From positions 29,601 to 93,600 of the forward strand of contig NZ_JMPJ01000075.1 of NCBI RefSeq assembly GCF_000735345.1: 64,000 nt of DNA. Reading direction: 5' to 3'. Made by a program: the position numbers and the translations under genes. Every line of letters begins with the position of its first letter. Positions within the stretch are counted from its first letter, which is position 1. The notes under the pieces are model-generated. The model was given only the letters and a program-made list of their open reading frames with translations. It searched no databases and was not told the origin of the DNA. Of the stretch, positions 1 through 64,000 are shown one piece after another. This stretch comes from Ewingella americana ATCC 33852 (lineage in GTDB: Bacteria; Pseudomonadota; Gammaproteobacteria; Enterobacterales; Enterobacteriaceae).

Positions 1-232
1 GCTTGAAAATAAATGCTTTAATACAATGTCGCCGACAAAAATCCCTGATCGCCAATGAGGTTTCGAGGGGGCCGCGGAACGAATAGGGAAATTTAATTTT
101 TTCCGAATTAATTCCATCTTCTGATATCTGGCCGTACCCGTTACCAAACTGAACCTCCCTGACTGTTCGGGTATATTCAGAGGCGGGCTGGCTCGCGATC
201 TGTGTAGGCCACGTGAAAGTTTCGACTGCCAT
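1..232 (-). CDS. Phage minor tail protein M-like (partial, runs off left edge)
   Basis: An open frame starts at the ATG at 232-230 and stays open to the window edge (77 codons). An AAGGA-type ribosome site lies just upstream. The beginning (MAVETFTWPTQIASQPASEY) and the following VREVQFGNGYGQ stretch are typical of the lambda gpM family, which acts at the tail tip downstream of the tape measure. Its place directly after the tape measure gene matches lambda order. The C-terminal part is outside the window. Confidence 0.75.
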   Translation of the reverse strand, partial: MAVETFTWPTQIASQPASEYTRTVREVQFGNGYGQISEDGINSEKIKFPYSFRGPLETSLAIRDFCRRHCIKAFIFK

Positions 233-249
233 GATTGTCCTTCGTATAT

Positions 250-3200
250 TTAGCGCGATTTCAACGCATTGAATAGAATTCCGCCGGAACGCAGTTCTTT
301 CAGGATGTTTTTCTGACAGAACTGATCGAGCACTTTCATCATCGATTTGCTTACCGCGTCGTCAGCACCAGACGTTTTAGCGCTGGCAGACCCGTCACTT
401 TGCAAAATGATGGTGTTGTTAAACACCGGGCTTCCTCCGCCGCTGGCCGTACCGGCAACAACCCCCAACTTACCGTTAGCACCTCGGCGCAACGGTAAGA
501 TAGCTTCCGGTCCAGCCTCACCCATCACGCCGCCGCCCTTGGCAAACGCAAAGAATGTCGGTTTGTCGACGACACTGCCGCTGAAAGCACTTAGACCCGA
601 AGAGGTGTAAACACCGCCATTAGCATTGGCCTTCAAACCTCCCCACCCAAACGCGCTAGCGGCGCTGTTTAATCCATTAACCAGCGACATTTTGACTAGG
701 ATGTCGGTCAGCATGCTTAAAATAGATTTGGTGAAATCTTTAAAGCTTGCCTTCCCGGTCGTCAGGAAAGTCGTCAGCTGCGAACTCACGCCATTAAAGG
801 CGCTGCCACTAACATTCTTGATCTGCTCATACGAGTTGGTCGCAGTATCGGCGTAATCGGCCCAGCTTTTCTGAATGCCCGCCTGCCAGTTTCCACGCAA
901 GTTGTCCTCTGCTGCATAGTACTGTTTAGCTGCCGCCAGCTGGCGCTGGTAGCCTTCATCATCCAACGAGCCGCCCGCATTTTTCCAGCCGCTGCGCAGT
1001 TGGGCGAATGTGGACTCCCTGCCTGCCATTCGGTCGCTCATAGTGGCACTGCCCATTAAGGCAGACTGCTTTTCGGCCATTTGAGTGACGTATTTCTGCG
1101 ACGTATCCATGCGTTTATTCAACTGCTCTTGAGCAACGATCTGATCACCTAGCAGCGCCTTTTGTCGGGCGAGCTGTAGCACCTGCTCTTTGCTGGAGAG
1201 TAGCGATTTTTCTTGCTTGGATAATTGGCGGGTTCGGGAAGCGTCCTCAAGGACAGAAAATTGTGCTTCTGTCCCCCAGAGCTCTTTGCGCTGCTGGCTA
1301 ATGGTATCGGTGATGCTCTTATGCTCCTGAAGGACTTTCAGCTGGGACTGTAAAGCAATCAGGTCTTTCTGAGCTGAATCCTCGGCGCGGTCGCCGGCCG
1401 GTGTGACATATCCTTTAGCCTTAGCCGTCTTCGGATCTTTATAAAGCTTTTCGATACCTGCGCGAGCCTTCTCTATGTCAGCGGAACTCCAAAGACTAAC
1501 TTGCTTGTCGGGTGATAGCCCTTGAGTCGCTTTGGCAGCAGCAGCGTTATCTGCGATGGCTTTGTTCAGGTCCTTCTGGGCTAAGGCCCTTTTTTCAGCT
1601 TGCGTGGTTCCGGCATCAAGGTACTTGTTAAACGAAACCTGAGCCTCAATACCGTCATTATTGATTTTGTTAAATTCGGCTTTTGACCGGTTATAACCTT
1701 CCTGAGATTTCACGACGAACTCAAGATTGCGGATATCCGCCTCAAGCTGAGCTTTATCCACACCCATGGCGTTATTTTTAAAGCGCCCTAAAAGCCCCTG
1801 CTGACTGTTTTCCTGAATTTCAGCCAGCGTATCTTTCATCGTCTGAAGCGTGGCCGCGTCATTCCCTCCGCGCCCGATGTTGAGCAACTCATCCCACATG
1901 TTTTTAAACGCATTGCGGGTAGCCAACGCTGCGCGCTCAACCAATCCGAGATTATCAAGGATCTGCTGGCTTCTTTGCTGCTCGGCGCGGCTATAAGCAT
2001 CGGCCGCAGCCTGACCGGCAGCCTCTTTATCCCCGCGACGTTCCAGTTGAGAAATGTACTCAAACTGACCGGCAGTCAGATAATGAAGCTGCTTATTCAG
2101 TTCGGAAGAAGCTTTTGTTGGAGAGTCATAAAGCTTTTCGAAATTCTTTATCGTCTCCTCGACGGATTTACCCGTCGCTTCCTGCATTGCCACTGCGGCA
2201 CGGGTCACGCTCTCGATTTGCGAACCCTTGAAGCTTCCGCTTCCCACTACCTGAGCAAGTGCCGCAGCGTTTGTTGCCTGAGAGCCGCCGATGGATTTTG
2301 CCAACTCTGCAAGCTGCCCGGATGTCTTCCCTGCATAATCACCGGTGAGGATGAGCTGCTTATTGAACTCGGCCGACTCTTGGCTGCCCTCGTACCAGGC
2401 TTTACCCAATCCATAAATAGAGGCTGCAATCCCCCCTACAACACCCGCGATACCGAGCCCGCGCAGCGTCAGGAGCTGCTCAATCCATCCGGCACGGTTT
2501 GCCAGCGTAATACTTGAGCCACGAAGTGAACCAAAGTTTCCGCGCGCGACTTCGCCGATTAAAATGCCGATCTCACGACGCGCTCCTGCACTCTCAAGCC
2601 CAAGCCCATGGGTCGATTTTTTCGCAGCCTCGAGTTTACTGATATAGATTTCTGCTGCGTTGCTAACACCCAGCTGAGCTGCCTTGTTACGGAGTAACTC
2701 CTCGCTCGTTAATTTTTGCGCCGCCAGCTGCGATTTCAATTTTTGAATGAAGTTAGCTTTCGCAGCTGCGGCCTTGTTATCTTCCGCTGTTAGCTGCTTC
2801 TGGCGCTGGGTGATCTGCCCCAAAATAGCCAGATGGTCTTGCCCGGTCAGGTTACCTTTACTTAACTCTTCAAGCGCTTTTTGACGCACCTGCGCCATTT
2901 CTGCCGTACCAGATTTGAGATCTTTGATGCTATTAATCTGACGAAGGAAAGAGTTAGTTAATGCCTCTTGCTGCTGACGGTTTTCCTTCGTTCCGGCAGC
3001 GTTATCTTCATTCTGTTTGATGAGCTCTTTAGCGCGGGCGATTGTTTCCTCTATCGTTTCAGCTGATTTATTCCACGCACTGGTGGCATCCCCTGCCGCC
3101 TTGGTCTGAGCGTTGCGGATTTCATTTGCCGCATTCGCACCGGCCGCCCCCAGCCTTACCATGGACTCAGTCTGCTGTTCTGTTGCTCTGCCAAGGCGGT

Positions 3201-3822
3201 CAAAAACCTTGCCATTTTCCTCAGACATGCCTGAAAGGATAGATTTTACGCTGTTCAGCTGGTCCGTATTAAGCCCGCTCAGCGCACGTCTCGCCCCTTC
3301 CATCGACGCAGCGGATTTTTGCCATTCACTGCTTACAGCATTGGCCGCTAGGGATTGTTTTTCTCTTATCTCTTCTGAAGCGCGGGCGCCAGCTTCGCCC
3401 ATTCGCATTAAAGAGCCAGCCTGACGGTCGGCTGCGCTGCCCAACCGGTCCAGTACCTTTTCATTTTCTGCCGTCATTCCGGCTAGGAGAGATTTAATAT
3501 TGGAAAGCTGCTCAACATTCATGCCGCTTATTGCGCGGCGAGCCCCCTCCATTGACGCCTCAGTTTTCTGCCACTCGCTACTTACCGCGCTGGCAGCTGC
3601 GGATTGCTGGGCCTGAATGTCATTTGCCGCCCGCGCACCGGCATCCCCCATTTGTTTGAGTGCTGCCGCTTGTCGCTCGGCAGCTTGCCCAACTTTGCCG
3701 AGGGACTTATCTGAGTCATCGGCCATGTTCTTGAGCTGGCTCTTGATCCGGGCTATCTGCTCGGTAAACGTGGCATTATCAACATCGAGATTAATGACCA
3801 GATCACTAATTTGCTGGGACAT
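250..3822 (-). CDS. Tail length tape measure protein (lambda gpH type)
   Basis: A 1190-residue protein that sets tail length and is expected to leave through the tail during DNA injection. The N-terminal 260 residues are coiled-coil-like and contain three 83-residue repeats. Around residues 400-480 there is a hydrophobic stretch (LRGLGIAGVVGGIAASIYG) in a TMP_2-type domain. The C-terminal part has the lambda tape-measure C domain (SFKDFTKSILSML) and the GEAGPEAILPL motif. It is preceded by the G/GT chaperone genes and followed by gpM, as in lambda. The T gene ends 17 nt inside this gene. Family and role are secure. Confidence 0.93.
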   Translation of the reverse strand: MSQQISDLVINLDVDNATFTEQIARIKSQLKNMADDSDKSLGKVGQAAERQAAALKQMGDAGARAANDIQAQQSAAASAVSSEWQKTEASMEGARRAISGMNVEQLSNIKSLLAGMTAENEKVLDRLGSAADRQAGSLMRMGEAGARASEEIREKQSLAANAVSSEWQKSAASMEGARRALSGLNTDQLNSVKSILSGMSEENGKVFDRLGRATEQQTESMVRLGAAGANAANEIRNAQTKAAGDATSAWNKSAETIEETIARAKELIKQNEDNAAGTKENRQQQEALTNSFLRQINSIKDLKSGTAEMAQVRQKALEELSKGNLTGQDHLAILGQITQRQKQLTAEDNKAAAAKANFIQKLKSQLAAQKLTSEELLRNKAAQLGVSNAAEIYISKLEAAKKSTHGLGLESAGARREIGILIGEVARGNFGSLRGSSITLANRAGWIEQLLTLRGLGIAGVVGGIAASIYGLGKAWYEGSQESAEFNKQLILTGDYAGKTSGQLAELAKSIGGSQATNAAALAQVVGSGSFKGSQIESVTRAAVAMQEATGKSVEETIKNFEKLYDSPTKASSELNKQLHYLTAGQFEYISQLERRGDKEAAGQAAADAYSRAEQQRSQQILDNLGLVERAALATRNAFKNMWDELLNIGRGGNDAATLQTMKDTLAEIQENSQQGLLGRFKNNAMGVDKAQLEADIRNLEFVVKSQEGYNRSKAEFNKINNDGIEAQVSFNKYLDAGTTQAEKRALAQKDLNKAIADNAAAAKATQGLSPDKQVSLWSSADIEKARAGIEKLYKDPKTAKAKGYVTPAGDRAEDSAQKDLIALQSQLKVLQEHKSITDTISQQRKELWGTEAQFSVLEDASRTRQLSKQEKSLLSSKEQVLQLARQKALLGDQIVAQEQLNKRMDTSQKYVTQMAEKQSALMGSATMSDRMAGRESTFAQLRSGWKNAGGSLDDEGYQRQLAAAKQYYAAEDNLRGNWQAGIQKSWADYADTATNSYEQIKNVSGSAFNGVSSQLTTFLTTGKASFKDFTKSILSMLTDILVKMSLVNGLNSAASAFGWGGLKANANGGVYTSSGLSAFSGSVVDKPTFFAFAKGGGVMGEAGPEAILPLRRGANGKLGVVAGTASGGGSPVFNNTIILQSDGSASAKTSGADDAVSKSMMKVLDQFCQKNILKELRSGGILFNALKSR
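3039..3684 (-). repeat. Three tandem 83-residue repeats inside the tape measure gene
   Basis: Residues 47-129, 130-212 and 213 to about 260 repeat with an exact 83-residue (249-bp) period. Anchors are AAERQAAALKQMGDAGARA, AADRQAGSLMRMGEAGARA and ATEQQTESMVRLGAAGANA. Each is followed by a conserved SxWxK and EGARRA-like segment and then a DRLG end. The third copy diverges after about 50 residues. Confidence 0.9.
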
Positions 3823-4141
3823 ATCTACTTCCCCCGAAAAGCCCTTCTCCAGCCAACATCAGCTCCTCATCCGTTTTTTCAGGTTCATCTTCCGGCTGAG
3901 AGAGAAGGCTAAAATCTATGGCTGAAAGGTCATTCTTACCCGTGAACATTGCCACCATGAGTTCTTTAGCCGTGGCGAACTCAGCATCAAGTAACTGATC
4001 CGTGAAGGGTGTTTTGGAAAAAAAGGCTGTCCAGTCTGAAAACTCGGACGCGCTCATTTCGCTTAACATCCGCCGCCAGTCCGCTCGCCGAAATTCCCTT
4101 GCAAGTCGAAACGCAAAGTCGCGTTCACGGGCGGCTATTTT
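3806..4141 (-). CDS. Tail assembly chaperone T domain, made as a GT fusion by -1 frameshift
   Basis: From its first ATG (4069) this frame encodes 87 residues, but the frame is open up to 4183 and overlaps the end of G. Reading from the slip site gives a continuous basic segment (FAFRLAREFRRADWRRML) leading into MLSEMSASEFSDW, the usual layout of gpT in lambda-like phages. In lambda, G and GT are tail chaperones that coat the tape measure and recruit the major tail protein; both are absent from virions. T has no ribosome site of its own at the inner ATG, which favours expression only as GT. Its end overlaps the tape measure start by 17 nt. Confidence 0.82.
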   Translation of the reverse strand, partial: KIAARERDFAFRLAREFRRADWRRMLSEMSASEFSDWTAFFSKTPFTDQLLDAEFATAKELMVAMFTGKNDLSAIDFSLLSQPEDEPEKTDEELMLAGEGLFGGSRYVPAN

Positions 4142-4146
4142 GCCAG
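4135..4146 (-). promoter_or_regulatory. Candidate -1 ribosomal frameshift site between G and T
   Basis: The last G codons are CTG GCA AAA TAG on the minus strand. Slipping back one base on the four A's (4138-4141) allows AAA to re-pair and continues as ATA GCC GCC CGT into the T frame. The heptamer GGCAAAA resembles lambda's GGGAAAG but the P-site match is not perfect. The T frame is closed by TGA at 4184-4186, so any slip must occur within 4135-4183. Confidence 0.75.
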
Positions 4147-4542
4147 TGGGCGGGCCTCGACCGTCACGTCCTCTACATGAGGTTCATCATTAGCAGTTTC
4201 CGGCGCATCAGCTTTTTTAGGAACCATACCGCTCAGCTCTAGAACCATTTCAACGGCCTCATTCAAACCTTCACTTGGCCATTTGCGCATGACCTCCCGC
4301 CAAATTTCATTTTCTTCGCGCTCAGGTTCCGAGTGCCACAATGACCGTGAAACCAACCAGGCATTCACTTCAATGTTGAATTTCATTAAACGAGCATTAG
4401 CTTTAAAATCGCTTTCGCCCTCAGCGGTACTGGCCTCTTTATCTGCCAGAAAATCAAAATACTCTGCGCGCTGAAGCGCCGATAATTCGTGAAGCGTTAC
4501 CTTCTGGTCACCCAAAGTCAGCGTGTCTTTTTTCAGAAACAT
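4135..4542 (-). CDS. Minor tail protein G / tail assembly chaperone
   Basis: A 135-residue acidic protein beginning MFLKKDTLTLGDQKVTLHEL, typical of lambda gpG-family tail assembly chaperones. It binds the tape measure during tail assembly and is made in excess over the GT fusion. It lies between the major tail protein and the tape measure, with a hairpin terminator just upstream (4556-4582). The end of the gene carries the frameshift signal. Confidence 0.85.
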   Translation of the reverse strand: MFLKKDTLTLGDQKVTLHELSALQRAEYFDFLADKEASTAEGESDFKANARLMKFNIEVNAWLVSRSLWHSEPEREENEIWREVMRKWPSEGLNEAVEMVLELSGMVPKKADAPETANDEPHVEDVTVEARPLAK

Positions 4543-4555
4543 AATTGGTACCTAT

Positions 4556-4582
4556 AAAAAAAGCCCCTGTGATGGGGCTTTG
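4556..4582 (-). terminator. Rho-independent terminator-like hairpin between V and G
   Basis: On the minus strand AAAGCCCC, a short loop and GGGGCTTT are followed by a T run. It lies 19 nt after the stop of the major tail gene. Because it sits inside the late operon it would be read through by Q-modified polymerase, or would lower expression of the genes after V. Confidence 0.75.
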
Positions 4583-4601
4583 AAAGTGGAGTGAATTCGC
4601 G

Positions 4602-5339
4602 TTAAGAAACTGTGATGTCGGCGGTTGCCACAAAACTACCGTCTGGCGTCATACCGATCACTTGCACCGTACCGGCTTTAACCCCTTTTACGGTTACGAC
4701 GTTATCGAGCACGGTTACCGTTGCAATCGATTTGTCGGATGAAACAATGCGCAGGGTCTTGTCTGTCGCACCTGCCGGACTTACGGCAAAAGTGATTGTA
4801 GTGGTATTGCCGACTGTCACCGTGCCAGTTTTGGGCGTGGCGGTTAAACCAGTAACGGGCACGTATGCTGAACGGTCCTCTTCCGCCAGAGACGGTTTAC
4901 CCGAGTTGGTGACCTTAACGGTACGGGTGATCACCTCTTTCGCCGGTACCGCTTTGCCTAAGCTGCTCAACCAACCACGGAACACGTCAACGGCCCCGTT
5001 CGGATATTTGATTTTGTAGCCACGCACGTCGCCGAGGGTGAACCAGTCAACCAAGCCCTGCTGGCCCACCTCTCCCGGCTTCCACGCTAATGTGAAACTG
5101 GTATCGCCGGCTGACTTTTCGCCCTGCGCAGTTGAACTCCAGTCCGCATCTTCGTCATCCAGATAGGTGTCATCGTAGGACTCGGCGGTCATTTCGCCCG
5201 GCGTTAGATCCTTGATTTTTGCAAGGCGAGTCCAGTCGGTATCACTGAGCGGGCTGGCATAAGGGTCACCAGTTCCCGTGTACAGCCAAAGCGTAGTTCC
5301 GGCGCCTTTTACTGGCGCCAGCGGGTTTGGAGTAGGCAT
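4602..5339 (-). CDS. Major tail tube protein (gpV type) with C-terminal Ig-like domain
   Basis: The 245-residue product starts at ATG 5339 ([20 protein letters not shown]), chosen because AAGGA lies 6 nt upstream; a longer frame to 5393 overlaps U and lacks such a site. Residues 1-150 form the tail-tube domain. Residues about 165-245 ([20 protein letters not shown] ... [11 protein letters not shown]) are a bacterial Ig-like (Big_2) domain, as in lambda gpV, probably displayed on the tail surface for weak cell-surface binding. The position between U and G is the lambda order. Confidence 0.9.
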
Positions 5340-5347
5340 AAAAATCC

Positions 5348-5749
5348 TTACATTGAATAATTGAGGGAATAGGACAGGTCTACCGATCCCCACGTAGCCA
5401 TTTCATCATCACGCTGATATTCATAGCCCTGTGGGGTAATTGTTTCGATTAGGCCAGCCAAGGCAGGTACAGACGCCATTGATGGATAGACTTTTTCCTC
5501 CATCCAGATATCTAAGGCACTGTCTGGGTTTGCTGCTTTCAGAAACACTTCAACGTGCAAAGTGGCCTGCCAGCTGTCTTCGTCGAGTGTGTCGCCGGTG
5601 TACTCAGCATCAGACAAATAGACTGCAACGGCGGGCAAGTCCTGCTCTTCAAGAAATACGGGTCGGCCGTCAAACCAAGTCACTGAATCACCGATGTCGC
5701 CTTTCAGCTTATCCAGTACGGCCGCGCGGATAGCGGTGTGCTTGTTCAT
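5348..5749 (-). CDS. Minor tail protein U (tail terminator)
   Basis: A 133-residue protein beginning [20 protein letters not shown], fitting the lambda gpU family that caps the tail tube after length is reached. Conserved VTWFDGRP and [12 protein letters not shown] segments are present. The start overlaps the end of Z by an ATGA (5746-5749), indicating translational coupling. The major tail gene follows 8 nt after its stop. Confidence 0.88.
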
Positions 5750-6324
5750 CGCGTTAGGTGGATCCTCAACTGATTTTTAAGGGCTGAAGAAAGCTCCTTA
5801 GGCATATCGCTTTCAATGAGCCCCTTTGAAATAGTGGTAAATGCTTCTGTCAGCGGCGCATCAAGCGGCACTTTCACCACCTCGATTGGATAACGAGCGC
5901 GCCCAACACGGCGCATCACCTGCCACCGGCCATTAGCGAGTTGCTGGATAAAAGCGTTTCGGAAGGTGTAGGGACCCACTTTAAGAACGCTTCCTTGCCC
6001 ATGCTTTGCGCCTTTTCGGCGGGATAGTCGCGTCCGGGCCGCCCCAAGCTTGATGGCCGGTAGGTTGCCGCGGTTAATTTTAATTGAGGCAGTAAGGCGC
6101 TCTGGCTTCGCTTTTTTCAGCTTTGCACGCTGGCGAACCAGCCTGACAGGCAGTCCTTTTTTGCGGTTGTCGTCGACAGTCGCCTCTTTGGCTACTTTCC
6201 GGCTGCCGTGGCTGATGGTTCTGCCTGCAACACGGTTTAGAGCCTTGGCCGTTGCGTCGGGAACGATCCAACGACTTAGGCTGTTTAAGTTCTGGATTGC
6301 TCTTTCTAACCCTTTTATCGACAT
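5746..6324 (-). CDS. Minor tail protein Z
   Basis: A 192-residue, strongly basic protein of the lambda gpZ family (MSIKGLERAIQNLNSL; many Arg/Lys in residues 35-110). gpZ is required late in tail assembly or to make tails infectious. GGGAGG lies just upstream of the ATG at 6324. It couples to U by an ATGA overlap and follows the head-tail joining gene, as in lambda. Confidence 0.88.
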   Translation of the reverse strand: MSIKGLERAIQNLNSLSRWIVPDATAKALNRVAGRTISHGSRKVAKEATVDDNRKKGLPVRLVRQRAKLKKAKPERLTASIKINRGNLPAIKLGAARTRLSRRKGAKHGQGSVLKVGPYTFRNAFIQQLANGRWQVMRRVGRARYPIEVVKVPLDAPLTEAFTTISKGLIESDMPKELSSALKNQLRIHLTR

Positions 6325-6336
6325 CGGCCCTCCCGT

Positions 6337-6612
6337 CTATTCGATATGGATGCGCGGCTTGCCGTTGAACTTGTCATGTCGCGTTACCGTGAGTGACTCA
6401 CCGTCGAAAATGACGACATCATTTCGCCGCGCATGGTAATCACTTGAGAAAACCACCAGCGTGGTGCCAGTGCCGGACAACGGCCCCATTTCCTCTAGAA
6501 GCTCCGCAGGAACAACCGCATAATCAATGCCGTTAATATTGGCCGATTTCCCCATAACCTTGATGGTGACCGCATCCATGCGGCCGGCCATTCTTTCAAA
6601 GGCATTAGCCAT
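6337..6612 (-). CDS. Head-tail connector protein (FII position)
   Basis: A 91-residue protein (MANAFERMAGRMDAVTIKVM) with a beta-rich C-terminal half (VVIFDGESLTVTRHD) like the small head-tail attachment proteins of siphophages. Its location between the capsid genes and Z equals lambda FII. Sequence likeness alone is weak; the function rests mainly on position and size. It overlaps the upstream gene by 8 nt. Confidence 0.65.
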   Translation of the reverse strand: MANAFERMAGRMDAVTIKVMGKSANINGIDYAVVPAELLEEMGPLSGTGTTLVVFSSDYHARRNDVVIFDGESLTVTRHDKFNGKPRIHIE

Positions 6613-6931
6613 TGATTTTTACTGCAACAACAGTGGCGTTTGCGCCTGCGTCTTCCCACGCGATCCCTGCGGCCACGGCATCTTTGCTATCAAGCTGAAT
6701 TTTACCGTCCTTGATAAACACGGCCGTACCGGCGGGAACGATATCTGCCGGCAACTTTGGCAAAATGAATACGCCGCATGTAAAGCCGTCACCCACCGAA
6801 CCAGCTGGAATATCAGTGATTGCAACAGCAATTACGGCCCCGATCACGACAGGGTCGCCACTTGAGATGGTTTTTGTGGTGCCGTTAGTGATGGCAATAG
6901 TTTTGCCGTCTTGTAAAAAATTCTTAGCCAT
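6605..6931 (-). CDS. DUF2190-family capsid-associated protein
   Basis: A 108-residue beta-rich protein (AKNFLQDGKTIAITNGTTKT, SGDPVVIG, VPAGTAVFIKDGKI) matching the DUF2190 family, found next to major capsid genes and proposed to be capsid decoration or stabilisation proteins. It takes the place of lambda gpD in the gene order. Two hairpins (6946-6961 and 6974-6992) separate it from the capsid fusion gene, perhaps setting its expression apart from that gene. Confidence 0.8.
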   Translation of the reverse strand: MAKNFLQDGKTIAITNGTTKTISSGDPVVIGAVIAVAITDIPAGSVGDGFTCGVFILPKLPADIVPAGTAVFIKDGKIQLDSKDAVAAGIAWEDAGANATVVAVKING

Positions 6932-6973
6932 AATGTTCTCCGTTCAGCCCCCGAAGGGGCTGGTTTCAGGCAT

Positions 6974-6992
6974 AAAAAAAGCCCTTACGGGC
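6974..6992 (-). terminator. Terminator hairpin after the capsid gene
   Basis: On the minus strand GCCC-GTAA-GGGC is followed directly by seven T's, 22 nt after the capsid stop codon. A second hairpin, AGCCCC-TTCG-GGGGCT (6946-6961), follows without a T tract. Confidence 0.75.
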
Positions 6993-7014
6993 GTTGGATT
7001 GCTGCTGGCGTGTT

Positions 7015-9036
7015 TTACTGGCCGGTGGATTTCGTCAGGCCACGGTAATCAAGCGGTGCCACACCGGCGTCAATGCGCACTTTCGTTGCAACGCCGTCGG
7101 TCGTGAAGCCTTCTTGCTGGTCGATATACGGCGTATCCACACCATTGAGATAGGCTACTTCGATGGTATCAGTGCCTCGTGCTGCGGCCAGATACCAGGC
7201 TTTAGGGTCGGCATCGTCCAGTCGCGCCTCAGAAATAACTTCTGCAAAGTTCTGGATCGGGTTGTTGATACCCGAGTTAGTATCCGCGCCTTTGACGCTG
7301 GCAGACTTGATGGTCTGATTAGCCAGTGTTTCCAGACCAACCGGTACCAGCATATAAGCCGGGCGAATATTCAGCGCTCGCTCACCTTCTTTTTGCAAGC
7401 GCATCAGCTTGCGGTTGTCGTCAATGCTGCCGACCGAGATAGCGCCGCTACCGAGGTTTTTATGATCGGCGCTAAACAGTGCTTTGCCGTCGGACAATTT
7501 CGGGTTTTTCGTTAAAATGGCATAGACCAGATCGCCGATAGTGCCCTTGGCGGCGCGGCCCATTTTCATCGGCACATCGGTCAGTTGGTTCAAATCATCG
7601 TTGATGATCGCTTGACGGGTGATAGAGAAAATTTCACCGTAGGTGGCAAGCGCAATGGTTTCGCCTTTATCACCCGTAGTGACGTATTTGTACTCTGCCC
7701 CTTCACGAACCTGTCGCAGTGATGGGAAACCGCCCATACCGACGCGATTTGCCGTTTTAAAGTCAGAGAGCTGGCCTTTTTTGGTCCAAAGCTCAAAGGT
7801 TTCTGAAGCTTCATCCCAGCCCTGTAGCAGCGCTTTGTTGGCAACATCCAGCAGAATATTGCCGAAGTCCGAGGTGCTGTGTGTCAGCGCCATCCCCACC
7901 ATCTGCATCGGGTTGTAACTGGATACTCCGATGCCTTTTTCAGTGAGCGCCATTCGCGCATACTCGCGCAGCGTCATGCCGTTGTAGACGTTGTCGCTTT
8001 CTTGTTTTTCGAAACCAGATCGCGCCATCAGCGCCTGGCGAATACCGTCCGCAACAAAGTTACCGTTGCCTGCGTGGATATGCTCGTTGCCGGTTTTATT
8101 CGATGGCGTGCCGGATTTGCCTAATTCTGCCAGCAGAAGATCTTTGGCATCATCAACCGAGCAGTCAATATCGCCCACGCACTTCGCCTGAAGTTCCTGA
8201 TGCTTGCCGCCGAACATGGCAAACAAATCCTTGATGCCGTTTACACGGGCCTTTTGCTCCGCCAAGATTTGGGCGCGAATCGTCCCCTCATCCACTGGCA
8301 GCGGCTGGTTTGGTTCTGTCTGGCTGCCCTGCGGCTGAGGCTTTTGCAGTTCACGCTGAGTGGTGTTGCGCGGTGGAGTGACCATATTACGAATGCTGTT
8401 TGGCATCTTTTCAAATTCCTCAATACGTTTCGATTGGATACAGGCCATTGCCTGCAAGGCGGGGGTAGTTTGATCGGCAAAACCCAGAGCGAGGCACTCA
8501 GCCCCGTCTAACCAAGTTTCATCATCCAGCATCGAGGAAATCTCTTCCGCGGATTTACCGGTTTTTTCTACATATGCGGGGATAAGCACCGACTCTACCT
8601 TGTCCAGCAAGTCGGCATAGTCGCGCATATCATTGGCGTCACCGCCTGCAAATCCCCACGGCTTATGGATCATCATCATGGTATTTTCCGGCATGATGAC
8701 CGGGTTCCCGACCATGGCGATAACCGAGGCCATCGAAGCCGCCAGTCCATCGATGTGGACTGTGATGGCTGCCCCGTGGTGCTTTAAGGCATTAAAAATG
8801 GCGATGCCGTCGAAGACATCGCCACCGGGCGAGTTGATGTGAAGGTTAATATGGCTGACTTCGCCAAGCGCTTTCAGATCACTGACGAATTGTTTCGCCG
8901 TAACGCCCCAATAGCCGATTTCGTCATAAATGAAGATGTCAGCTTCATTGGCGGCGCTGGCCTGCATACGGAACCAGGAGTTATTTTTTGCGCTGGCTTT
9001 CGGGCGGTGGTTCGCCCGGTTGTTTGACTTCGGCAC
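7015..9036 (-). CDS. ClpP-like prohead protease fused to major capsid protein
   Basis: One 673-residue polypeptide carries both the head-maturation protease and the major capsid subunit. The N-terminal ClpP-fold has the nucleophile Ser in GLAASMAS (about S101) and His in MMMIHKP (about H124). A Gln/Pro-rich linker (about 225-265) leads to a Mu-gpT-like major capsid domain (FSITRQAIINDDL, KAWYLAA). I chose the GTG at 9036 because a full AAAGGAGG lies 5 nt upstream; upstream ATGs lack this. The start overlaps the portal gene end by 56 nt. Such fusions are known in related phages. Confidence 0.9.
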   Translation of the reverse strand: MPKSNNRANHRPKASAKNNSWFRMQASAANEADIFIYDEIGYWGVTAKQFVSDLKALGEVSHINLHINSPGGDVFDGIAIFNALKHHGAAITVHIDGLAASMASVIAMVGNPVIMPENTMMMIHKPWGFAGGDANDMRDYADLLDKVESVLIPAYVEKTGKSAEEISSMLDDETWLDGAECLALGFADQTTPALQAMACIQSKRIEEFEKMPNSIRNMVTPPRNTTQRELQKPQPQGSQTEPNQPLPVDEGTIRAQILAEQKARVNGIKDLFAMFGGKHQELQAKCVGDIDCSVDDAKDLLLAELGKSGTPSNKTGNEHIHAGNGNFVADGIRQALMARSGFEKQESDNVYNGMTLREYARMALTEKGIGVSSYNPMQMVGMALTHSTSDFGNILLDVANKALLQGWDEASETFELWTKKGQLSDFKTANRVGMGGFPSLRQVREGAEYKYVTTGDKGETIALATYGEIFSITRQAIINDDLNQLTDVPMKMGRAAKGTIGDLVYAILTKNPKLSDGKALFSADHKNLGSGAISVGSIDDNRKLMRLQKEGERALNIRPAYMLVPVGLETLANQTIKSASVKGADTNSGINNPIQNFAEVISEARLDDADPKAWYLAAARGTDTIEVAYLNGVDTPYIDQQEGFTTDGVATKVRIDAGVAPLDYRGLTKSTGQ

Positions 9037-10483
9037 TGGTGCCTCCTTTATCATTGGCGGGGTCGGTGTCAAACACCAGTCCCAGTTCACTGTTTTCATC
9101 AACCTCAGCTTTACGGCGAGTTTTCACCTCATCAGGATTACGGCCACTTGCGCGAACCCAGTCTGACTCAGTCGCCGCACCGCCACGGATTTGCAATTTC
9201 CAAGCATTAGCCTCTTTTACCGGGTCAATCCAAGGCATCACCGGACCTGAATAAACTGCTCCGTACAGCGTTTCCATATCCACGCCGCGCGGCACTTTTA
9301 TTTCACCTGACGCAATAGCCATCTTCAGCCATGATCGATACATGCGCCGCGTAACCGCCCCGATAAACCAGTCTTGAAGGATCAGATAACCGTCTGTTGA
9401 TTCCACCAGCTCTTGCCGCTGAGCACTGTAAGTGCCGTTGTAGTTTCGCGCGGTGCTGGAAAAACTAAGCCGGCTGCCCGCCGCCACGGCACGCAGCTGG
9501 CCGTTACGGAACGTCTCAAGATTCGGGTTTGGTCTATCGGACTTAATCATTCCGATCTCTTCACCGGGCTTTAAATCGTCATAGAGCATACCGGGCTGAA
9601 TCATGACCTCTCGATCATCCGATTGCTCGGCGTCCCCATCAAAGCTCTGTCCATCACCTTTTTTGATGTACATGCCTAGCGCGGCAGCTATGCGGGCGGC
9701 GGTGAGTTCTGAATCCTCGTACTCCTTTAGCGCGCTCAGCCTCATCAGTACGCCTGATAAGAGCGAGGTGCCTCGAGTCTGGTGAAGGCGTCGGGTGAAT
9801 TTGAGGTGGAGCATATTCTCGGCGTCGATTTCTTTGGTGTCGAATTGCCGGCCAGAGACAGGTAGGGCTTTATAAACCTGATACTTTTTAGGCCTCCCCC
9901 AATCATCTTGAAATACCCCCTGATTTAGCTTTTTGGCGGTATCGCTGTTCATTGGGACAAAGTCAGGCTCGAGTGCTTCAAGCCAAAAGGACACCCCGGC
10001 AACAGGCTCTAGTCCTGTCGCCTTCCCTTGAACAAGTTGAGCGAACACTTCGCCGTCACGTAACCAAGTGCGCAACATCAGCCGCTCAAGCATGGGGCGG
10101 GTAAACTGCCCCGTCACTTCAGGCTTTACTGACCACTCCCCCCACTTTTTGCGTATGTCTGCCGCGAGTTGTTTGGCAATCTTACCGTTGGTCAATTTAG
10201 GGTGCGGCTCAACGATGATCCCTTTCGCCCCGACCACACGCTCTTCCAGTTTGTCGAAAACTCCGATCACCAAATCGTGGTTATTGTCCAACCAACGCGC
10301 CTGTTCACGTAGTGAGGCAGCCCCCATCTGGCTGAGTTGGTCAGCAGAGCGGTTTTCTCGCCGTGCTTTATGCGTTCGGGTTGGTTTAACAGCTTCATAA
10401 GCCTGAATGACGGCCCGCGCCCTTAGACGTGATGCTTTCCATCCGGGCGAAAACAAGCCGATTGCATTATCCAGAAATGTCAT
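8981..10483 (-). CDS. Portal protein (lambda gpB family)
   Basis: A 500-residue portal subunit that forms the dodecameric DNA gate at one capsid vertex. Typical segments are DHDLVIGVFDKLEE-like NHDLVIGVFDK, GVSFWLEALEPDFVP, LLSGVLMRLSALKEYEDSEL, SFSSTARNYNGTYSAQRQ and a Pro-rich C-terminus. It couples to gpW through an ATGA overlap (10480-10483), and its 3' end overlaps the protease-capsid gene. Confidence 0.93.
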   Translation of the reverse strand: MTFLDNAIGLFSPGWKASRLRARAVIQAYEAVKPTRTHKARRENRSADQLSQMGAASLREQARWLDNNHDLVIGVFDKLEERVVGAKGIIVEPHPKLTNGKIAKQLAADIRKKWGEWSVKPEVTGQFTRPMLERLMLRTWLRDGEVFAQLVQGKATGLEPVAGVSFWLEALEPDFVPMNSDTAKKLNQGVFQDDWGRPKKYQVYKALPVSGRQFDTKEIDAENMLHLKFTRRLHQTRGTSLLSGVLMRLSALKEYEDSELTAARIAAALGMYIKKGDGQSFDGDAEQSDDREVMIQPGMLYDDLKPGEEIGMIKSDRPNPNLETFRNGQLRAVAAGSRLSFSSTARNYNGTYSAQRQELVESTDGYLILQDWFIGAVTRRMYRSWLKMAIASGEIKVPRGVDMETLYGAVYSGPVMPWIDPVKEANAWKLQIRGGAATESDWVRASGRNPDEVKTRRKAEVDENSELGLVFDTDPANDKGGTSAEVKQPGEPPPESQRKK

Positions 10484-10695
10484 TCGAACCTCGCCAGTCT
10501 GTATGCCGGCCGTCCGCGCTGCCGGTTAATAAGAGACGTCAATCGCCCTTCCCACTCCTGCCGCCCCTTGCGGATTTCAGAGAGGTTTTCCATTGTCATT
10601 TCCTGACCGTTGAAACGAATAGACTTGCCGTCAAGAACGGCCAACTCAGCGTCTGCATAACGCTGGATCATTGACTCAATATCACCTCTGTTCAC
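10480..10695 (-). CDS. gpW-like head-tail joining protein
   Basis: A 71-residue protein (MNRGDIESMIQRYADAELAV, then GKSIRFNGQEMTMENLSEI) with the size, charge and position of lambda gpW, which joins packaged heads to tails. The GTG at 10695 is preferred: AGGAGG lies 6 nt upstream and the start overlaps the terminase stop in a GTGA. An upstream ATG at 10719 would overlap terminase by 28 nt and has no comparable site. Confidence 0.75.
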   Translation of the reverse strand: MNRGDIESMIQRYADAELAVLDGKSIRFNGQEMTMENLSEIRKGRQEWEGRLTSLINRQRGRPAYRLARFE

Positions 10696-12794
10696 ACCCA
10701 ACCTCCTGCGGTTGTCCATGGGTTGGTATCTTTAGTCGCGTCTTTTTTACGCTTCTGCTTTTTTGCTGTTACAGGCGCGGGTGGCGGCATAGGTTCGTCA
10801 TCTCCCAGCACGGCGATATTTTCTAACCACGTAGCTTGTTGAGCCCATTCCGGCGCATCCGGCCATTTGATTTTTTCGTACCCATTTAGGATCGCTAAAG
10901 CGTCGGCGTAGACAAGAAGGTCGAATGCTTCGTTAGCGCCGCGTCCGGGCTTGCTCCATTTGCCGTCAGTAGAACGCTCCTCATAAGTAAGTTCGTCATA
11001 AAACCAGCTCCCCAACCATGCTGGAAAATGCACATAGCCCGGCCCCGGCGACTCGCGCCATAGCGCGTTATTTACGCGGTCTTTTAGGGCATTGGTTTGC
11101 AACAGGTAGAGAGGAATATCACCGGCGGCCATGGCGCGGCGACCAGTTCGGTTTGTGTTGTCTGGGAATGTGCGGCTAATGAGTTTTGCACGGGCTTTGC
11201 TGTCCCCTTTAAAGAGGAAAACCTTTTTTCCGATCCCTTCACGGCGGCATTTACGCCAGAATTTATAGGCGTTATCGGTTACACCATCCTCGCCGCCGGA
11301 GTCCACTGCCATAGACATCAGCCTAAAACCTTTTGACGGGTCAGAGGCCAGCGGCCACGTTTTGTTGAACACGTCGCTTAATAGCAGGTCCCAGTCCTCA
11401 GGATAACTTGCCGGATCAATTTGCAGGCTCTCGCCGTTGGCATCACATCGCAGTGACTGCTTGATGTTGTAACGGTCAACCAGCCAGCGTTCGCCCATGC
11501 TTCCATAGCCGGTAACCTGAACAACGAAACGACGATTTTTACCCGCCTGAACGTCTACGGTGGCCACAATAAAATTGACGCCGTCAGGTACCGAGCGTTT
11601 CGGTATGTCCTCGGCCCGTGCCTCCAGCAGTTCACTCTTTCTCTGCTCCATGCTTGAGCGTGGAAGATAGGGCCTGCCGAAGTCGGTATTGACCACAGTT
11701 TTTAGCGTTTCCTCGCTCCGCGTCGCTTCATATTCTTGCTCTGCGGTGAGGAATTTATAAATAAGCTGGGACCAGGTCTGGTATGCAGCTGCAGGCCCTT
11801 CCATCCAAAAGGACGCGATACGCGAACGGCGTCCTTCACCGGTCACCACACCCGCTGCATCAATCTTTTGCCCATCGCGAAGCCACACGCATCTCATATT
11901 GAGCGCGCGCTTCATGTCGGCGGTAATTTTACCGTGGCAGGCTGGGCATTTAAGAAAAGCCGCCTCGCTGGCTATGACAGGGTCGGCAACTTCTCGGTAG
12001 CCCGTCATGTTGTCCATTTCTGGCTGAAAATACTCGCCACAATGTGGGCAAGGCCAATACAAGCGGCGGCGGTCCCCGCGATTATAGAGGGTCAGAATAC
12101 CCGTTGTGGGCGGCGCCTCATGCGGCGTTGTCCGGCGCCATTTTGTATCGCGAATATCGCGCCCCGGTGAACTCTCAACCAGCGTCATTCCTGATGACAT
12201 AAACGTCGTGGTTCGCTTCGAGGCTAATGAAAATGCATCACCCTCGCCGTCAATATCCTCGGGGAAACGGTCGTAATCTGTAAGTGCTACGCACTTATAG
12301 TCAGAAGAAGACATGATATTCACGGACGGCCAGCCAATTTTGAGATAGTTACCGGCGCGGAACGTGCGGTCATAGACGTTGTTGTCGTTTCTCCGCGGAC
12401 TCAGGCGGGTTTTAACCTCCGGGCTGCTGCGAAACGTACGGTCTAGACGCTTTTTCGAGTGCTCGCGCGCTTTCTCTTCCGTCATCTGGATAAGCAGCAT
12501 ATCAGCCGGATCACAGACAATGGTGTAAACAATCCATCCGTCTATCAGACCAATGGTTTTACCGGTTCGGGCTGGGCCGACGAAAACCACGGCATCGTAT
12601 TCACGCGATGCAAGGCAGTTCATTGGTTCAATGACGTAAGGAGCTAAATCGGGGTCCCACGGTACGGAGTTGCCCGCGCCCATTGGTACGCGCATATAAG
12701 TGCTGACCGCATCAGCCACCTGCATACGGCGTGGGGCACGTAAAATACCTGAAACATCATGGCGGATGCCTCGGGCTGATGCCCTCTTTGCCAT
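10692..12794 (-). CDS. Terminase large subunit (lambda gpA type)
   Basis: A 700-residue DNA-packaging ATPase and cos nuclease. Walker A is VGPARTGKT (72-80) and the Walker B region is CVALTDYDRFPED (168-180). A zinc ribbon follows (CPHC ... CPAC, about 250-290), then the nuclease region with VATVDVQAGKNRRFV and AVDSGGEDG. The ATG shares one base with the small-subunit stop and has GGAGGAGG upstream. It should cut the cos site at about 13,400. Confidence 0.95.
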   Translation of the reverse strand: MAKRASARGIRHDVSGILRAPRRMQVADAVSTYMRVPMGAGNSVPWDPDLAPYVIEPMNCLASREYDAVVFVGPARTGKTIGLIDGWIVYTIVCDPADMLLIQMTEEKAREHSKKRLDRTFRSSPEVKTRLSPRRNDNNVYDRTFRAGNYLKIGWPSVNIMSSSDYKCVALTDYDRFPEDIDGEGDAFSLASKRTTTFMSSGMTLVESSPGRDIRDTKWRRTTPHEAPPTTGILTLYNRGDRRRLYWPCPHCGEYFQPEMDNMTGYREVADPVIASEAAFLKCPACHGKITADMKRALNMRCVWLRDGQKIDAAGVVTGEGRRSRIASFWMEGPAAAYQTWSQLIYKFLTAEQEYEATRSEETLKTVVNTDFGRPYLPRSSMEQRKSELLEARAEDIPKRSVPDGVNFIVATVDVQAGKNRRFVVQVTGYGSMGERWLVDRYNIKQSLRCDANGESLQIDPASYPEDWDLLLSDVFNKTWPLASDPSKGFRLMSMAVDSGGEDGVTDNAYKFWRKCRREGIGKKVFLFKGDSKARAKLISRTFPDNTNRTGRRAMAAGDIPLYLLQTNALKDRVNNALWRESPGPGYVHFPAWLGSWFYDELTYEERSTDGKWSKPGRGANEAFDLLVYADALAILNGYEKIKWPDAPEWAQQATWLENIAVLGDDEPMPPPAPVTAKKQKRKKDATKDTNPWTTAGGWV

Positions 12795-13282
12795 CAGTCC
12801 TCCTCCGTATGGTCCTCCTCTTCTTCGGCTTCCAGAACTTTCTGAGCCATCTGATCACGTAAGTCATCAATCACGCTTTGAACGCGAGAGACTGCCGCCG
12901 GCGTTAGCGCACAGTCGCGCTCAAGAATGTCAGGAAGGGTTTCAAGGATCATGACGACGGCTTTCGCCATCAGTGAAAATTCGCGCGCAACCTCGTCAGC
13001 TGGAATTAGCTGGCCGGTGTCCTGCTCAAATTTGATGCGCTCATTCTCTGCTTTCCAATGCGCCAGTCGGTCAGAAGGCTGCATGTCGTCAAGGTCTGTT
13101 GATACTGTCGGCACCATCAATTCCGTTAAGATTTCGGTGACGAAATAAAGCTTTAATTTGCTGTTACTGCCGGGCGCTGGGCTGACGTTTTTCAACCGCG
13201 CGGCAACCGTCTGCCGATGCACATCTGTGATGGCAGCCAGCTGGTTAATATTGAGTTTGAGGGAGGCTATTTCTTGGTCCAT
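12794..13282 (-). CDS. Terminase small subunit (Nu1/DUF1441 type)
   Basis: A 162-residue protein with an N-terminal winged-helix-like part (LNINQLAAITDVHRQTVAAR) and an acidic C-terminus (EAEEEEDHTEED). It should bind cos-adjacent DNA and recruit the large subunit. The start is uncertain: ATG 13,282 is used, but a GTG at 13,294 is in frame and neither has a strong ribosome site. The gene begins about 110 nt from the cos core. Confidence 0.82.
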   Translation of the reverse strand: MDQEIASLKLNINQLAAITDVHRQTVAARLKNVSPAPGSNSKLKLYFVTEILTELMVPTVSTDLDDMQPSDRLAHWKAENERIKFEQDTGQLIPADEVAREFSLMAKAVVMILETLPDILERDCALTPAAVSRVQSVIDDLRDQMAQKVLEAEEEEDHTEED

Positions 13283-13393
13283 GATGGTGAACACTTTTTA
13301 AACGATTCGACATCTTTGAAAAATGGCCTCTAGAGAAAACAAAGACCTATCCACATGATGATGATGACCTAGGATCCGAAAAACTAGCCGTTT

Positions 13394-13412
13394 CCCGCGA
13401 GCGCGCCGCCCC
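13394..13412 (-). other. Lambda-like cos site (cosN)
   Basis: The minus strand reads GGGGCGGCGCGCTCGCGGG, differing from lambda cosN at only two central bases (CG instead of AC). By analogy the 12-nt cohesive end would be GGGCGGCGCGCT (13,411-13,400). It lies just upstream of the small terminase gene, as in lambda. The surrounding 13,295-13,537 stretch has no convincing gene and would hold the terminase-binding (cosB) sites; I see no clear repeats there. Confidence 0.85.
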
Positions 13413-13537
13413 GTGGAAGGCCACCCCGCAGGGAGGACCCATTGAATTGATATAGTTTGAATGCTAACCAATTGGGTTGGAGTGGTGACAACAGCTCAAC
13501 CTCTCACATTTGCTAAAGCGACAACATATTGCCCCTA

Positions 13538-13571
13538 ATAAAAAAGCCACTAGCTTGTGCCAGTGGCTTGA
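13538..13571 (-). terminator. Rho-independent terminator after the 80-aa ORF
   Basis: On the minus strand AAGCCACTGG, a short loop and a matching CTAGTGGCTT arm are followed by TTTTTATT. It ends transcription of the 13,592-13,834 gene before cos. Confidence 0.82.
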
Positions 13572-13591
13572 ATTGGTTGCGTTGGGGATTA

Positions 13592-13834
13592 TTACTCTTC
13601 TGGTTCTTCTGGCTCGTCAAACACGTTTCGTGAAACATAAACACATTCCCCGACCGCCCAACCTTTCTTCTTCAAAATCTCGACAGGTGTGCTATCTGGA
13701 ACATAGAAATAATATTCATACACCATGTCACCTGAATTCCCCGTGCTTTCCTGAAGGTCTTGAGGCTCCAGCGGGATAGAATCAAGTTCTTCATCGGTTA
13801 GATCTAGCTCAATTGCGAGTGCAGATAGTGACAT
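13592..13834 (-). CDS. Hypothetical acidic phage protein, 80 aa
   Basis: A small acidic protein (SALAIELDLTDEELDSIPLE ... ending EPEEPEE) that I do not recognise. The gene is credible because it has AAAGGAGG 5 nt before the ATG, its own sigma70-like promoter (13,862-13,890) and its own terminator. It sits between the lysis cassette and cos, a place where lambdoid phages often carry morons such as bor. Independent expression from the prophage is therefore possible. Confidence 0.6.
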   Translation of the reverse strand: MSLSALAIELDLTDEELDSIPLEPQDLQESTGNSGDMVYEYYFYVPDSTPVEILKKKGWAVGECVYVSRNVFDEPEEPEE

Positions 13835-13861
13835 AAATCCTCCTTTGTGATTGACAAGGAG

Positions 13862-13890
13862 AGTAAATCATCATCGACAAGGTTAGTCAA
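13862..13890 (-). promoter_or_regulatory. Candidate sigma70 promoter for the 80-aa ORF
   Basis: On the minus strand -35 TTGACT (13,890-13,885) and -10 TTTACT (13,867-13,862) are separated by 17 bp, about 30 nt before the start codon. The motif GACAAGG occurs twice in this stretch. Confidence 0.5.
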
Positions 13891-13948
13891 CTTACTGTTT
13901 TTAAAAGTTTTTTTGACGAGTCCGTCAATTCAACATTATCACAGGCAC

Positions 13949-14473
13949 TCAGTGAATGCCTGCTGTAATGCCTACCCTGCACTGCTTCACCACCTTGGTG
14001 ATGTATCCCTGAAGGTACTGAATCACTTGGTCGTCTTTGATGGCGCTGGCTCGGAGATCGAGAACAGCCCGTCCACCAGCGTCAGAGAGTTCGACTTGTA
14101 CTGCATCGCCCACGCTGCTGCCTCCGGTATTGTTGCTCCGGGAGAGCTGACAGGTTGCAAGGTTGGCGGAGGCGATTTGCACGCGGCGAGTGCCAGCGGC
14201 AACGTCAGCGCGAAGGGCTTCATTTTTTGCCAGTTCATTGGCTAATTCCTCGGTATGCTTCATATCTAACTCAGCTCCGGCGGCCTGCGCTTCAGCGGTG
14301 CGCTGGTTGGCGGCGGCCAGATCTGCGAAGGCTTTATCGCTGATCTTCTTCAGTGCAAGGGCGTGGGACTCTTTCAGGCTGGAAACGTCTTTATCCCAGC
14401 GCATGCCCTCAACCCACCACGTCACACCTGCGGCCAGCAGCGCGGCGACAACCACTAACGCTTTAACGTTCAT
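13949..14473 (-). CDS. Rz: Inner-membrane spanin Rz
   Basis: A 174-residue protein with one N-terminal membrane helix (ALVVVAALLAAGVTWW) followed by a long Ala/Glu-rich periplasmic coiled coil. This is the i-spanin layout, which joins an outer-membrane lipoprotein to fuse both membranes at lysis. It starts in an ATGA overlap with the endolysin and contains the o-spanin gene Rz1 in another frame. Confidence 0.85.
   Translation of the reverse strand: MNVKALVVVAALLAAGVTWWVEGMRWDKDVSSLKESHALALKKISDKAFADLAAANQRTAEAQAAGAELDMKHTEELANELAKNEALRADVAAGTRRVQIASANLATCQLSRSNNTGGSSVGDAVQVELSDAGGRAVLDLRASAIKDDQVIQYLQGYITKVVKQCRVGITAGIH
14023..14223 (-). CDS. Rz1: Outer-membrane spanin lipoprotein Rz1, nested in Rz
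   Basis: A 66-residue lipoprotein read in a different frame wholly inside Rz. It has a signal peptide with lipobox LAAC (MKPFALTLPLALAACKSPPP), and a Pro-rich mature start. An alternative start five codons upstream (14,238) is possible. Nested Rz1 genes of this kind are the rule in lambdoid phages; with Rz it spans the periplasm. Confidence 0.82.
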   Translation of the reverse strand: MKPFALTLPLALAACKSPPPTLQPVSSPGATIPEAAAWAMQYKSNSLTLVDGLFSISEPAPSKTTK

Positions 14474-15102
14474 TTCAACCCCAGCGCCTTTTGCGCCACC
14501 AGCAAGCGGGCCTGACGGTCTGGCAGCCCGTTGATGCCGCCGTTAATGCACTTCGTCAGCCCGGTGAAATCGCCTGGGTCTGCAAAGCGATTGCAGTTGT
14601 TGGCCTTCCAGAACCAGCCCGCCGACCGCGCCGCGTATTCGTCCTGCAATAGCAGATCCGGATCGCTGATAAGGTCGATGCCCAGCGCGCGGCCACAGGC
14701 GAGATAGTTGTCGAGGAACGTGATCTGCTTCAGGCCCCGGCCACGGAATTTATAGCCGTCTCCGGCAGCTTTGTTGCCGAAGCGATTCGCATAGGCCAGA
14801 TTGGCAATAGCGCGCTGGCGCTCGAGCGATAACGGACCTTCCCCGTTCCGGCGGCCCAGCTGCTCACGTTGCGACGCGGTGAGGCGGTTGCCGAACACTG
14901 ACAGGCCAGCAATCGAATAGTTGAACGACTCGGACAGCGTTATGAACCCGCCGGACTCAGTGCCGATCTGCGCGATGAATGCCCCCTGCCGCGCCGGTGT
15001 CGTGATGCCGAATTCGGTCATGGTAGAAACCAGATGCGGATACCAGCGCGCGGCTAAGTCGGCGCTAAGTGAAGCCGCCCGTTGAAATTGGTCTTTTGTC
15101 AT
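14470..15102 (-). CDS. Endolysin, glycoside hydrolase family 19 type
   Basis: A 210-residue soluble muralytic enzyme that degrades peptidoglycan once a holin opens the inner membrane. GH19/chitinase-like marks are AFIAQIGTESGGF (catalytic Glu), YKFRGRGLKQITFLDNY and the C-terminal TKCINGGINGLPDRQ. No signal peptide is visible, so export should depend on the holin. It overlaps the holin and Rz genes by 4 nt each. Confidence 0.92.
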   Translation of the reverse strand: MTKDQFQRAASLSADLAARWYPHLVSTMTEFGITTPARQGAFIAQIGTESGGFITLSESFNYSIAGLSVFGNRLTASQREQLGRRNGEGPLSLERQRAIANLAYANRFGNKAAGDGYKFRGRGLKQITFLDNYLACGRALGIDLISDPDLLLQDEYAARSAGWFWKANNCNRFADPGDFTGLTKCINGGINGLPDRQARLLVAQKALGLK

Positions 15103-15386
15103 TGTGGATGTCTCAGAACACTGAAGAGTTTGGCGACGTTCCCGCCAGCGCGGTATATCGCGATGCAGATGATGGCGTTAAGTGCGAACGACGCCCAGTG
15201 CGTGTTGTGGTAGTGATCGAACCAGAAGCGGATCGGCACACTGCCGTAAGCCAAGATAAGCAGGTAAGCCAACCAAGCGGCCCAACGCCGGTGCGTTGCC
15301 CCATTCTTTCGAAAGAAGCACAACCGGATCACCACCAGACTGCACAGCACAACGTTCGAGATAACAAGCGGGTCATTTAGTACCAT
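15099..15386 (-). CDS. Putative 3-TM holin
   Basis: A 95-residue protein with three hydrophobic segments (PLVISNVVLCSLVVIRLC, WAAWLAYLLILAYGSV, FALNAIICIAIYRAGG), like the 3-TM phage holin family. The ATG at 15,386 is chosen because GGAGGGGG lies upstream. Its end overlaps the endolysin start. With the neighbouring membrane protein it forms the timing part of the lysis cassette; which is holin and which antiholin is not clear. Confidence 0.75.
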   Translation of the reverse strand: MVLNDPLVISNVVLCSLVVIRLCFFRKNGATHRRWAAWLAYLLILAYGSVPIRFWFDHYHNTHWASFALNAIICIAIYRAGGNVAKLFSVLRHPQ

Positions 15387-15753
15387 TTTGCCCCCTCCAC
15401 CGATCAATCAGTGATGTTGGGTTCTTTGCCCGGTTGCTGGCGAACGTCAAAAGCTGAACCGCCAGTGCGGAGATGATCACCGCGCCCAAGGCATCCAATG
15501 GTTTATCGGGATAGTTGAGCCACGCCGCTAACTTTGCGCCAGCGACACCAGCACCAAACAGGCCGCACAGGAACGACACGCCGAAATATGAGATACGTCG
15601 CCACGCTGACAGGTCTACTGCTGATGTGACATAGAACACAGCCCCAGCAAACGCACCGAACACAACGCCGTAATCAAGGCCAGTGAACCACCCAAACACA
15701 CCGACCGTAGCGAGTGCTGCTGAAGCTGCTGTTGCTGATACAGGCTCAGACAT
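15373..15753 (-). CDS. Putative phage holin (second membrane protein of the lysis cassette)
   Basis: A 126-residue membrane protein (MSEPVSATAASAALATVGVF, then GVVFGAFAGAVFYVTSAVDL and later hydrophobic stretches), resembling Holin_8-type phage holins. The ATG at 15,753 with AAGGGG upstream is preferred over an upstream start at 15,855 whose leader looks non-coding. It overlaps the 3-TM holin by 14 nt. Confidence 0.75.
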   Translation of the reverse strand: MSEPVSATAASAALATVGVFGWFTGLDYGVVFGAFAGAVFYVTSAVDLSAWRRISYFGVSFLCGLFGAGVAGAKLAAWLNYPDKPLDALGAVIISALAVQLLTFASNRAKNPTSLIDRWRGQNGTK

Positions 15754-15800
15754 TGATAAACCCCTTATCGCTGTTGTTGTCCTCCATCGAATCGAGGGCA

Positions 15801-15825
15801 TAAAAAAGGCTGCACTGGGCAGCCT
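15801..15825 (-). terminator. Terminator between the methyltransferase and the holin
   Basis: On the minus strand AGGCTGCCC-AGT-GCAGCCT is followed by TTTTTAT, starting 6 nt after the methyltransferase stop codon. Late transcripts must read through it to reach the lysis and head genes. Confidence 0.8.
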
Positions 15826-15830
15826 AGAAA

Positions 15831-16871
15831 TTATTCGGGGAAAATCTCTCCCCATGTTTGTTTAAACCTTTCTTCTTCAAGCTCTACACCAAGAGCGTAT
15901 CGCCCAAGCTTGATCGCTTCTTTTATCGTGGAGCCTGACCCCATGAAGAAATCAGCAACTACATCACCGGGCTTGCTGCTGGCATTAATGATGTCGTGCA
16001 TCATCTCCGCTGGCTTCTCGCAGGGATGTTTGCCGGGATAGAACGGTACAGACTTGTACTTCCATACGTCTGTGAAAGGCACATCTGCTGAAACGCTGAA
16101 TACTCGGCGCAAAGATTTGTGCTCTTCCACGAGCTCCGAGTATTTCTTCGAAAGGGTTTGGTACGTTTCGATCAGCTGGTGGTGCGGGATGTCCAGATCA
16201 TGCTTTGCATGCTTCTCACGAGCTATGCGCTCGAAGAGCTGCTGGAGTTTTAAATAGTCTCCCTCGCTAGGAAGTTGCCACTGGCTTTCACTGAACCAGT
16301 GTGAAGCCATTTGCTTTCCAGTGGCTTCGTGAATGTCCTTTGCCGAGACGTCCAGCGCTTTGCGCGCATTCTTGAAATAATCCACCAGCGGCTTTAGCGT
16401 GTTTTTCCGCTGCTCTTGCTGTTTAGCCTGATAATTAGACCGCTTCCCTCGAAATGGCCCGCTGTAATGCTCTGCAAAGAGAACTCTTTCTGTCGCGGGG
16501 AAATATGACCGCAAGCCCTCTTTATGCTGGAGATTCCATGGACCGGATGGTTTGGCCCAAATGATGTGGTTCAAGACCTTAAACCGCTCGCGTATTAGCA
16601 ATTCGGTGTCAGCGGCCAAGCGTGAACCACAGAACACATACAGGCTGCCCGAGGGTTTAAGCACTCGCCAAAACTCTGCAAACATCTCATCGAGCCAAGC
16701 CAGATAGGCGGATTCGCCAGACCACTGATTATCCCATTTGCATTTCTTAACCCTGAAATAGGGTGGGTCTGTTGCTATCAGGTCGATACAGTCATCGGGT
16801 AACGTTTTGATGTACTGAAGAGAATCCGCGCATACAATATTTATACTGTTTAAATTCACAGTGTTTTTCAT
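15831..16871 (-). CDS. Orphan site-specific DNA methyltransferase (N4/N6 type)
   Basis: A 346-residue SAM-dependent DNA methylase. Catalytic motif DPPYF is at 35-39 and the SAM motif FMGSGST is near the C-terminus (309-315), the beta-class order. The region between (about 150-270) would hold target recognition and is Lys/Glu-rich. No restriction enzyme is adjacent, so it is likely a protective or regulatory orphan enzyme. The start codon lacks a strong ribosome site and is preceded by the folded region 16,896-17,044. The recognition sequence cannot be read from the sequence. Confidence 0.85.
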   Translation of the reverse strand: MKNTVNLNSINIVCADSLQYIKTLPDDCIDLIATDPPYFRVKKCKWDNQWSGESAYLAWLDEMFAEFWRVLKPSGSLYVFCGSRLAADTELLIRERFKVLNHIIWAKPSGPWNLQHKEGLRSYFPATERVLFAEHYSGPFRGKRSNYQAKQQEQRKNTLKPLVDYFKNARKALDVSAKDIHEATGKQMASHWFSESQWQLPSEGDYLKLQQLFERIAREKHAKHDLDIPHHQLIETYQTLSKKYSELVEEHKSLRRVFSVSADVPFTDVWKYKSVPFYPGKHPCEKPAEMMHDIINASSKPGDVVADFFMGSGSTIKEAIKLGRYALGVELEEERFKQTWGEIFPE

Positions 16872-16895
16872 AGATCAGAGTCGCCGTTTTTGGTA

Positions 16896-17044
16896 GGCTC
16901 CATTTGCTGTGTGCACATCAGCAATGGGCCTCGGTTCGCTCGTGACCAACTAACGGGTGAATGGCGTGCACGATGTTACCAGCATCATGTACGCCGCCCA
17001 TTCCACAAACATTTTAGCCCCGGCCATTGCTGGGGCTTTTCTTT
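16896..17044 (+). ncRNA. Candidate structured RNA with plus-strand terminator
   Basis: Three consecutive foldable elements lie here. SL1 (16,896-16,930) has arms GGCTCCATTTGCTG and CAGCAATGGGCC. SL2 (16,959-17,003) has a 13-bp stem with one mismatch, a TTACCAG loop and an outer 4-bp extension. A terminator AGCCCC/GGGGCT followed by TTTTC (17,016-17,044) completes it. The T tract places the terminator on the plus strand, opposite to the late genes. The SL1 right arm could instead pair with the terminator loop GGCCATTGCT. The shape recalls phage C4-type antisense RNAs, but I cannot confirm family membership. No clear promoter was found. Short minus-strand frames here look non-coding. Confidence 0.5.
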
Positions 17045-17049
17045 GAAGT

Positions 17050-17075
17050 AAAAAAGGCCGCCCGGAGGCAGCCTT
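17050..17075 (-). terminator. Terminator after the 74-aa ORF
   Basis: On the minus strand AAGGCTGCC-TCCG-GGCGGCCTT is followed by a TTTT tract, 22 nt after the stop codon of the 17,098-17,322 gene. Confidence 0.75.
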
Positions 17076-17097
17076 AGAAATTTGGATTTGATAATTG

Positions 17098-17322
17098 TTA
17101 CGGAGCTTCTGGCTCCATCTTGCCGAGCTGATTTTTCAAGCTTCGATAGTGGGCCAGTCGCTCACGGAAGTATTCCCGCAGATGTTCCGGCTGTTCACGT
17201 TCTACTTGCTCAGCGATGATCGGCATGTTGTAGCGTTCTTTAAATGCAACGCCACCGGCGGCCAAATCTACGTTGACCTTGTCCATTTCATCCTTGGGCA
17301 AGTTAGCGAGGTTATATGACAT
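17098..17322 (-). CDS. Hypothetical phage protein, 74 aa
   Basis: A small hydrophilic protein ([45 protein letters not shown]) predicted to be mainly helical. I cannot name its family. It has a good ribosome site (AAAGGAGAG) and a terminator on each side. It sits at the beginning of the late transcription unit, after Q and before the methyltransferase and lysis genes. Confidence 0.65.
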
Positions 17323-17352
17323 TGGTCTCTCCTTTTTGGAGAGTATAGCCCT

Positions 17353-17383
17353 AAAACAACAAAACCCCGCCGGAGCGAGGTTT
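17353..17383 (-). terminator. Terminator upstream of the late genes (tR'-like position)
   Basis: On the minus strand AACCTCGC-TCCG-GCGGGGTT is followed by TTGTTGTTTT. It lies between Q and the first late gene, where lambda has the terminator that Q must override. Confidence 0.65.
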
Positions 17384-17509
17384 CTACACTTTCTAAGCTT
17401 TGTGACTACGTGACCACTCTTAACACATTACAACAACTTTTGCGTACGCGTTAATATTTTATTACTCTCAGTAATACACAGTATTCTCATAAAATGGATA
17501 GAACAAAAA

Positions 17510-18661
17510 ATGAGCAAGTTATCTATAAAACACGTCATTGTTCATGAATTAATCAAGGAAGCACAAAAAGATTTCGACCACTCAAATCGTTACAACCTTC
17601 GCGATACAGAGTTGGATAAATCCAACGCGATAGTACAAAAATTAGTTGATGGTGTTGTCGATTTATATGGGTCACGAGGTAACTTAGCACATCATGGGGT
17701 ATTCAAGAGTGATCCTACTCTATGTGGACCAGTGCCTGATCTCTTCAATACCTACCGCTCTGTTACTCCTTCGAATACAGTGGATTTTATCAACATCTCG
17801 AAACAAATCATGATGCAGATGTATAAGGAAGCAAAAAATCAAACCTGGTCTTCCGGTGGATATGTAGTTTTTACGGATTATGAGTCTCAGGGTCTGCGTT
17901 ATCTTTTAGTTACTATGATAAAGAAAAAAAATGGCGTAACTATAAGTGAAAACCTTAATCCCGAAGAAATGATTCATTTAGAGCTTAATTACATAAATCA
18001 GGCTGCGAGAATTAACTTTCAAAAGTATCACGAATACTCTGTAGCTGATGATATTAAGAAAACTGAAATTAGCTATCTTAGTTTCATAAGTAAGACTAAT
18101 GGGCAATCCGCTTCAGCATATTTTATAGCTGCTCTTGGGTGCGATAAGGGGATAGCATCTGCTGGTGCCACAAGAAAACTACCAACCGAGATTAAGAAGT
18201 TTTTCAAGAAACACCCTGAATTAGCACCACATGCTGAAGAGTTTAAAAATAAAATAATAAAATACCTCGAGAAACAATATGAATCAAAAATATCGGCAAG
18301 CTTATCAGATGTTGAAGCCAAAGCATTTGAACAGTTATCGTTTTTGAACGATGATGAAAAACGAGATAACCTTTTGGGGAAAATGATGCAACACTTAAAT
18401 AGTGAAGGAGTTGGTATCCCTTCCGATTTTGTTGTAAATAAAGGTTCCCTTGATAAACTTAGAAAGGTAATATATAAAAATCCATCGTATAGTTTTAACT
18501 TCGATAAAGAACTCTTGGGAGACAACGCAGATGCAAAAATATACTACAATGATGCAACAGGAAACCTTATTTTTAACAACCTCCCAGAAGAGGCAAAAAC
18601 TAAAATAAGGTCTGCCTTAAAAGAAAAAAAACCGGTGAAAGGTGAGAAAAAGAGTGAATAG
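17510..18661 (+). CDS. NA37-family nucleoid-associated protein (YejK/NdpA-like)
   Basis: A 383-residue protein whose start (SKLSIKHVIVHELIKEAQKD) and following region (YNLRDTELDKSNAIVQKLVD, LYGSRGNLAHHGVF) match the 37-kDa nucleoid-associated protein family. Family members bind DNA-associated complexes, but their function is little known. It is on the opposite strand from the late genes, is visibly AT-rich with rare-codon usage unlike its neighbours, and overlaps the next gene, so the pair forms an operon. The location between Q and the lysis genes is the place where stx and other morons sit in lambdoid phages. A defence or superinfection-exclusion role is my inference. Confidence 0.8.
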   Translation: MSKLSIKHVIVHELIKEAQKDFDHSNRYNLRDTELDKSNAIVQKLVDGVVDLYGSRGNLAHHGVFKSDPTLCGPVPDLFNTYRSVTPSNTVDFINISKQIMMQMYKEAKNQTWSSGGYVVFTDYESQGLRYLLVTMIKKKNGVTISENLNPEEMIHLELNYINQAARINFQKYHEYSVADDIKKTEISYLSFISKTNGQSASAYFIAALGCDKGIASAGATRKLPTEIKKFFKKHPELAPHAEEFKNKIIKYLEKQYESKISASLSDVEAKAFEQLSFLNDDEKRDNLLGKMMQHLNSEGVGIPSDFVVNKGSLDKLRKVIYKNPSYSFNFDKELLGDNADAKIYYNDATGNLIFNNLPEEAKTKIRSALKEKKPVKGEKKSE

Positions 18662-19871
18662 TCTAAGTAGTGTCGTGGAGCTGTATAGACTGGCTAATCG
18701 CCCTGAATTTATCGATGGGAGATTTTCTGCATCTATACGTTATTCGAAAGAACTAAAAAATACACTTGAGTCTATTCTTTCTGAGGGCTTTAGATTCGGC
18801 AGCTTTGATGATTTAAATGTCGATGATGAAGAGTTTTATTGCATTCAAGACATCCCTGCTAGTGGCAGTTTACTAAACTTCGAATTTTTAGTCAGCCAAT
18901 CCAGTGCCGAAAGCTTTTACGAATCAGAAAAAGAATTTATTAAAATAAATAGTCTCATGCGTGGTGAAGTTCCAGAACAATACTACATTGTTGATCTTGA
19001 TTACTTATCAAGCGAACAGGGAAAACCGACATCAATAAAGAAAATTGAAGCCATCTGTGGCTTGATAACATCCCTTTCAAAATTATCACATTTTCATGAT
19101 ATGAAAAACAGTGGCCATGGTAATTTCTATAGACTTGTTTTTGTGCTTCACTCGGAGTCAAAATCATCTTCAGCAGTAATTGAAACATTACTATCAGAAG
19201 AGATGTTGGAATATGAAGAAATAAATACAAGCTTAATAAATTCCTTGGCCTCAATTAAACCAGCGTCCGATTTCCACTATGATGAAAAAGTAAACACCTT
19301 TAGAAATACACTCATCGAATATATTAACTCATCGGAAATTACTTTCAAGGAAATTATTAAAAATTGGGGGTTAATAACCACTTTATATAGCAATAACCTT
19401 GCTGTATACATGTCTGCTTTTTCGTTTCAAAAAGCAAGGAAAGAAGTTGCGGAAACTGAAATAGAATATGCGGATAAAATATCAAAAATTACAACAGAAA
19501 TCGCCAATAAAGCTTTAGCAATACCAATCTCATTAGTAGCCTCAATCGCAATATTTCAGCTAACGGGTAAGATTGAGATTTCTATAACATTTTCTGGCTT
19601 GGTGATTGCTAGTATTATAATATCACTTATAATAATATCTCAACAAAAACAACTAAACAGAATATCACATGCTAAAGACATTGTTTTTTCATCAATTGAA
19701 AAAAAAATTCAAGATGATAACTCTGATTTAAAAATAAGATTAATAGAAGCCAAGGAAGAACTAAAGAGCAATGCAGAGTTTTGCAATATGGTTTTAAAAT
19801 CCCTAATGACAATAGCCTGGGTGCCAGTAGGAATAGGCACCCTTGGGCTTTTGTACCGTTTAATTAGTTAA
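18654..19871 (+). CDS. Unknown protein with C-terminal membrane segments, partner of the NA37 gene
   Basis: About 405 residues with no family I recognise. The first 270 residues are soluble and acidic. Then follow hydrophobic segments near 287-304 (ALAIPISLVASIAIF) and 308-329 (FSGLVIASIIISLIIIS), a charged coiled-coil stretch, and a last one near 380-402 (SLMTIAWVPVGIGTLGLLY). GTG 18,654 is chosen because GGTGAG lies 7 nt upstream; GTG 18,642 is also in frame. It overlaps the NA37 gene, shares its low GC, and ends by overlapping Q's stop codon. A membrane effector paired with a DNA-associated sensor is a reasonable hypothesis. Confidence 0.7.
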   Translation: MNSLSSVVELYRLANRPEFIDGRFSASIRYSKELKNTLESILSEGFRFGSFDDLNVDDEEFYCIQDIPASGSLLNFEFLVSQSSAESFYESEKEFIKINSLMRGEVPEQYYIVDLDYLSSEQGKPTSIKKIEAICGLITSLSKLSHFHDMKNSGHGNFYRLVFVLHSESKSSSAVIETLLSEEMLEYEEINTSLINSLASIKPASDFHYDEKVNTFRNTLIEYINSSEITFKEIIKNWGLITTLYSNNLAVYMSAFSFQKARKEVAETEIEYADKISKITTEIANKALAIPISLVASIAIFQLTGKIEISITFSGLVIASIIISLIIISQQKQLNRISHAKDIVFSSIEKKIQDDNSDLKIRLIEAKEELKSNAEFCNMVLKSLMTIAWVPVGIGTLGLLYRLIS

Positions 19872-20215
19872 CCTTCGAGTATTGCTAACACCCCATTAAT
19901 AAATCCAATGGCTGTCTGCAAGTCTTTTCTAATTGTTCCATCCGAGCATTTTTTTTGCTTTGCTATCGCCCTCAAAGATACTCTGAAAACAAAGTGTAAT
20001 ATAATTAATTCATATTCTTGTGCTCTGTATTTTTTTAATCTGGCTACACAACCGTCAACCATAACTCCTTCATCATCATTACACTGTATCCTCGACTTTG
20101 AGGTTTGAGGTAAAATTCCCTTAAAGCCAGCAGCAATTGGTGAAAAGCTCAGACCGCTATTCTCGCTTGCTGCCCATGCGCCCCAAAGTTCTAAAGTCTC
20201 ATGAATATCACGCAT
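19868..20215 (-). CDS. Antitermination protein Q (phage 82/21 type)
   Basis: A 115-residue protein with the Q start MRDIHETLELWGAWAASENS and SPIAAGFKGILP, then an HTH-like end (LRAIAKQKKCSDGTIRKDLQ). It should bind near the late promoter and let RNA polymerase pass terminators such as 17,353-17,383. ATG 20,215 is chosen for GTGTGGAGAG upstream. It is the last early gene; the late promoter should lie left of it, inside or beyond the NA37 cassette. Confidence 0.85.
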   Translation of the reverse strand: MRDIHETLELWGAWAASENSGLSFSPIAAGFKGILPQTSKSRIQCNDDEGVMVDGCVARLKKYRAQEYELIILHFVFRVSLRAIAKQKKCSDGTIRKDLQTAIGFINGVLAILEG

Positions 20216-20229
20216 TATTCTCTCCACAC

Positions 20230-21252
20230 TTATTTTGCTTTGCCCGTAGCGATTACACCCATCGCCAGCGCGCTGTCCATTGTCCGCATAGCCAGAAGTA
20301 ACTGGCTGCCATTCTCTTCTTCCCACTCGGCCGTATTCGCATGGAGCCTGTCGTGACACTGCCTGCACAGCGGTATCACGAACATGTCATGCGCTTTTGT
20401 CCCCATACCGCCGAAGCCATTACCGGTGATGTGGTGCGGATCGTCGGCCTGATTACCGCATCCGCAGCACGGCTGACGCTTAACCCACTGCGTGTACTTG
20501 GCGCTCTCCCAGCGGCGGCGCTTCGGTCGCAGCATGAAGGATTCCGGCGTCTCCGGGTCAATGGCAACGTGTAGAACTGCCTTAACCGGCTCAACGCGCT
20601 CTTTCAGCACCTGAACAGGATGCGCCTCCGGCGCAATGTCCGACTCGCGGCCAACCGACTTAATCGGCTTTTCTGGCTGCCAGCGCAACGCGTGGCGCGC
20701 GGCATCGTAGGGCATCAGGTCAACCAATCCCCGCAGCGTGGCCCACCAGCACAAGTCATAGAAGCTCAGCTGGTGGCCTTCCGACAGCTTCAGCTCTCTC
20801 ACGGCGCTTACGACAATAAACTCAGCGCGGTTACGGTCGGCCAGCCTGTCCAGCTCGTCCAGAATGTGCTCTCTGAATTTGTTTTCGTGGTGCCAGCACA
20901 GGCGGACGCCGCTGTGGCCATATTTAAGAGTGTCCATTTCCTTGGTGTGGTACTTATCGTCGCTGCGCGTCCACTGGCAGGTCATGATCCGTTTTAACCA
21001 GTCTCTCAGCGCCCACTCGCCGCCAGCAGCGTTCAATACCCGCTCATTCATGAAGAAATCTTTCAGGCGCTGATCATCCACCAGCGAATGAATGACATCC
21101 GGTAGTTTGCCGTCTGGCTGGTCCGCCAACTCCGGTGGAACCGTAGAAACGAGCAGCTGCTTTTGGTCGAACAGCCACATTAAGTCTGTACCGGGCGTAA
21201 ATATGCCAACACCGGCGGCGCGCTGGGCGTAGGGCTTTAGTAATGCTCTCAC
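20230..21252 (-). CDS. DUF968-family phage protein with zinc-binding HNH-like C-terminus
   Basis: A 340-residue protein of the DUF968 family common in lambdoid early regions. The N-terminal two thirds (MRALLKPYAQRAAGVGIF) has no known activity. The C-terminus has CCGCGNQADDPHHITGNGFG and LCRQCHDRLH, a Cys/His arrangement like HNH nucleases. The GTG at 21,252 overlaps the antirepressor stop (GTGA) and has AGGAGA upstream. It probably acts in recombination or replication, but this is not shown. Confidence 0.75.
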   Translation of the reverse strand: MRALLKPYAQRAAGVGIFTPGTDLMWLFDQKQLLVSTVPPELADQPDGKLPDVIHSLVDDQRLKDFFMNERVLNAAGGEWALRDWLKRIMTCQWTRSDDKYHTKEMDTLKYGHSGVRLCWHHENKFREHILDELDRLADRNRAEFIVVSAVRELKLSEGHQLSFYDLCWWATLRGLVDLMPYDAARHALRWQPEKPIKSVGRESDIAPEAHPVQVLKERVEPVKAVLHVAIDPETPESFMLRPKRRRWESAKYTQWVKRQPCCGCGNQADDPHHITGNGFGGMGTKAHDMFVIPLCRQCHDRLHANTAEWEEENGSQLLLAMRTMDSALAMGVIATGKAK

Positions 21253-21944
21253 GCTGCGTTCTCCTGTTTCTTGCGCTGGTAGTCTGCCCAAAGCCCGGCA
21301 ATCCACTGAATCCCCTTTGGCGTAAACCGCGCCTGCCGGAAAGCATGCTGGCTAACTTGGCTGGTGCCAGTCTTCATTTCGAATCTGCCTGTTTCCATAT
21401 GCACGCTATAAGGCGTGTACTGCCCGTCCTGCCGGTACACAATTTTTTCCTCAACCATGAACAGGCGGAATTCCGGCTCCTTGGCCTTCAGAAGCTTGCA
21501 GACTGACCGAAATCCCATTGAACCTTTAGCGTCCACGTACCGATCGACAAATTCAGCCTTCGGTGCGACCAGCGCCAGCTGAGATTCCAGAGCCTGTTTC
21601 TCATCGGCGAGATCCGCAGCAAGGCGCAAAGCCTCCGGCAGTGTCTGCGGTACCAGACTCTTGGATTCCAGTTCCTGCCACCGGTCCACAACCGCGGCGG
21701 TAAACTCCGGCGAGAGGCGCGCCACAAGAACCAGTGAATCACGCTTATTGAACCAGTATTCTTGGTACTCCTGCCCGTTCTGCTCGTGCAAATAGGGGGT
21801 GTGCGCCAACGGCGCGCTTAAAACTCCACCAGTTACTAAACGTTCAGCCGACCGCTTCACATCGCCGTGCTTACTCTGCACCAGCGCGGCAATCTCTCGG
21901 CTCGACATCGTTACCACTTTTCCGGACAGCAAACTGTTCGACAT
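21249..21944 (-). CDS. Rha/KilAC-type antirepressor
   Basis: A 231-residue protein with an N-terminal Rha-like domain (MSSREIAALVQSKHGDVKRS ... QEYWFNKRDSLVL) and a C-terminal KilAC/ANT domain (GFRSVCKLLKAKEPEFRLFM, RQARFTPKGIQW), joined by a helical stretch. Such proteins often inactivate or bypass phage repressors. This fits the CI in this prophage, which lacks self-cleavage residues. ATG 21,944 with a GTGGGG site is chosen; upstream sequence belongs to RusA. Confidence 0.85.
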   Translation of the reverse strand: MSNSLLSGKVVTMSSREIAALVQSKHGDVKRSAERLVTGGVLSAPLAHTPYLHEQNGQEYQEYWFNKRDSLVLVARLSPEFTAAVVDRWQELESKSLVPQTLPEALRLAADLADEKQALESQLALVAPKAEFVDRYVDAKGSMGFRSVCKLLKAKEPEFRLFMVEEKIVYRQDGQYTPYSVHMETGRFEMKTGTSQVSQHAFRQARFTPKGIQWIAGLWADYQRKKQENAA

Positions 21945-21958
21945 AATTACCCCACACG

Positions 21959-22333
21959 TTAAACCGGCTGCACACCGGCTGGTTTGAAATCGATGATCCG
22001 TACTTCTGCTTTTCCCTCTTTCGTTAACTCTCCCCATTCAACCGTCATTCTCTTCACTTGGCTGTCGTCCGCCCAGACCCCGGCATGCGTCAGGCTGTCA
22101 AATAGCGCCTTCTGGAAGTTATCCAGATCCCGGCGCGCGCGGGTCGGCGGAAACAGCACGACGTGAACGTCTAATTCGGCGGTCAGCGGCTTAGGCTTGC
22201 GTTTGAGTTGCTCATAAACGGCGGCTACAGCGTTTGTACGGTAAACCCTGCCGCGTGCGCTGATCAGCATGCCTTTGCTAGTGGCGCGCCAGTAGCCGTT
22301 AACACTCGGCGGGAATGGCAGGATCAGCTGCAT
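21959..22333 (-). CDS. rusA: RusA-type Holliday junction resolvase
   Basis: A 124-residue endonuclease that cuts Holliday junctions. The family marks are the PFPPSVNGYWRA start, the RRDLDNFQKALFDSLTHAGV motif with the metal-binding acidic residues, and WADDSQVKRM. GGGGGAGG lies before the ATG. It overlaps the small gene 22,324-22,485 by 10 nt. RusA is a frequent lambdoid accessory gene, used in phage recombination. Confidence 0.92.
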   Translation of the reverse strand: MQLILPFPPSVNGYWRATSKGMLISARGRVYRTNAVAAVYEQLKRKPKPLTAELDVHVVLFPPTRARRDLDNFQKALFDSLTHAGVWADDSQVKRMTVEWGELTKEGKAEVRIIDFKPAGVQPV

Positions 22334-22485
22334 GCAACCTCCCCCGCCTTAATGAGGCTGTTCAGCACAGCATCTGCATGTTCCCGCGCCGCGGTGTAAT
22401 CCAAGGTATGCAACTCACCCGTTGCGGATTCAGCCAGTAACCAGCGGTTATAGGCATCAAGCCAGATTTTCTGGAATTCGTTCAC
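22324..22485 (-). CDS. Small hypothetical phage protein, 53 aa
   Basis: A short gene starting with GTG at 22,485. It begins MNEFQKIWLDAYNRWLLAES and ends IKAGEVACS. It fills the gap between the Dam-type methylase and RusA exactly: the start overlaps the methylase stop as GTGA with AGGAGG about 7 nt upstream, and its end overlaps the RusA start. The tight coupling is the main evidence that it is real. Function unknown; predicted helical. Confidence 0.65.
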   Translation of the reverse strand: MNEFQKIWLDAYNRWLLAESATGELHTLDYTAAREHADAVLNSLIKAGEVACS

Positions 22486-23021
22486 GCTGCCACCTCCTGC
22501 AAATAGTCAGCGCCAATACTCAGCAGCACGTCGCGACACACTGTCGTGAACTGTCCACGCGGCTTGATAAAAGGACGCCAAATAACCAGCATGCTGCCCT
22601 TGCTGTTGCCGTTCTTGCCCGGCTTGCCGGTTCCGGCATTGATAAACGACAGTCGGCCCTCAGTGATAAACCTTATTTCGTCGGCGGTGGCCAGTGCCTG
22701 AGCAAACCAACCTGTCGAGGTGTCGGCGGGCAGCAGCATAACTACGGGCTGATTTTGGACGTGGCACTGCTCGGCGGCCTTCTCTACCCATGGTGTGATT
22801 GCGCTGTACGGCGGGTTGCACCAGATGGCGCCGTAGCTTTCCCACTCGGTGGCCAGCGCATTATCGGCTTCGGACAGGTACCGGGCGCACAGCGCGTTCT
22901 GGTCGTCGGCAGCTGCGTCCAAGTAGAAGCCAAATTCCAGATCCAAAGCGGTGAACACTTCCAGCGGCGTCTGCCAGCGGTCTTTGTGCTCTACCGGGGT
23001 ATGACTAGCGAATTCATTCAT
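22482..23021 (-). CDS. Phage N6-adenine DNA methyltransferase (Dam-like)
   Basis: A 179-residue methylase of the phage Dam-like family. The catalytic NPPY is at 69-72; WQTPLEVFTALDLEFGFYLD precedes it and VMLLPADTSTGWF follows. The ATG at 23,021 overlaps the initiator gene stop. It would methylate adenine, perhaps at GATC, to protect phage DNA or regulate replication near the origin in the preceding gene. Together with the 15,831 gene it is one of two methylases without a nuclease partner. Confidence 0.88.
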   Translation of the reverse strand: MNEFASHTPVEHKDRWQTPLEVFTALDLEFGFYLDAAADDQNALCARYLSEADNALATEWESYGAIWCNPPYSAITPWVEKAAEQCHVQNQPVVMLLPADTSTGWFAQALATADEIRFITEGRLSFINAGTGKPGKNGNSKGSMLVIWRPFIKPRGQFTTVCRDVLLSIGADYLQEVAA

Positions 23022-24028
23022 ACTGCGGTCCCCTGCTGCTGGCGCTGTGCGCAGTCCTTCCAAATGCGGTTCCAAGTGCTTATCGCGTAATCGCTACGCA
23101 TGCCACGGACACTCGCCTTGCTGGCTTCGGCACAAACCTGCTTTTCCAAATCGCTTGGCGCTTTGGTTCCGGCGACGCCGCTGATGAAACGACGGTAAGC
23201 CATGTCGCGCTCTGTCGTATCAACGGACACGTCACCGCCGCGATCCCACTTCCCATTTTTGCGGGCGGGACGGCCAGCGCGCTTCCAAGCGTTTGCACCT
23301 TCCAGATAGCCGGGGAATTTCAAAGGCTGGAACAGCGTAGACGGTCGCAGGTATTCGGCCATTTCTAGATCGCCGCCCCACTTGGCATGCATGTAATCAA
23401 CCGTCAGCTGCTGCTCTTCAATCGTGAAGCCTTCGCGCAGTCTAGCCCGGATGTTATCCAGCGAGGATTTGCTGACCTGATAGCGTGAGCCAGTGATTTG
23501 GTTCAGGTAGTTCAAGACCTGTTTAGCCTGATCAGTAATTTCAACCTCGGCGTCGGTCTGCGCAGCAGGCTGACAAAGGGTTTTAATATCTGATGGATCT
23601 TGTTTTGAATTTACTAACGGATCCCCCCCAGATTCTGGCGGGTGAAAACCGGTATTCGTGTTGGATTTTGATGCATCAGATTTTGAACGGTCAGAATTTG
23701 ATGTGTCAGATTTTGACGTGTCAGAATCTGACGCCTCAGCAGCAGCGCGCAGCTTGGCGATGTTCAACTGGTACATGTTCGATGTGTTGCGGTTTCCCTT
23801 GCGGCGCTGGGTGCTGCTGACCCAGCCGTCGGCCTCAAGTTTGCCAAGCGTGGTGCGCACGGTACTTTCACCGGCACCCAGCTGGCGGGCAATGGTTGCA
23901 ATAGACGGCCAGCACAGGCCCTCGTCAGAGCTAAAGTCAGCGAGGCGCGCCATAATGGCCACCGCCGATATTTTTAAACCGGCAGCCGCGCAACCATCCC
24001 AAACGTATGCGGATAACTTAACGCTCAT
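23018..24028 (-). CDS. Replication initiator, O-like, carrying the origin
   Basis: A 336-residue protein with an N-terminal winged helix (SVKLSAYVWDGCAAAGLKIS, CWPSIATIARQLGAGESTVR), a Ser/Asp-rich linker made of SDxSK repeats (about 100-125), and a C-terminal conserved phage domain (VLNYLNQITGSRYQVSKSSL ... YLRPSTLFQPLKFPGYLEGA). It should bind the iterons lying within its own gene. It is preceded by GAGGATTCT and overlaps the DUF4222 stop (ATGA). No separate P or DnaC-like loader is seen next to it. Confidence 0.82.
   Translation of the reverse strand: MSVKLSAYVWDGCAAAGLKISAVAIMARLADFSSDEGLCWPSIATIARQLGAGESTVRTTLGKLEADGWVSSTQRRKGNRNTSNMYQLNIAKLRAAAEASDSDTSKSDTSNSDRSKSDASKSNTNTGFHPPESGGDPLVNSKQDPSDIKTLCQPAAQTDAEVEITDQAKQVLNYLNQITGSRYQVSKSSLDNIRARLREGFTIEEQQLTVDYMHAKWGGDLEMAEYLRPSTLFQPLKFPGYLEGANAWKRAGRPARKNGKWDRGGDVSVDTTERDMAYRRFISGVAGTKAPSDLEKQVCAEASKASVRGMRSDYAISTWNRIWKDCAQRQQQGTAV
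23663..23737. repeat. Five 15-bp iterons, probable phage replication origin
   Basis: Five consecutive units follow AGAWTYTGAyGygTC: GGATTTTGATGCATC, AGATTTTGAACGGTC, AGAATTTGATGTGTC, AGATTTTGACGTGTC and AGAATCTGACGCCTC. They lie in the linker region of the initiator gene, like the iterons of lambda ori inside O. An AT-rich stretch (about 23,580-23,620) lies on the downstream side and could be the unwinding element. Confidence 0.78.
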
Positions 24029-24380
24029 AGAATCCTCGTGAACCTCTTACGGAATCTCTCAACTGGATAGGCGCATTCATGCTCATACCCTTCTCGCATG
24101 TAGATGACTCGTTCGCCGGGTCTATCAAATCCCACGACGTGGACCAGAACGCCCCGCCAATCTTTGTAACGCCTGTCCAGCTTTTGGATTTCTTCTGACA
24201 TGCGTCCACCTTCTTACGCTGCGCGGTCACATAACCTACCCAACGGACGGCGAACTGGTAGTTGCACGGCACCCAGCTGCCACCTATCATCACTTCATAC
24301 GAGAAAGAGCCACAGGTACTGCTAGGCACTGCCACACAGCGCATTTGCGGTATCCCAGCTTTTACGAGTAAACTGTTCAT
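24018..24380 (-). CDS. Unknown ORF, 120 aa, overlapping the DUF4222 gene
   Basis: The frame begins MNSLLVKAGIPQMRCVAVPS and includes GGSWVPCNYQFAVRWVGYVT. I do not recognise it. Its ATG overlaps the CP76 gene stop (ATGA) and follows the GTGTGGAG leader motif seen at other genes of this phage, so translation is likely. The last 60 codons lie entirely over the DUF4222 gene in another frame, so the true protein may once have ended near 24,200. Confidence 0.45.
   Translation of the reverse strand: MNSLLVKAGIPQMRCVAVPSSTCGSFSYEVMIGGSWVPCNYQFAVRWVGYVTAQRKKVDACQKKSKSWTGVTKIGGAFWSTSWDLIDPANESSTCEKGMSMNAPIQLRDSVRGSRGFYER
24025..24201 (-). CDS. DUF4222-like small phage protein, 58 aa
   Basis: A short gene starting ATG 24,201 with AAGAAGGTGG upstream. 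It contains LDRRYKDWRGVLVHVVG and REGYEHECAYPVERFRKRF, the Tyr/Phe/Cys pattern of DUF4222 proteins found beside lambdoid initiator genes. Its TGA overlaps the initiator ATG (ATGA), indicating coupling. Function of the family is unknown. Confidence 0.68.
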   Translation of the reverse strand: MSEEIQKLDRRYKDWRGVLVHVVGFDRPGERVIYMREGYEHECAYPVERFRKRFTRIL

Positions 24381-24910
24381 GCGTTATCTACTCCACACTG
24401 TTTAGTTAATGCACCCGAAGCCCCGAGCTGCACACTTGGGGCTTCAACCTTTCCGGCCTTCGACTTCTTGCTGAATAGCGCAATCACCGCCCGAACCTCT
24501 GCATCACGTGCCGCCAAGTGGCGCTGGTGATACGTCATGATTTCTGCGGCTTCTGCCGAATCAATCACGCCATCTTCAAGTGATGCCTGAATAATCATGT
24601 CGACGTGGCCACGATGCGCCGCTGTGCGCATGCTCCGGCTGAACAACTCAACCTGATCCAGTTCATCCAATTGTGGGATGTCCACGAACAGGCCACCGCG
24701 GCGCTGGGCGAAGTACTCAGCCAAGAAACTGGTACCGCTCAGATCCTCGATTGCTTCCAGCTCAGTCACTTCAAAAAAACGACAGCCGTTTTTCTCGTAC
24801 AGATTGTTGTTGAACTGCGTTTCAGTCATTCCCAGTCCACCAGCCATTGCAGACCGACCGCCGGGGAAGGCTTTGCACATCGCTTTTACTGCTGTTTTGA
24901 TGTCTACCAT
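24377..24910 (-). CDS. CII-position regulator (CP76/YmfL family)
   Basis: A 177-residue protein with the family start VDIKTAVKAMCKAFPGGRSA, MAGGLGMTETQFNNNLYEKN and FEVTELEAIEDLSGT, an HTH-like fold. In P2-like phages the CP76 relative CII/Apl-type proteins and in e14 YmfL are transcription regulators. Its position between cro and the replication genes is that of lambda cII. AAGGA precedes the ATG. Confidence 0.8.
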   Translation of the reverse strand: MVDIKTAVKAMCKAFPGGRSAMAGGLGMTETQFNNNLYEKNGCRFFEVTELEAIEDLSGTSFLAEYFAQRRGGLFVDIPQLDELDQVELFSRSMRTAAHRGHVDMIIQASLEDGVIDSAEAAEIMTYHQRHLAARDAEVRAVIALFSKKSKAGKVEAPSVQLGASGALTKQCGVDNA

Positions 24911-24935
24911 TTAGCTTTTCCTTCGGTAGTTAAAA

Positions 24936-25166
24936 TCAAGCGGCCGATGCGCTAGGATTTGATGGCTCTGAACGTTCCAAAGAACTCAGAATTTCAGCCA
25001 CTGTGACCTGTCCATTCGATGCACTTATGATTGCGGGGATATACTGAGAACGAATACCTCCGCCATTCAGCCACTTACTCACAGCTGACTGGTCAACACC
25101 TACCTTGCGGGCTAACTCCTTTTGAGACCCAGCGGCAGTGATGGCCTTTTGGATAATGCTGTTCAT
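24936..25166 (-). CDS. cro: Cro-type repressor (YdaS-like HTH)
   Basis: A 76-residue HTH protein: SQKELARKVGVDQSAVSKWL is the recognition helix region. It is divergent from the CI gene across the operator region and is the first gene of the early right operon, so it acts as Cro, repressing pRM and later pR. TAGGAG lies 7 nt before the ATG. Fold resembles the YdaS/Cro family. Confidence 0.85.
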   Translation of the reverse strand: MNSIIQKAITAAGSQKELARKVGVDQSAVSKWLNGGGIRSQYIPAIISASNGQVTVAEILSSLERSEPSNPSASAA

Positions 25167-25177
25167 CTCAAACTCCT

Positions 25178-25261
25178 ATTACCTAAAGAGACTTGATTAT
25201 GACCCAAGTAATAGACTTAATCAATTACACCGGTAATTTGACTGCCAATTACTTAGGTAAT
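25178..25261. promoter_or_regulatory. Right operator cluster (OR-like)
   Basis: Three good 14-bp sites of form ATTAC-N4-GTAAT occur at 25,199-25,212 (ATGACCCAAGTAAT), 25,224-25,237 (ATTACACCGGTAAT) and 25,248-25,261 (ATTACTTAGGTAAT). A weak fourth is at 25,178-25,191. Centres are 24-25 bp apart, like lambda OR1-3. They cover pR and pRM between cro and cI. Confidence 0.8.
25196..25224 (-). promoter_or_regulatory. Early right promoter pR (drives cro)
   Basis: On the minus strand -35 TTGATT (25,224-25,219), 17-bp spacer and -10 CATAAT (25,201-25,196). The -10 and spacer are overlapped by the 25,199-25,212 operator. cro starts 30 nt downstream. Confidence 0.78.
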
Positions 25262-25266
25262 ATTTT
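25238..25266 (+). promoter_or_regulatory. Repressor maintenance promoter pRM (drives cI)
   Basis: -35 TTGACT (25,238-25,243), 17-bp spacer and -10 TATTTT (25,261-25,266), overlapped by the 25,248-25,261 operator. Expected transcription start falls at about 25,273, the A of the cI ATG, so the cI message would be leaderless as in lambda. Confidence 0.7.
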
Positions 25267-25272
25267 CATCGC

Positions 25273-25863
25273 ATGAAAACACTATGTGAAAGACTGCATA
25301 TCGCGATGCAGAGGAACGGGGTTACTTCTCAAAGTGAGCTGGCAAGATTGTCAGGGGTAAACCAATCCATCATTTCCAAAATCCTGACGGGTAAAAACGA
25401 AACCTCGAAGTTCTCGGGGAAGATTGCCGCTGCGCTGGGGATTAGTGCTGACTGGTTGATTAATGGATCAGGCAGTATGGAAGGTAATGACACAAATCTT
25501 GAAAAAGTGGATGTTTCACGTTTGATTTCAGTGTGGAACGAGTCCGGCATTACGGATGACGTTATCTCATGGCCTGACGCTATGCCGGATAATTTCAGAG
25601 CATACGTAATACGTAAAAACACTGGTATAGATAAGGTTCCAGCGGGAGCAATTGCTCTTGTTGACCCCTCTCTAAGGCCGGGAAATGAAGACTTGGTTAT
25701 AGCCAATATTCGTGGGGAAATTTCAGCCTATCGTTTTCTTGATGGGGGAACGGAACATGGCTTCCTTGGTGTGGACAATGACCGGGTTCCTCTTTTCGAG
25801 GTTAAAGATCCCTCCTCAATTATTGGCGTTATTGAGCAAATCCTCATTCGAAAATTACGGTAA
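25273..25863 (+). CDS. cI: CI-like repressor with degenerate S24 domain
   Basis: A 196-residue lysogeny repressor. The HTH lies at about 17-40 (SQSELARLSGVNQSIISKIL) and the S24 LexA-like fold at about 107-196 (VPAGAIALVDPSLRPG, GEISAYRFLD). The serine of the usual DSM motif is Thr117 here and the lysine position is Tyr153, so self-cleavage looks impossible. No ribosome site precedes the ATG, consistent with a leaderless message. Induction probably depends on the antirepressor rather than RecA. Confidence 0.88.
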   Translation: MKTLCERLHIAMQRNGVTSQSELARLSGVNQSIISKILTGKNETSKFSGKIAAALGISADWLINGSGSMEGNDTNLEKVDVSRLISVWNESGITDDVISWPDAMPDNFRAYVIRKNTGIDKVPAGAIALVDPSLRPGNEDLVIANIRGEISAYRFLDGGTEHGFLGVDNDRVPLFEVKDPSSIIGVIEQILIRKLR

Positions 25864-26071
25864 TAGGTGACCTTTTCAATATCAACCACGCTTTTGCCGT
25901 AATCCCCATTCCCCTCTCGTTTTAGCAACACGCCCATACTCATAAAGCCATTCCTTATCTCGGATGAGCGGTAACGCTATTTACCGCCCAACAAAATACT
26001 GTATATCCATATAGTATTTTATTGACCTTTTCAAAGATAACAAAAAAAATTGTGCCATCCCTCAACCAATT

Positions 26072-26130
26072 ATTACCAATGTAATAACTTTTTGAGGTTT
26101 CGTGTTGACTTGAGTTATTACCCAAGTCAT
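26072..26130. promoter_or_regulatory. Left operator sites (OL-like)
   Basis: Two sites match the right-operator consensus: 26,072-26,085 (ATTACCAATGTAAT) and 26,117-26,130 (ATTACCCAAGTCAT). The second lies within pL. The 25,864-26,071 stretch between cI and these sites holds no convincing gene. Confidence 0.72.
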
Positions 26131-26133
26131 AGT
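26105..26133 (+). promoter_or_regulatory. Early left promoter pL
   Basis: -35 TTGACT (26,105-26,110), 17-bp spacer, -10 CATAGT (26,128-26,133), overlapped by an operator. It would start at about 26,140, right before the first large leader hairpin. Confidence 0.7.
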
Positions 26134-26142
26134 TAGTCATAA

Positions 26143-26226
26143 CACAACGGCAAGGGCACTGGGGGTTGAGGAACTCACCAACAGGCGGGCAACTACCACA
26201 GTTGATCCAGTGCTCTTCCCGTTGTG
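26143..26226 (+). ncRNA. Large hairpin at the 5' end of the pL leader
   Basis: A 20-bp stem (arms 26,143-26,162 and 26,207-26,226, 18 of 20 matching) encloses two smaller hairpins: GGTTGAG-GAA-CTCACC and AACT-ACCAC-AGTT. It starts a few nt after the expected pL start. The following 26,227-26,333 contains further small stems (GCGGT/ACCGC) and no good ORF. RNA-based antitermination, as in HK022 put sites, is one possible role; the sequence itself only shows the folding. Confidence 0.55.
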
Positions 26227-26333
26227 GCAGGCATCAGGGGATGGTCGGGTTACCCTGCCCGGTTGCGGTTTCGACTACCGCCGCCACACGCCTAATCGAC
26301 GTGGAAAACCGATATTTGCTGTGTGTAGTTCTT

Positions 26334-26413
26334 GGCGACTGGCCTGATCCTTCAATCAACCAACATCAGGGGGAGTGAGGATAATGTTCTATCAGGTCAG
26401 TCGCCCCTTTTTT
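26334..26413 (+). terminator. Attenuator-like terminator in the pL leader
   Basis: Arms GGCGACTGGCCTGAT (26,334-26,348) and ATCAGGTCAGTCGCC (26,391-26,405) pair at 14 of 15 positions and are followed by six T's. The 47-codon ORF starts inside the right part of this structure, so its translation and termination would exclude each other. Confidence 0.65.
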
Positions 26414-26527
26414 ACAGACATAGATAAGGGTTCGTTGGCCCCGTCCAGCACGCCCTGTGCATTATCCGGCGGCCCTTATCTATGTGTGTTAACTGGGTAT
26501 CGATGTGCAGAGAAATGCCCTTTTTAA
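26384..26527 (+). CDS. Small hypothetical ORF in the pL leader, 47 aa
   Basis: Starts MFYQVSRPFFTDIDKGSLAP after GTGAGGATA and ends CAEKCPF. I do not recognise it. It overlaps the attenuator hairpin at its start and contains a second perfect 13-bp inverted repeat (ACATAGATAAGGG at 26,418-26,430 with its complement at 26,473-26,485). It could be a kil-type small protein or a leader peptide. Coding status is uncertain. Confidence 0.45.
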   Translation: MFYQVSRPFFTDIDKGSLAPSSTPCALSGGPYLCVLTGYRCAEKCPF

Positions 26528-26545
26528 AACAGTGTGGAGAGCAAG

Positions 26546-27463
26546 ATGAAATTAGCAACAATCAAAAATGCCATCGTCTATAAGGCTGAGCTGCCAGCGG
26601 CAGACCTGCTGGAAGGTCACTTGAACGAATTCCCATTCTCGGAAATTAGCGAGCTGGAAATGGCGCGCGTGGGCTTTATCCCGAACCTGATCACCGCGGA
26701 AGTGGTTACGCCATTCAAAGGCGGCCTGTCTGTATCGCTGCGCATCGATGAGAAAATCATTCCCGGCGCCGCGGTGAGAAAAGAAGTGCTCGAGCGCGTG
26801 GCAACCATCGAAGAGAAAGTGGGCAAAAAACTCAAGCGCGCTGAGAAATCCAACATTAAAGATTTGGTGATTCAGGACTTCTGCAAAAAGGCTTTTGTGA
26901 AAACTACCGTTCTGAATGCGTTCTACAACACAGAACATCGCCTGCTCATTGTCGCCACTGGCAGCAAGCATTACGCAGGGGTTCTGGTCAGTTACTTGGT
27001 CAAGGCCGTTGGCTCGGTTAAAACGGAAACCATCCATATCAGCGATATCAAGCACGGCCTGACAACCAAGCTGAAAGCCTATCTGAATGATGATCAGCAG
27101 GCCTTTGAAGGGTTTCACGTAGGCGACTTCACCCAGCTTTCACGAAAAGTGGACCAGAAAGAAGTTATCAAATACGCAGCTGATATCGACAGCATCAGCG
27201 AAGAGCTGCGCGAGAACTTGGATAATGGCTACATCGTTGACTGCATCAACCTGCGCTTCGGTGATGTGACGTTCCTGCTGACTGAAAACTTCCACTTCAA
27301 GCGTGTTGATCTGCGCGAGCTGGCTGACAACGATGAAGATGACTTGCCGTTCCGCTGGCGCCATGAAGCCGCTGTCGCCACGCTGCTGCTTAGCAGTGTC
27401 ATCAATACTCTGTGCACCCTGCTGAGCTACAAACCTCAGGAAAAAGAGATCAACCCTCAGTAA
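26546..27463 (+). CDS. rdgC: RdgC-like recombination-associated protein
   Basis: A 305-residue homologue of RdgC, a ring-shaped DNA-binding protein that limits RecA filament formation. Typical parts are MKLATIKNAIVYKAELPAAD, ELEMARVGFIPN near the start, and KKLKRAEKSNIKDLVI. ATG 26,546 follows GTGTGGAGAGCAAG. As the first full-length gene of the left operon it takes the place of recombination genes and may restrain host RecA during phage growth. Confidence 0.85.
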   Translation: MKLATIKNAIVYKAELPAADLLEGHLNEFPFSEISELEMARVGFIPNLITAEVVTPFKGGLSVSLRIDEKIIPGAAVRKEVLERVATIEEKVGKKLKRAEKSNIKDLVIQDFCKKAFVKTTVLNAFYNTEHRLLIVATGSKHYAGVLVSYLVKAVGSVKTETIHISDIKHGLTTKLKAYLNDDQQAFEGFHVGDFTQLSRKVDQKEVIKYAADIDSISEELRENLDNGYIVDCINLRFGDVTFLLTENFHFKRVDLRELADNDEDDLPFRWRHEAAVATLLLSSVINTLCTLLSYKPQEKEINPQ

Positions 27464-27569
27464 GAATGACGCCCTGCTCGCCGGGGCGAAAAAAACTGAT
27501 AAACGAAATTTTATTGCCATAACTGGCAAGGGATTCGCTCAACCTAAAAATGACGTGTGGAGTAATTTC

Positions 27570-28088
27570 ATGACTTGGTTAACCACTTTCTCCGGCCAGC
27601 ACTTGGACTTCTCAAACCCCAATGTGCTCGCCTTCAACATTACCGATATCGCACAGGGGCTGTCACACGAATGCCGATTTGCCGGGCAGATCTCCGACTT
27701 CTACAGCGTGGCCCAGCACTCCGTGCTGTGCAGCCTGATTGTGCCACCAGCGTTTGCCCTTGAAGCGCTGCTGCATGATGCGGTCGAAGCCTACTGCAAG
27801 GATATCCCAGCGCCGCTGAAACGCCTGCTGCCCGACTACCAGCGCATTGAAGACAGCATGGACCGCCTAATCCGCGAGAAGTATGACCTGCCGCTTCAGA
27901 TGAGCTCAGTCGTTAAAGAGGCGGACCTAATCATGCTGGCCACCGAACGGCGCGATCTGGAAGTCGATGTTGATAACCATTGGCCGATGCTTGACGGCGT
28001 AGCACCGGCGGACGTTCGCATTTTCCCACTGAACCCATCACAGGCCCGCGCCGAGTTTCTTCGCCGCTGGGAATACCTGACTAACTGA
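27570..28088 (+). CDS. HD-family phosphohydrolase (YfbR-like)
   Basis: A 172-residue HD-domain protein. Metal ligands appear as SHECRF (H33), VAQHSVL (H50) and LLHDAVEAY (H69-D70). Relatives such as YfbR are 5'-deoxynucleotidases; in phages they may adjust nucleotide pools. ATG 27,570 is chosen because GTGTGGAGTAATTTC precedes it. It follows rdgC by about 100 nt. Confidence 0.8.
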   Translation: MTWLTTFSGQHLDFSNPNVLAFNITDIAQGLSHECRFAGQISDFYSVAQHSVLCSLIVPPAFALEALLHDAVEAYCKDIPAPLKRLLPDYQRIEDSMDRLIREKYDLPLQMSSVVKEADLIMLATERRDLEVDVDNHWPMLDGVAPADVRIFPLNPSQARAEFLRRWEYLTN

Positions 28089-28102
28089 TAAGGCATCCCA
28101 TC

Positions 28103-28684
28103 ATGACCATTTCAAAACAGCTATCTCCAGTTGGCTACCTGAATAAAATGACCGGCCATATCTGGACACCTACCGAGCAGCCTAATGCCGCCGCCGAACC
28201 GGGACTCTACGAACCACTGGTGCTGAGTCGCGAGGCGCTGGCCGTAGTTCAACAGAAGGACGCCCTGCAGCTGCAAGTCGATAACATCCTGCGCGGGCTA
28301 GGCATCACCGGCGACGGCCCGTTCTCACAGTTAGTGCTGGAGAAGTTCATTGCCATTCAGGCAGAGCGGGATGCTCTGGCGGCGGAGAACGCGGCGCTGA
28401 ATGATTGGTTTTCAAACAATGCTAAAGCAGTTGGTCACTGGAATTCGTGGGCAGATGAAGAGGATAAAATACCGCACTCACCAGCAACACCAGCCACTGA
28501 CGCAGTTATCGCTAACACGCAAGCTGGCGCTCTCGATGTGTTTGCTAACGCCGCTGAAGAACAGTTAGCCATTGGCAAAGAGAAAGCTGACGTGGTCGAT
28601 ACCGGGTTTAATCTCGGCGTGGAAGCGATGATTTCTATGTTGCGTATGTCGGCCAATGCTCTGCGCGCTGGGAGGAAGGGATGA
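28103..28684 (+). CDS. Hypothetical phage early protein, 193 aa
   Basis: Begins MTISKQLSPVGYLNKMTGHI. The middle is a Glu/Ala/Leu-rich helical stretch (FIAIQAERDALAAENAALND), like the Ea22/ead-type accessory proteins of lambdoid left operons, but no family is certain. AAGG precedes the ATG. It overlaps the next gene by an ATGA. Confidence 0.6.
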   Translation: MTISKQLSPVGYLNKMTGHIWTPTEQPNAAAEPGLYEPLVLSREALAVVQQKDALQLQVDNILRGLGITGDGPFSQLVLEKFIAIQAERDALAAENAALNDWFSNNAKAVGHWNSWADEEDKIPHSPATPATDAVIANTQAGALDVFANAAEEQLAIGKEKADVVDTGFNLGVEAMISMLRMSANALRAGRKG

Positions 28685-29364
28685 AGATTGAAAAAACAAA
28701 AGACGGCGAAATCATCATTGGGCCAATTGATGATCTGCGGCTCACGCCCGGCCTATACCGTTCCAGAAGCGGTAGTACGCAGCAATTTGGCGATCGCATT
28801 GTTCGAGGCGGAAAGGTTATTCAGGAGTGCGATTTCTCACTGACTCCGCCCGAGAAGCACCTTTATGCGTTGGAAATTTCTGGTGTTTGGTTGTGGGTTA
28901 ATGGCTGCGTTCACTGCAATGACAATGGCGATAAAATGTCTTATCAGTTTTGTGAAGAACATGACCGCTGCCAAGGCTGCAACAAAAAAAGAGCAGATTG
29001 CACCGGCATTCCGCCGCGAAACGAGCATGACCATGGCGGCGGGATGTGGGGATCCCATGACGATTGTGGTGTCTGGGGTTGGACTTGTCATCCATGTCAT
29101 GAGCGACAAGAGGCGATAACTCGCGAAGCCGCATTGTCCCGCATCCTTCCGGATGATGAATTCGATGAAAATGACTACGAATACGAAGATGAGGCCAAGT
29201 GCCCTTACTGCAACGCAGAGGTATGCACTGACGAATCTTATGATGCAGACGGCGAAGAGTTGGAATGTGGTGAGTGCGGCCACGCGTTTACCCTTACCGC
29301 AAATCACAGCGTTACTTGGTCAACATCGCGTATCGCGCCTGTGAAGGAACAACCTCATGACTGA
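28681..29364 (+). CDS. Hypothetical zinc-ribbon protein, 227 aa
   Basis: Cys-rich protein with CVHCNDNG (about 76), CQGCNKKRADC (about 97), HDDCGVWGWTCHPCHE and a C-terminal ribbon CPYC ... CGECGHAF. These pairs suggest two or three zinc sites. The N-terminal half (LRLTPGLYRSRSGSTQQFGD) is beta-rich. Function unknown. Coupled to the preceding gene through ATGA. Confidence 0.62.
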   Translation: MKIEKTKDGEIIIGPIDDLRLTPGLYRSRSGSTQQFGDRIVRGGKVIQECDFSLTPPEKHLYALEISGVWLWVNGCVHCNDNGDKMSYQFCEEHDRCQGCNKKRADCTGIPPRNEHDHGGGMWGSHDDCGVWGWTCHPCHERQEAITREAALSRILPDDEFDENDYEYEDEAKCPYCNAEVCTDESYDADGEELECGECGHAFTLTANHSVTWSTSRIAPVKEQPHD

Positions 29365-29385
29365 GACAACCAAAAGGAGTGGCTG

Positions 29386-30144
29386 ATGATTCACTACCAC
29401 GGCGGACCGATTACCCCGGCCACGGCTGCTCTCAAGGCATGGAAAGGGAGGCATGCATTTATTTCTTATGAGAACCCAGAGCAACTACCTCTTGCTAGTG
29501 AAGTGACTCAAAGTTTCGCTCTGGACAACGGTGCTTTCTCTGTGTGGAGTAAATCTAAAAAGAATCGGGATGATTGGTCTGGATATTACGAATTTGTCCT
29601 GAGATGGAAAAATCACCCCCGCTTTTCCTTTGCAGTTATCCCGGATGTGATTGGAGGTACGTCAATCGAAAACGACGCCCTGCTCAAGGAGTGGCCTCAT
29701 GGAAATTTCGTCGGCGCGCCTGTCTGGCATATGAATGAGCCTGATGAGAGGTTTGTTCGACTATGCCATGAGTATCCGCGCGTTTGCATAGGTTCAATGG
29801 GTGAATACGACGCCAAAAGGCCGCGAGCATGTCGGGCAAAATTGCGCGACCTGATAAAACATGTTGTTGATGAAAATGGATACCCAATATCTCACTTGCA
29901 CGGCTTGAGAATGCTTGACAAGAACATCTTCATGCACATACCACTTTCATCAGCTGACAGCACTAACGTCGCAAGGAATATTGGTATAGATAAGTCGTGG
30001 AATAAATCTGCATATGCTCCAGCATCGAAGGAGACTAGAGCTGCCGTATTGGTTGAGAGAATTGAGTCCAACAATAGTGCTAGCTCTCTAAATTATGACG
30101 AGGAGAGGGATCGGTTCACTCCACAGTTAGCTTTCGAAATATAA
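29386..30144 (+). CDS. DpdA-like TGT-family protein (possible 7-deazaguanine DNA modification)
   Basis: A 252-residue protein with a TGT-like set of motifs: ALDNGAF (46-51), IPDV (85-88), GSMGEY (136-141), LHGLRML (171-177) and SADSTNVARN (189-198) with Asp191 in the place of the TGT nucleophile. Phage members of this group (DpdA) swap guanine for a deazaguanine in DNA. No preQ0 synthesis genes are visible here, so the base would have to come from the host queuosine route. Ribosome site AAAAGGAG. The assignment rests on remembered family motifs and needs a profile search. Confidence 0.6.
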   Translation: MIHYHGGPITPATAALKAWKGRHAFISYENPEQLPLASEVTQSFALDNGAFSVWSKSKKNRDDWSGYYEFVLRWKNHPRFSFAVIPDVIGGTSIENDALLKEWPHGNFVGAPVWHMNEPDERFVRLCHEYPRVCIGSMGEYDAKRPRACRAKLRDLIKHVVDENGYPISHLHGLRMLDKNIFMHIPLSSADSTNVARNIGIDKSWNKSAYAPASKETRAAVLVERIESNNSASSLNYDEERDRFTPQLAFEI

Positions 30145-30152
30145 GGAAACCT

Positions 30153-30629
30153 ATGAGCGCAATTGAAGTCCTGAAACAGAAAGTTTTAGGAATGTCAGAT
30201 GAGGTGGTCATAACTCTAACTACCCAGCAAGCCAAGGTCATTCTCGACCAACTCGAAGCAGAACGTCAGCAGCGAGAGGAGGCAGAGGCAGAACTCGCCG
30301 CGCTTCGGGGTGAGCAAGGCCATGGCGACACAATGGTGTACATGATGCCAAACGTATTCGCCTCATTGGTGAATACCGCGCGAGACGTAGCTCTCGAATA
30401 CAAAAATGCTCAATGCTTGCGTGATGCTTTGTCGCGGGAATTGAAAGGCTACTTCACTCTCTCCCGCCAGCCTAAGCCCGTGGTGGTGCTGAGTGATTGC
30501 GACATTGGAGCCGTATCTCATATGGCCCACTGGTACTCGGAAGAGCAATGCGAGGCATGGGTGGCAGGTGTTGATCACGCCAAGAGGCAGATGCAAGCCG
30601 CTGGCATCGTCGTTAAGGATGGTGAGTGA
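30153..30629 (+). CDS. Hypothetical phage protein, 158 aa
   Basis: Begins MSAIEVLKQKVLGMSDEVVI, followed by a Gln/Glu-rich helix (LDQLEAERQQREEAEAELAA) and a C-terminal part with EQCEAWVAGVDHAKRQM. It is of the type found in the variable left arm of lambdoid phages. Its function is unknown. ATAAGGAAACCT precedes the ATG. Confidence 0.6.
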   Translation: MSAIEVLKQKVLGMSDEVVITLTTQQAKVILDQLEAERQQREEAEAELAALRGEQGHGDTMVYMMPNVFASLVNTARDVALEYKNAQCLRDALSRELKGYFTLSRQPKPVVVLSDCDIGAVSHMAHWYSEEQCEAWVAGVDHAKRQMQAAGIVVKDGE

Positions 30630-30630
30630 C

Positions 30631-30795
30631 ATGGCCGAGCGCCTCCCCCGCGTGCGTGGGGAATTCGTATCATATCCGGGGTTTTGGTGGTTCTCTCCAC
30701 CAGATCCTTCGGCACGACTGCCGGCGGGCGTCAAGATGATTAACCTCTTCGAGGGCCGCTATTACGGTCGGGCAAGAGGCCGGAATAACCTATAG
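30631..30795 (+). CDS. Small hypothetical phage protein, 54 aa
   Basis: Starts 2 nt after the previous stop codon with GGTGAG upstream. The sequence MAERLPRVRGEFVSYPGFWW, then LPAGVKMINLFEGRYYGRAR, is rich in aromatic and basic residues. I do not recognise it; coupling and position support a real gene. Confidence 0.5.
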   Translation: MAERLPRVRGEFVSYPGFWWFSPPDPSARLPAGVKMINLFEGRYYGRARGRNNL

Positions 30796-30837
30796 AAACT
30801 CTGTGTGCAGCAGAAATTAACCAGTGTGGAGTGAATT

Positions 30838-31080
30838 ATGACGAGAACATTAACGTTAGATGCATGGGCTCAGGATGAGTTTTCCGCGCCGATACCAAGC
30901 AAACCGACTCTGCTGAAGTATGCGAAAAGCGGCATGATCTTTCCCCCACCTTTCAAGGCCGGGCGCTGCTGGCGTGTCGAAGCTACAGCGCGCTTTATCG
31001 GGATGTCAGATAAGCCGGTGATAAAGAAAGGTGATAATCCACGTTTAATGAGGATTCTCAAAGATGGCCCGTCCACGTAA
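30838..31080 (+). CDS. xis: Excisionase (Xis)
   Basis: An 80-residue winged-helix protein of the lambda/P21 Xis type: TLDAWAQDEFSAPIPSKPTL and YAKSGMIFPPPFKAGRCWRV are the DNA-binding core. It directs integrase toward excision. It follows GTGTGGAGTGAATT and overlaps int by 17 nt, so the two are co-expressed. Confidence 0.88.
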   Translation: MTRTLTLDAWAQDEFSAPIPSKPTLLKYAKSGMIFPPPFKAGRCWRVEATARFIGMSDKPVIKKGDNPRLMRILKDGPST

Positions 31081-32188
31081 ATACAACGTGAATATTCCCG
31101 GTCTCTCCTGCTACACCGACGCCAGAACCAAAAAGGTCTACTGGCGCTATAAGCACCCGGTTACCGGTAAATTTCATGGATTAGGTGATAACGAAGAAGA
31201 AGCAAAGGCGGTGGCCATGGAGGCAAATGTCCGGCTCGCCGAGCAAAAGATGGGCCAATTGATGACCATTCGCGACAAGTTGAGCCGTGAGACGGGGGGC
31301 GGAATTTCAGTTGATGGGTGGCTTAAAAAATATTGGAAAATTCAGGAGGAGCGCTGCCAAATTGGCGAGCTAAAGCCCAAAACTTTAAATAGCAAAAAAT
31401 ATCCGTTATCGGTTATGCAACAGGCTCTAGGCAATAAGGACATTACAACGATCCAAGTCAGAGACATTATCGACATCCTCAATGAATTTAAGGAACGCGG
31501 TAAAAATGGAATGGCAAGAGTAGTTCGTGGATTCATGAGCGACGTTTTTTTAGAAGCCCAACAAGCTGGGGAAGTTCCATCTGGGTTTAACCCGGCTAAA
31601 TCCGCTAAGAGCCCGAAGGTAAGGGTACAACGTCAGCGGCTGGTGTTTGATGAGTGGAATGCGATCTACGAACAGGCAGCATCAGGCCCGAGATATTTGC
31701 AAAGAGCCATGCTTTTGGCCCTAGTGACAGGCCAAAGGCTGGGTGACATAGCGAAAATGAAATTCACCGATATCTGGGACGGAAATTTGCATATAACTCA
31801 AGAGAAAACGGGGGCAAGAGTCGCAATTCCGTTGGCTTTGCGGTGCTATGCGATTGATAAGTCACTGGAAGAGATCGTTGCGCTTTGTCGAGATAAAATT
31901 CTGAGCCCTTACCTCTTGCATCACCACCATTCTATGAGGGGGGTAAAACGTGGAACGAGAATACAGGCGCAGTCAATCACTAAGGCGTTTAGCTCTGCGA
32001 GAGATGCAACAAGCCTTAAATGGAGTAAGGGTACACCCCCGACATTCCACGAACAGCGCTCTCTTTCTGAGAGAATTTATCGTGATCAAGGTATAGATAC
32101 CAAACAGCTGCTTGGACATAAAAACCAGCAAATGACTGATGTCTACAATGATGATCGAGGGCGTGATTGGACAGTTGTCGCGATCTGA
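31064..32188 (+). CDS. int: Lambda-type tyrosine integrase
   Basis: A 374-residue site-specific recombinase with an N-terminal arm-binding domain (RPRKYNVNIPGLSCYTDART), a core-binding domain, and a catalytic domain. Catalytic residues are Arg225 (TGQRLGD), Lys248 (EKTG), His329 and Arg332 (TFHEQRSLS), His352 (LLGHKNQQM) and Tyr361 (VYNDDRGR). All are present, so it should be active. It is the last gene of the left operon, 120 nt from the candidate att core. Confidence 0.95.
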   Translation: MARPRKYNVNIPGLSCYTDARTKKVYWRYKHPVTGKFHGLGDNEEEAKAVAMEANVRLAEQKMGQLMTIRDKLSRETGGGISVDGWLKKYWKIQEERCQIGELKPKTLNSKKYPLSVMQQALGNKDITTIQVRDIIDILNEFKERGKNGMARVVRGFMSDVFLEAQQAGEVPSGFNPAKSAKSPKVRVQRQRLVFDEWNAIYEQAASGPRYLQRAMLLALVTGQRLGDIAKMKFTDIWDGNLHITQEKTGARVAIPLALRCYAIDKSLEEIVALCRDKILSPYLLHHHHSMRGVKRGTRIQAQSITKAFSSARDATSLKWSKGTPPTFHEQRSLSERIYRDQGIDTKQLLGHKNQQMTDVYNDDRGRDWTVVAI

Positions 32189-32208
32189 GTGCGGTATGGT
32201 TTTTAGGT

Positions 32209-32249
32209 GGTTTTGCAGAAGAATTTTGCAGGGGTTTTGCAGAAGAATT
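32209..32249. repeat. Direct repeats next to int, probable arm-type Int sites
   Basis: The 17-mer GGTTTTGCAGAAGAATT occurs at 32,209-32,225 and 32,233-32,249; TTTTGCAG occurs a third time at 32,224-32,231. They lie between int and the att core, where arm-type integrase sites are expected. Confidence 0.6.
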
Positions 32250-32302
32250 ATTTTTCCTTATATAATTCTTTGTAATCTTTGGATAAAACCCCAAGTTTTC
32301 AT

Positions 32303-33421
32303 TCAAATACAGCTTCCTTTATAGAAGCTATCGGTGTTATCCAGCAGGTTGATTTTGTAATCAACGTAGGTCGACATATTTTTATTGAAGTTGTACGTGG
32401 TACCCACTGACACGTATTTCACCAGATCTTTATCATTGTTGATATTGGTGGTGTTGACGTTCAGGTTTTTGCCTTTGGATTGCAGATAAGAGACTTCTGG
32501 GCGCAGACCAAAATCGAATTGGTATTGCGCGGTCATTTCGAAGTTCTGCGTTTTGTTGGCGACGTTACCGTCGTTATCTTGCGTTGAGCCGTCAGCCAGC
32601 GTGGTTTTACCGCCGCCGTACAGGGTCATGTTGCGTGTTTCTGCATACATGGTCGCCAGATACAGGCTATTGGCGTCGTACTTTAGGCCGACGGTCCACA
32701 CGTCTGCTTTATCGCCGTAGGCGTTAGTGCCGCCGTTGGTTTGGTCATTGGTACGGTCAGAAGAGGCAAATGCCGCGCCCGCGCTGAGGCCCATGCCGAA
32801 GTCATAGCTGGTAGACATGCCGTAACCATCACCATTCTGGTGGCGAACGTCGCGGCTATTGTTGGTGCCTTCGCCGTTGTTGGTGCCGTCGTTCGCGCCC
32901 TGATATTGCAGTGCGAAGTTCAAGCCTTCAACCAGACCGAAGAAGCCATTATTACGGTAAGTTGCCACGCCATTGGTACGGCCAACCATAAAGTTATCGG
33001 TGGTGGTATAAGAGTCGCCGCCGAACTCAGGCAGCATATCTGTCCAGGATTCAACGTCATACACCACGCCATAGTTACGGCCATAGTCGAATGAGCCGTA
33101 GTCACCGAATTTCAGACCCGCGAAGCCGAGACGCGTGGCGTTTTTAGAAGAACCGCTGCTTTCAGGGTTGTTGGCCTGAACGTTATATTCCCACTGGCCG
33201 TAGCCTGCGAGCTGGTCGCTGATTTGGGTTTCACCTTTGAAACCGAAACGGGCATAGGACTGGTCGCCATCTTTTGACGCATCGTCAGAGAAGTAGTGCA
33301 AGCCATCAACTTTGCCGTACAGGTCTAATTTATTGCCGTCTTTATTATAAATCTCGGCAGCGTGGGTAGCGGTTGCAATCAGTAAAACGGGAACCATTAA
33401 TGCCAATGCTTTTAATTTCAT
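32303..33421 (-). CDS. OmpC/OmpF-family porin, 3' end replaced by the prophage
   Basis: A general outer-membrane porin with signal peptide ([20 protein letters not shown]) and porin marks [40 protein letters not shown] and [14 protein letters not shown]. The normal end (about 15-20 more residues finishing in ALGLVYQF-like residues with terminal Phe) is missing; the protein ends SFYKGSCI just after the att core. The lost last strand carries the signal for BAM-mediated assembly, so the product is probably not assembled. ATG 33,421 follows AAAGGA. The rest of the 3' end should lie at the left end of the prophage. Confidence 0.85.
32311..32329. other. Candidate attachment core (attR)
   Basis: AGCTTC-CTTTATA-GAAGCT: perfect 6-bp inverted arms around a 7-bp centre, the layout of lambda-type core sites. 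It lies inside the last codons of the porin gene and marks the probable prophage/host junction. Confidence 0.62.
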
Positions 33422-33694
33422 GATTTCATTCCTTTCATCATTCAAATGAATATTTTTATTTTCAATATAATAAATTCATATATATTATATTTCCGTCTAA
33501 TAATAACGACAGAGTTCCCTCTGGCATTAATTAAATTTCGAGAAATTGATTTATTATTTATTGCTAACTATTTCTTTTGGCTTGATTTATTTAATAAATG
33601 CATTGGGTTTGAATATATAAAATAGATATTTATTTCGCGTGGGAAAGAGTAAAAGACGGGTTTTAGAGGAATGCCAAGTCAAATTCGAGACAAT
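33422..33694. other. AT-rich upstream region of the porin gene
   Basis: No gene is seen between the porin start and the terminator at 33,695. The stretch is very AT-rich, as is usual for OmpR/H-NS-controlled porin promoters. I looked for a micF-like RNA on the other strand and found none. Confidence 0.4.
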
Positions 33695-33726
33695 AAAAAA
33701 CCCATAACTGATACCAGTTATGGGCT
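33695..33726 (-). terminator. Rho-independent terminator upstream of the porin
   Basis: On the minus strand AGCCCATAACTGG-TAT-CAGTTATGGGT is followed by six T's. It would end transcription from the 33,901-34,104 ORF or from further upstream. The stretch 33,727-33,900 shows no convincing gene. Confidence 0.8.
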
Positions 33727-33900
33727 CCACAAATGAGAGAAAAATCACATTTACGACGAGGTCAGAGAGAACTAAGGCTAAAAGTGTTGAACATTTACTG
33801 CACTACTACTTGGTCTATCAGGAGAAAGATCAGGAATTACGGCTGATAAGTGAGGCACAGCTCATTCCAGTAACTAAAGCGCACCCTGCGCCGGTAAAAG

Positions 33901-34104
33901 CTATTTCGTGCGATACCAGGCTGGGTCAACTCTTTCCATTGAAAAACTGCCCATTTCGATACCATATAAGCTTCCTGTTGGGATTAAGGCTTCCATCATG
34001 CGCGTGCTGTCCTGTGAAGGTTCAGTGAGAAATGCGGTTAAACATTTATCTTTAACGCGTTGCCACAAAGTCGTTGCTGAAGAAACCGAGTTTTTCTGCG
34101 TCAT
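33901..34104 (-). CDS. Small hypothetical ORF, 67 aa
   Basis: Begins MTQKNSVSSATTLWQRVKDK with AAGGGG about 9 nt upstream and ends VDPAWYRTK. The family is not recognised. A terminator lies 175 nt downstream, so the transcript exists in principle, but the coding status is uncertain. It could also be the remnant of a longer gene. Confidence 0.4.
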   Translation of the reverse strand: MTQKNSVSSATTLWQRVKDKCLTAFLTEPSQDSTRMMEALIPTGSLYGIEMGSFSMERVDPAWYRTK

Positions 34105-34192
34105 GATGTTGGCACCCCTTGATAAATAAATTTCTGAAAGAGAAATGCGTTTCGCGTCGCTCTTCGTTGAAACCAGTTAACAATGGAATGAA

Positions 34193-34217
34193 GCAGAAAT
34201 AAAATGATGATTTCTGC
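34193..34217. terminator. Inverted repeat after the GNAT gene
   Basis: GCAGAAAT ... ATTTCTGC with a 9-nt loop lies 31 nt past the GNAT stop codon. The T tract is weak, so terminator function is only probable. Confidence 0.4.
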
Positions 34218-34247
34218 TTTCTATATCTGTGAGATGACTATGAGGAT

Positions 34248-34805
34248 TTAGCGATTTTTATAAAAGGCGAGAACGCGGCTCGGTTCAAAAGTGAAAATAA
34301 CATACTCTCGACGATTCAAACTGATGGTATCAAATTCCGTCATCGGATAATGGCGATGAATAGCCAGCGACTTCTGATTTTCTTTATCGACAAAAGCCAC
34401 GCCCAGCGCGAAGCGATGTTGCAACGTTTCACAGATATGCACCAGTAGCTGAGTCAATATCCCTTTGCCGCGAAATTCCCGCCGCACGCTTACCGGCCCG
34501 TAGAGGAAAATCTGCTCGGCTGGCACTTTGCCATTACTGACCACTGCGTTATAAGTGGCCTGCGCCACGCCCTGCTTGGCCTGCTTGCCGAGGGAGGTCA
34601 TGGCGACACCGGCAATCTCCCCCTGCTCTTTGCAGACAAACACGCCGACGCCGTCCTGAAAGGTTTTCAGCAGGGATTCATCCATATTGCCCTGCGTAAA
34701 CCCCTCGCTGGCGCGCTGCTCGGGGGTCAAATTTTCACCTTTGGATTCACTCAGAATTTGCAGGATAGCCTGCGCATCGGCATGGCCTGATTTAATGATT
34801 TCCAT
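34248..34805 (-). CDS. GNAT-family N-acetyltransferase
   Basis: A 185-residue acetyltransferase; the acetyl-CoA loop is VRREFRGKGILTQLL with LYGPVSV before it. The substrate is unknown. ATG 34,805 follows AGGAG by 5 nt. It lies 51 nt after sitD on the same strand and may be co-transcribed with the metal transporter, but no functional link is evident. Confidence 0.8.
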   Translation of the reverse strand: MEIIKSGHADAQAILQILSESKGENLTPEQRASEGFTQGNMDESLLKTFQDGVGVFVCKEQGEIAGVAMTSLGKQAKQGVAQATYNAVVSNGKVPAEQIFLYGPVSVRREFRGKGILTQLLVHICETLQHRFALGVAFVDKENQKSLAIHRHYPMTEFDTISLNRREYVIFTFEPSRVLAFYKNR

Positions 34806-34856
34806 GAATACTCCTGAAAAGGGAATCTGCCGACAGTATGGCAAAGATCTCTCTTT

Positions 34857-35708
34857 TCAGGCGATATTTTCCGCGCGCCGGGCGGGGATTTTACGTAACA
34901 AATAGCCCGCCAGCGCCAGCAAGAACAGCGTTGCCTGCACCAGAACAATCGCGGGGCCCGTTGCTGCGTCAATATAGAAACTGATAAAGGTCCCGGCAAC
35001 GGCGGCAATCAGTGACGTTGTCACCGCCACCATGAGCATTTTCGGCAGGGTTTTACACAGCAGGAAAGCCGTGATGCCGGGCGTTATCAGCATGGCGACC
35101 ACCAACACCACCCCGACAGCCTGCAGGGCGGCGACAATGGTTAATGCCAGCAGGCACAGCAACGCATAGTGATAAAAGCGTACCGGCAGACCTATCACCT
35201 TGGCTTGAACCGGATCGAAGCAAAACAGCATCAAATCTTTGAACTTCAGCAAAATAGCCAGAGTTACGCCCCCGGCGATCACCAGCGTTTGCAGCATTTC
35301 GCCGTCGGTCACGCCCAGCACGTTGCCGAACAGAATATGGCTCAAATGCTGTTCGGTGTTGACGCGCGAGAACAGCACCAAGCCCGCCGCGAACATGCCT
35401 GAGAACACGATGCCCATCACCGAATCTTCTTTCACTCTGCAGTGCTCTTTAATATACCCCGTCGCCACCGCGCAAAATAAGCCGGAAACAAAAGCGCCAA
35501 TCACCAGCGGAATGCCCGCCAGAAATGCCAATACCACGCCGGGCAGCACCGCGTGTGAGATGGCGTCTCCCATCAATGACCAGCCTTTTAAGACTAAAAA
35601 GCAGGAAAAAATGGCGCAGACGATGCTGGTGGCCATGGCGGTCAACAGGGCGCGCTGCATAAAGACGAAGCCCATGGGCTCCATCAATAGGTCAAACCAT
35701 GAGGTCAT
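34857..35708 (-). CDS. sitD: Manganese/iron ABC transporter permease SitD
   Basis: A 283-residue ABC-3 family permease with about eight membrane helices ([40 protein letters not shown]). The GDAISHAVLPG motif is the family mark. It pairs with SitC to form the inner-membrane channel for Mn(II)/Fe(II) import. It overlaps sitC by 4 nt and is the last transporter gene of the operon. Confidence 0.92.
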   Translation of the reverse strand: MTSWFDLLMEPMGFVFMQRALLTAMATSIVCAIFSCFLVLKGWSLMGDAISHAVLPGVVLAFLAGIPLVIGAFVSGLFCAVATGYIKEHCRVKEDSVMGIVFSGMFAAGLVLFSRVNTEQHLSHILFGNVLGVTDGEMLQTLVIAGGVTLAILLKFKDLMLFCFDPVQAKVIGLPVRFYHYALLCLLALTIVAALQAVGVVLVVAMLITPGITAFLLCKTLPKMLMVAVTTSLIAAVAGTFISFYIDAATGPAIVLVQATLFLLALAGYLLRKIPARRAENIA

Positions 35709-36574
35709 GAGGCACTCTCCTTGTGCTGCGCCTTAGCTCTGATACGAAAGTGATTCGCCAGCCATCCGTGCTTAGGGGCGAAAACGAAGGCCAGCAGGAA
35801 CACGCTGGTCTGCAAGCAGACAATCACCCCGCCGGTGGCGCCATCTAAGTAGTAACTCAGCCAGGCTCCCACGGCGCTGGTGACGGCGCCGATAGCCACT
35901 GAAATCATCAATAAGTGGGAGAATCTGTCTGTCAGCAAGTAGGCGGTGGCACCGGGGGTAATTACCATGGCGATCACCAAAATTGCCCCGACGGTTTGCA
36001 GGGCCGCCACGCTACAGGCGCTGAACAGGGTGAAGAAAATCACCTTAAGCCACAGCGGCGACAGGCCGACGGAGCGGGCATGGGCTTCATCAAAGAACAC
36101 CGCCAACAGGTCGCGCCAGATGACGCACAGCACCAGCAGGGAGACGCCGACGATGATTTGCACCTGCAAAATATCAGCGTCATCAATGCCCAAAATATTG
36201 CCAAACAGGATGGACTGGACGTTCACCGAGGTGGGATTCAGTGACACTAGCAGCAGGCCCAGCGCGAAGAAGGAGGAGAAGACAAAGCCAATGATGGCGT
36301 CTTCACGCAGCCGGGTGTAGTGGCGCAGCAGAGTCATGGATAACGCCGCCAGAATGCCGGTTCCGAAAGCTCCAATAGCATAGGGGAAGCCCAGCGCGTA
36401 AGCCCCCGCCACGCCGGGAACCACCGAGTGCGACAGGGCGTCGCCCATCAGCGACCAGCCTTTGAGCATCAAATAAGCCGAGAGAAAGGCACACACCGCG
36501 CCGACTCCGGCGCTGACCCAAATCGCCTTCACCATGTAGTTATAGTGAAAAGGCTGCAGTAATAGCTCAATCAT
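35705..36574 (-). CDS. sitC: Manganese/iron ABC transporter permease SitC
   Basis: A 289-residue ABC-3 permease, paralogous to SitD ([38 protein letters not shown]-like segment). The start overlaps sitB and the end overlaps sitD by 4 nt each, showing one operon. With SitD it forms the membrane channel. Confidence 0.92.
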
Positions 36575-37368
36575 TGCACCAGCCTCATTGGCGATGGGCG
36601 CTCGGCGTCGCGCTCTTTGGCCAAGTAGTCGATATTGCGCATGGCACCGCCAAAGGCGTGCTCCAGATTGGCATGGGTGAAGGTGGTTTCCAGCGGGCCT
36701 TTGGCAATAACCGTTCGGTTAATCAGCACCACGCGGTCGCAGAAATCCGGCACGCTGGCGATGTTATGGGTCGACACCAGAATCAGGTGGCCCTCTTCCC
36801 GCAGCTGTCGGAGCAACTCCACGATGGCATTTTCAGTTTTGATATCAACGCCGGTAAAAGGCTCATCGAGCAGCATCACGCTGCCCTGCTGTGCCAACGC
36901 GCGTGCCAAAAACACCCGTTTCTTCTGCCCGCCGGACAGCTCGCCGATTTGGCGCTGTGCCAAGTCTGTCAGGCCCACTCGCGCCAGCGCCGACGCCACC
37001 TGCTTTTTGTCCTCTTTGGACGGAATGCGCAGGAAGGACATCTTGCCGTAGCGGCCCATCATCACCACGTCACGCACCAGCACCGGGAAGTTCCAGTCGA
37101 CGTCTTCTGACTGCGGCACGTAGGCGATAAGGTTTTGGCGCAGCGACTTAGCCACGTCCATCTTGTTGAGCGACACGCTGCCGGTGGTCGGTCGAACAAT
37201 ACCCATGACGGTTTTAAACAGCGTGGACTTGCCGCTGCCGTTCACCCCCAGCAAGGCGCAAATTGAGCCGCCTTCCAGCCGGAAGCTGGCGTTTTCAATC
37301 GCCGTGTGGCCGTTGTTATAGGTGACACTGACGTTTTCAACATTGAGTTCTAAGGTTTCTGCGCTCAT
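36571..37368 (-). CDS. sitB: Manganese/iron ABC transporter ATPase SitB
   Basis: A 265-residue ATPase with Walker [10 protein letters not shown], signature LSGGQKKR, Walker [13 protein letters not shown] and switch His in LVSTHNI. It powers metal import through SitC/SitD. It overlaps both sitA and sitC by 4 nt. Confidence 0.94.
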
Positions 37369-38306
37369 TGGCCGAATCCTTTAGCCACGGTCCCCACGGT
37401 GACTTTCAGCAAATCAATGTAGGTTGGCACCGGGCCGCTGGCAGTTGACAGTGAATCGACATACAGCACGCCGCCATAGGCCGCGCCAGTCTCTTTGCTC
37501 ACCTGCTTGGCGGGCTTGTCTGAGATGGTGCTTTCACTGAACACCACCGGGATATGCTTCTCGCGCACCAAATCAATCAGCTTCTTCACCTGCTGCGGCG
37601 TGCCCTGCTCTTCGGCGTTAATCGGCCACAGATAGGCTTCCTGCAATCCGTAGTCCTTGGCCATATAGCTAAAAGCGCCTTCGCTGGTAACTAACCAACG
37701 CTGCTCGGCAGGGATTTTCGCCAGTCTGGCACGCAGCGGTGCATCCAGTTGACTGATTTTCTCTGAGTAGTCTTTGGCATTTTTGTCATAAATCTGCGCG
37801 TTGGCCGGATCGTACTTCACCAAGGCGGCGCGGATATTTTCGACATAAATCAGGGCATTTTTCGACGACATCCAGGCATGAGGATTCGGGTTGCCGAGAT
37901 AAGGTCCTTCTTGGATTGGCAGCGGAGTAATGCCGTCGGTGACCGTCGCGGAGGGCACATTTTTGATATTTTCGAAGAAACGCCCGAACCAACGCTCAAG
38001 ATTAAAGCCGTTCCACAAGATCAGATCGGCCGACTGGGTTTTGACGATGTCACGCGGCGTCGGCTGGTAATCATGGATCTCCGCCCCCGGCTTGGTGATG
38101 GATTCAACCGTGGCTGCGTCGCCCGCGACATTCTGCGCGATATCCTGTATCACGGTGAATGTGGTGACGACTTTGAATTTTTTCTTTTCTTTATCAGCGG
38201 CCTGCGCGTTGCCACCCAGCAGCGCGACCAGCATGCCAATCAGCATCAGCCGTAACTGAAACGGGGTAAGGCTGAACAGTTTCCAAACACTTTGCTTTCT
38301 CTCCAT
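37365..38306 (-). CDS. sitA: Periplasmic Mn/Fe-binding protein SitA
   Basis: A 313-residue metal-binding protein with a signal peptide ([17 protein letters not shown]). Expected metal ligands are His in GAEIHDYQ, His in NPNPHAWMS, Glu in VTSEGAFSY and Asp in [10 protein letters not shown] 38,306 follows AGGAG. The gene is divergent from mntR with an MntR box between, so it should be repressed by Mn-MntR and probably by Fur as well. Confidence 0.93.
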
Positions 38307-38358
38307 GAAATTTCTCCTGTGTACTCTTTTGCAGCGTTGCGACGTTTTATTACACAGG

Positions 38359-38374
38359 TATAGCACAGGCTATA
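38359..38374. promoter_or_regulatory. MntR box between sitA and mntR
   Basis: TATAGC-ACAG-GCTATA, a perfect 6-bp inverted repeat matching the known MntR operator core (ATAGC-N4-GCTAT). It lies 53 nt upstream of sitA and would repress sitABCD when manganese is plentiful. Confidence 0.8.
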
Positions 38375-38472
38375 CTCCTTAGCCAATGCAAAGTTTGCAA
38401 AAATTGGTGCTAGCGCCAGCTTGGTTTACAATATCAGTCCCTGTCGCCGTAAATGGCGGCGGTAAAAAACCG

Positions 38473-38940
38473 TTGAGCAAGAAAGAGGCAAGCGTTGTGA
38501 ATGAAAAGAAGGTGAATCCTTTACTGGATGTTGAAGAGCACGCTCAGGGTTTTTTACAAGTGCGAGAAGCGCATCGCCGCGAACTGATGGACGATTACGT
38601 CGAACTGATTTCGGATTTGATTCGTGAGTTTGGCGAAGCTAGACAGGTCGACTTGGCCGCCCGTTTAGGCGTTTCTCAGCCTACAGTCGCCAAAACCCTC
38701 AAGCGCTTAGCCAGTGCCGGATTAGTGCGTCAACTTCCCTATCGCGGGACGTTCCTGACGCCAGAGGGCGAGAAATTAGCCGCCGAAAACCGCGAGCGCC
38801 ACAACGTGGTTGAAGCCTTCTTCATCGCGTTAGGCATCAGCCCGGAAACCGCCCGCCTTGACGCCGAAGGCGTTGAGCACCACGTCAGCGATGAAACCCT
38901 CGAAGTGTTCCGCCGCTTCACCGAGCAGAGCAAGAAGTAA
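38473..38940 (+). CDS. mntR: Manganese-responsive regulator MntR
   Basis: A DtxR-family repressor with the strongly conserved core [40 protein letters not shown] and the [21 protein letters not shown]. Metal-site residues Glu/His occur in [11 protein letters not shown] and [11 protein letters not shown]. The start is uncertain: TTG 38,473 gives 155 residues, as in E. coli; GTG 38,497 gives 147. It controls the divergent sit operon. Confidence 0.9.
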
Positions 38941-38971
38941 CTTCCTTTCCCGTCCTGATTGTTTTTTGGAA

Positions 38972-38990
38972 CTGAGAGCTAGGCTCTCAG
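38972..38990 (+). terminator. Hairpin after mntR
   Basis: CTGAGAGC-TAG-GCTCTCAG, a perfect 8-bp stem 31 nt after the mntR stop, followed by CTTTCC. The weak T tract makes terminator function only likely. Confidence 0.55.
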
Positions 38991-39121
38991 CTTTCCTCCC
39001 TCAAGCGCCCCCACCAGTAGCTATCTTTGATTCAGTTAAAGACTCTTTCACCTGCGGATTTCCTGACGCAGTGAGTGGTAATATATGACCTTTAAAACCA
39101 CAAAATAACAGGGAGTTATTA

Positions 39122-39550
39122 ATGAAATCATTTTCTAAATGGTTGCCATGGATTGTCATTGCGGGAATTTTGGTTGTGCTGATGGGGCTGTTTACGAGCA
39201 TCTCAAGCACGGATGGTCGTTCGGATGATGTGTTAGAGCGTACTTCTAAAGTCAGCGACCGCATGTGGTTGTACGTGATAAAGAGCCAAAGCGAAAGTGC
39301 TCCCACTCATACCCTCTACCGTCACTATGTGGCGAGTGAAAAGAGCGGCACTGAAAATGACATAATCCAAAGCCTTGCTGAGGTAAGCCCTTTCCTGACG
39401 GGAACAGGCACGCTTTCTGGGATCCGTGAAGAGGCGGACAATCAGGTGTACATCACTTACACCGGTCCCGTGGTTTCGCTAAGCCACAAAGCCAGCTATG
39501 AATACCGCGGTGAGCAGATCACGGTGAATTTAAATTATCGGCTCAACTAA
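39122..39550 (+). CDS. Hypothetical membrane-anchored protein, 142 aa
   Basis: One N-terminal membrane helix (WLPWIVIAGILVVLMGLF) and a periplasmic domain ending in beta-like strands (VYITYTGPVVSLSH, YRGEQITVNLNYRLN). The family is not recognised. AGGGAG precedes the ATG. Stand-alone gene between mntR and a convergent TetR gene, with a hairpin at its end. Confidence 0.65.
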   Translation: MKSFSKWLPWIVIAGILVVLMGLFTSISSTDGRSDDVLERTSKVSDRMWLYVIKSQSESAPTHTLYRHYVASEKSGTENDIIQSLAEVSPFLTGTGTLSGIREEADNQVYITYTGPVVSLSHKASYEYRGEQITVNLNYRLN

Positions 39551-39568
39551 GTTCACAAATCATCACAA

Positions 39569-39589
39569 ATGCCCGCTCCGCGCGGGCAT
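39569..39589. terminator. Hairpin between convergent genes
   Basis: ATGCCCGC-TCCG-CGCGGGCAT lies between the membrane-protein stop (39,550) and the TetR stop (39,591). It can serve both strands; T tracts are short. Confidence 0.6.
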
Positions 39590-39590
39590 G

Positions 39591-40223
39591 TTAATCCTGC
39601 TCACTCCCCAAGCGCGCATCTTCCTCTGCTTGTCGCAAGATGGCCTTGGCCATCCACTGGGTGAGATCCTGAATGTCGCCGTCACCGACCTGCCAAATGT
39701 CTTTCATCACCATAAACACTTCTGAGCCGTAAATCAGCGAAAAGGCGTGCATGGTGCGCTGGATAGCCTGTGGCGAAAGCCTGCCTTCTAACGGCTCGAC
39801 CACGCGTTTCAAAATTTTCTTGCGGTTACCGCGCACCAGCGTCTCTTGAGCATGGGGATCGCGGCGTTTTTCTGACCATTGTTGCAGAGATAACTGTAAA
39901 GCCGCGCGCAAAACGCCTTCATGTTCTAGCATTCGTGGGTACGCAAAACGCAGCAACTCGCTTATGCGCTCGCTGGCGTGCGGATGTTGCGGGTGCCACT
40001 CAATGATGGGGCGCAGGCTCTCTTCCACCATCGCCGCCACCAGCGCGCTTTGCGTGGGGAAGTAGCGATACGCCGTCGCGCGGGAAAATCCGGCACTGGC
40101 CGCTACTTCGGTGAGCGTCGGTAACGCCCCGCTTTCCGCCAGACGCATGGCTGCGGCCACCAGCTTTTGCTGGGTGCGGGTCTGGGCTTCGGTCAGGGCG
40201 ACTGGCGTATGAATAGGAGTCAA
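39591..40223 (-). CDS. TetR-family regulator
   Basis: A 210-residue repressor. HTH: LTEVAASAGFSRATAYRYFP. The C-terminal ligand domain is unspecific. It is divergent from the Tm-1-like operon and two palindromes lie between them, so it probably represses that operon and itself. The start at 40,223 agrees with the family length. Confidence 0.85.
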   Translation of the reverse strand: MTPIHTPVALTEAQTRTQQKLVAAAMRLAESGALPTLTEVAASAGFSRATAYRYFPTQSALVAAMVEESLRPIIEWHPQHPHASERISELLRFAYPRMLEHEGVLRAALQLSLQQWSEKRRDPHAQETLVRGNRKKILKRVVEPLEGRLSPQAIQRTMHAFSLIYGSEVFMVMKDIWQVGDGDIQDLTQWMAKAILRQAEEDARLGSEQD

Positions 40224-40310
40224 ATTAGGGTTTCCACCGAGGAGTCTGATGAAGCAACTTTAACAAAAAATGCCTGCTGAAAAAGCAAAATCACCGAAAT
40301 GTAAATTTTA

Positions 40311-40367
40311 TGAGACTCGAGTCTCAAATGTGTATGATGACCTTGCTCCAATGAGACTGGCGTCTCA
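40311..40367. promoter_or_regulatory. Paired TetR operators
   Basis: TGAGACTCGAGTCTCA (40,311-40,326, perfect palindrome) and TGAGACTGGCGTCTCA (40,352-40,367, palindromic outside the centre) share TGAGAC-N4-GTCTCA. Centres are 41 bp apart, close to four helical turns. A -10-like TATGAT (40,333-40,338) lies between them. Confidence 0.78.
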
Positions 40368-40402
40368 TTATGCAGGGATATTAATCAAAAAAGGATGTCC
40401 TG

Positions 40403-41617
40403 ATGAACGCAAAACAAGCCAGTGTTTATATTGCTACCACCACTGATACCAAGGGCCGGGAGCAGGCTTTTGTCGCCGAGTTAGTCCGTGCGGCCGGTGC
40501 CAAGGTGGTGACGGTTGATTTATCAACCAAGCACAAAACCCATGACGGGCAGGCTGATATCAGCGCCGCCACCGTCGCTGCGTTCCATCCTCAGGGCATC
40601 GATGCCGTTTTCTGTGGCGATCGCGGTAAAGCAATCACTGCCATGGCGCAGGCGTTCGAAGGCTTTATGGCCTCAAGGACTGACGTCGCGGCGCTGCTCG
40701 GGCTGGGCGGTTCTGGCGGCACGGCGTTAATCACGCCAGCCATGCAGGCTCTGCCCGTTGGCGTGCCGAAGCTGATGGTGTCGACCATGGCCTCTGGCGA
40801 TGTCTCCGCCTACATCGGCGCGAGCGACATTGCCCTGCTGTACTCGGTTACCGACGTCGCGGGCCTAAATCGCATCTCGCGCCAAGTGCTGGCTAACGCC
40901 GCGCACCAAATTGCCGGCGCGGTGCTGTTTTCCCAGCCAGACGGTCAGGAGGACAAACCGGCGGTTGGCCTCACCATGTTTGGCGTCACCACCCCGTGCA
41001 TCAATAGCGCCAGCGAGTTGCTAGAGAGCGAATTTGACTGTCTGGTGTTTCACGCCACCGGCAGCGGCGGTAAAGCGATGGAGAAATTGGTGTCCAGCGG
41101 GCTGTTATCTGGCGTGCTGGATCTCACTACGACCGAGGTGTGCGACCTGCTGTTTGACGGCGTACTGGCCTGCGGCCCGGAGCGTTTCGACGCCATGGCG
41201 CAGACGCAGATCCCCTTCGTTGGCTCCTGCGGCGCACTGGATATGGTCAACTTCGGGCATATTTCCACGGTTCCGGCCAGATATGCCGACCGCCAGTTTT
41301 ATGAACACAACGCGCAGGTGACGCTGATGCGCACCACGCCGGAAGAGAACGCCGAAATGGCGAAATGGATCGGGGAGAAGCTCAACGCCTGCGAAGGCGA
41401 AGTGCGTTTCCTGATACCAGAGGGCGGTTTTTCCGCTCTAGATGCAGTCGGGCAACCTTTCTGGAACCCCGATGCGTTGAATGCTTTTGCTAACACCTTG
41501 GAAAACACCGTAAAACAGACCGCGAAGCGGCGTGTAATTAGGCTGAACTGCAACATCAATGATCCAGAGTTTGCAGAAACGGCAGTACGACTCTTTAAAG
41601 ATATTGCTCAACATTAA
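40403..41617 (+). CDS. Tm-1-like ATP-binding domain protein (UPF0261)
   Basis: A 404-residue protein with the family start [20 protein letters not shown] and [20 protein letters not shown], a nucleotide-binding region like that of tomato Tm-1. In bacteria it is nearly always next to a PEP-hydrolase-like TIM barrel, as here 12 nt downstream. The reaction is not known. Likely repressed by the divergent TetR protein. Confidence 0.88.
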
Positions 41618-41629
41618 GGGAAAACCATC

Positions 41630-42460
41630 ATGGCTAAATTTGAACGACAGGCGCTGCTGGCAAAATTCCGTGAAATGATTGCTCGCCGTGAACCTATTAT
41701 TGGCGGCGGCGCGGGAACCGGCCTTTCGGCAAAATGTGAAGAAGCGGGTGGCATTGACCTGATTGTGATTTACAACTCCGGGCGATATCGCATGGCGGGG
41801 CGCGGCTCTCTGGCGGGTTTACTGGCCTACGGCAACGCCAATGAAATCGTGGTGGACATGGCGAAGGAAGTGATCCCAGTCGTAAAACACACGCCGGTTT
41901 TGGCCGGGGTGAACGGCACTGACCCTTTCTGCCAGTTCGACAAATTCCTCGATGATTTGAAAGCGCTGGGCTTTGCCGGCGTGCAGAATTTCCCGACCGT
42001 CGGGCTGATTGACGGCAACTTCCGCGCGAATTTGGAAGAGACTGGCATGGGATATGGGCTGGAAGTGGATATGATCCGCCTCGCCCACCAGAAAGACATG
42101 CTGACCACGCCTTACGTGTTTAGCGCGGCGGACTCCATCGCCATGACCGAAGCCGGTGCCGACATCATCGTGCCACACATGGGCTTAACCACCGGCGGCA
42201 ATATCGGCGCGGGCACTGCGTTGAAGCTGGAAGACTGCGTGCCGTTAATTAATGACTGGGCCAAAGCAGCCAAATCTGTGCGCGAAGACGTGATTGTGCT
42301 GTGCCACGGCGGCCCCATTTCGTCACCACAGGATGCAGAATTCATCATGCAGAACTGCCCACAGGTTGACGGTTTCTACGGCGCCAGTTCAATGGAGCGT
42401 CTGCCGACCGAAGTGGCACTGACCGAAACCACCCGCCAGTTCAAGTCATTGACTCGCTAA
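41630..42460 (+). CDS. Phosphoenolpyruvate hydrolase-family TIM-barrel protein
   Basis: A 276-residue TIM barrel ([60 protein letters not shown]) of the PEP_hydrolase family. It is partner of the Tm-1-like protein. Substrate unknown. A strong terminator follows 14 nt after the stop. Confidence 0.85.
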
Positions 42461-42473
42461 GGTTTTAACTATC

Positions 42474-42513
42474 AAAAAGCCCGGTGATTGCTGCAATCGC
42501 CGGGCTTTTTTTA
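42474..42513 (+). terminator. Rho-independent terminator after the Tm-1 operon
   Basis: AAAAAGCCCGGTGATTG, a short loop, then CAATCGCCGGGCTTTTTTT. A runs on one side and T's on the other make it work on both strands, so it may also serve the minus-strand gene at 42,533. Confidence 0.88.
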
Positions 42514-42532
42514 TGTCATCTTTTTATGCTGA

Positions 42533-42946
42533 TTAAGGTCTGGCGTCCGCCGCGCCCGGCCAAATCCCTTCACACAGGATTTTGGCACAGCCAATACTTT
42601 GCTGGTGGCGAGCCGCCGCGTCGCCCGGCTCCTCTTTCATTTGATCAAGCATGCCGACAAAGCAGCGCGCTACCCAGCGTGAGGACAGGTCTTGACGGAA
42701 AAGTCCGCTCTGTTGGCACCCGGCCAATAGGCTGCTAATGGCCTCAACCAGCGCGGTTTTATGGCTATCGCCAAACGCCTGCTGGGTCAGCGCTGCGTCT
42801 TGGGTCAGGAAATTCAGCAACTTGCGAAAATGTAGGGCAATACGGTCAATAACCTGATTGTCCGGCGTGTTGGGTGCGAGCGTGAGGGTCGCCACCAAGG
42901 CGCTGAAGCGCTGGTCAAAATCTTGGCTGGAGGTTTGTTGTGTCAT
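42533..42946 (-). CDS. TetR C-terminal-domain-like protein without HTH, 137 aa
   Basis: All-helical protein (FRKLLNFLTQDAALTQQAFG, LLAGCQQSGLFRQDLSSRWV, CFVGMLDQM) resembling only the ligand/dimer domain of TetR regulators. The N-terminal HTH is absent and I see none just upstream. It may be a regulator remnant or an independent ligand-binding protein. Function unknown. Confidence 0.55.
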   Translation of the reverse strand: MTQQTSSQDFDQRFSALVATLTLAPNTPDNQVIDRIALHFRKLLNFLTQDAALTQQAFGDSHKTALVEAISSLLAGCQQSGLFRQDLSSRWVARCFVGMLDQMKEEPGDAAARHQQSIGCAKILCEGIWPGAADARP

Positions 42947-43001
42947 CGTGGGCCTAATTATTGGACTGGTTCGCAGCCCTGCTGTCTTTCAATTTAAATC
43001 G

Positions 43002-43289
43002 CTATGCCGTTTGCAATCGGTGCAGCTGTGAAACGTCCACAATCTGCCTCGCCTGCCACAAATCATAATCATTCTGCATGCCGAGCCAGACATATTCGGA
43101 GCTGCCGATCACCACCGAGAGACGAATGGCCATTTCAGGCGAAATATCGGACTTCCCGGCAACTATCCTCTGAACCGTCGAGGGCGCAACCCCCAACTCT
43201 TTCGCCAAAGCACGGGTACTCAGGTTTAACTCTTCCATGGTTTCTTTCACAAGAAGCCCCGGATGCGGTGGGTTATGCATGGTGGCCAT
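43002..43289 (-). CDS. higA: HigA-type antitoxin/regulator (orphan)
   Basis: A 95-residue XRE-type HTH protein of the HigA family: HPGLLVKETMEELNLSTRAL, ELGVAPSTVQRIVAGKSDIS, MAIRLSVVIGSSEYVWLGMQ. HigB toxin genes normally lie directly upstream, but 43,290-43,480 on this strand has no such frame. It is thus likely a solitary regulator. AAGGAT precedes the ATG. Confidence 0.82.
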   Translation of the reverse strand: MATMHNPPHPGLLVKETMEELNLSTRALAKELGVAPSTVQRIVAGKSDISPEMAIRLSVVIGSSEYVWLGMQNDYDLWQARQIVDVSQLHRLQTA

Positions 43290-43483
43290 TAATGATAATC
43301 CTTATCTCGGCACAACAGAAAGTGGCATCTTAAACCAAGTTCTTGGGCAATTACCTCTATTTCCTCGCCATCCCTATCTCATTTCGCGCAACTTCATAGC
43401 AACTATTGTTGTTTTACAACTTTCTAACCTGCCTTTAATAATCGAACCCATACCGAGTCAGGGAACATAAGGACAATAACGAG

Positions 43484-44482
43484 ATGGGTTACCGATTAAG
43501 TCTGCTGGAAAAAAGTCCAATCGATGAAGGTGAAAGTGCCAGCGGTGCGCTGAAACGTACGCTGGAACTGGCGCAGAAGGCCGAGCGCTGGGGCTATCAC
43601 CGCTTCTGGCTGGCGGAGCATCACAACACTGACAAGCTGGCGATCTCGTCGCCGGAAGTGGTGATTGCCTGGATCCTCGCCCACACCCAGCGTATTCGCG
43701 TGGGCTCAGGTGGCGTGATGTTGCAGCACTATAGCCCTTACAAAGTGGCGGAAAACTTCAACGTGCTCTCCTCGCTAGCGCCGGGCCGGGTGGATTTGGG
43801 CGTGGGTAAAGCGCCGGGCGGATTGCCGCTCTCGACGCGCGCGCTGCAATATGCGGTCGATCCCGCTTTGAAAGGAGATTTCGCTGACCAACTGCGCCTG
43901 CTCGACGACTGGTTAAATGCCAAGCCGAATGACACTCAGGGCGACACCCTGTTCGCCACGCCGCTGCCGCCGCAGAGTGCCGGGCGCTTCCTGCTCGGCG
44001 CCAGTGAGCAGAGCGCCCGATTGGCGGCCAGCCTGAACTGGAACTTTGTCTTTGCCGCGCATCTGAACGGCGACCAGACTGAAATCGGCCGCACCCTTTC
44101 AGCTTATACCCATGACAGTCAGGGGCGTCGCGCCCTGCTTGCGGTGTCAGTGATTGTGGCGGAGACGGCGGCGAAAGCCGAAGAATTGGCGGCTGACAAA
44201 CAGGCTTTCCGCGTGATTGGTAGCGACGGTCAGAGCGTTACCGTGGGCAGCGTGGCGCAGGCCGAGGCTTACATTCGCCAATCCACCGCCGCCTCGCACA
44301 AGATTGAAGAGCGCGTCTCCTCGATTATCACCGGCACCGCCGAGCAGGTGCACCATCAGTTAGAAGAGCTACAGGCGCGCTATGGCGTTGAAGAGTTTGT
44401 CATCGACACGCCGCTGGCCCAGCCGCAGGCGCGTTTGGCTTCGCTCGAGCTGCTCGCCGCAGAGAGCCGGGCGCTGGCTTAG
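43484..44482 (+). CDS. LLM-class flavin-dependent oxidoreductase
   Basis: A 332-residue luciferase-like TIM barrel (GYRLSLLEKSPIDEGESASG, RFWLAEHHNT, GSGGVMLQHYSPYKVAENF, GRVDLGVGKAPG). It uses reduced FMN to oxidise small substrates. It is the first gene of a seven-gene operon together with a GNAT enzyme, an ABC importer and a second flavin monooxygenase, suggesting use of a sulfur- or nitrogen-containing organic compound. Confidence 0.85.
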   Translation: MGYRLSLLEKSPIDEGESASGALKRTLELAQKAERWGYHRFWLAEHHNTDKLAISSPEVVIAWILAHTQRIRVGSGGVMLQHYSPYKVAENFNVLSSLAPGRVDLGVGKAPGGLPLSTRALQYAVDPALKGDFADQLRLLDDWLNAKPNDTQGDTLFATPLPPQSAGRFLLGASEQSARLAASLNWNFVFAAHLNGDQTEIGRTLSAYTHDSQGRRALLAVSVIVAETAAKAEELAADKQAFRVIGSDGQSVTVGSVAQAEAYIRQSTAASHKIEERVSSIITGTAEQVHHQLEELQARYGVEEFVIDTPLAQPQARLASLELLAAESRALA

Positions 44483-44492
44483 GGGGTTAGCA

Positions 44493-45056
44493 ATGAGTCA
44501 ACTTATCCGTCTGGCCCGTGAAGATGAGGCCGCCGAGCTGCATGGCCTGCTGCAACGCGCCTACTCGCCGCTGGTGAAATTGAACATTCACTTCACCATC
44601 ACTCGCGCAAGCGTCGAGGACGTGCGTGAAGTGATCCGCAATGAAACCACCTATGTGCTGGAAACCGAGCAAGGCATCACGGCGACCCTCACCACGCGGT
44701 TTCCATGGACGCCGACCACCAAGAAAGAGTACGCGCCTTGGCCTTTTGTCCACTGGTTCGCGGTGGATGAGAATGCCAAAGGCCACGGCTATGGCGGCCA
44801 GATCATGACGCATGTCGAAAACACTTTTCTGCGCGATACCCTCAAAGTGCCCGCCGTCTATCTGGCGACCGCCATTCGCCACCCTTGGCTGACGGCGCTC
44901 TATCAGCGTCGCGGCTATGAGCCCTTCCACACGGCAGTGAATCCGCTGGGGGTGGAGCTGGTGTATTTACGCAAAATCCTCAACTCCTCGCTCTATGAGG
45001 CGCAGGCGCAAAAAGAGTTCGTGCGCACCGTGCCCGAGGCCAAGCTTTTCGTCTAA
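44493..45056 (+). CDS. GNAT-family acetyltransferase of the operon
   Basis: A 187-residue acetyltransferase (LAREDEAAELHGLLQRAYSP; acetyl-CoA region WFAVDENAKGHGYGGQIM). ATG 44,493 with AGGGGG upstream is 10 nt after the oxidoreductase stop. In the B. subtilis yxe pathway an acetyltransferase modifies a cysteine adduct before a monooxygenase cleaves it; a similar order may apply here. Confidence 0.82.
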   Translation: MSQLIRLAREDEAAELHGLLQRAYSPLVKLNIHFTITRASVEDVREVIRNETTYVLETEQGITATLTTRFPWTPTTKKEYAPWPFVHWFAVDENAKGHGYGGQIMTHVENTFLRDTLKVPAVYLATAIRHPWLTALYQRRGYEPFHTAVNPLGVELVYLRKILNSSLYEAQAQKEFVRTVPEAKLFV

Positions 45057-45090
45057 ATGCCGTTTTAACTTATTGATCTCTGGGAAAACA

Positions 45091-46716
45091 ATGAACCTTA
45101 TAAAACCAACTATCGGGCTAACCGCCCTTTCGTTAATGGCGCTGTCTGTCAGTTATTCAGCCTTGGCTGCCGATCAAAAGCCGCGCAGCGGCGGCTCTCT
45201 GACCTGGGGCGTGGAAACCGAACCCAATACCTTCAACCCGCAGCTTAACGGCCAGTCGAAAGCCGAACTTATCCTGCGCGTGGCCTATGAATCTCTGCTA
45301 GCCCGCAAGCCGGACGGCTCCTACATTCCGTGGTTGGCCAAGGGCTACAGCCTGTCCGATGACGGCAAAACCTACACGTTCACCCTGCGCCCTGACGTGA
45401 CTTTCTCTGACGGTAAAAAGTTTGATGCCAACGCCGTGGCGGAGAACTTCCGCCACGCGCAAGACCCGGCCTACTGCGCCGGTTCTAGCCTGTGCGCCAT
45501 TGCCAGCCGTATCGAGAGCGTCACCACGCCGGATGAAAACACCGTGGTGATCACCCTCAAGCAGGTGTACGCGCCCTTCCTCTCTTTCGCCGCCGGGCTG
45601 AAATTGCTCTCTCCGGCCTCGTGGTCTTCTCCGCAGCTTAAAGCCGGTGGACCAGATTTGGCGGGCACCGGGCCGTTTATTCTCAAACGCTATGAGAAAG
45701 GCCAGCAGGTGGAATACGTGAAAAACCCGGCCTACAACTGGGCCTCGGCCAATGCCTCGCACCAAGGTCCGGCCTATCTCGACAGCGTGACTTATCGCTT
45801 CCTGCCTGAGTCTTCGGTGCGCACCGGCGCGCTGCTCTCGGGTCAAGTGGACGTGATTGAGGGGATTTCCGGTAATGACGCGGGGGAGTTCAAAGATAAC
45901 CCAGACTTCACCTATCAACACGCTCTGAACACCGGCACGCCTTACTCCTTGTTCCTCAATGTGACTTACGGCCCAACGCAGGAAGTGAAAGTGCGTCAGG
46001 CGCTGTTGCAGGGGCTGGATATTGGGCCGATTTTGCAATCTATCTATCGCGGCGAGCGCACGCGGGTGTGGGGTATTACCTCGCCGGTGGACCCGCTGTA
46101 TGACAACAGCCTCGACGGCAAATATGGCAATAATCCGCAGCTCGCCAACTCACTGCTGGATGAATCCGGCTGGAAAACTCGCGATGGCGAGGGCTTTCGC
46201 AGCAAAGACGGCAAAAGGCTGAGCATTGAGATCATTCAGGCGCAGGCCACGGTGCGCGACCAGCGCGATGTGCTGCTGCAAGCCCTTCAGGCGCAGGCTC
46301 GCCAGCGTTTGGGCATCGAACTGAAGATTCGATATGTCGACTCCGGCACTTACACCGATGTGCGCAATACCGGACTGTTTGGCTCGATTGCGAACTCCAA
46401 CACCGACACCGACGGCATTGATATTGAAAACCACTATCTGCCGGTGAAAGGCGGCGGTGCCATCAACTATAGCCGTACCGATGCGCCAGAAATCGCTCCG
46501 TGGTTGCACGGCGCGGCGCAAACCCTCGATAACGACAAACGCAAAGGTTTTTATGCCCAGTTGCAGCAGTTTGCCATTGTGCAGCAGGCCTTCGCCATCC
46601 CGTTATATGAGCCGGAAGACCAGATTGCCGCCGCGTCGTATGTCCACGGTGTCGGCTTTAGACCTTTCAAGCAGATGCCTGAAAACGCCTATGACGTCTG
46701 GCTGAGCGACCATTAA
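45091..46716 (+). CDS. Dipeptide/oligopeptide-type ABC substrate-binding protein
   Basis: A 541-residue SBP_bac_5 protein with a signal peptide (LTALSLMALSVSYSALA) and marks SGGSLTWGVETEPNTFNPQL, YTFTLRPDVTFSDGKKFDA and TGPFILKRYEKGQQVEYVKN. It binds the substrate in the periplasm for the transporter encoded next. Ligand specificity (peptide, opine, thio-compound) cannot be read from the sequence. Confidence 0.9.
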   Translation: MNLIKPTIGLTALSLMALSVSYSALAADQKPRSGGSLTWGVETEPNTFNPQLNGQSKAELILRVAYESLLARKPDGSYIPWLAKGYSLSDDGKTYTFTLRPDVTFSDGKKFDANAVAENFRHAQDPAYCAGSSLCAIASRIESVTTPDENTVVITLKQVYAPFLSFAAGLKLLSPASWSSPQLKAGGPDLAGTGPFILKRYEKGQQVEYVKNPAYNWASANASHQGPAYLDSVTYRFLPESSVRTGALLSGQVDVIEGISGNDAGEFKDNPDFTYQHALNTGTPYSLFLNVTYGPTQEVKVRQALLQGLDIGPILQSIYRGERTRVWGITSPVDPLYDNSLDGKYGNNPQLANSLLDESGWKTRDGEGFRSKDGKRLSIEIIQAQATVRDQRDVLLQALQAQARQRLGIELKIRYVDSGTYTDVRNTGLFGSIANSNTDTDGIDIENHYLPVKGGGAINYSRTDAPEIAPWLHGAAQTLDNDKRKGFYAQLQQFAIVQQAFAIPLYEPEDQIAAASYVHGVGFRPFKQMPENAYDVWLSDH

Positions 46717-46758
46717 ATCGCGCCGAACTGAACTGTAAAAGAACCAAGGAGCCGCCCG

Positions 46759-47766
46759 ATGACTGTTGAAACTTCACTTGATACGCCGCGCAGATGGCGC
46801 AGCCCGCCGACCTGGCGCGCGCCGCTGTTATGGCGAATTCTGCGCCGCATTGGCAGCGGCATTCTGGTGCTGTGGGCGGCGGTGAGTTTGTCCTTTATCA
46901 GCGTCTACCTCGCGCCGGGAGATATTGTCAGCCTGCTGATTGGCGAGCAGGTGCGCACCCCGGCGATTGAGGCTGCAATTCGCGCCGAATGGGGGCTAGA
47001 CCAGCCGCTGTGGCTGCAATACCTGCACTATCTGTGGCGGGTGCTGCACGGCGATTTCGGCCGCTCTTACCTGCTCAATATTGATGTCAGTTCACTGGTC
47101 CTCTCGCAGCTCTGGCCGACCTTGAAACTGACCGGCGCGGCGCTGCTGGTCAGCCTGACCTTCGCCGTGGCGATGGCGGTGCTCACCGCTAACCGCCGCT
47201 TTGGCCGCCGGATTGCCGGGTTCTTCGAGCTGCTGCTGGCCTCGACTCCCTCTTTCTGGCTGGGGATCGTGCTGCTGTTTATCTTCAGCTTTACCCTGCG
47301 CTGGTTCCCGGTCGCCGGAGATCGCAACTTTTCGGCGCTGGTATTACCGGCGCTGTCGCTGGGCTTGGCTCAGGGCGCGGTGGTGGCGCAGGTGTTGCGC
47401 CGTGGGCTGGAAGACGCATTAAACGAACCTTTTGCCTTGACGCTGCGGGCGTGGGGACTGGGGAATTTAACCATTCGACTGCGCCACGCGTTACGCCACG
47501 CCGCGCTGCCCGCCGTCACCCTCACAGGCTGGCTGATTGGCGGGCTGCTCAGCGGGGCAGTTATCACCGAACAGGTGTTTGGCCGACCGGGGCTGGGCAA
47601 AGTGACGGTGGACGCCGTGCTCGGCAAAGACCTGCCGGTGGTGCTGGCGGTGGCGATTTTCTCGGCGCTGGTTTACGTGGTGATGAGCACGCTGGTGGAT
47701 ATTCTCTACCTGCTGATTGACCCGCGCCTGCGCGACCAACCCTCTTCACAGGGAGGCGCAGCATGA
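46759..47766 (+). CDS. ABC transporter permease (DppB type)
   Basis: A 335-residue inner-membrane permease (GSGILVLWAAVSLSFISVYL, FFELLLASTPSFWLGIVLLF, GGLLSGAVITEQVFGRPGLG). It forms the translocation pore with the next gene product and overlaps that gene by 4 nt. Confidence 0.9.
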   Translation: MTVETSLDTPRRWRSPPTWRAPLLWRILRRIGSGILVLWAAVSLSFISVYLAPGDIVSLLIGEQVRTPAIEAAIRAEWGLDQPLWLQYLHYLWRVLHGDFGRSYLLNIDVSSLVLSQLWPTLKLTGAALLVSLTFAVAMAVLTANRRFGRRIAGFFELLLASTPSFWLGIVLLFIFSFTLRWFPVAGDRNFSALVLPALSLGLAQGAVVAQVLRRGLEDALNEPFALTLRAWGLGNLTIRLRHALRHAALPAVTLTGWLIGGLLSGAVITEQVFGRPGLGKVTVDAVLGKDLPVVLAVAIFSALVYVVMSTLVDILYLLIDPRLRDQPSSQGGAA

Positions 47767-48602
47767 GCCTCTCTCTAAGCTTACAGCGCCGCCGCAGTTG
47801 GCCTTCAACAGGATTAGCAGTGGCAGCTCTGTTCCTGATTTTCGTCCTGCTGGCGGTGCTGTTTCCTTCCCTTATCAGCCAATATGACCCGCTGAGCGCC
47901 GACCCGATTAACGCCCAGTTGCCTCCTTCGGCCGCCCACTGGCTGGGGACCGACCAACTGGGGCGCGACGTGCTGACGCGTATTATCTACGGCAGCCGTT
48001 ATTCGATGTTAATCAGCATCGCGGCGATGGCCGTGGCGGTCACCGTCGGCAGCCTGCTCGGGCTGTTGGCCGGGCTGGCGCGCGGCGCGCTGGATGAGTT
48101 TATTAGCCGCGCGGTGGATGTGATTTCCGCCTTCCCCGACCTGCTGCTGGCGCTGATGCTGATTGCCTTCACCGGCCCCGGCACCACCAATCTTATCTTC
48201 GCCCTCGGCGTCGCCTCGATCCCGCGCTTTGCCCGCGTGGTGCGTGCGCAAACATTTGTGGTGATGTCCTCAGGCTACGTTGAGCAGGCGCGCACCTTCG
48301 GCCTGACTCGCCGCACGCTGGTTTGGCGGCACGTGCTGCCCCACGCCATCGCCCACGTTCCGGTGCTGGCAACCTTGGGGTTAGGCACTGCGATCATCGG
48401 CACCGCCGGGCTGAGTTTCCTCGGCATGGGCCCGCAGCCGCCCACCGCGGAGTGGGGACTGATGCTGGCCGAAGGGCGAAATTATCTGCGCAACGCGTGG
48501 TGGATTGGCGTCTGGCCCGGCGTGGCCATTACCCTCACCGTGGTGGCAGTCAACACCGTCGGCCGCCACTGGCAGGCTCGCTTTGAAGGGAGACAAGCAT
48601 GA
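47763..48602 (+). CDS. ABC transporter permease (DppC type)
   Basis: A 279-residue permease (LAVAALFLIFVLLAVLFPSL, HWLGTDQLGRDVLTRIIYGS, AGLSFLGMGPQPPTAEWGLM). HWLGTDQLGRD is a clear DppC mark. It overlaps both neighbours by 4 nt. Confidence 0.9.
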   Translation: MSLSLSLQRRRSWPSTGLAVAALFLIFVLLAVLFPSLISQYDPLSADPINAQLPPSAAHWLGTDQLGRDVLTRIIYGSRYSMLISIAAMAVAVTVGSLLGLLAGLARGALDEFISRAVDVISAFPDLLLALMLIAFTGPGTTNLIFALGVASIPRFARVVRAQTFVVMSSGYVEQARTFGLTRRTLVWRHVLPHAIAHVPVLATLGLGTAIIGTAGLSFLGMGPQPPTAEWGLMLAEGRNYLRNAWWIGVWPGVAITLTVVAVNTVGRHWQARFEGRQA

Positions 48603-50206
48603 GTCAGGAACTCTTTATTGATATCCGCAATTTGACCGTTAGCTTCCCTTCGCCGCAGGGCCGCAAAGTGGTGGTGCGCGGGTTAAACCTGCAATTACAG
48701 CGCGGGCAGTCTCTGGCGCTGGTAGGGGAGTCCGGCTCGGGGAAAACCGTCACCGCCCGCTCGCTGATTGGCTTGCAGGATGATAAAGCCGAGCTGACGG
48801 CGGACCGTTTTATGATTGATGGCCGCGACATGCTGCGCGCCAGCCAGCGCGAATGGCGCGGCGTGCGCGGCAAACAGATTGGCTATGTGCTGCAAGACGC
48901 GCTGGTTTCCCTCGACCCGCTGCGCCGTATCGGCCAGCAGCTGGGTGACGCTATTTTGGCGCATCTAAGCGAGGGCAAAATCGACCTGCGCAAGCAGAGC
49001 CTGCAACTGCTGGCGTCGGTAGGCATGCCGGAGGCGCAGCGCCGTCTGAGCCTCTATCCGCATCAGCTCTCCGGCGGCTTGCGCCAGCGCGCGCTGATCG
49101 CCACGGCATTGGCCGGGAAACCCGAGCTGCTGATTGCCGATGAACCCACCACCGCGCTGGATATGACGGTGCAAAAGCAGATCCTCGACCTCCTTCAGCG
49201 CCGCCGCGACGACGGGCAGGCGCTGCTGCTGATTAGCCACGACCTGTCCGTGGTCGGCCAACTGGCTGACGTAGTGATAGTGATGAAGGATGGCGAAGTG
49301 GTCGAGCAAGGCGCGACCTGGCAAGTGCTTAATGCTCCGGTCCATGAGTGGACTCGCCAGCTGCTACGCGCCGTGCCGACCCCCGACACCAAAGGCTTTC
49401 GCCTCTCTTCCCCCGCGCCGGTGGCCCTTCCTCAGCGCAAAATCACCGCCGGTGAGCCGCTGTTGCAGGCCCAGCATTTGAACAAGCATTACGGCGAGCA
49501 TCAGGTGGTGCGCGATGTCAGTTTCCAGCTTTCGGCGGGAGAGACGCTGGGTATCGTCGGCGAGTCTGGCTCGGGCAAAACCACCGTTGCGCGCATGGTG
49601 CTGGGACTGACGGAGCCGGACAGCGGCCTGATCCAGATTGAAGCGCAGCCGTGGAGTCACGTGGCGGAGGCCGAACGGCGCCTGCGCCGCAGCCGCATTC
49701 AGCTGATTGCTCAGGACCCGCTCAGCTCCTTCGACCCGCGCTATACGGTGGAGAAAATCATTGGCGAAAGTCTCGACGCAGCGGGCATTTTCGGCGCGGC
49801 CCGCCGCCAGCGCGTGTTGCAGCTGTTGGATGAAGTGCGCCTCGGCGAGCGTTTTCTTCAGCGTTACCCGCGTGAACTCTCCGGCGGGCAGCGCCAGCGG
49901 GTAGCCATTGCTCGCGCTTTCGCGCCCAATCCTGCTTTGCTGGTGGCCGACGAGCCGGTCAGCGCGCTCGACGTCTCAGTGCAGGCGCAGGTGCTGGATC
50001 TGCTGGCTGATATGCAGGCGGAGCACCACACCGCGCTGCTGTTTATCTCTCACGACCTTGGCGTCATTCACCACCTCGCCGACCGCGTGCTGGTGATGAA
50101 AGATGGCGCGGTGGTCGAAAGTGGCGATGTGACTCGGGTGTTCAACCATCCGCAGCACCGCTGGACTCAACAACTGCTGGCCGCCCTTCCCGGTCAAGCG
50201 GCCTAG
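48599..50206 (+). CDS. Dual-domain ABC ATPase (DppD-DppF fusion)
   Basis: A 535-residue protein carrying two complete ABC domains. Walker A GESGSGKT occurs twice. Signatures are LSGGLRQR and LSGGQRQR; Walker B regions are [11 protein letters not shown] and [11 protein letters not shown]. It powers the two permeases. Such fused ATPases are common (YejF, GsiA). Confidence 0.92.
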
Positions 50207-50242
50207 CTCGAACCATATCAACCCAACATTGAGGAAAGTGTC

Positions 50243-51595
50243 ATGAGTAACAAGAGACAATTACGTTTGGGGGCGATCATTCAGGGCGCGTCAGGGAATA
50301 TGTCCGCGTGGCGTCACCCCGACGCGGTGGCCGACGCCAGCATTAATATCCAGTTCTGCCAGCAGCTGGCGCAAAAGGCCGAACAGGGGAAATTTGATTT
50401 TCTGTTTGTCGCCGACGGCCTGTATATCAATGAGAAGTCGATTCCGCACTTCCTCAACCGTTTTGAGCCCATCACCCTGCTTTCCGCGCTGGCGCTGGTG
50501 ACGCAAAAAATTGGTCTGGTGGCGACCCTCTCCACCTCTTATAGCGAGCCTTTTACCGTGGCGCGGCAGTTCGCCAGCTTGGATCACCTCAGCGGCGGTC
50601 GCGCGGGCTGGAATGTGGTGACTTCGCCGCTGGAAGGCTCGGCCAAGAACTTTTCGCGTGATAAGCACCCGGAGCACGACGAGCGTTATCGCATCGCCAG
50701 TGAATATGTCAGCGTGGTCAAAGGCTTGTGGGATTCTTGGGAAGGCGATGCTTTCGTGCGCGACAAGGCCAAAGGACAATTCTTCGCCCCGGATAAACTG
50801 CATACCCTGAACCATCAGGGGAAATATTTCTCGGTGCAGGGGCCGCTCAACGTTGGTCGCTCACCGCAGGGCCAGCCGGTGGTGTTTCAGGCCGGAGCTT
50901 CCGAGCAGGGCAAAGCCTTTGCCGCCGAGGCCGCCGACGCGATTTATACCCGTCAGGCTACGCCGGAGCTGGCCCGCGAATTCTATCAGGACGTCAAACG
51001 TCAGCTGGTTGAAAACGGTCGCGACGCCGAAGACATCCGCATCTTCCAAGGCATCAGCGTGATTGTAGGTGACAGTGTCACTGACGCCGAACAGAAATAT
51101 CAGCAAACGGCCCAGCTAGTGACGGCCGATAAGGCGCTGGAGTACTTAGGGCGCTACTTCGAGCATTATGACTTTAGCCAGCATCCGCTGGATGAGCCTT
51201 TCCCGGACATCGGTGAGTTAGGCCAAAACAGCTTCCGCAGCACCACGGACTCCATCAAGCGCGATGCCAAAGCGCGCGGATTGACGCTGCGTCAGGTGGC
51301 CTTGGAAGCCGCGACCCCGCGCCCGACCTTTATTGGCAGTGCCAGCGACGTGGCTGATGGTCTGGAACACTGGTTTACCAGCGGCGCGACGGACGGGTTT
51401 ATTGTTCGCGGCGGGACGCCAACGGCCTTCGACGATTTTGTCGAGCAGGTGATCCCACTCTTGCAGCAGCGAGGCTTATACCGCACGGAGTATGAAGGGG
51501 AAACGCTGCGTGAGAATCTGGGTCTGCGCGAGCCGGAAAACCAATTTGCCGTAAAACCCAAGGCTGAAGTTCGCCAACTGGCGGCGGTGAAATAG
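50243..51595 (+). CDS. NtaA/SnaA/DszA-family flavin monooxygenase
   Basis: A 450-residue FMNH2-dependent monooxygenase ([72 protein letters not shown]). Family members cleave C-N or C-S bonds (nitrilotriacetate, pristinamycin, dibenzothiophene sulfone, acetyl-cysteine adducts). It ends the operon and probably performs the key cleavage after import. Confidence 0.88.
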
Positions 51596-51843
51596 CCGCC
51601 AGCAGACCCGTTTCAATTCCCCCTAACCTGTAACCAACTGAAAATATCTTCTTTGAAGATTACGTTAAGTGTGGCGGGAGTTTTCTTAACAACTAATTAG
51701 CAATTAAAGCTAAAGATCGAAACAAAAATGGGTGTTTATTGGAACGGTGCCGGTGAATAAATCAGAGTGAGCGTCAACCTCTGTTTATTTCCGGCATTCT
51801 CTGACTGTCCGATGTAGAACTTGACCCGAGGAGGGGTAAGCCC
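51596..51843. other. Intergenic region before the DUF1471 gene
   Basis: No gene is seen. The stretch is AT-rich in the middle (51,690-51,720) and ends in the strong ribosome site GAGGAGGGG. A promoter for the next gene must lie here, but I could not choose one. Confidence 0.4.
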
Positions 51844-52149
51844 ATGAAAGACTTAGTAAATGATATCATATCCATATTCAACCCCAAGACGGTCACGCCT
51901 GTTTTAGTTCGTACAGGTTTATCGCATCGTGAAATAGCGTCCCTGCAAGCCGTCGGCGTAGCCTCGGTTTCTTGGGCAACCTCTATGGAAGAGCTGAATA
52001 GCGCATTTGTTAAAAAGGCGTTAGACGCCGGTGCTGTCGGTTATCACATTACTAATGTGGAATCGCACAAACCGGGCAAAGAAGACCAACACGTAATGGC
52101 CGCCACCGCGACCTTCTATCACATCAATCATAAAGCGGCCTATGGCTAA
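51844..52149 (+). CDS. DUF1471-like stress protein without signal peptide
   Basis: A 101-residue protein whose C-terminal half fits DUF1471 (VGVASVSWATSMEELNSAFV, KKALDAGAVGYHITNVES, ATATFYHI). Most DUF1471 proteins (BhsA, McbA) are short secreted stress proteins; here the N-terminus (MKDLVNDIISIFNPKTVTPV) has no signal peptide, suggesting a cytoplasmic product. Terminator 30 nt after the stop. Confidence 0.7.
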   Translation: MKDLVNDIISIFNPKTVTPVLVRTGLSHREIASLQAVGVASVSWATSMEELNSAFVKKALDAGAVGYHITNVESHKPGKEDQHVMAATATFYHINHKAAYG

Positions 52150-52178
52150 TGTTGCAGAGCAGTCATGACGAAATTAAC

Positions 52179-52215
52179 AATGCCGCATTCCACAAAGGGT
52201 CTGCGGCATTTTTTT
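52179..52215 (+). terminator. Terminator after the DUF1471 gene
   Basis: AATGCCGCA, a 14-nt loop, TGCGGCATT and seven T's in total. Strong plus-strand rho-independent signal. Confidence 0.88.
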
Positions 52216-52222
52216 GCCTGTT

Positions 52223-53194
52223 TTACCAGACGTAGCGCACGCCGGTGAGTGTTTCACTCAGCTGCCACAGGCGTTTGGCGGCTTCGGGGTCGATGGCCCA
52301 CGAGCTGACGCCTACCTCTGCGCCGTCCTCGGCGGCCAGCGGGGCAATGTCTGCATCTTCACAGTACACGCCGCCCTTGCCCGCCAAACTTGGATGGGTC
52401 GCGCACCACACCGAGGTTGCAGCGCCCTGCTCCACGGTTTTGAATCCTGCCTCTTCAGTGGTTTTGACTTCACCCTTTTCATTAAGCGCGCCGACGCGTT
52501 GGTAATCGCTCTTTTCCATATGACGGGTTAACGCGGTAAAAATCGCCCCCGGGTGCAGAGAGAAAGCGCGGATATTATGCGCCTCGCCGAGCTTATCGAG
52601 CTGCAAGGCAAAGAGTGCGTTGGCGCTTTTCGATTGGCCGTAAGCCAGCCATTTGTCATACGGGCGCTGATTGAAGTTTGGATCAGCAAAATCGATACCG
52701 GCAAAACGATGGCCGCGCGAAGAGACGCAGACCACGCGCGCGCCGTCAGCCTTTTTCAACGCGGGCAGCAGGCGCGCTGTGAGTTTATAGTGGCCGAGAT
52801 GGTTGGTGGAAAACTGCCACTCGTTGCCCCGTGCGTCGCGATGCAGCGGCGATGCCATGACGCCCGCGCTGTTGATCAGGATATGCAGCGGGCGGCCCGT
52901 GGCTAAGAAACGCTCGGCAAAGGCGTCAATCGACGCGGGGTCCATCAGGTCTAAGAAGTCAGTTTCAACATTTGGAATGCCTTTCAGCGCTTCTTTAGCC
53001 TTTTCCTCATCACGGGTAGGCACCCGGACCTGCGCCCCGGCTTCGGCCAGAACGCGCACCGTTTCTAGCCCAATACCGGAATAACCGCCGGTGACAATCA
53101 CATTCACGCCGGTCAGGTCGCGCGAACCCAGCACCTCGCTGGCAGTAGAATTTTTGTCGAATCCAGAATGCAGTGGTTGTTGTTGCGTGGTCAT
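52223..53194 (-). CDS. Short-chain dehydrogenase/reductase
   Basis: A 323-residue SDR of the retinol-dehydrogenase-like type. NAD(P) motif TGGYSGIG, NSAG strand motif and active-site YGQSKSAN are present. The substrate is unknown. It is transcribed alone, convergent with the DUF1471 gene. Confidence 0.87.
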   Translation of the reverse strand: MTTQQQPLHSGFDKNSTASEVLGSRDLTGVNVIVTGGYSGIGLETVRVLAEAGAQVRVPTRDEEKAKEALKGIPNVETDFLDLMDPASIDAFAERFLATGRPLHILINSAGVMASPLHRDARGNEWQFSTNHLGHYKLTARLLPALKKADGARVVCVSSRGHRFAGIDFADPNFNQRPYDKWLAYGQSKSANALFALQLDKLGEAHNIRAFSLHPGAIFTALTRHMEKSDYQRVGALNEKGEVKTTEEAGFKTVEQGAATSVWCATHPSLAGKGGVYCEDADIAPLAAEDGAEVGVSSWAIDPEAAKRLWQLSETLTGVRYVW

Positions 53195-53355
53195 AGAGTC
53201 AGTTCCAATGTGGTTGAATCGTTAGACAACCCCGGGGTCATCGGTTAGCCGACAACTCATCATGCTGGATATGGCTCAGACTAGGAATGCATTAACGTCC
53301 CGAATACTGTCGAGATCGTCTGATTAACCACCACTACACTCACTTTTCAGCATCG

Positions 53356-54306
53356 TCACCATTTTAGGTCACGTTTAAGCGCAGCAATGCTGTCCACCCG
53401 CGTTGTTTCCACATCATTGTCTAAGTCATCAATAGCTTCTAAGGTTTGCTGGTTATTGGCTTTACTCAGCTCCCCCAAGTCCCACAGCGAAGCATGTGCA
53501 TTTAACGGCGCGACGCCGCGGTCGGCATAGTGCTTCAGCTCGGCGATTTGGCTGTGGAAGAAGGCTTTGGTCTTGGCGTTTAGCTCTGTGCTGTTGGCAA
53601 TCACCTGCTGGAGATGGTGCAGCACGTGGCTCACTTCCCAACCGCCGTCTTGCAGTTGGTGCTGCTCAAAGACTTGCTCCGACTGCTGCTTAATGCCCCG
53701 CGCGGCCATCAGCGCGGCAACGTCATCGTGGGTGATCAGCGTACGGATATTACAGTCGTCGTGGTGGGCGAACAGGTTGTACTGGTTCTGAATGTGGACC
53801 GCGTAAAGGTGGGCCATCTGGCTGACGTCGGTGATGCGGGTATCCCACTCGGCGTAGCAGAACTGCTTGGCGACGCGGCGGGCTTTTTCAACAATGCGTG
53901 CCAGCACGTCGAGGTTTTCGAAATACCACGAGGAGTGGCCAATAATCACTTTATCAAAGTGCTTGGGTGGAAATTCAACGGCGTCGGACAGGAAGTCTGT
54001 CTCCAAATGCACGCTGATCCGGCTGCCTACCGGCGAGGAGGTGAGCGTGTCGAGAGACTGCGCGAGGGTGTAAGGGCTGCCATAGTCGCCGCTGGCGATA
54101 TCCAGCGCCACCACCTGTCCGCCTTCGCCGACTAGCTCTGCCAGCACCGCGGTGGTGTCGCCCTGCCCGCAGCCAATCTCAAGAATTCTCTGATTGGGTT
54201 TGATGTCCCAGAATGCAGCCAGATTGAGGCGATGGCGGGTCTGAACGGTTTGAATTGAAAGGTTATTAGGGTCTAACAGCATAGTGCTTAAGATTTTTTC
54301 TATCAT
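53356..54306 (-). CDS. SAM-dependent methyltransferase
   Basis: A class I methyltransferase of about 316 residues: ILEIGCGQGDTTAVLAELVG is motif I, VVALDIASGDYG motif II, FDKVIIGHSSWYF motif IV. The C-terminal 120 residues are helical and of unknown role. Start uncertain: ATG 54,306 is used; 54,351 and 54,282 are also in frame and none has a strong ribosome site. Divergent from an AraC-type regulator that may control it. Confidence 0.78.
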   Translation of the reverse strand: MIEKILSTMLLDPNNLSIQTVQTRHRLNLAAFWDIKPNQRILEIGCGQGDTTAVLAELVGEGGQVVALDIASGDYGSPYTLAQSLDTLTSSPVGSRISVHLETDFLSDAVEFPPKHFDKVIIGHSSWYFENLDVLARIVEKARRVAKQFCYAEWDTRITDVSQMAHLYAVHIQNQYNLFAHHDDCNIRTLITHDDVAALMAARGIKQQSEQVFEQHQLQDGGWEVSHVLHHLQQVIANSTELNAKTKAFFHSQIAELKHYADRGVAPLNAHASLWDLGELSKANNQQTLEAIDDLDNDVETTRVDSIAALKRDLKW

Positions 54307-54432
54307 GCAGTGCGCCTGTGTGTGAGAACAGAGTTGGCAGGAATAAGCCATGAAAAGGTTATCCGTGCGGCGAGTATAGCTGATATCTTCCGTGCATTAT
54401 GACGCCATCACGGCACTTTGCGGAGTCGACCC

Positions 54433-55344
54433 ATGGACCCACTTTCAGACGTACTTTCCCAGCTCAATGCCGATAAAGCCTATGTGGTCGGGCTGCGCAC
54501 CGGCGGCGATTGGGGCATGCATCTCCCACCGCCGGGAAATATTAAGTTCAACGCCGTGGTCGAAGGCAGTTGTTGGTTAACGGTCGACGGCGAGCCCGCG
54601 CCCATTCATTTACAGCCGGGCGACTGTTTCATTCTCACCCGCCCACGCGCCTTTACGCTGACCAGCGCCATAGGCATGAAAACCGAGGATGCCGTGGCGC
54701 TGTTTCGCCAATCGGTCAAAGGCATGCTGCAATACGGCACCGAGACGGATTTCTTTATGATTGGCGGGCGTTTTAACTACGGTCAGGAGGCTCGCCTGTT
54801 GCTCGACAGCTTGCCCTCGGTGGCGGTAGTCAATGCCAATACCGATTCCGCGCCGGTGCTGCGCTGGGCACTGGAGCTGCTGGTACAAGAGGTGTCCAAC
54901 CCCTCGCCCGGCGGCGCGATGATGGTCCAGCAGTTAGGCAATATCATGCTGATTCAGGTGCTGCGCCAGTATCTGGGCATTGAGCAAGACAGCCCGGCAG
55001 GCTGGCTGTTTGCCCTGTCCGACCCGCGGGTGAATGCCGCGCTTGAAGCTATGCATGCCGAACCGGAAAAGCGTTGGAGCGTGCAGCAGTTGGCCGAGGT
55101 CGCCGGGGTGTCTCGCTCGACCTTCGCCTTGAATTTCAAACAAAAAGTCGGCTTTGGGCCATTAGAGTATTTACTGCGCTGGCGCATGCAACTGGCCAGT
55201 CGGCGTCTGGCCGTCGGCAATCTGACGGTTTCCGCCGTGGCGCAGTCGCTGGGCTATGATTCGGACAGTGCGTTTAGTAATGCGTTTAAGCGGGTGATGC
55301 TCTGTTCGCCGCGCGAATACCGCGAGCGTCAGCGGGGCCGGTGA
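54433..55344 (+). CDS. AraC-family regulator with cupin_6 domain (copy 1)
   Basis: A 303-residue regulator: N-terminal cupin-like sensor (MDPLSDVLSQLNADKAYVVG, LQPGDCFILTRPRAFTL) and C-terminal double HTH (VQQLAEVAGVSRSTFALNFK, VSAVAQSLGYDSDSAFSNAF). Closely related to the regulator at 61,462. Such cupin_6 regulators often control adjacent oxidoreductases. Divergent from the methyltransferase. Confidence 0.87.
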   Translation: MDPLSDVLSQLNADKAYVVGLRTGGDWGMHLPPPGNIKFNAVVEGSCWLTVDGEPAPIHLQPGDCFILTRPRAFTLTSAIGMKTEDAVALFRQSVKGMLQYGTETDFFMIGGRFNYGQEARLLLDSLPSVAVVNANTDSAPVLRWALELLVQEVSNPSPGGAMMVQQLGNIMLIQVLRQYLGIEQDSPAGWLFALSDPRVNAALEAMHAEPEKRWSVQQLAEVAGVSRSTFALNFKQKVGFGPLEYLLRWRMQLASRRLAVGNLTVSAVAQSLGYDSDSAFSNAFKRVMLCSPREYRERQRGR

Positions 55345-55379
55345 CGGCCCCTGCTGAAAGCGGTTTGACAGGATAGGAA

Positions 55380-56264
55380 CTAGGCGATGGGGATGTAATA
55401 TTCGCAGGTCACGCCGTTTTCGCTGGCGGTCCGGGTGTATTTTTCCAGATCGTGGCCGAGGCGGAACTGCAAATCTTGCGTCGGTAAAAACACCGAATAC
55501 ATATACAGAATGTAATCGTTGAGGCGATCCAGCTCGTAGGTATAGTCGAATTTTAAGTAGCGCCCGGCGGGGATCACCACCTGTTCCACCAGCTCGTCGC
55601 AGTCTCCCTCACGACTCTCTTCGCCCAGCTCACGCGCCACGGTGTAGAGCATGTCCATGCCCATCACCGACTCCACTTCATCACTTGCCCGGCAATCTGC
55701 CAAACCCCAAGCCGCACGGTCGAGGCAGGACGGATCTTTGATATATTGATGCATGGCGTCGCGGTGCACGTGGTTTTTCGGATTGAATAAAGCTTCAATC
55801 GGATAGCTATGGCGCTGGGTTTTACCCACAAACGACATCTCCGGCAGCTCAATAATCTCATAGCTTGGTGCAGGGAATTCGTCGATCAGCAGCGGCGCAG
55901 TAATGCCGCCCATATTCCACTCGGTATTGCGGCGAAACACCGCCGGCGTCTCGGCAAAGTTCTTCTTAAAAGAGCGAGTAAAAGTCTGTTGCGAGTCATA
56001 CGAGTAATAGAGCGAAATATCCAGAATCGGCATATTGGTCAGCCGCAAAGCAATCGCCGCCATGGTCAAACGGCGATCGCGGATATATTTCCCCAAGGCA
56101 TAGCCCGTTTTACTTTTGAACAGACGTTGCAGATACCACGGCGAGTAGCCCGTTTTCTTCGAAGCCCTCTCCATGGTCAGACGGTCATTCAGATTCACTT
56201 CAATCCAGTACAGCAGCTCTTTGATCAGCTGGTCGTGGAAATCAGGTTTTTCGTTGTTGTACAA
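55380..56264 (-). CDS. Rob/SoxS-like AraC regulator with GyrI-like effector domain
   Basis: A 294-residue protein with an N-terminal MarA/Rob-like DNA-binding domain (LLYWIEVNLNDRLTMERASK, GYSPWYLQRLFKSKTGYALG, DISLYYSYDSQQTFTRSFKK) and a C-terminal GyrI-like ligand domain. Size and order match Rob. It starts at TTG 56,264 with GGAGC upstream. Probable role: control of antibiotic or stress response genes. Confidence 0.82.
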   Translation of the reverse strand: MYNNEKPDFHDQLIKELLYWIEVNLNDRLTMERASKKTGYSPWYLQRLFKSKTGYALGKYIRDRRLTMAAIALRLTNMPILDISLYYSYDSQQTFTRSFKKNFAETPAVFRRNTEWNMGGITAPLLIDEFPAPSYEIIELPEMSFVGKTQRHSYPIEALFNPKNHVHRDAMHQYIKDPSCLDRAAWGLADCRASDEVESVMGMDMLYTVARELGEESREGDCDELVEQVVIPAGRYLKFDYTYELDRLNDYILYMYSVFLPTQDLQFRLGHDLEKYTRTASENGVTCEYYIPIA

Positions 56265-56353
56265 ATTGCGCTCCGAACTGTCCTGATGTTTATCGCGGAT
56301 CCCAAGCTTTATTGCCGGAAATCGACTCTTTAATTGTCATCAATCAATGGGTG

Positions 56354-56944
56354 CTAGCAGGTAAAAAACAACTCTTTTTCAATCGCGCGGTTTAAGTTGT
56401 AAGCCACTTTTTCCCGCGTTAAACCCAGCGACTCGAGGCGCGACATGCCGTCGAAGCTGCTGGCTAAACCAATCAGCCGCCAGGCGATGTCTTGTGCCTC
56501 ATCCGTCGCCTTGAACTGCCCGCTTTGTAGTCCGGAATCTATGACATTGGTCACCAGCCGATGCCAATCGTAGAGCGAACCGGCAAAGGCGTCTTTCATG
56601 AGGTCATCTTGCTCACTTAGCAGCATCGCCTCGCGCCACAGGCGAATAGCCTGCAAATACCGTTCATGCTTGGCATCAATCAGATAGAGCTGTAGCCGCT
56701 CCAGCGCAGGCAGGTGACAGCTGGTGGCTTCCAGATCCCATTGCAGCTCGCGCATCACCAGCGCGTAGGCTTTGGCCCGCAGTGAAGCCGCGCTGGAGAA
56801 GTGGTGATGGACCTGGCCCACCGCCGTGCGTGCCTCACAGGCAACGCGCCTGACGGTGGTAGCAGATAACCCTTCATCCAATGCAATGCGAGCGGCGGCC
56901 TGCAATATGGCGGCCTGCCTGTCCTGTTTACAGAGATAAACCAC
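56354..56944 (-). CDS. TetR-family regulator
   Basis: A 196-residue TetR protein. HTH: LSATTVRRVACEARTAVGQV with HHHF after it. It starts at GTG 56,944. Target unknown: neighbours on both sides are on the same strand and no clear palindromic operator is visible. Confidence 0.82.
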   Translation of the reverse strand: MVYLCKQDRQAAILQAAARIALDEGLSATTVRRVACEARTAVGQVHHHFSSAASLRAKAYALVMRELQWDLEATSCHLPALERLQLYLIDAKHERYLQAIRLWREAMLLSEQDDLMKDAFAGSLYDWHRLVTNVIDSGLQSGQFKATDEAQDIAWRLIGLASSFDGMSRLESLGLTREKVAYNLNRAIEKELFFTC

Positions 56945-57049
56945 GAAATACCCGTATCAAAACTCGGTGGGGCAAGCATCATGCCAAAAGCTGGACGCCT
57001 GTTCAAGTTTTGAGAATGTTCGTTCACAGTCGGCGTTTGACGAAAAATG

Positions 57050-57745
57050 CTATCTCTGGGGTTTCTTCGCCATCCAGCCGTGGATCAGCAAGGATTGGAA
57101 GAAGCGCTGCGGCAGTTCAAAACCTGATTGCTGGATAAGGCGCTCGGTCTGCTCAGGGGCCAGCAACAGCAGCCGCTGGCTAAGCATGGCTTTGATCTCC
57201 TGAGGGTCGCGCTCGGTTTTACTGGCAACAGAGTGCATGGCTGCCCAGCTGATAAGCTGCGCGTCAAAGCCTGCGGAAGCCATGTCTCCGGCGATTTCGG
57301 CGCAGATCATTCGCCCGCCCGCCGCAAGTTGATTATTCATTTGCTGGTAAATACCCAAACGCTCGGCGTCCTGAATAAAGTGGGTTACCAGCAGGCACAG
57401 CGCAACGTCATAGTCGCCGGTCACCGGCACGTCGCCCAGATATCCTTCGATCAGAGTGCATCTGTCACTCAGCCCCTCGCGCTGCAACTTCTCTTGGCAG
57501 ACTGCCAGCATATCGGGAGAAGGATCGACGCCGGTGAAGTGCCAATCCGTATGCTGCTTGGCGAGCCGGGGGATTTCAGAACCCGTCCCTACTCCCACGC
57601 AGAGAATTCTCGCCTGCTTCGGCAGGTCACGCAGCAACACGGCAATCAACATATGCAGGTTGTTGGCAATCTCATTCAGGCTTTCGTTGTAGGCATCATA
57701 CTGGCGTGAGAATTCACTGTTGAAGATGTCATTGGTGTTGTTCAT
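57050..57745 (-). CDS. SAM-dependent methyltransferase, partner of the Rrf2 gene
   Basis: A 231-residue class I methyltransferase (ARILCVGVGTGSEIPRLAKQ, WHFTGVDPSPDMLAVCQEKL, DVALCLLVTHFI). It overlaps the Rrf2 gene by an ATGA, so both are made from one message. Substrate unknown; a small metabolite is likely. Confidence 0.85.
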   Translation of the reverse strand: MNNTNDIFNSEFSRQYDAYNESLNEIANNLHMLIAVLLRDLPKQARILCVGVGTGSEIPRLAKQHTDWHFTGVDPSPDMLAVCQEKLQREGLSDRCTLIEGYLGDVPVTGDYDVALCLLVTHFIQDAERLGIYQQMNNQLAAGGRMICAEIAGDMASAGFDAQLISWAAMHSVASKTERDPQEIKAMLSQRLLLLAPEQTERLIQQSGFELPQRFFQSLLIHGWMAKKPQR

Positions 57746-58224
57746 GCGGGATCCTCGGGTTGGCAGGCGTGTGCGGCTGACCGATGCGCGGCTGACCGGT
57801 GCGCAGAAAAGTGCTGATGAAAATCTTTGGAAAGCTCGGCCAGCGTGACTTCACCCAGCCGGGCGATTAATAAAGCTTCGGCCTCGCGGCTGGCAGTATC
57901 TAATGCCTGATTGACCACCTGCTCGACCAGACAGCCGGGAGATTCGTGGCGATGGGTTAAGGCGATAAGCGCGGGCTCACCCACCGCGCGCCAGATTTCC
58001 GCCAAGGTGATTTGGTTGAGGTCGCAGGTTAAAGTCCAGCCGCCGCCGTGCCCTTTCACCGAGCTGACATAGCCGCGTTCGCGCAGCCCCGCCATGGTGC
58101 GGCGGATAACCACCGGGTGGGTGCTCATCATTTGTGCCAGTAACTCTGAGGTGACGGGCGTAGTCTGTTCGGCCATGTGCAGCAACACGTGCAGGATGCC
58201 GGATAATTTACTGTCTCTTTTCAT
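57742..58224 (-). CDS. Rrf2-family transcription regulator
   Basis: A 160-residue Rrf2 protein: HTH SELLAQMMSTHPVVIRRTMA, wing YVSSVKGHGGGWTL. Only one Cys is present (PGCLVEQ), so an Fe-S cluster is unlikely; it resembles the cluster-free YwgB-like type. C-terminus has a duplicated HRSAA. No ribosome site precedes the ATG, which lies about where transcription should start, so the message may be leaderless. Confidence 0.85.
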   Translation of the reverse strand: MKRDSKLSGILHVLLHMAEQTTPVTSELLAQMMSTHPVVIRRTMAGLRERGYVSSVKGHGGGWTLTCDLNQITLAEIWRAVGEPALIALTHRHESPGCLVEQVVNQALDTASREAEALLIARLGEVTLAELSKDFHQHFSAHRSAAHRSAAHACQPEDPA

Positions 58225-58231
58225 GTAACTT

Positions 58232-58259
58232 ATAATATTACGTTTAGAGTGACAGTCAA
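58232..58259 (-). promoter_or_regulatory. Promoter and possible operator of the Rrf2 gene
   Basis: On the minus strand -35 TTGACT (58,259-58,254), 16-bp spacer, -10 TATTAT (58,237-58,232). GTAA ... TTAC forms a small dyad over the -10. The start codon at 58,224 is 7 nt after the -10. Confidence 0.6.
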
Positions 58260-58377
58260 TCCGGGTGAGGTTAAATTTTTATTTCATAGAAACTTCTTCG
58301 GAGAACAAGATTGTTGCAGAACGGGAATACGGGCAGTATGAGGACGCAGTTTAAACAATAATAAATAAGGAATTTCA

Positions 58378-59031
58378 ATGTTCCGTAAATCAACTTTGTT
58401 GACCTTACCTCTGCTGACCGCGTCCGTATTCTTGCTAACAGGATGCCCGCCGCCACCCGACCTGACCCAGTGGCAGCGCCCGAATACGGATATTGACGGC
58501 GTACGCGTTGCGATGGGGCAATGTGGCGTGAAACTTCCTGGTTCCGATATTCCCAAGACCGATAATGAGTCAGTGCTTTATTATCAGTGCATGGAAAATC
58601 AAGGGTTTACCCGCAAGGATGAATTCAAAATTTGTAGTGTCCGCGTTTACCACGATACCCAAGCCTGCCGTGAGCAGGAGCAGGGAAAACCTCTCAGCCA
58701 GAACCAGCTCGACGCGCTGCCTTTTGTGGCTGACAGAGGCTTCCACCCAATGAGACCCGATTATGCCGAGGTGAAGTCTTCTTTCATCACGTGGCGCAAA
58801 GCCGGGGCGTCGAAGCATTTCTCCGAGGAGGCTGAGAATGACAAGCTGGCCGAGTCCGTGATGTATCAATGCGGATATCCGCACCCTTTAGGCTCAGTCC
58901 CCTATGTGCCAACGCTGCGCAAGGCTGCTGGCATTCAGCAATGTATGCTGGATAAAGGCTTCGAGCCAAAAGGCAAATTGATGCTGGTGTGCCGCAATTA
59001 CCCGCAGGTGAGCGGGTGTGGAAAATCTTAA
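58378..59031 (+). CDS. Lipoprotein with two Cys-rich repeats
   Basis: A 217-residue lipoprotein: signal peptide with lipobox LLTGC (Cys23) followed by PPPP. The mature part contains two related units of about 55 residues, each with four Cys (C49, C71, C86, C97 and C165, C189, C205, C214) and QCG ... QCM ... GF spacing. The units look disulfide-stabilised. I do not recognise the family; location in the outer-membrane periplasmic face is likely. Confidence 0.75.
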   Translation: MFRKSTLLTLPLLTASVFLLTGCPPPPDLTQWQRPNTDIDGVRVAMGQCGVKLPGSDIPKTDNESVLYYQCMENQGFTRKDEFKICSVRVYHDTQACREQEQGKPLSQNQLDALPFVADRGFHPMRPDYAEVKSSFITWRKAGASKHFSEEAENDKLAESVMYQCGYPHPLGSVPYVPTLRKAAGIQQCMLDKGFEPKGKLMLVCRNYPQVSGCGKS

Positions 59032-59246
59032 TTCTGGGTGTGCGCGATGGCAGAGAATTGTCCACCCGCGCCGAGCTATGCTATAACTCTTTTCTCGCGA
59101 AAAATCGGCGCTTCGGTGCCGACACATACGTCGAGGGTGCTCAAACGCACTCCTCGGCCAGCGTTCTAAAGGTCTGACTCTCGGTCAGGCAGGTCAATGG
59201 ATTCAGATTTATGAAGGCTGAATCTGAATGTCGACAGGAACGCGTT

Positions 59247-60452
59247 ATGAACAAATCACTTATCGTTATTTATGCTGCAATTGCGCTTGATGCCGTCGGC
59301 ATCGGCCTGATTTTCCCTATCCTGCCCTCGCTGCTTAAACAGGTCACTCATAGTGACAATGTTGCCTTTTATATTGGCATCCTGACCGCGCTTTACGCCG
59401 CGATGCAGTTTTTCTTCGCGCCGGTGCTGGGGGCATTGAGCGATCGGCTTGGGCGCAGGCCGGTACTGCTGCTCTCCCTCGCCGGTGCGGCGCTGAACTA
59501 CTTGCTGCTGGCATTCTCCTCCTCGCTGATTTGGCTGTTGATTGGTCGAGCCATTGCCGGGATGACCAGTGCCAATGTCTCAGTGGCGATGGCCTACATC
59601 ACGGATATCTCGCCGCCAGAAACCCGTGCCAGACGATTTGGGCTGTTTAACGCCATGTTTGGGCTGGGTTTTATTGTCGGCCCGGTTCTCGGTGGAGTAT
59701 TGGGTGATATCAATGTACATCTGCCGTTTATTGCCGCTGCGGCGCTTAATGGCGCGAACTTGCTGCTGGCGCTATGGGTTTTGCCTGAGTCGCGCAAAGC
59801 CAGCGCGGGTAAAATTAACTTCGCGCTGATAAACCCGTTGCGGCCGCTGCGCTGGGTTTTCTCGATGAAAGGTCTGATGCCGATTGTCATGACTTTCTTT
59901 ATTCTCAGCGCCACCGGCGAGGCTTACGGCATCTGCTGGGCGCTGTGGGGACACGACGCTTTCCAATGGAACGGCTTGTGGATAGGGTTATCTCTTGGTG
60001 CCTTTGGCCTGTGCCAAACGCTGGTACAGACGTTTATACCCGGCCCCGCCGCGAAGTTTTTCGGTGAGCGCGGCGCGACACTGGTGGGAATTGGCTGTTC
60101 CTGTCTTGCACTGGTTGCGTTGGCCTTTGTTCAACAAGGCTGGATGGTGTTCGCCATTATGCCGCTGTTTGCACTGGGCAGTATGGGCACACCTGCCCTT
60201 CAGGCGCTAGCAACGCGGCAAGTGGACGCCGACCGGCAGGGGCAATTTCAGGGGGTATTAATGTCGGCGGTGAGTTTGGCGTCTATTGTCGCGCCACTCT
60301 TTTTCTCAACATTCTATTTTGCCGTGCAGCACCACTGGCCGGGCGCTGTCTGGCTGTCGGTGGTGGCGATTTACCTGATTGCGGTTCCGCTGATTTTCCT
60401 CGCCACGCGAGCAGCGACTCCCGCCGCGGGAGCCGCCGACAAGGTTATTTGA
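59247..60452 (+). CDS. TetA-like MFS efflux transporter
   Basis: A 401-residue 12-TM transporter of the TCR/Tet family: LDAVGIGLIFPILPSLLKQV, GALSDRLGRRPVLLLSLAGA (motif A) and GRAIAGMTSANVSVAMAYI. It exports drugs by proton exchange; tetracycline is possible but chromosomal relatives may have other substrates. No tetR gene is adjacent. ATG 59,247 follows AGGAAC. It overlaps the convergent gene by 8 nt. Confidence 0.83.
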   Translation: MNKSLIVIYAAIALDAVGIGLIFPILPSLLKQVTHSDNVAFYIGILTALYAAMQFFFAPVLGALSDRLGRRPVLLLSLAGAALNYLLLAFSSSLIWLLIGRAIAGMTSANVSVAMAYITDISPPETRARRFGLFNAMFGLGFIVGPVLGGVLGDINVHLPFIAAAALNGANLLLALWVLPESRKASAGKINFALINPLRPLRWVFSMKGLMPIVMTFFILSATGEAYGICWALWGHDAFQWNGLWIGLSLGAFGLCQTLVQTFIPGPAAKFFGERGATLVGIGCSCLALVALAFVQQGWMVFAIMPLFALGSMGTPALQALATRQVDADRQGQFQGVLMSAVSLASIVAPLFFSTFYFAVQHHWPGAVWLSVVAIYLIAVPLIFLATRAATPAAGAADKVI

Positions 60453-61332
60453 TTGGCATTTGCTCCAAGTCGCTAATCAGTGACGGACCCGTCGGTTTCC
60501 AGCTCAAACGCTGCTGGGTGAGGTCGCTGGAGGCCGACATATCGTGGGTAATGAAGATATTCATCCAGCCGAAATGCTCGGCGGCTTGGTGCGCCGTCAG
60601 GCGTTTTACCGGCAAATTCAGCACTCTGCCCAGCGTCTCGGCGATGGTTTTCATCGGGATAGCAGGTTCGGCCACGGCGTTGTAACGGCTATTGGCGGCG
60701 TTTTTCTCCAGCGCCAGCACATAGAGCCGCGCCGCATCGCTGATATGCACCGCGGACCAGCAGTTCGCCCCTTCATCCACGTAAGCCGAGACGCCTTTTT
60801 GCAAAGCCAGCTCGACCAGCGGCGTGATCAAACCCTGCTTGATAGGGTCATGAACCTGCGACAAACGCACCACTGAGACACTAGCGCCGTGCTCGGCGGC
60901 CTTAATGCCACCCAGCTCGGAGGCTTTGCGCGGGTTAGGATGATCCGGGTTGAAGTTGTCCTCGCAGGCTAGGGTGTTCGGTTCAAGTGCGCCAAGCGCC
61001 ACGCCAGAAGTGATAATCAGCGGGCGAGATGAGCCAGCCAGTTCGCGGCCCAGCGCTTCAATCACGTGAAGGTCACTTTCACAATTGGCTAAAAACGTCG
61101 AGAAGTCGTGATTGAAGGCGGTGTGGATCACACCGTCAGCCTGACTTGCGCCGCGGCGCAGGCTCTCTAAATCATTAATGTCGCCGAAATGGGCGTCGGC
61201 ACCCATAGCTGTAAGGATCTGTGCGCCCCGCTCGCTGCGGGTTAAGCCCAGCACTTGGTGGCCCGCGGCGATAAGTTCGCGAGTGACGGCGGTGCCGATA
61301 AAACCGGTCGCGCCGGTGAGAAAAATACGCAT
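60445..61332 (-). CDS. NAD(P)-dependent extended SDR/epimerase
   Basis: A 295-residue protein with the Rossmann start MRIFLTGATGFIGTAVTREL and ASQADGVIHTAFNHDF. The family YxxxK catalytic motif is not obvious (GGIKAAEHGASVSVVRLSQV instead), seen in several atypical members. Divergent from the cupin_6 AraC gene, which probably controls it. Confidence 0.82.
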   Translation of the reverse strand: MRIFLTGATGFIGTAVTRELIAAGHQVLGLTRSERGAQILTAMGADAHFGDINDLESLRRGASQADGVIHTAFNHDFSTFLANCESDLHVIEALGRELAGSSRPLIITSGVALGALEPNTLACEDNFNPDHPNPRKASELGGIKAAEHGASVSVVRLSQVHDPIKQGLITPLVELALQKGVSAYVDEGANCWSAVHISDAARLYVLALEKNAANSRYNAVAEPAIPMKTIAETLGRVLNLPVKRLTAHQAAEHFGWMNIFITHDMSASSDLTQQRLSWKPTGPSLISDLEQMPIK

Positions 61333-61461
61333 GGTGAATTCGCCTCTGGTTGGTCAGGACTTCAGCGTCCCGTGGCCTTTACTCTAGATTCTGCTTGCTG
61401 CACGATCTATGCTGGAAAGTCGTTATTTTTCGTCTAATCGTCCAACCTTGTGAGGCTCAAA

Positions 61462-62358
61462 ATGGATCCTTTGTCAGAACTGCTCGCTTTGCTCAAGCCG
61501 CAGAGCTATGCCTCGGGTGGCGTGGCGATGGGGCGCGAGATGGCCATTCAATGGCCTGAGCATGCCGGAATTAAGTGTTATGCCGTGGTGTCGGGGCATT
61601 GCTGGCTGTCAGTTGAGGGGGTTGAGGGGCCGATAAAGCTCAATGCGGGAGACTGTTACCTTCTGCCGCCGGGGCCCTCTTTTGTTATTGCCACCGACCT
61701 GCAAGCCGCGCCGGTAGACTTCATGATTCTGCGCGAGGCGCGGCTTTTTGGCCAAGGCGTGCTGGGTGGCGGCGAAGAGCAGTGTTTTCTGGTGGGTGGC
61801 CACTTTGTGCTGACCGGGCATCACGCCGGTCTGCTGCTTGGCTCCTTGCCGCCCGTGGTGCATATTCAGCAAGAGGCGGACAAAGCGGCCATGCGCTGGT
61901 CACTGGAGCGTATGGCGCAGGAGGTGCGCGAACCCCAGCCGGGCGGCAGCCTGATTGCCCAGCAGTTAGCTTATATGATGCTGATCCAAGCCCTGCGACT
62001 GCATTTGCACGAGGCCAAAAATAGCGGCGTCGGCTGGCTTTTTGCTTTAGCTGACAAGCAGTTAAGTGCCGCACTGGCTTGTATGCACAATAACCCAGAG
62101 CAGCGCTGGACTTTAGAGAGCCTGGCCGCGCACGTCGGCATGTCTCGCTCGGCTTTTGCCAAGCATTTTAAGGATACCGTAGGCAGCGCGCCCATTGAGT
62201 ACCTGACCCACTGGCGGATGCTGCTGGCCTGCGATCGTTTAAAAAATTCGGCAGATTCTATTGCGCGCATTGCCACTTCTCTTGGCTATGAATCTGAAAG
62301 CGCCTTTGGTAAAGCTTTCAAACGCGTTATTGGCTGCTCGCCGAGACAGCATCGATAA
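61462..62358 (+). CDS. AraC-family regulator with cupin_6 domain (copy 2)
   Basis: A 298-residue paralogue of the 54,433 regulator (MDPLSELLALLKPQSYASGG; LNAGDCYLLPPGPSFV; HTH ESLAAHVGMSRSAFAKHFKD and SIARIATSLGYESESAFGKA). ATG 61,462 is chosen. It is divergent from the SDR gene, the usual arrangement for a regulator with its target. Confidence 0.87.
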   Translation: MDPLSELLALLKPQSYASGGVAMGREMAIQWPEHAGIKCYAVVSGHCWLSVEGVEGPIKLNAGDCYLLPPGPSFVIATDLQAAPVDFMILREARLFGQGVLGGGEEQCFLVGGHFVLTGHHAGLLLGSLPPVVHIQQEADKAAMRWSLERMAQEVREPQPGGSLIAQQLAYMMLIQALRLHLHEAKNSGVGWLFALADKQLSAALACMHNNPEQRWTLESLAAHVGMSRSAFAKHFKDTVGSAPIEYLTHWRMLLACDRLKNSADSIARIATSLGYESESAFGKAFKRVIGCSPRQHR

Positions 62359-63621
<1,263 letters not shown>

Positions 63622-63624
63622 TCC

Positions 63625-64000
63625 ATGTTCGCTAAAGAACTTTTCGATATTACTGGTCTGCTATTGCACGGCGTGGTTTATACCTTCTATATCACGCTCA
63701 CCTGCTTTATTACGGCCTTTATTTCGGGACTGGTAGTCGCCGCGTTGCGGCGACTCACTGGCCGCCGAGTCGGTTATATTCTTGATTTTCTGGTTTTCCT
63801 TATTCGCGCCGTGCCGGTATTAGTCCTGCTATTCTTAATTTATTTCGGCTTACCGAGTTTTGGTTTGAGCAGCCCGCCGTTGGTCGCCATGAACCTAAGT
63901 TTAGGCATTATTGGTGGTGCTTATATCTCAGAAGTCTTTCGCGGCGCGCTGGAGTCAGTCGAGGAAAATGAAATTACGGCAGCCAAAGCAATGGGTTTTA
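63625..64000 (+). CDS. Amino-acid ABC transporter permease (partial, runs off right edge)
   Basis: Begins MFAKELFDITGLLLHGVVYT. It is of the HisM/GlnP type: FLIRAVPVLVLLFLIYFGLP and the EAA-type loop GALESVEENEITAAKAMGF near the window edge. It forms the membrane channel for the preceding binding protein. An ATPase gene is expected beyond the window. Confidence 0.9.
   Translation, partial: MFAKELFDITGLLLHGVVYTFYITLTCFITAFISGLVVAALRRLTGRRVGYILDFLVFLIRAVPVLVLLFLIYFGLPSFGLSSPPLVAMNLSLGIIGGAYISEVFRGALESVEENEITAAKAMGF

Follow-up and report, generated by a model that had tools for sequence, protein, structure and literature searches.

An NA37 and membrane-protein gene pair related to the DS-1 anti-phage system, carried next to antiterminator Q in a lambda-type prophage

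The gene pair and its surroundings

The window analysed here (the whole stretch of 64,000 nucleotides of Ewingella americana DNA) covers a locus of a lambda-type prophage at which two overlapping plus-strand genes lie between the antiterminator gene Q and the late genes. The first (17510..18661) encodes protein A, of 383 amino acids, which matches the NA37/YejK domain in Pfam (PF04245, E 1.1e-50) and phrog_3767 in the PHROG profiles (E 1.4e-83). The second (18642..19871, 409 amino acids as listed) encodes protein B, the proposed membrane effector. B matches phrog_5023 (E 9.9e-84), a family labelled as being of unknown function, and Pfam gave nothing for it at E values up to 1. Its true start is probably GTG 18654, which would give 405 amino acids, rather than the listed 18642: this GTG fits a ribosome-binding-like sequence (AAAGGTGAG) and agrees with the annotated start of the B homologue of Klebsiella phage P7641.

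The original prediction had described two overlapping genes, the first encoding an NA37 protein, on the strand opposite to their neighbours and clearly richer in A/T, and each of these features was confirmed. The neighbours tested are all on the minus strand: Q itself (19868..20368; PF06530, E 2.9e-43), a DNA polymerase III theta-like gene (17098..17322; PF06440, E 3e-37) and an N6/N4 DNA methylase (15831..16871; PF01555, E 4.3e-45). The GC content is 0.344 in 17462-19871 and 0.528 in the whole window. An equally low value is reached by 2 of 1232 sliding segments of 2410 bp, and the minimum starts at 17400, on the cassette. The position and limits given at the time (between Q and the lysis genes, 17353..19871) need some correction. 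The cassette adjoins Q, but the theta-like gene, which is the first on the late side, and the methylase, which is the next, intervene before the lysis genes. Both genes are inside the interval, but its first 157 bases (17353-17509) are non-coding and contain a terminator-like hairpin, the phage's probable Q-site/late-promoter block (see below) and a leader of about 55 bases. A consensus scan found no promoter-like site upstream of A. B and Q are convergent, tail-to-tail, with their last bases overlapping, and no terminator-like site was found at their junction (0.3 expected by shuffles).

The family-mean hydropathy of B peaks at residues 287-305, 314-332 and 387-405. In an AlphaFold2 model (mean pLDDT 88.9), an alpha/beta part extends to about residue 230 and is followed by long helices, which is close to the soluble part of 270 residues with C-terminal membrane segments claimed previously. 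We propose, from the model and the hydropathy, that B is composed of a soluble alpha/beta part, long helices, a membrane hairpin and a C-terminal hydrophobic helix. With this model, Foldseek and VIA returned helical-bundle matches only, and VIA barely covered the N-terminal part; similarity to CorA and to alpha-pore-forming toxins (ClyA/AhlB-type) was within the helical-bundle background. Searches by sequence for solved relatives of B and a comparison of 45 B homologues with Pfam gave nothing consistent. The solved structure matched by A is YejK (9be2), two further matches (E 0.75 and 0.99) being attributable to chance.

Linkage of the two genes and their relatives

The original prediction turned on whether the two genes recur together in other prophages and islands, and they clearly do. 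In IMG/VR, A directly precedes B at every one of the 44 loci picked up by a scan with B. When A was used instead, 53 of 55 loci had B immediately downstream, although this second scan favours pairs because its motifs came from pair-borne A proteins; at the two exceptions (L095 and L125) A is within 40 bases of the contig end. These two sets share many contigs. In GTDB genome contigs A was directly upstream of B in 11 of 11 cases. A phrog_5023 search of 295 family-level genomes found a match in 8 (our own genome included), 7 of which have A upstream. The eighth (L017) carries a lone B, which is itself broken by a stop. A convergent Q within 400 bp of B was present at 42 of 44 loci (B scan), 43 of 53 (A scan), 6 of 11 (GTDB) and 3 of 8 (phrog_5023), several of these loci being short. 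Among 91 loci holding A, B and Q, 42 have distinct B proteins; across these 42 the distance correlation is 0.956 for A-B compared with 0.226 for A-Q and 0.286 for B-Q. A and B are a tightly linked, co-evolving unit. From the strict linkage and from an A-B correlation far above those with Q, it follows that A and B are transferred from phage to phage without being separated.

NCBIfam contains models for both halves of an anti-phage system, DS-1 (NF053868/NF053869). Against these, A scored 96 bits (DS1_1_antiphage, equivalog cut-off 330) and B scored 98.2 bits (DS1_2_antiphage, equivalog cut-off 315), and both are therefore below the cut-off. For comparison, four other pairs exceed both values (A 428-478 bits, B 362-400 bits). 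Two of these (L014 and L015) were obtained via phrog_5023 and two (L162 and L219) follow the same phage block as the cassette studied here. All four carry, by eye, zinc-ribbon-like cysteine pairs N-terminal to NA37, which are absent in the window A. A tree was built from 55 NA37 proteins. It places the window protein in a clade of 35 rows (support 97/97), which a DS-1 clade of three rows (100/100) adjoins (join 94/97). YejK-type proteins, including the copy of the host, seven partner-less NA37 rows and a further group with RelA_SpoT-type partners (100/100) all fall outside the window clade. By the stated cut-offs and this tree, the window pair is classified as a sister family of DS-1 and not as DS-1 itself. 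Since both cut-offs are missed, any transfer of function rests on remote homology.

The earlier statement that no described system contains such a pair does not hold, since DS-1 is one in kind. As for the suggested search of the second protein against defence databases, it produced the NCBIfam match given above, below its cut-off, and PADLOC returned no match for A or B. A literature search for YejK together with anti-phage activity led to a single paper, the DefensePredictor study (PMC13092281). According to its accessible text, E. coli MG1655 was protected by 42 of the 94 units cloned, and the systems validated for the first time include one with a YejK nucleoid-associated domain. The DS-1 of NCBIfam probably stems from this study; the link between the YejK system and its number is provided by the NCBIfam name.

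NA37 also occurs with another partner. One cassette (L152) has an NA37 gene followed by a gene for a RelA_SpoT-domain protein (71 and 63 bits). A search with this NA37 protein identified a RelA_SpoT-type gene directly downstream at 7 of 7 distinct loci (L147, L152, L247, L248, L258, L259 and L260; in the distant L258 the domain was confirmed by Pfam), and two further examples were identified at L280 and L212. Compared by hhalign, this clade and the window-type NA37 proteins are related with a probability of 96.3. One conserved protein with two unrelated partners is the pattern to be expected of a sensor with exchangeable effectors. In a class-wide search, phrog_3767 matched in 20 of 369 genomes, at 23 places. 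Among these, L279 and L282 have a weakly B-like neighbour (17 and 20 bits) and L280 has one of the RelA_SpoT type; at the remaining places, the window aside, the profiles found neither type of neighbour. NA37 on its own is common, and by itself it is no mark of defence.

Overlapping genes, strict linkage and co-evolution would also suit a toxin-antitoxin pair. Here A would be an antitoxin or autorepressor binding B or its promoter, prophage stabilisation would be the main function and defence would be incidental. The RelA/SpoT-type partner also fits, as this fold is used by toxins, and E. coli copies exist in which B is interrupted by IS1 or A is frameshifted. However, A is a relative of YejK and, at 383 amino acids, is larger than usual antitoxins. 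In addition, E. coli strain 214-4 carries a frameshifted A with a B annotated without any flag, which suggests that cells may survive with B when A is not intact. We consider a toxin-antitoxin function unlikely.

The slot between Q and the block

The cassette occupies a place, here called the slot, of which Q forms the right border. The left border is a probable Q-binding-element/late-promoter block on the minus strand (17413..17454). It is composed of a part, ACCACTCTTAACA (17413-17425), that is invariant among loci and an allele-specific dyad, TTTTGCGTACGCGTTAA (17438-17454). A terminator scan located an intrinsic-terminator-like hairpin (17361..17384, minus strand) that late transcription would reach shortly after the block, and the region 16850-17620 contains four terminator-like sites compared with 1.0 expected by shuffles.

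When the cassette region was used as a query against E. coli, 499 records were matched (497 of 5,426 genomes), and at least 80% of the query was covered in only 9 of these. In 36 of 40 records sampled across the 499, only a block of about 60-78 bases on the left side of the cassette matched, and no gene is annotated over it. Five such sites were inspected: one is empty and four carry other plus-strand cassettes (a metallophosphoesterase; DUF262 with HEPN; three hypothetical genes; a KAP NTPase).

The block pattern was found at no fewer than 120 loci in IMG/VR. Among the matches listed, Q was recognised in 82 of 120, and in each of these 82 the interval from block to Q contains one or more plus-strand frames of at least 100 amino acids, with 29 different architectures. 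The GC content of the insert is below that of the Q side in 81 of these 82 listed loci (mean 0.354 versus 0.513). Clustering of the 82 complete listed loci placed the DS-1 family in 8 (two with A in two pieces) and the KwaB family in 4; the family of the window appeared in listed loci only where Q was not found. Since the full pattern favours filled sites, the search was repeated with the invariant half only. This again gave at least 120 loci, 89 of which had not been met before: among the matches listed, 60 are filled, 19 are empty (Q within 300 bp) and 10 are without Q. The longest frame is on the plus strand in 53 of the 60 filled listed loci and not in 7, and all 60 have a GC content below that of the Q side.

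The nature of the block was addressed by comparing it with Q. The dyad that follows the invariant ACCACTCTTAACA varies (GCGTACGC, GCGGACCGC, ACGTACGT, TTCGTAACGAA and others). The comparison started from those of the matches listed that have a single block and a Q (161 loci); these were reduced to 99 distinct loci, with 6 carrying other dyads left out. Mean Q identity is 0.69-0.90 for the same dyad type and 0.36-0.48 for different types, with overlapping ranges (the lowest value within a type is 0.25 and the highest between types is 0.60). We also considered the block as a promoter shared by the cassettes. This was rejected: the 19 empty sites among the matches listed carry the block too, and different Q alleles go with different dyads. 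The same two reasons make it most likely that the block represents, on the minus strand, the phage's Q-binding element together with its late promoter region. The slot would then lie between Q and its own binding element.

Slot contents were annotated on representatives. In three batches, 2 of 10, 5 of 10 and 5 of 9 proteins passed the Pfam curated cut-off. The domains include GmrSD_N, MAE_28990 HEPN, KwaB, AAA_15/21, NA37, RelA_SpoT, metallo-beta-lactamase, porin, DUF6731, KAP NTPase, metallophosphatase-NACHT and cytosine methylase. The cassettes that follow the same block include DS-1 proper (L162 and L219), a KwaB-domain cassette, GmrSD_N with HEPN, AAA_15/AAA_21 with a cytosine methylase, metallophosphatase-NACHT and KAP NTPases. 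PADLOC, applied to 10 slot proteins, gave three clear matches (PDC-S42, PDC-M53A and PDC-M53B), a weak one (JetB, E 0.0058) and none for the other six. The metallophosphatase-NACHT protein scored 171 bits against DS-8, below the cut-off of 790. The PDC-S42 protein is also labelled as a putative phage structural protein by NCBIfam.

A single porin family (Porin_1 on L336) accounts for 31 of the 53 plus-strand cassettes among the matches listed, which indicates a slot for lysogenic cargo in general and not for defence alone. The porins are also compatible with the idea that the pair is cargo of another, regulatory or lysogenic-conversion type, in which NA37 would modulate the topology or silencing of host or prophage DNA and B would be a membrane anchor with no part in defence. 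The available text of two papers (PMC8934667, PMC9927451) points in the same direction: according to these reports, YejK is a DNA-binding protein that acts on gyrase and topoisomerase IV, and NdpA2 of a mobile element counters silencing by the H-NS-type protein MvaT. Against this stand three findings: both genes are homologous to a pair of anti-phage models, several occupants of the slot are defence genes, and NA37 also occurs with a second, different partner. We judge regulatory cargo to be rather improbable.

Proposed function and comparison with known systems

The cassette is real and recurrent and is already known in kind through DS-1. The reading that we prefer is that of a prophage two-gene immune module, a sister of DS-1: NA37 would sense infection at the DNA and set a membrane effector free. 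We place this somewhat above an even chance. It is the best reading because both genes are homologous to DS-1, they travel as a unit and they share their slot with known defence genes. In this respect the sensor and membrane-effector module proposed originally is retained, without its supposed lack of precedent. Several results weigh against this reading: PADLOC matched neither protein, the consensus scan gave no promoter-like site for A, some E. coli copies are broken, porins share the slot, both DS-1 cut-offs are missed, and NA37 is without a partner in most of the genomes that carry it. A would be a soluble, DNA-associated sensor and B would be located in the inner membrane via its helical hairpin and C-terminal helix, held silent, directly or indirectly, by A or by A-bound DNA. 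An invading phage that perturbs DNA (for example, its topology or replication, or through break-down of the nucleoid) would cause A to switch B on. B might then permeabilise or depolarise the membrane, so that the cell would die or stall before phage release (abortive infection). In the lysogen the cassette would be expressed from a promoter of its own. On induction of the resident prophage, early lytic transcription through Q could run antisense into the cassette and turn it down; this is suggested because no recognisable terminator separates the cassette from Q, with which it is convergent.

A more general proposal is that NA37/YejK-fold proteins serve as DNA-based infection sensors throughout a modular immune family with exchangeable effectors (a membrane protein in DS-1 and its sister family, an alarmone-type synthetase in the pairs of NA37 with RelA/SpoT), and that lambda-type phages have a dedicated slot for such modules, between Q and the Q-binding element, with switch-off by convergence with Q when the phage itself grows lytically. 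We offer this tentatively and lean slightly against it.

What is new is the phage-carried sister family of DS-1, the apparent series of NA37 sensor-effector pairs and the slot. DS-1, for which a name and the outcome of a plating assay have been available until now, is extended to a large family carried by phages, and the occurrence of the same putative sensor with two unrelated partners provides an idea of mechanism. The slot, in which many different cargo and defence cassettes appear to be swapped in and out between Q and its probable binding element, should permit further cargo of lambda-type phages, immune modules included, to be read by position.

Kiwa is also composed of a membrane and a soluble protein (KwaA/KwaB), and a KwaB-domain cassette is present in the same slot at L129, L163, L194 and L242 (called by Pfam on L194 only; the small partner is a candidate KwaA). 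The gene order is opposite, and NA37 has no detectable homology with KwaB. A Kiwa variant, with NA37 as a relative of KwaB, was rejected: the hhalign probability was 0.1 in both directions against a 10-sequence KwaB alignment, and Pfam gave no KwaB match in A or B at E up to 1. Another suggestion is superinfection exclusion at entry: B would prevent the injection of DNA at the membrane, and the role of A would be limited to regulating B. The hydrophobic segments of B and the KwaB-domain cassette would agree with this; the lack of a detectable relationship between A and KwaB does not, and the strict co-evolution of A and B suggests a partnership and not mere regulation. We regard exclusion at entry as very improbable. 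Under the sensor and effector reading that we prefer, the pair may resemble RexAB.

The NA37 and RelA/SpoT pair shares with the window pair an NA37 gene directly upstream of a presumed effector and, at L147, L152 and L212, a position after the same block; it differs in its partner, a RelA_SpoT-domain protein rather than a membrane protein, and in its separate NA37 clade. Chromosomal YejK/NdpA shares the NA37 domain. The window A differs in being tied to B, in belonging to another clade and in scoring 131.8 bits against the YejK model of NCBIfam (cut-off 341); its identity to the core-type YejK copy of the same genome (L011, 381 bits to PF04245) is 22-23%.

Stx phages keep stx in the gap between Q and the lysis genes. 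This is a loose analogy only, since the cassettes described here lie on the opposite flank of the Q-binding element and are transcribed the other way. The defence hotspots of P2 and P4 prophages, in the accessible text of the two papers concerned (PMC9122126, PMC9519451), likewise have a fixed place in the phage genome and interchangeable cargo; the present slot differs in belonging to lambda-type phages and in being bordered by Q and its probable binding element. A slot linked to Q is not described in the available text of the literature searched on P2/P4, chromosomal hotspots and the Stx pR' region (PMC9122126, PMC9519451, PMC11364771, PMC10121019).

DS-1 itself remains the closest relative. 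The window A is without the zinc-ribbon-like cysteines of the DS-1 A protein, the window B is about 40 residues longer before the matched part, and the pair is under both cut-offs and in a clade of its own. The two have in common an NA37 gene followed by one for a predicted membrane protein, in the same order and with homology over most of both proteins, and genuine DS-1 copies follow the same phage block (L162 and L219) or abut Q (L014).

Cargo between Q and its probable binding element

In lambda-type phages, the stretch from the antiterminator gene Q to its probable binding element is a slot in which cargo is swapped (17394-19871 in the window, and also in L126-L245 and L284-L372, the block-pattern loci in IMG/VR). 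At least 29 cassette architectures occupy this slot among the block-pattern matches listed. The cargo is AT-rich and lies mostly in the direction opposite to that of the late genes; it includes both porins and defence-type genes. In five loci (L300, L325, L333, L351 and L352) the slot holds a 795-bp insert whose plus strand lacks any frame reaching 100 amino acids. The longest frame of this insert, 223 amino acids, is on the minus strand.

The late side of the slot

A dyad is located beside the late promoter (17438-17454) and is found at the same place in 161 loci. It occurs as several sequence types, which covary with the Q allele across these loci. The dyad types and Q alleles together constitute a ready data set for the study of Q/DNA specificity. 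The first gene on this side of the slot (17098-17322) is DNA polymerase III theta-like. A phmmer search with this theta-like gene over the examined loci carrying the window's pair, an NA37 gene (A) followed by a membrane protein gene (B), identified no further copy besides the one belonging to the window's genome.

Broken, divergent and alternative NA37 pairs

Two E. coli copies of the A-B pair are broken: an IS1 interrupts B in one (L003:7260-9263), and the other has a frameshift in A together with a B annotated without a flag (L010:4616-5756). The Pseudomonas putida conjugative plasmid p716811-VIM carries a pair of A-B type (L004:2855-5251), with B 26% identical and a NACHT-domain protein approximately 2 kb away. 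Very divergent pairs of NA37 and B-like genes occur in distant genomes of the class (L279:1483-3859 and L282:301-2466), where the B profile scores only 17-20 bits on the B-like genes.

In other loci (L152:8567-10662, and also L147, L212, L247, L248, L258-L260 and L280) a RelA_SpoT-type gene is directly downstream of the NA37 gene. This is a second kind of NA37 pair, in which the presumed effector differs.

PMC10305613 describes two Pseudomonas phages, PseuP_222 and PseuP_224, whose genomes are dissimilar except for a common, reverse-oriented NdpA/YejK gene (approximately 88% identity). This gene may represent a module of the same kind as the NA37 cassettes.
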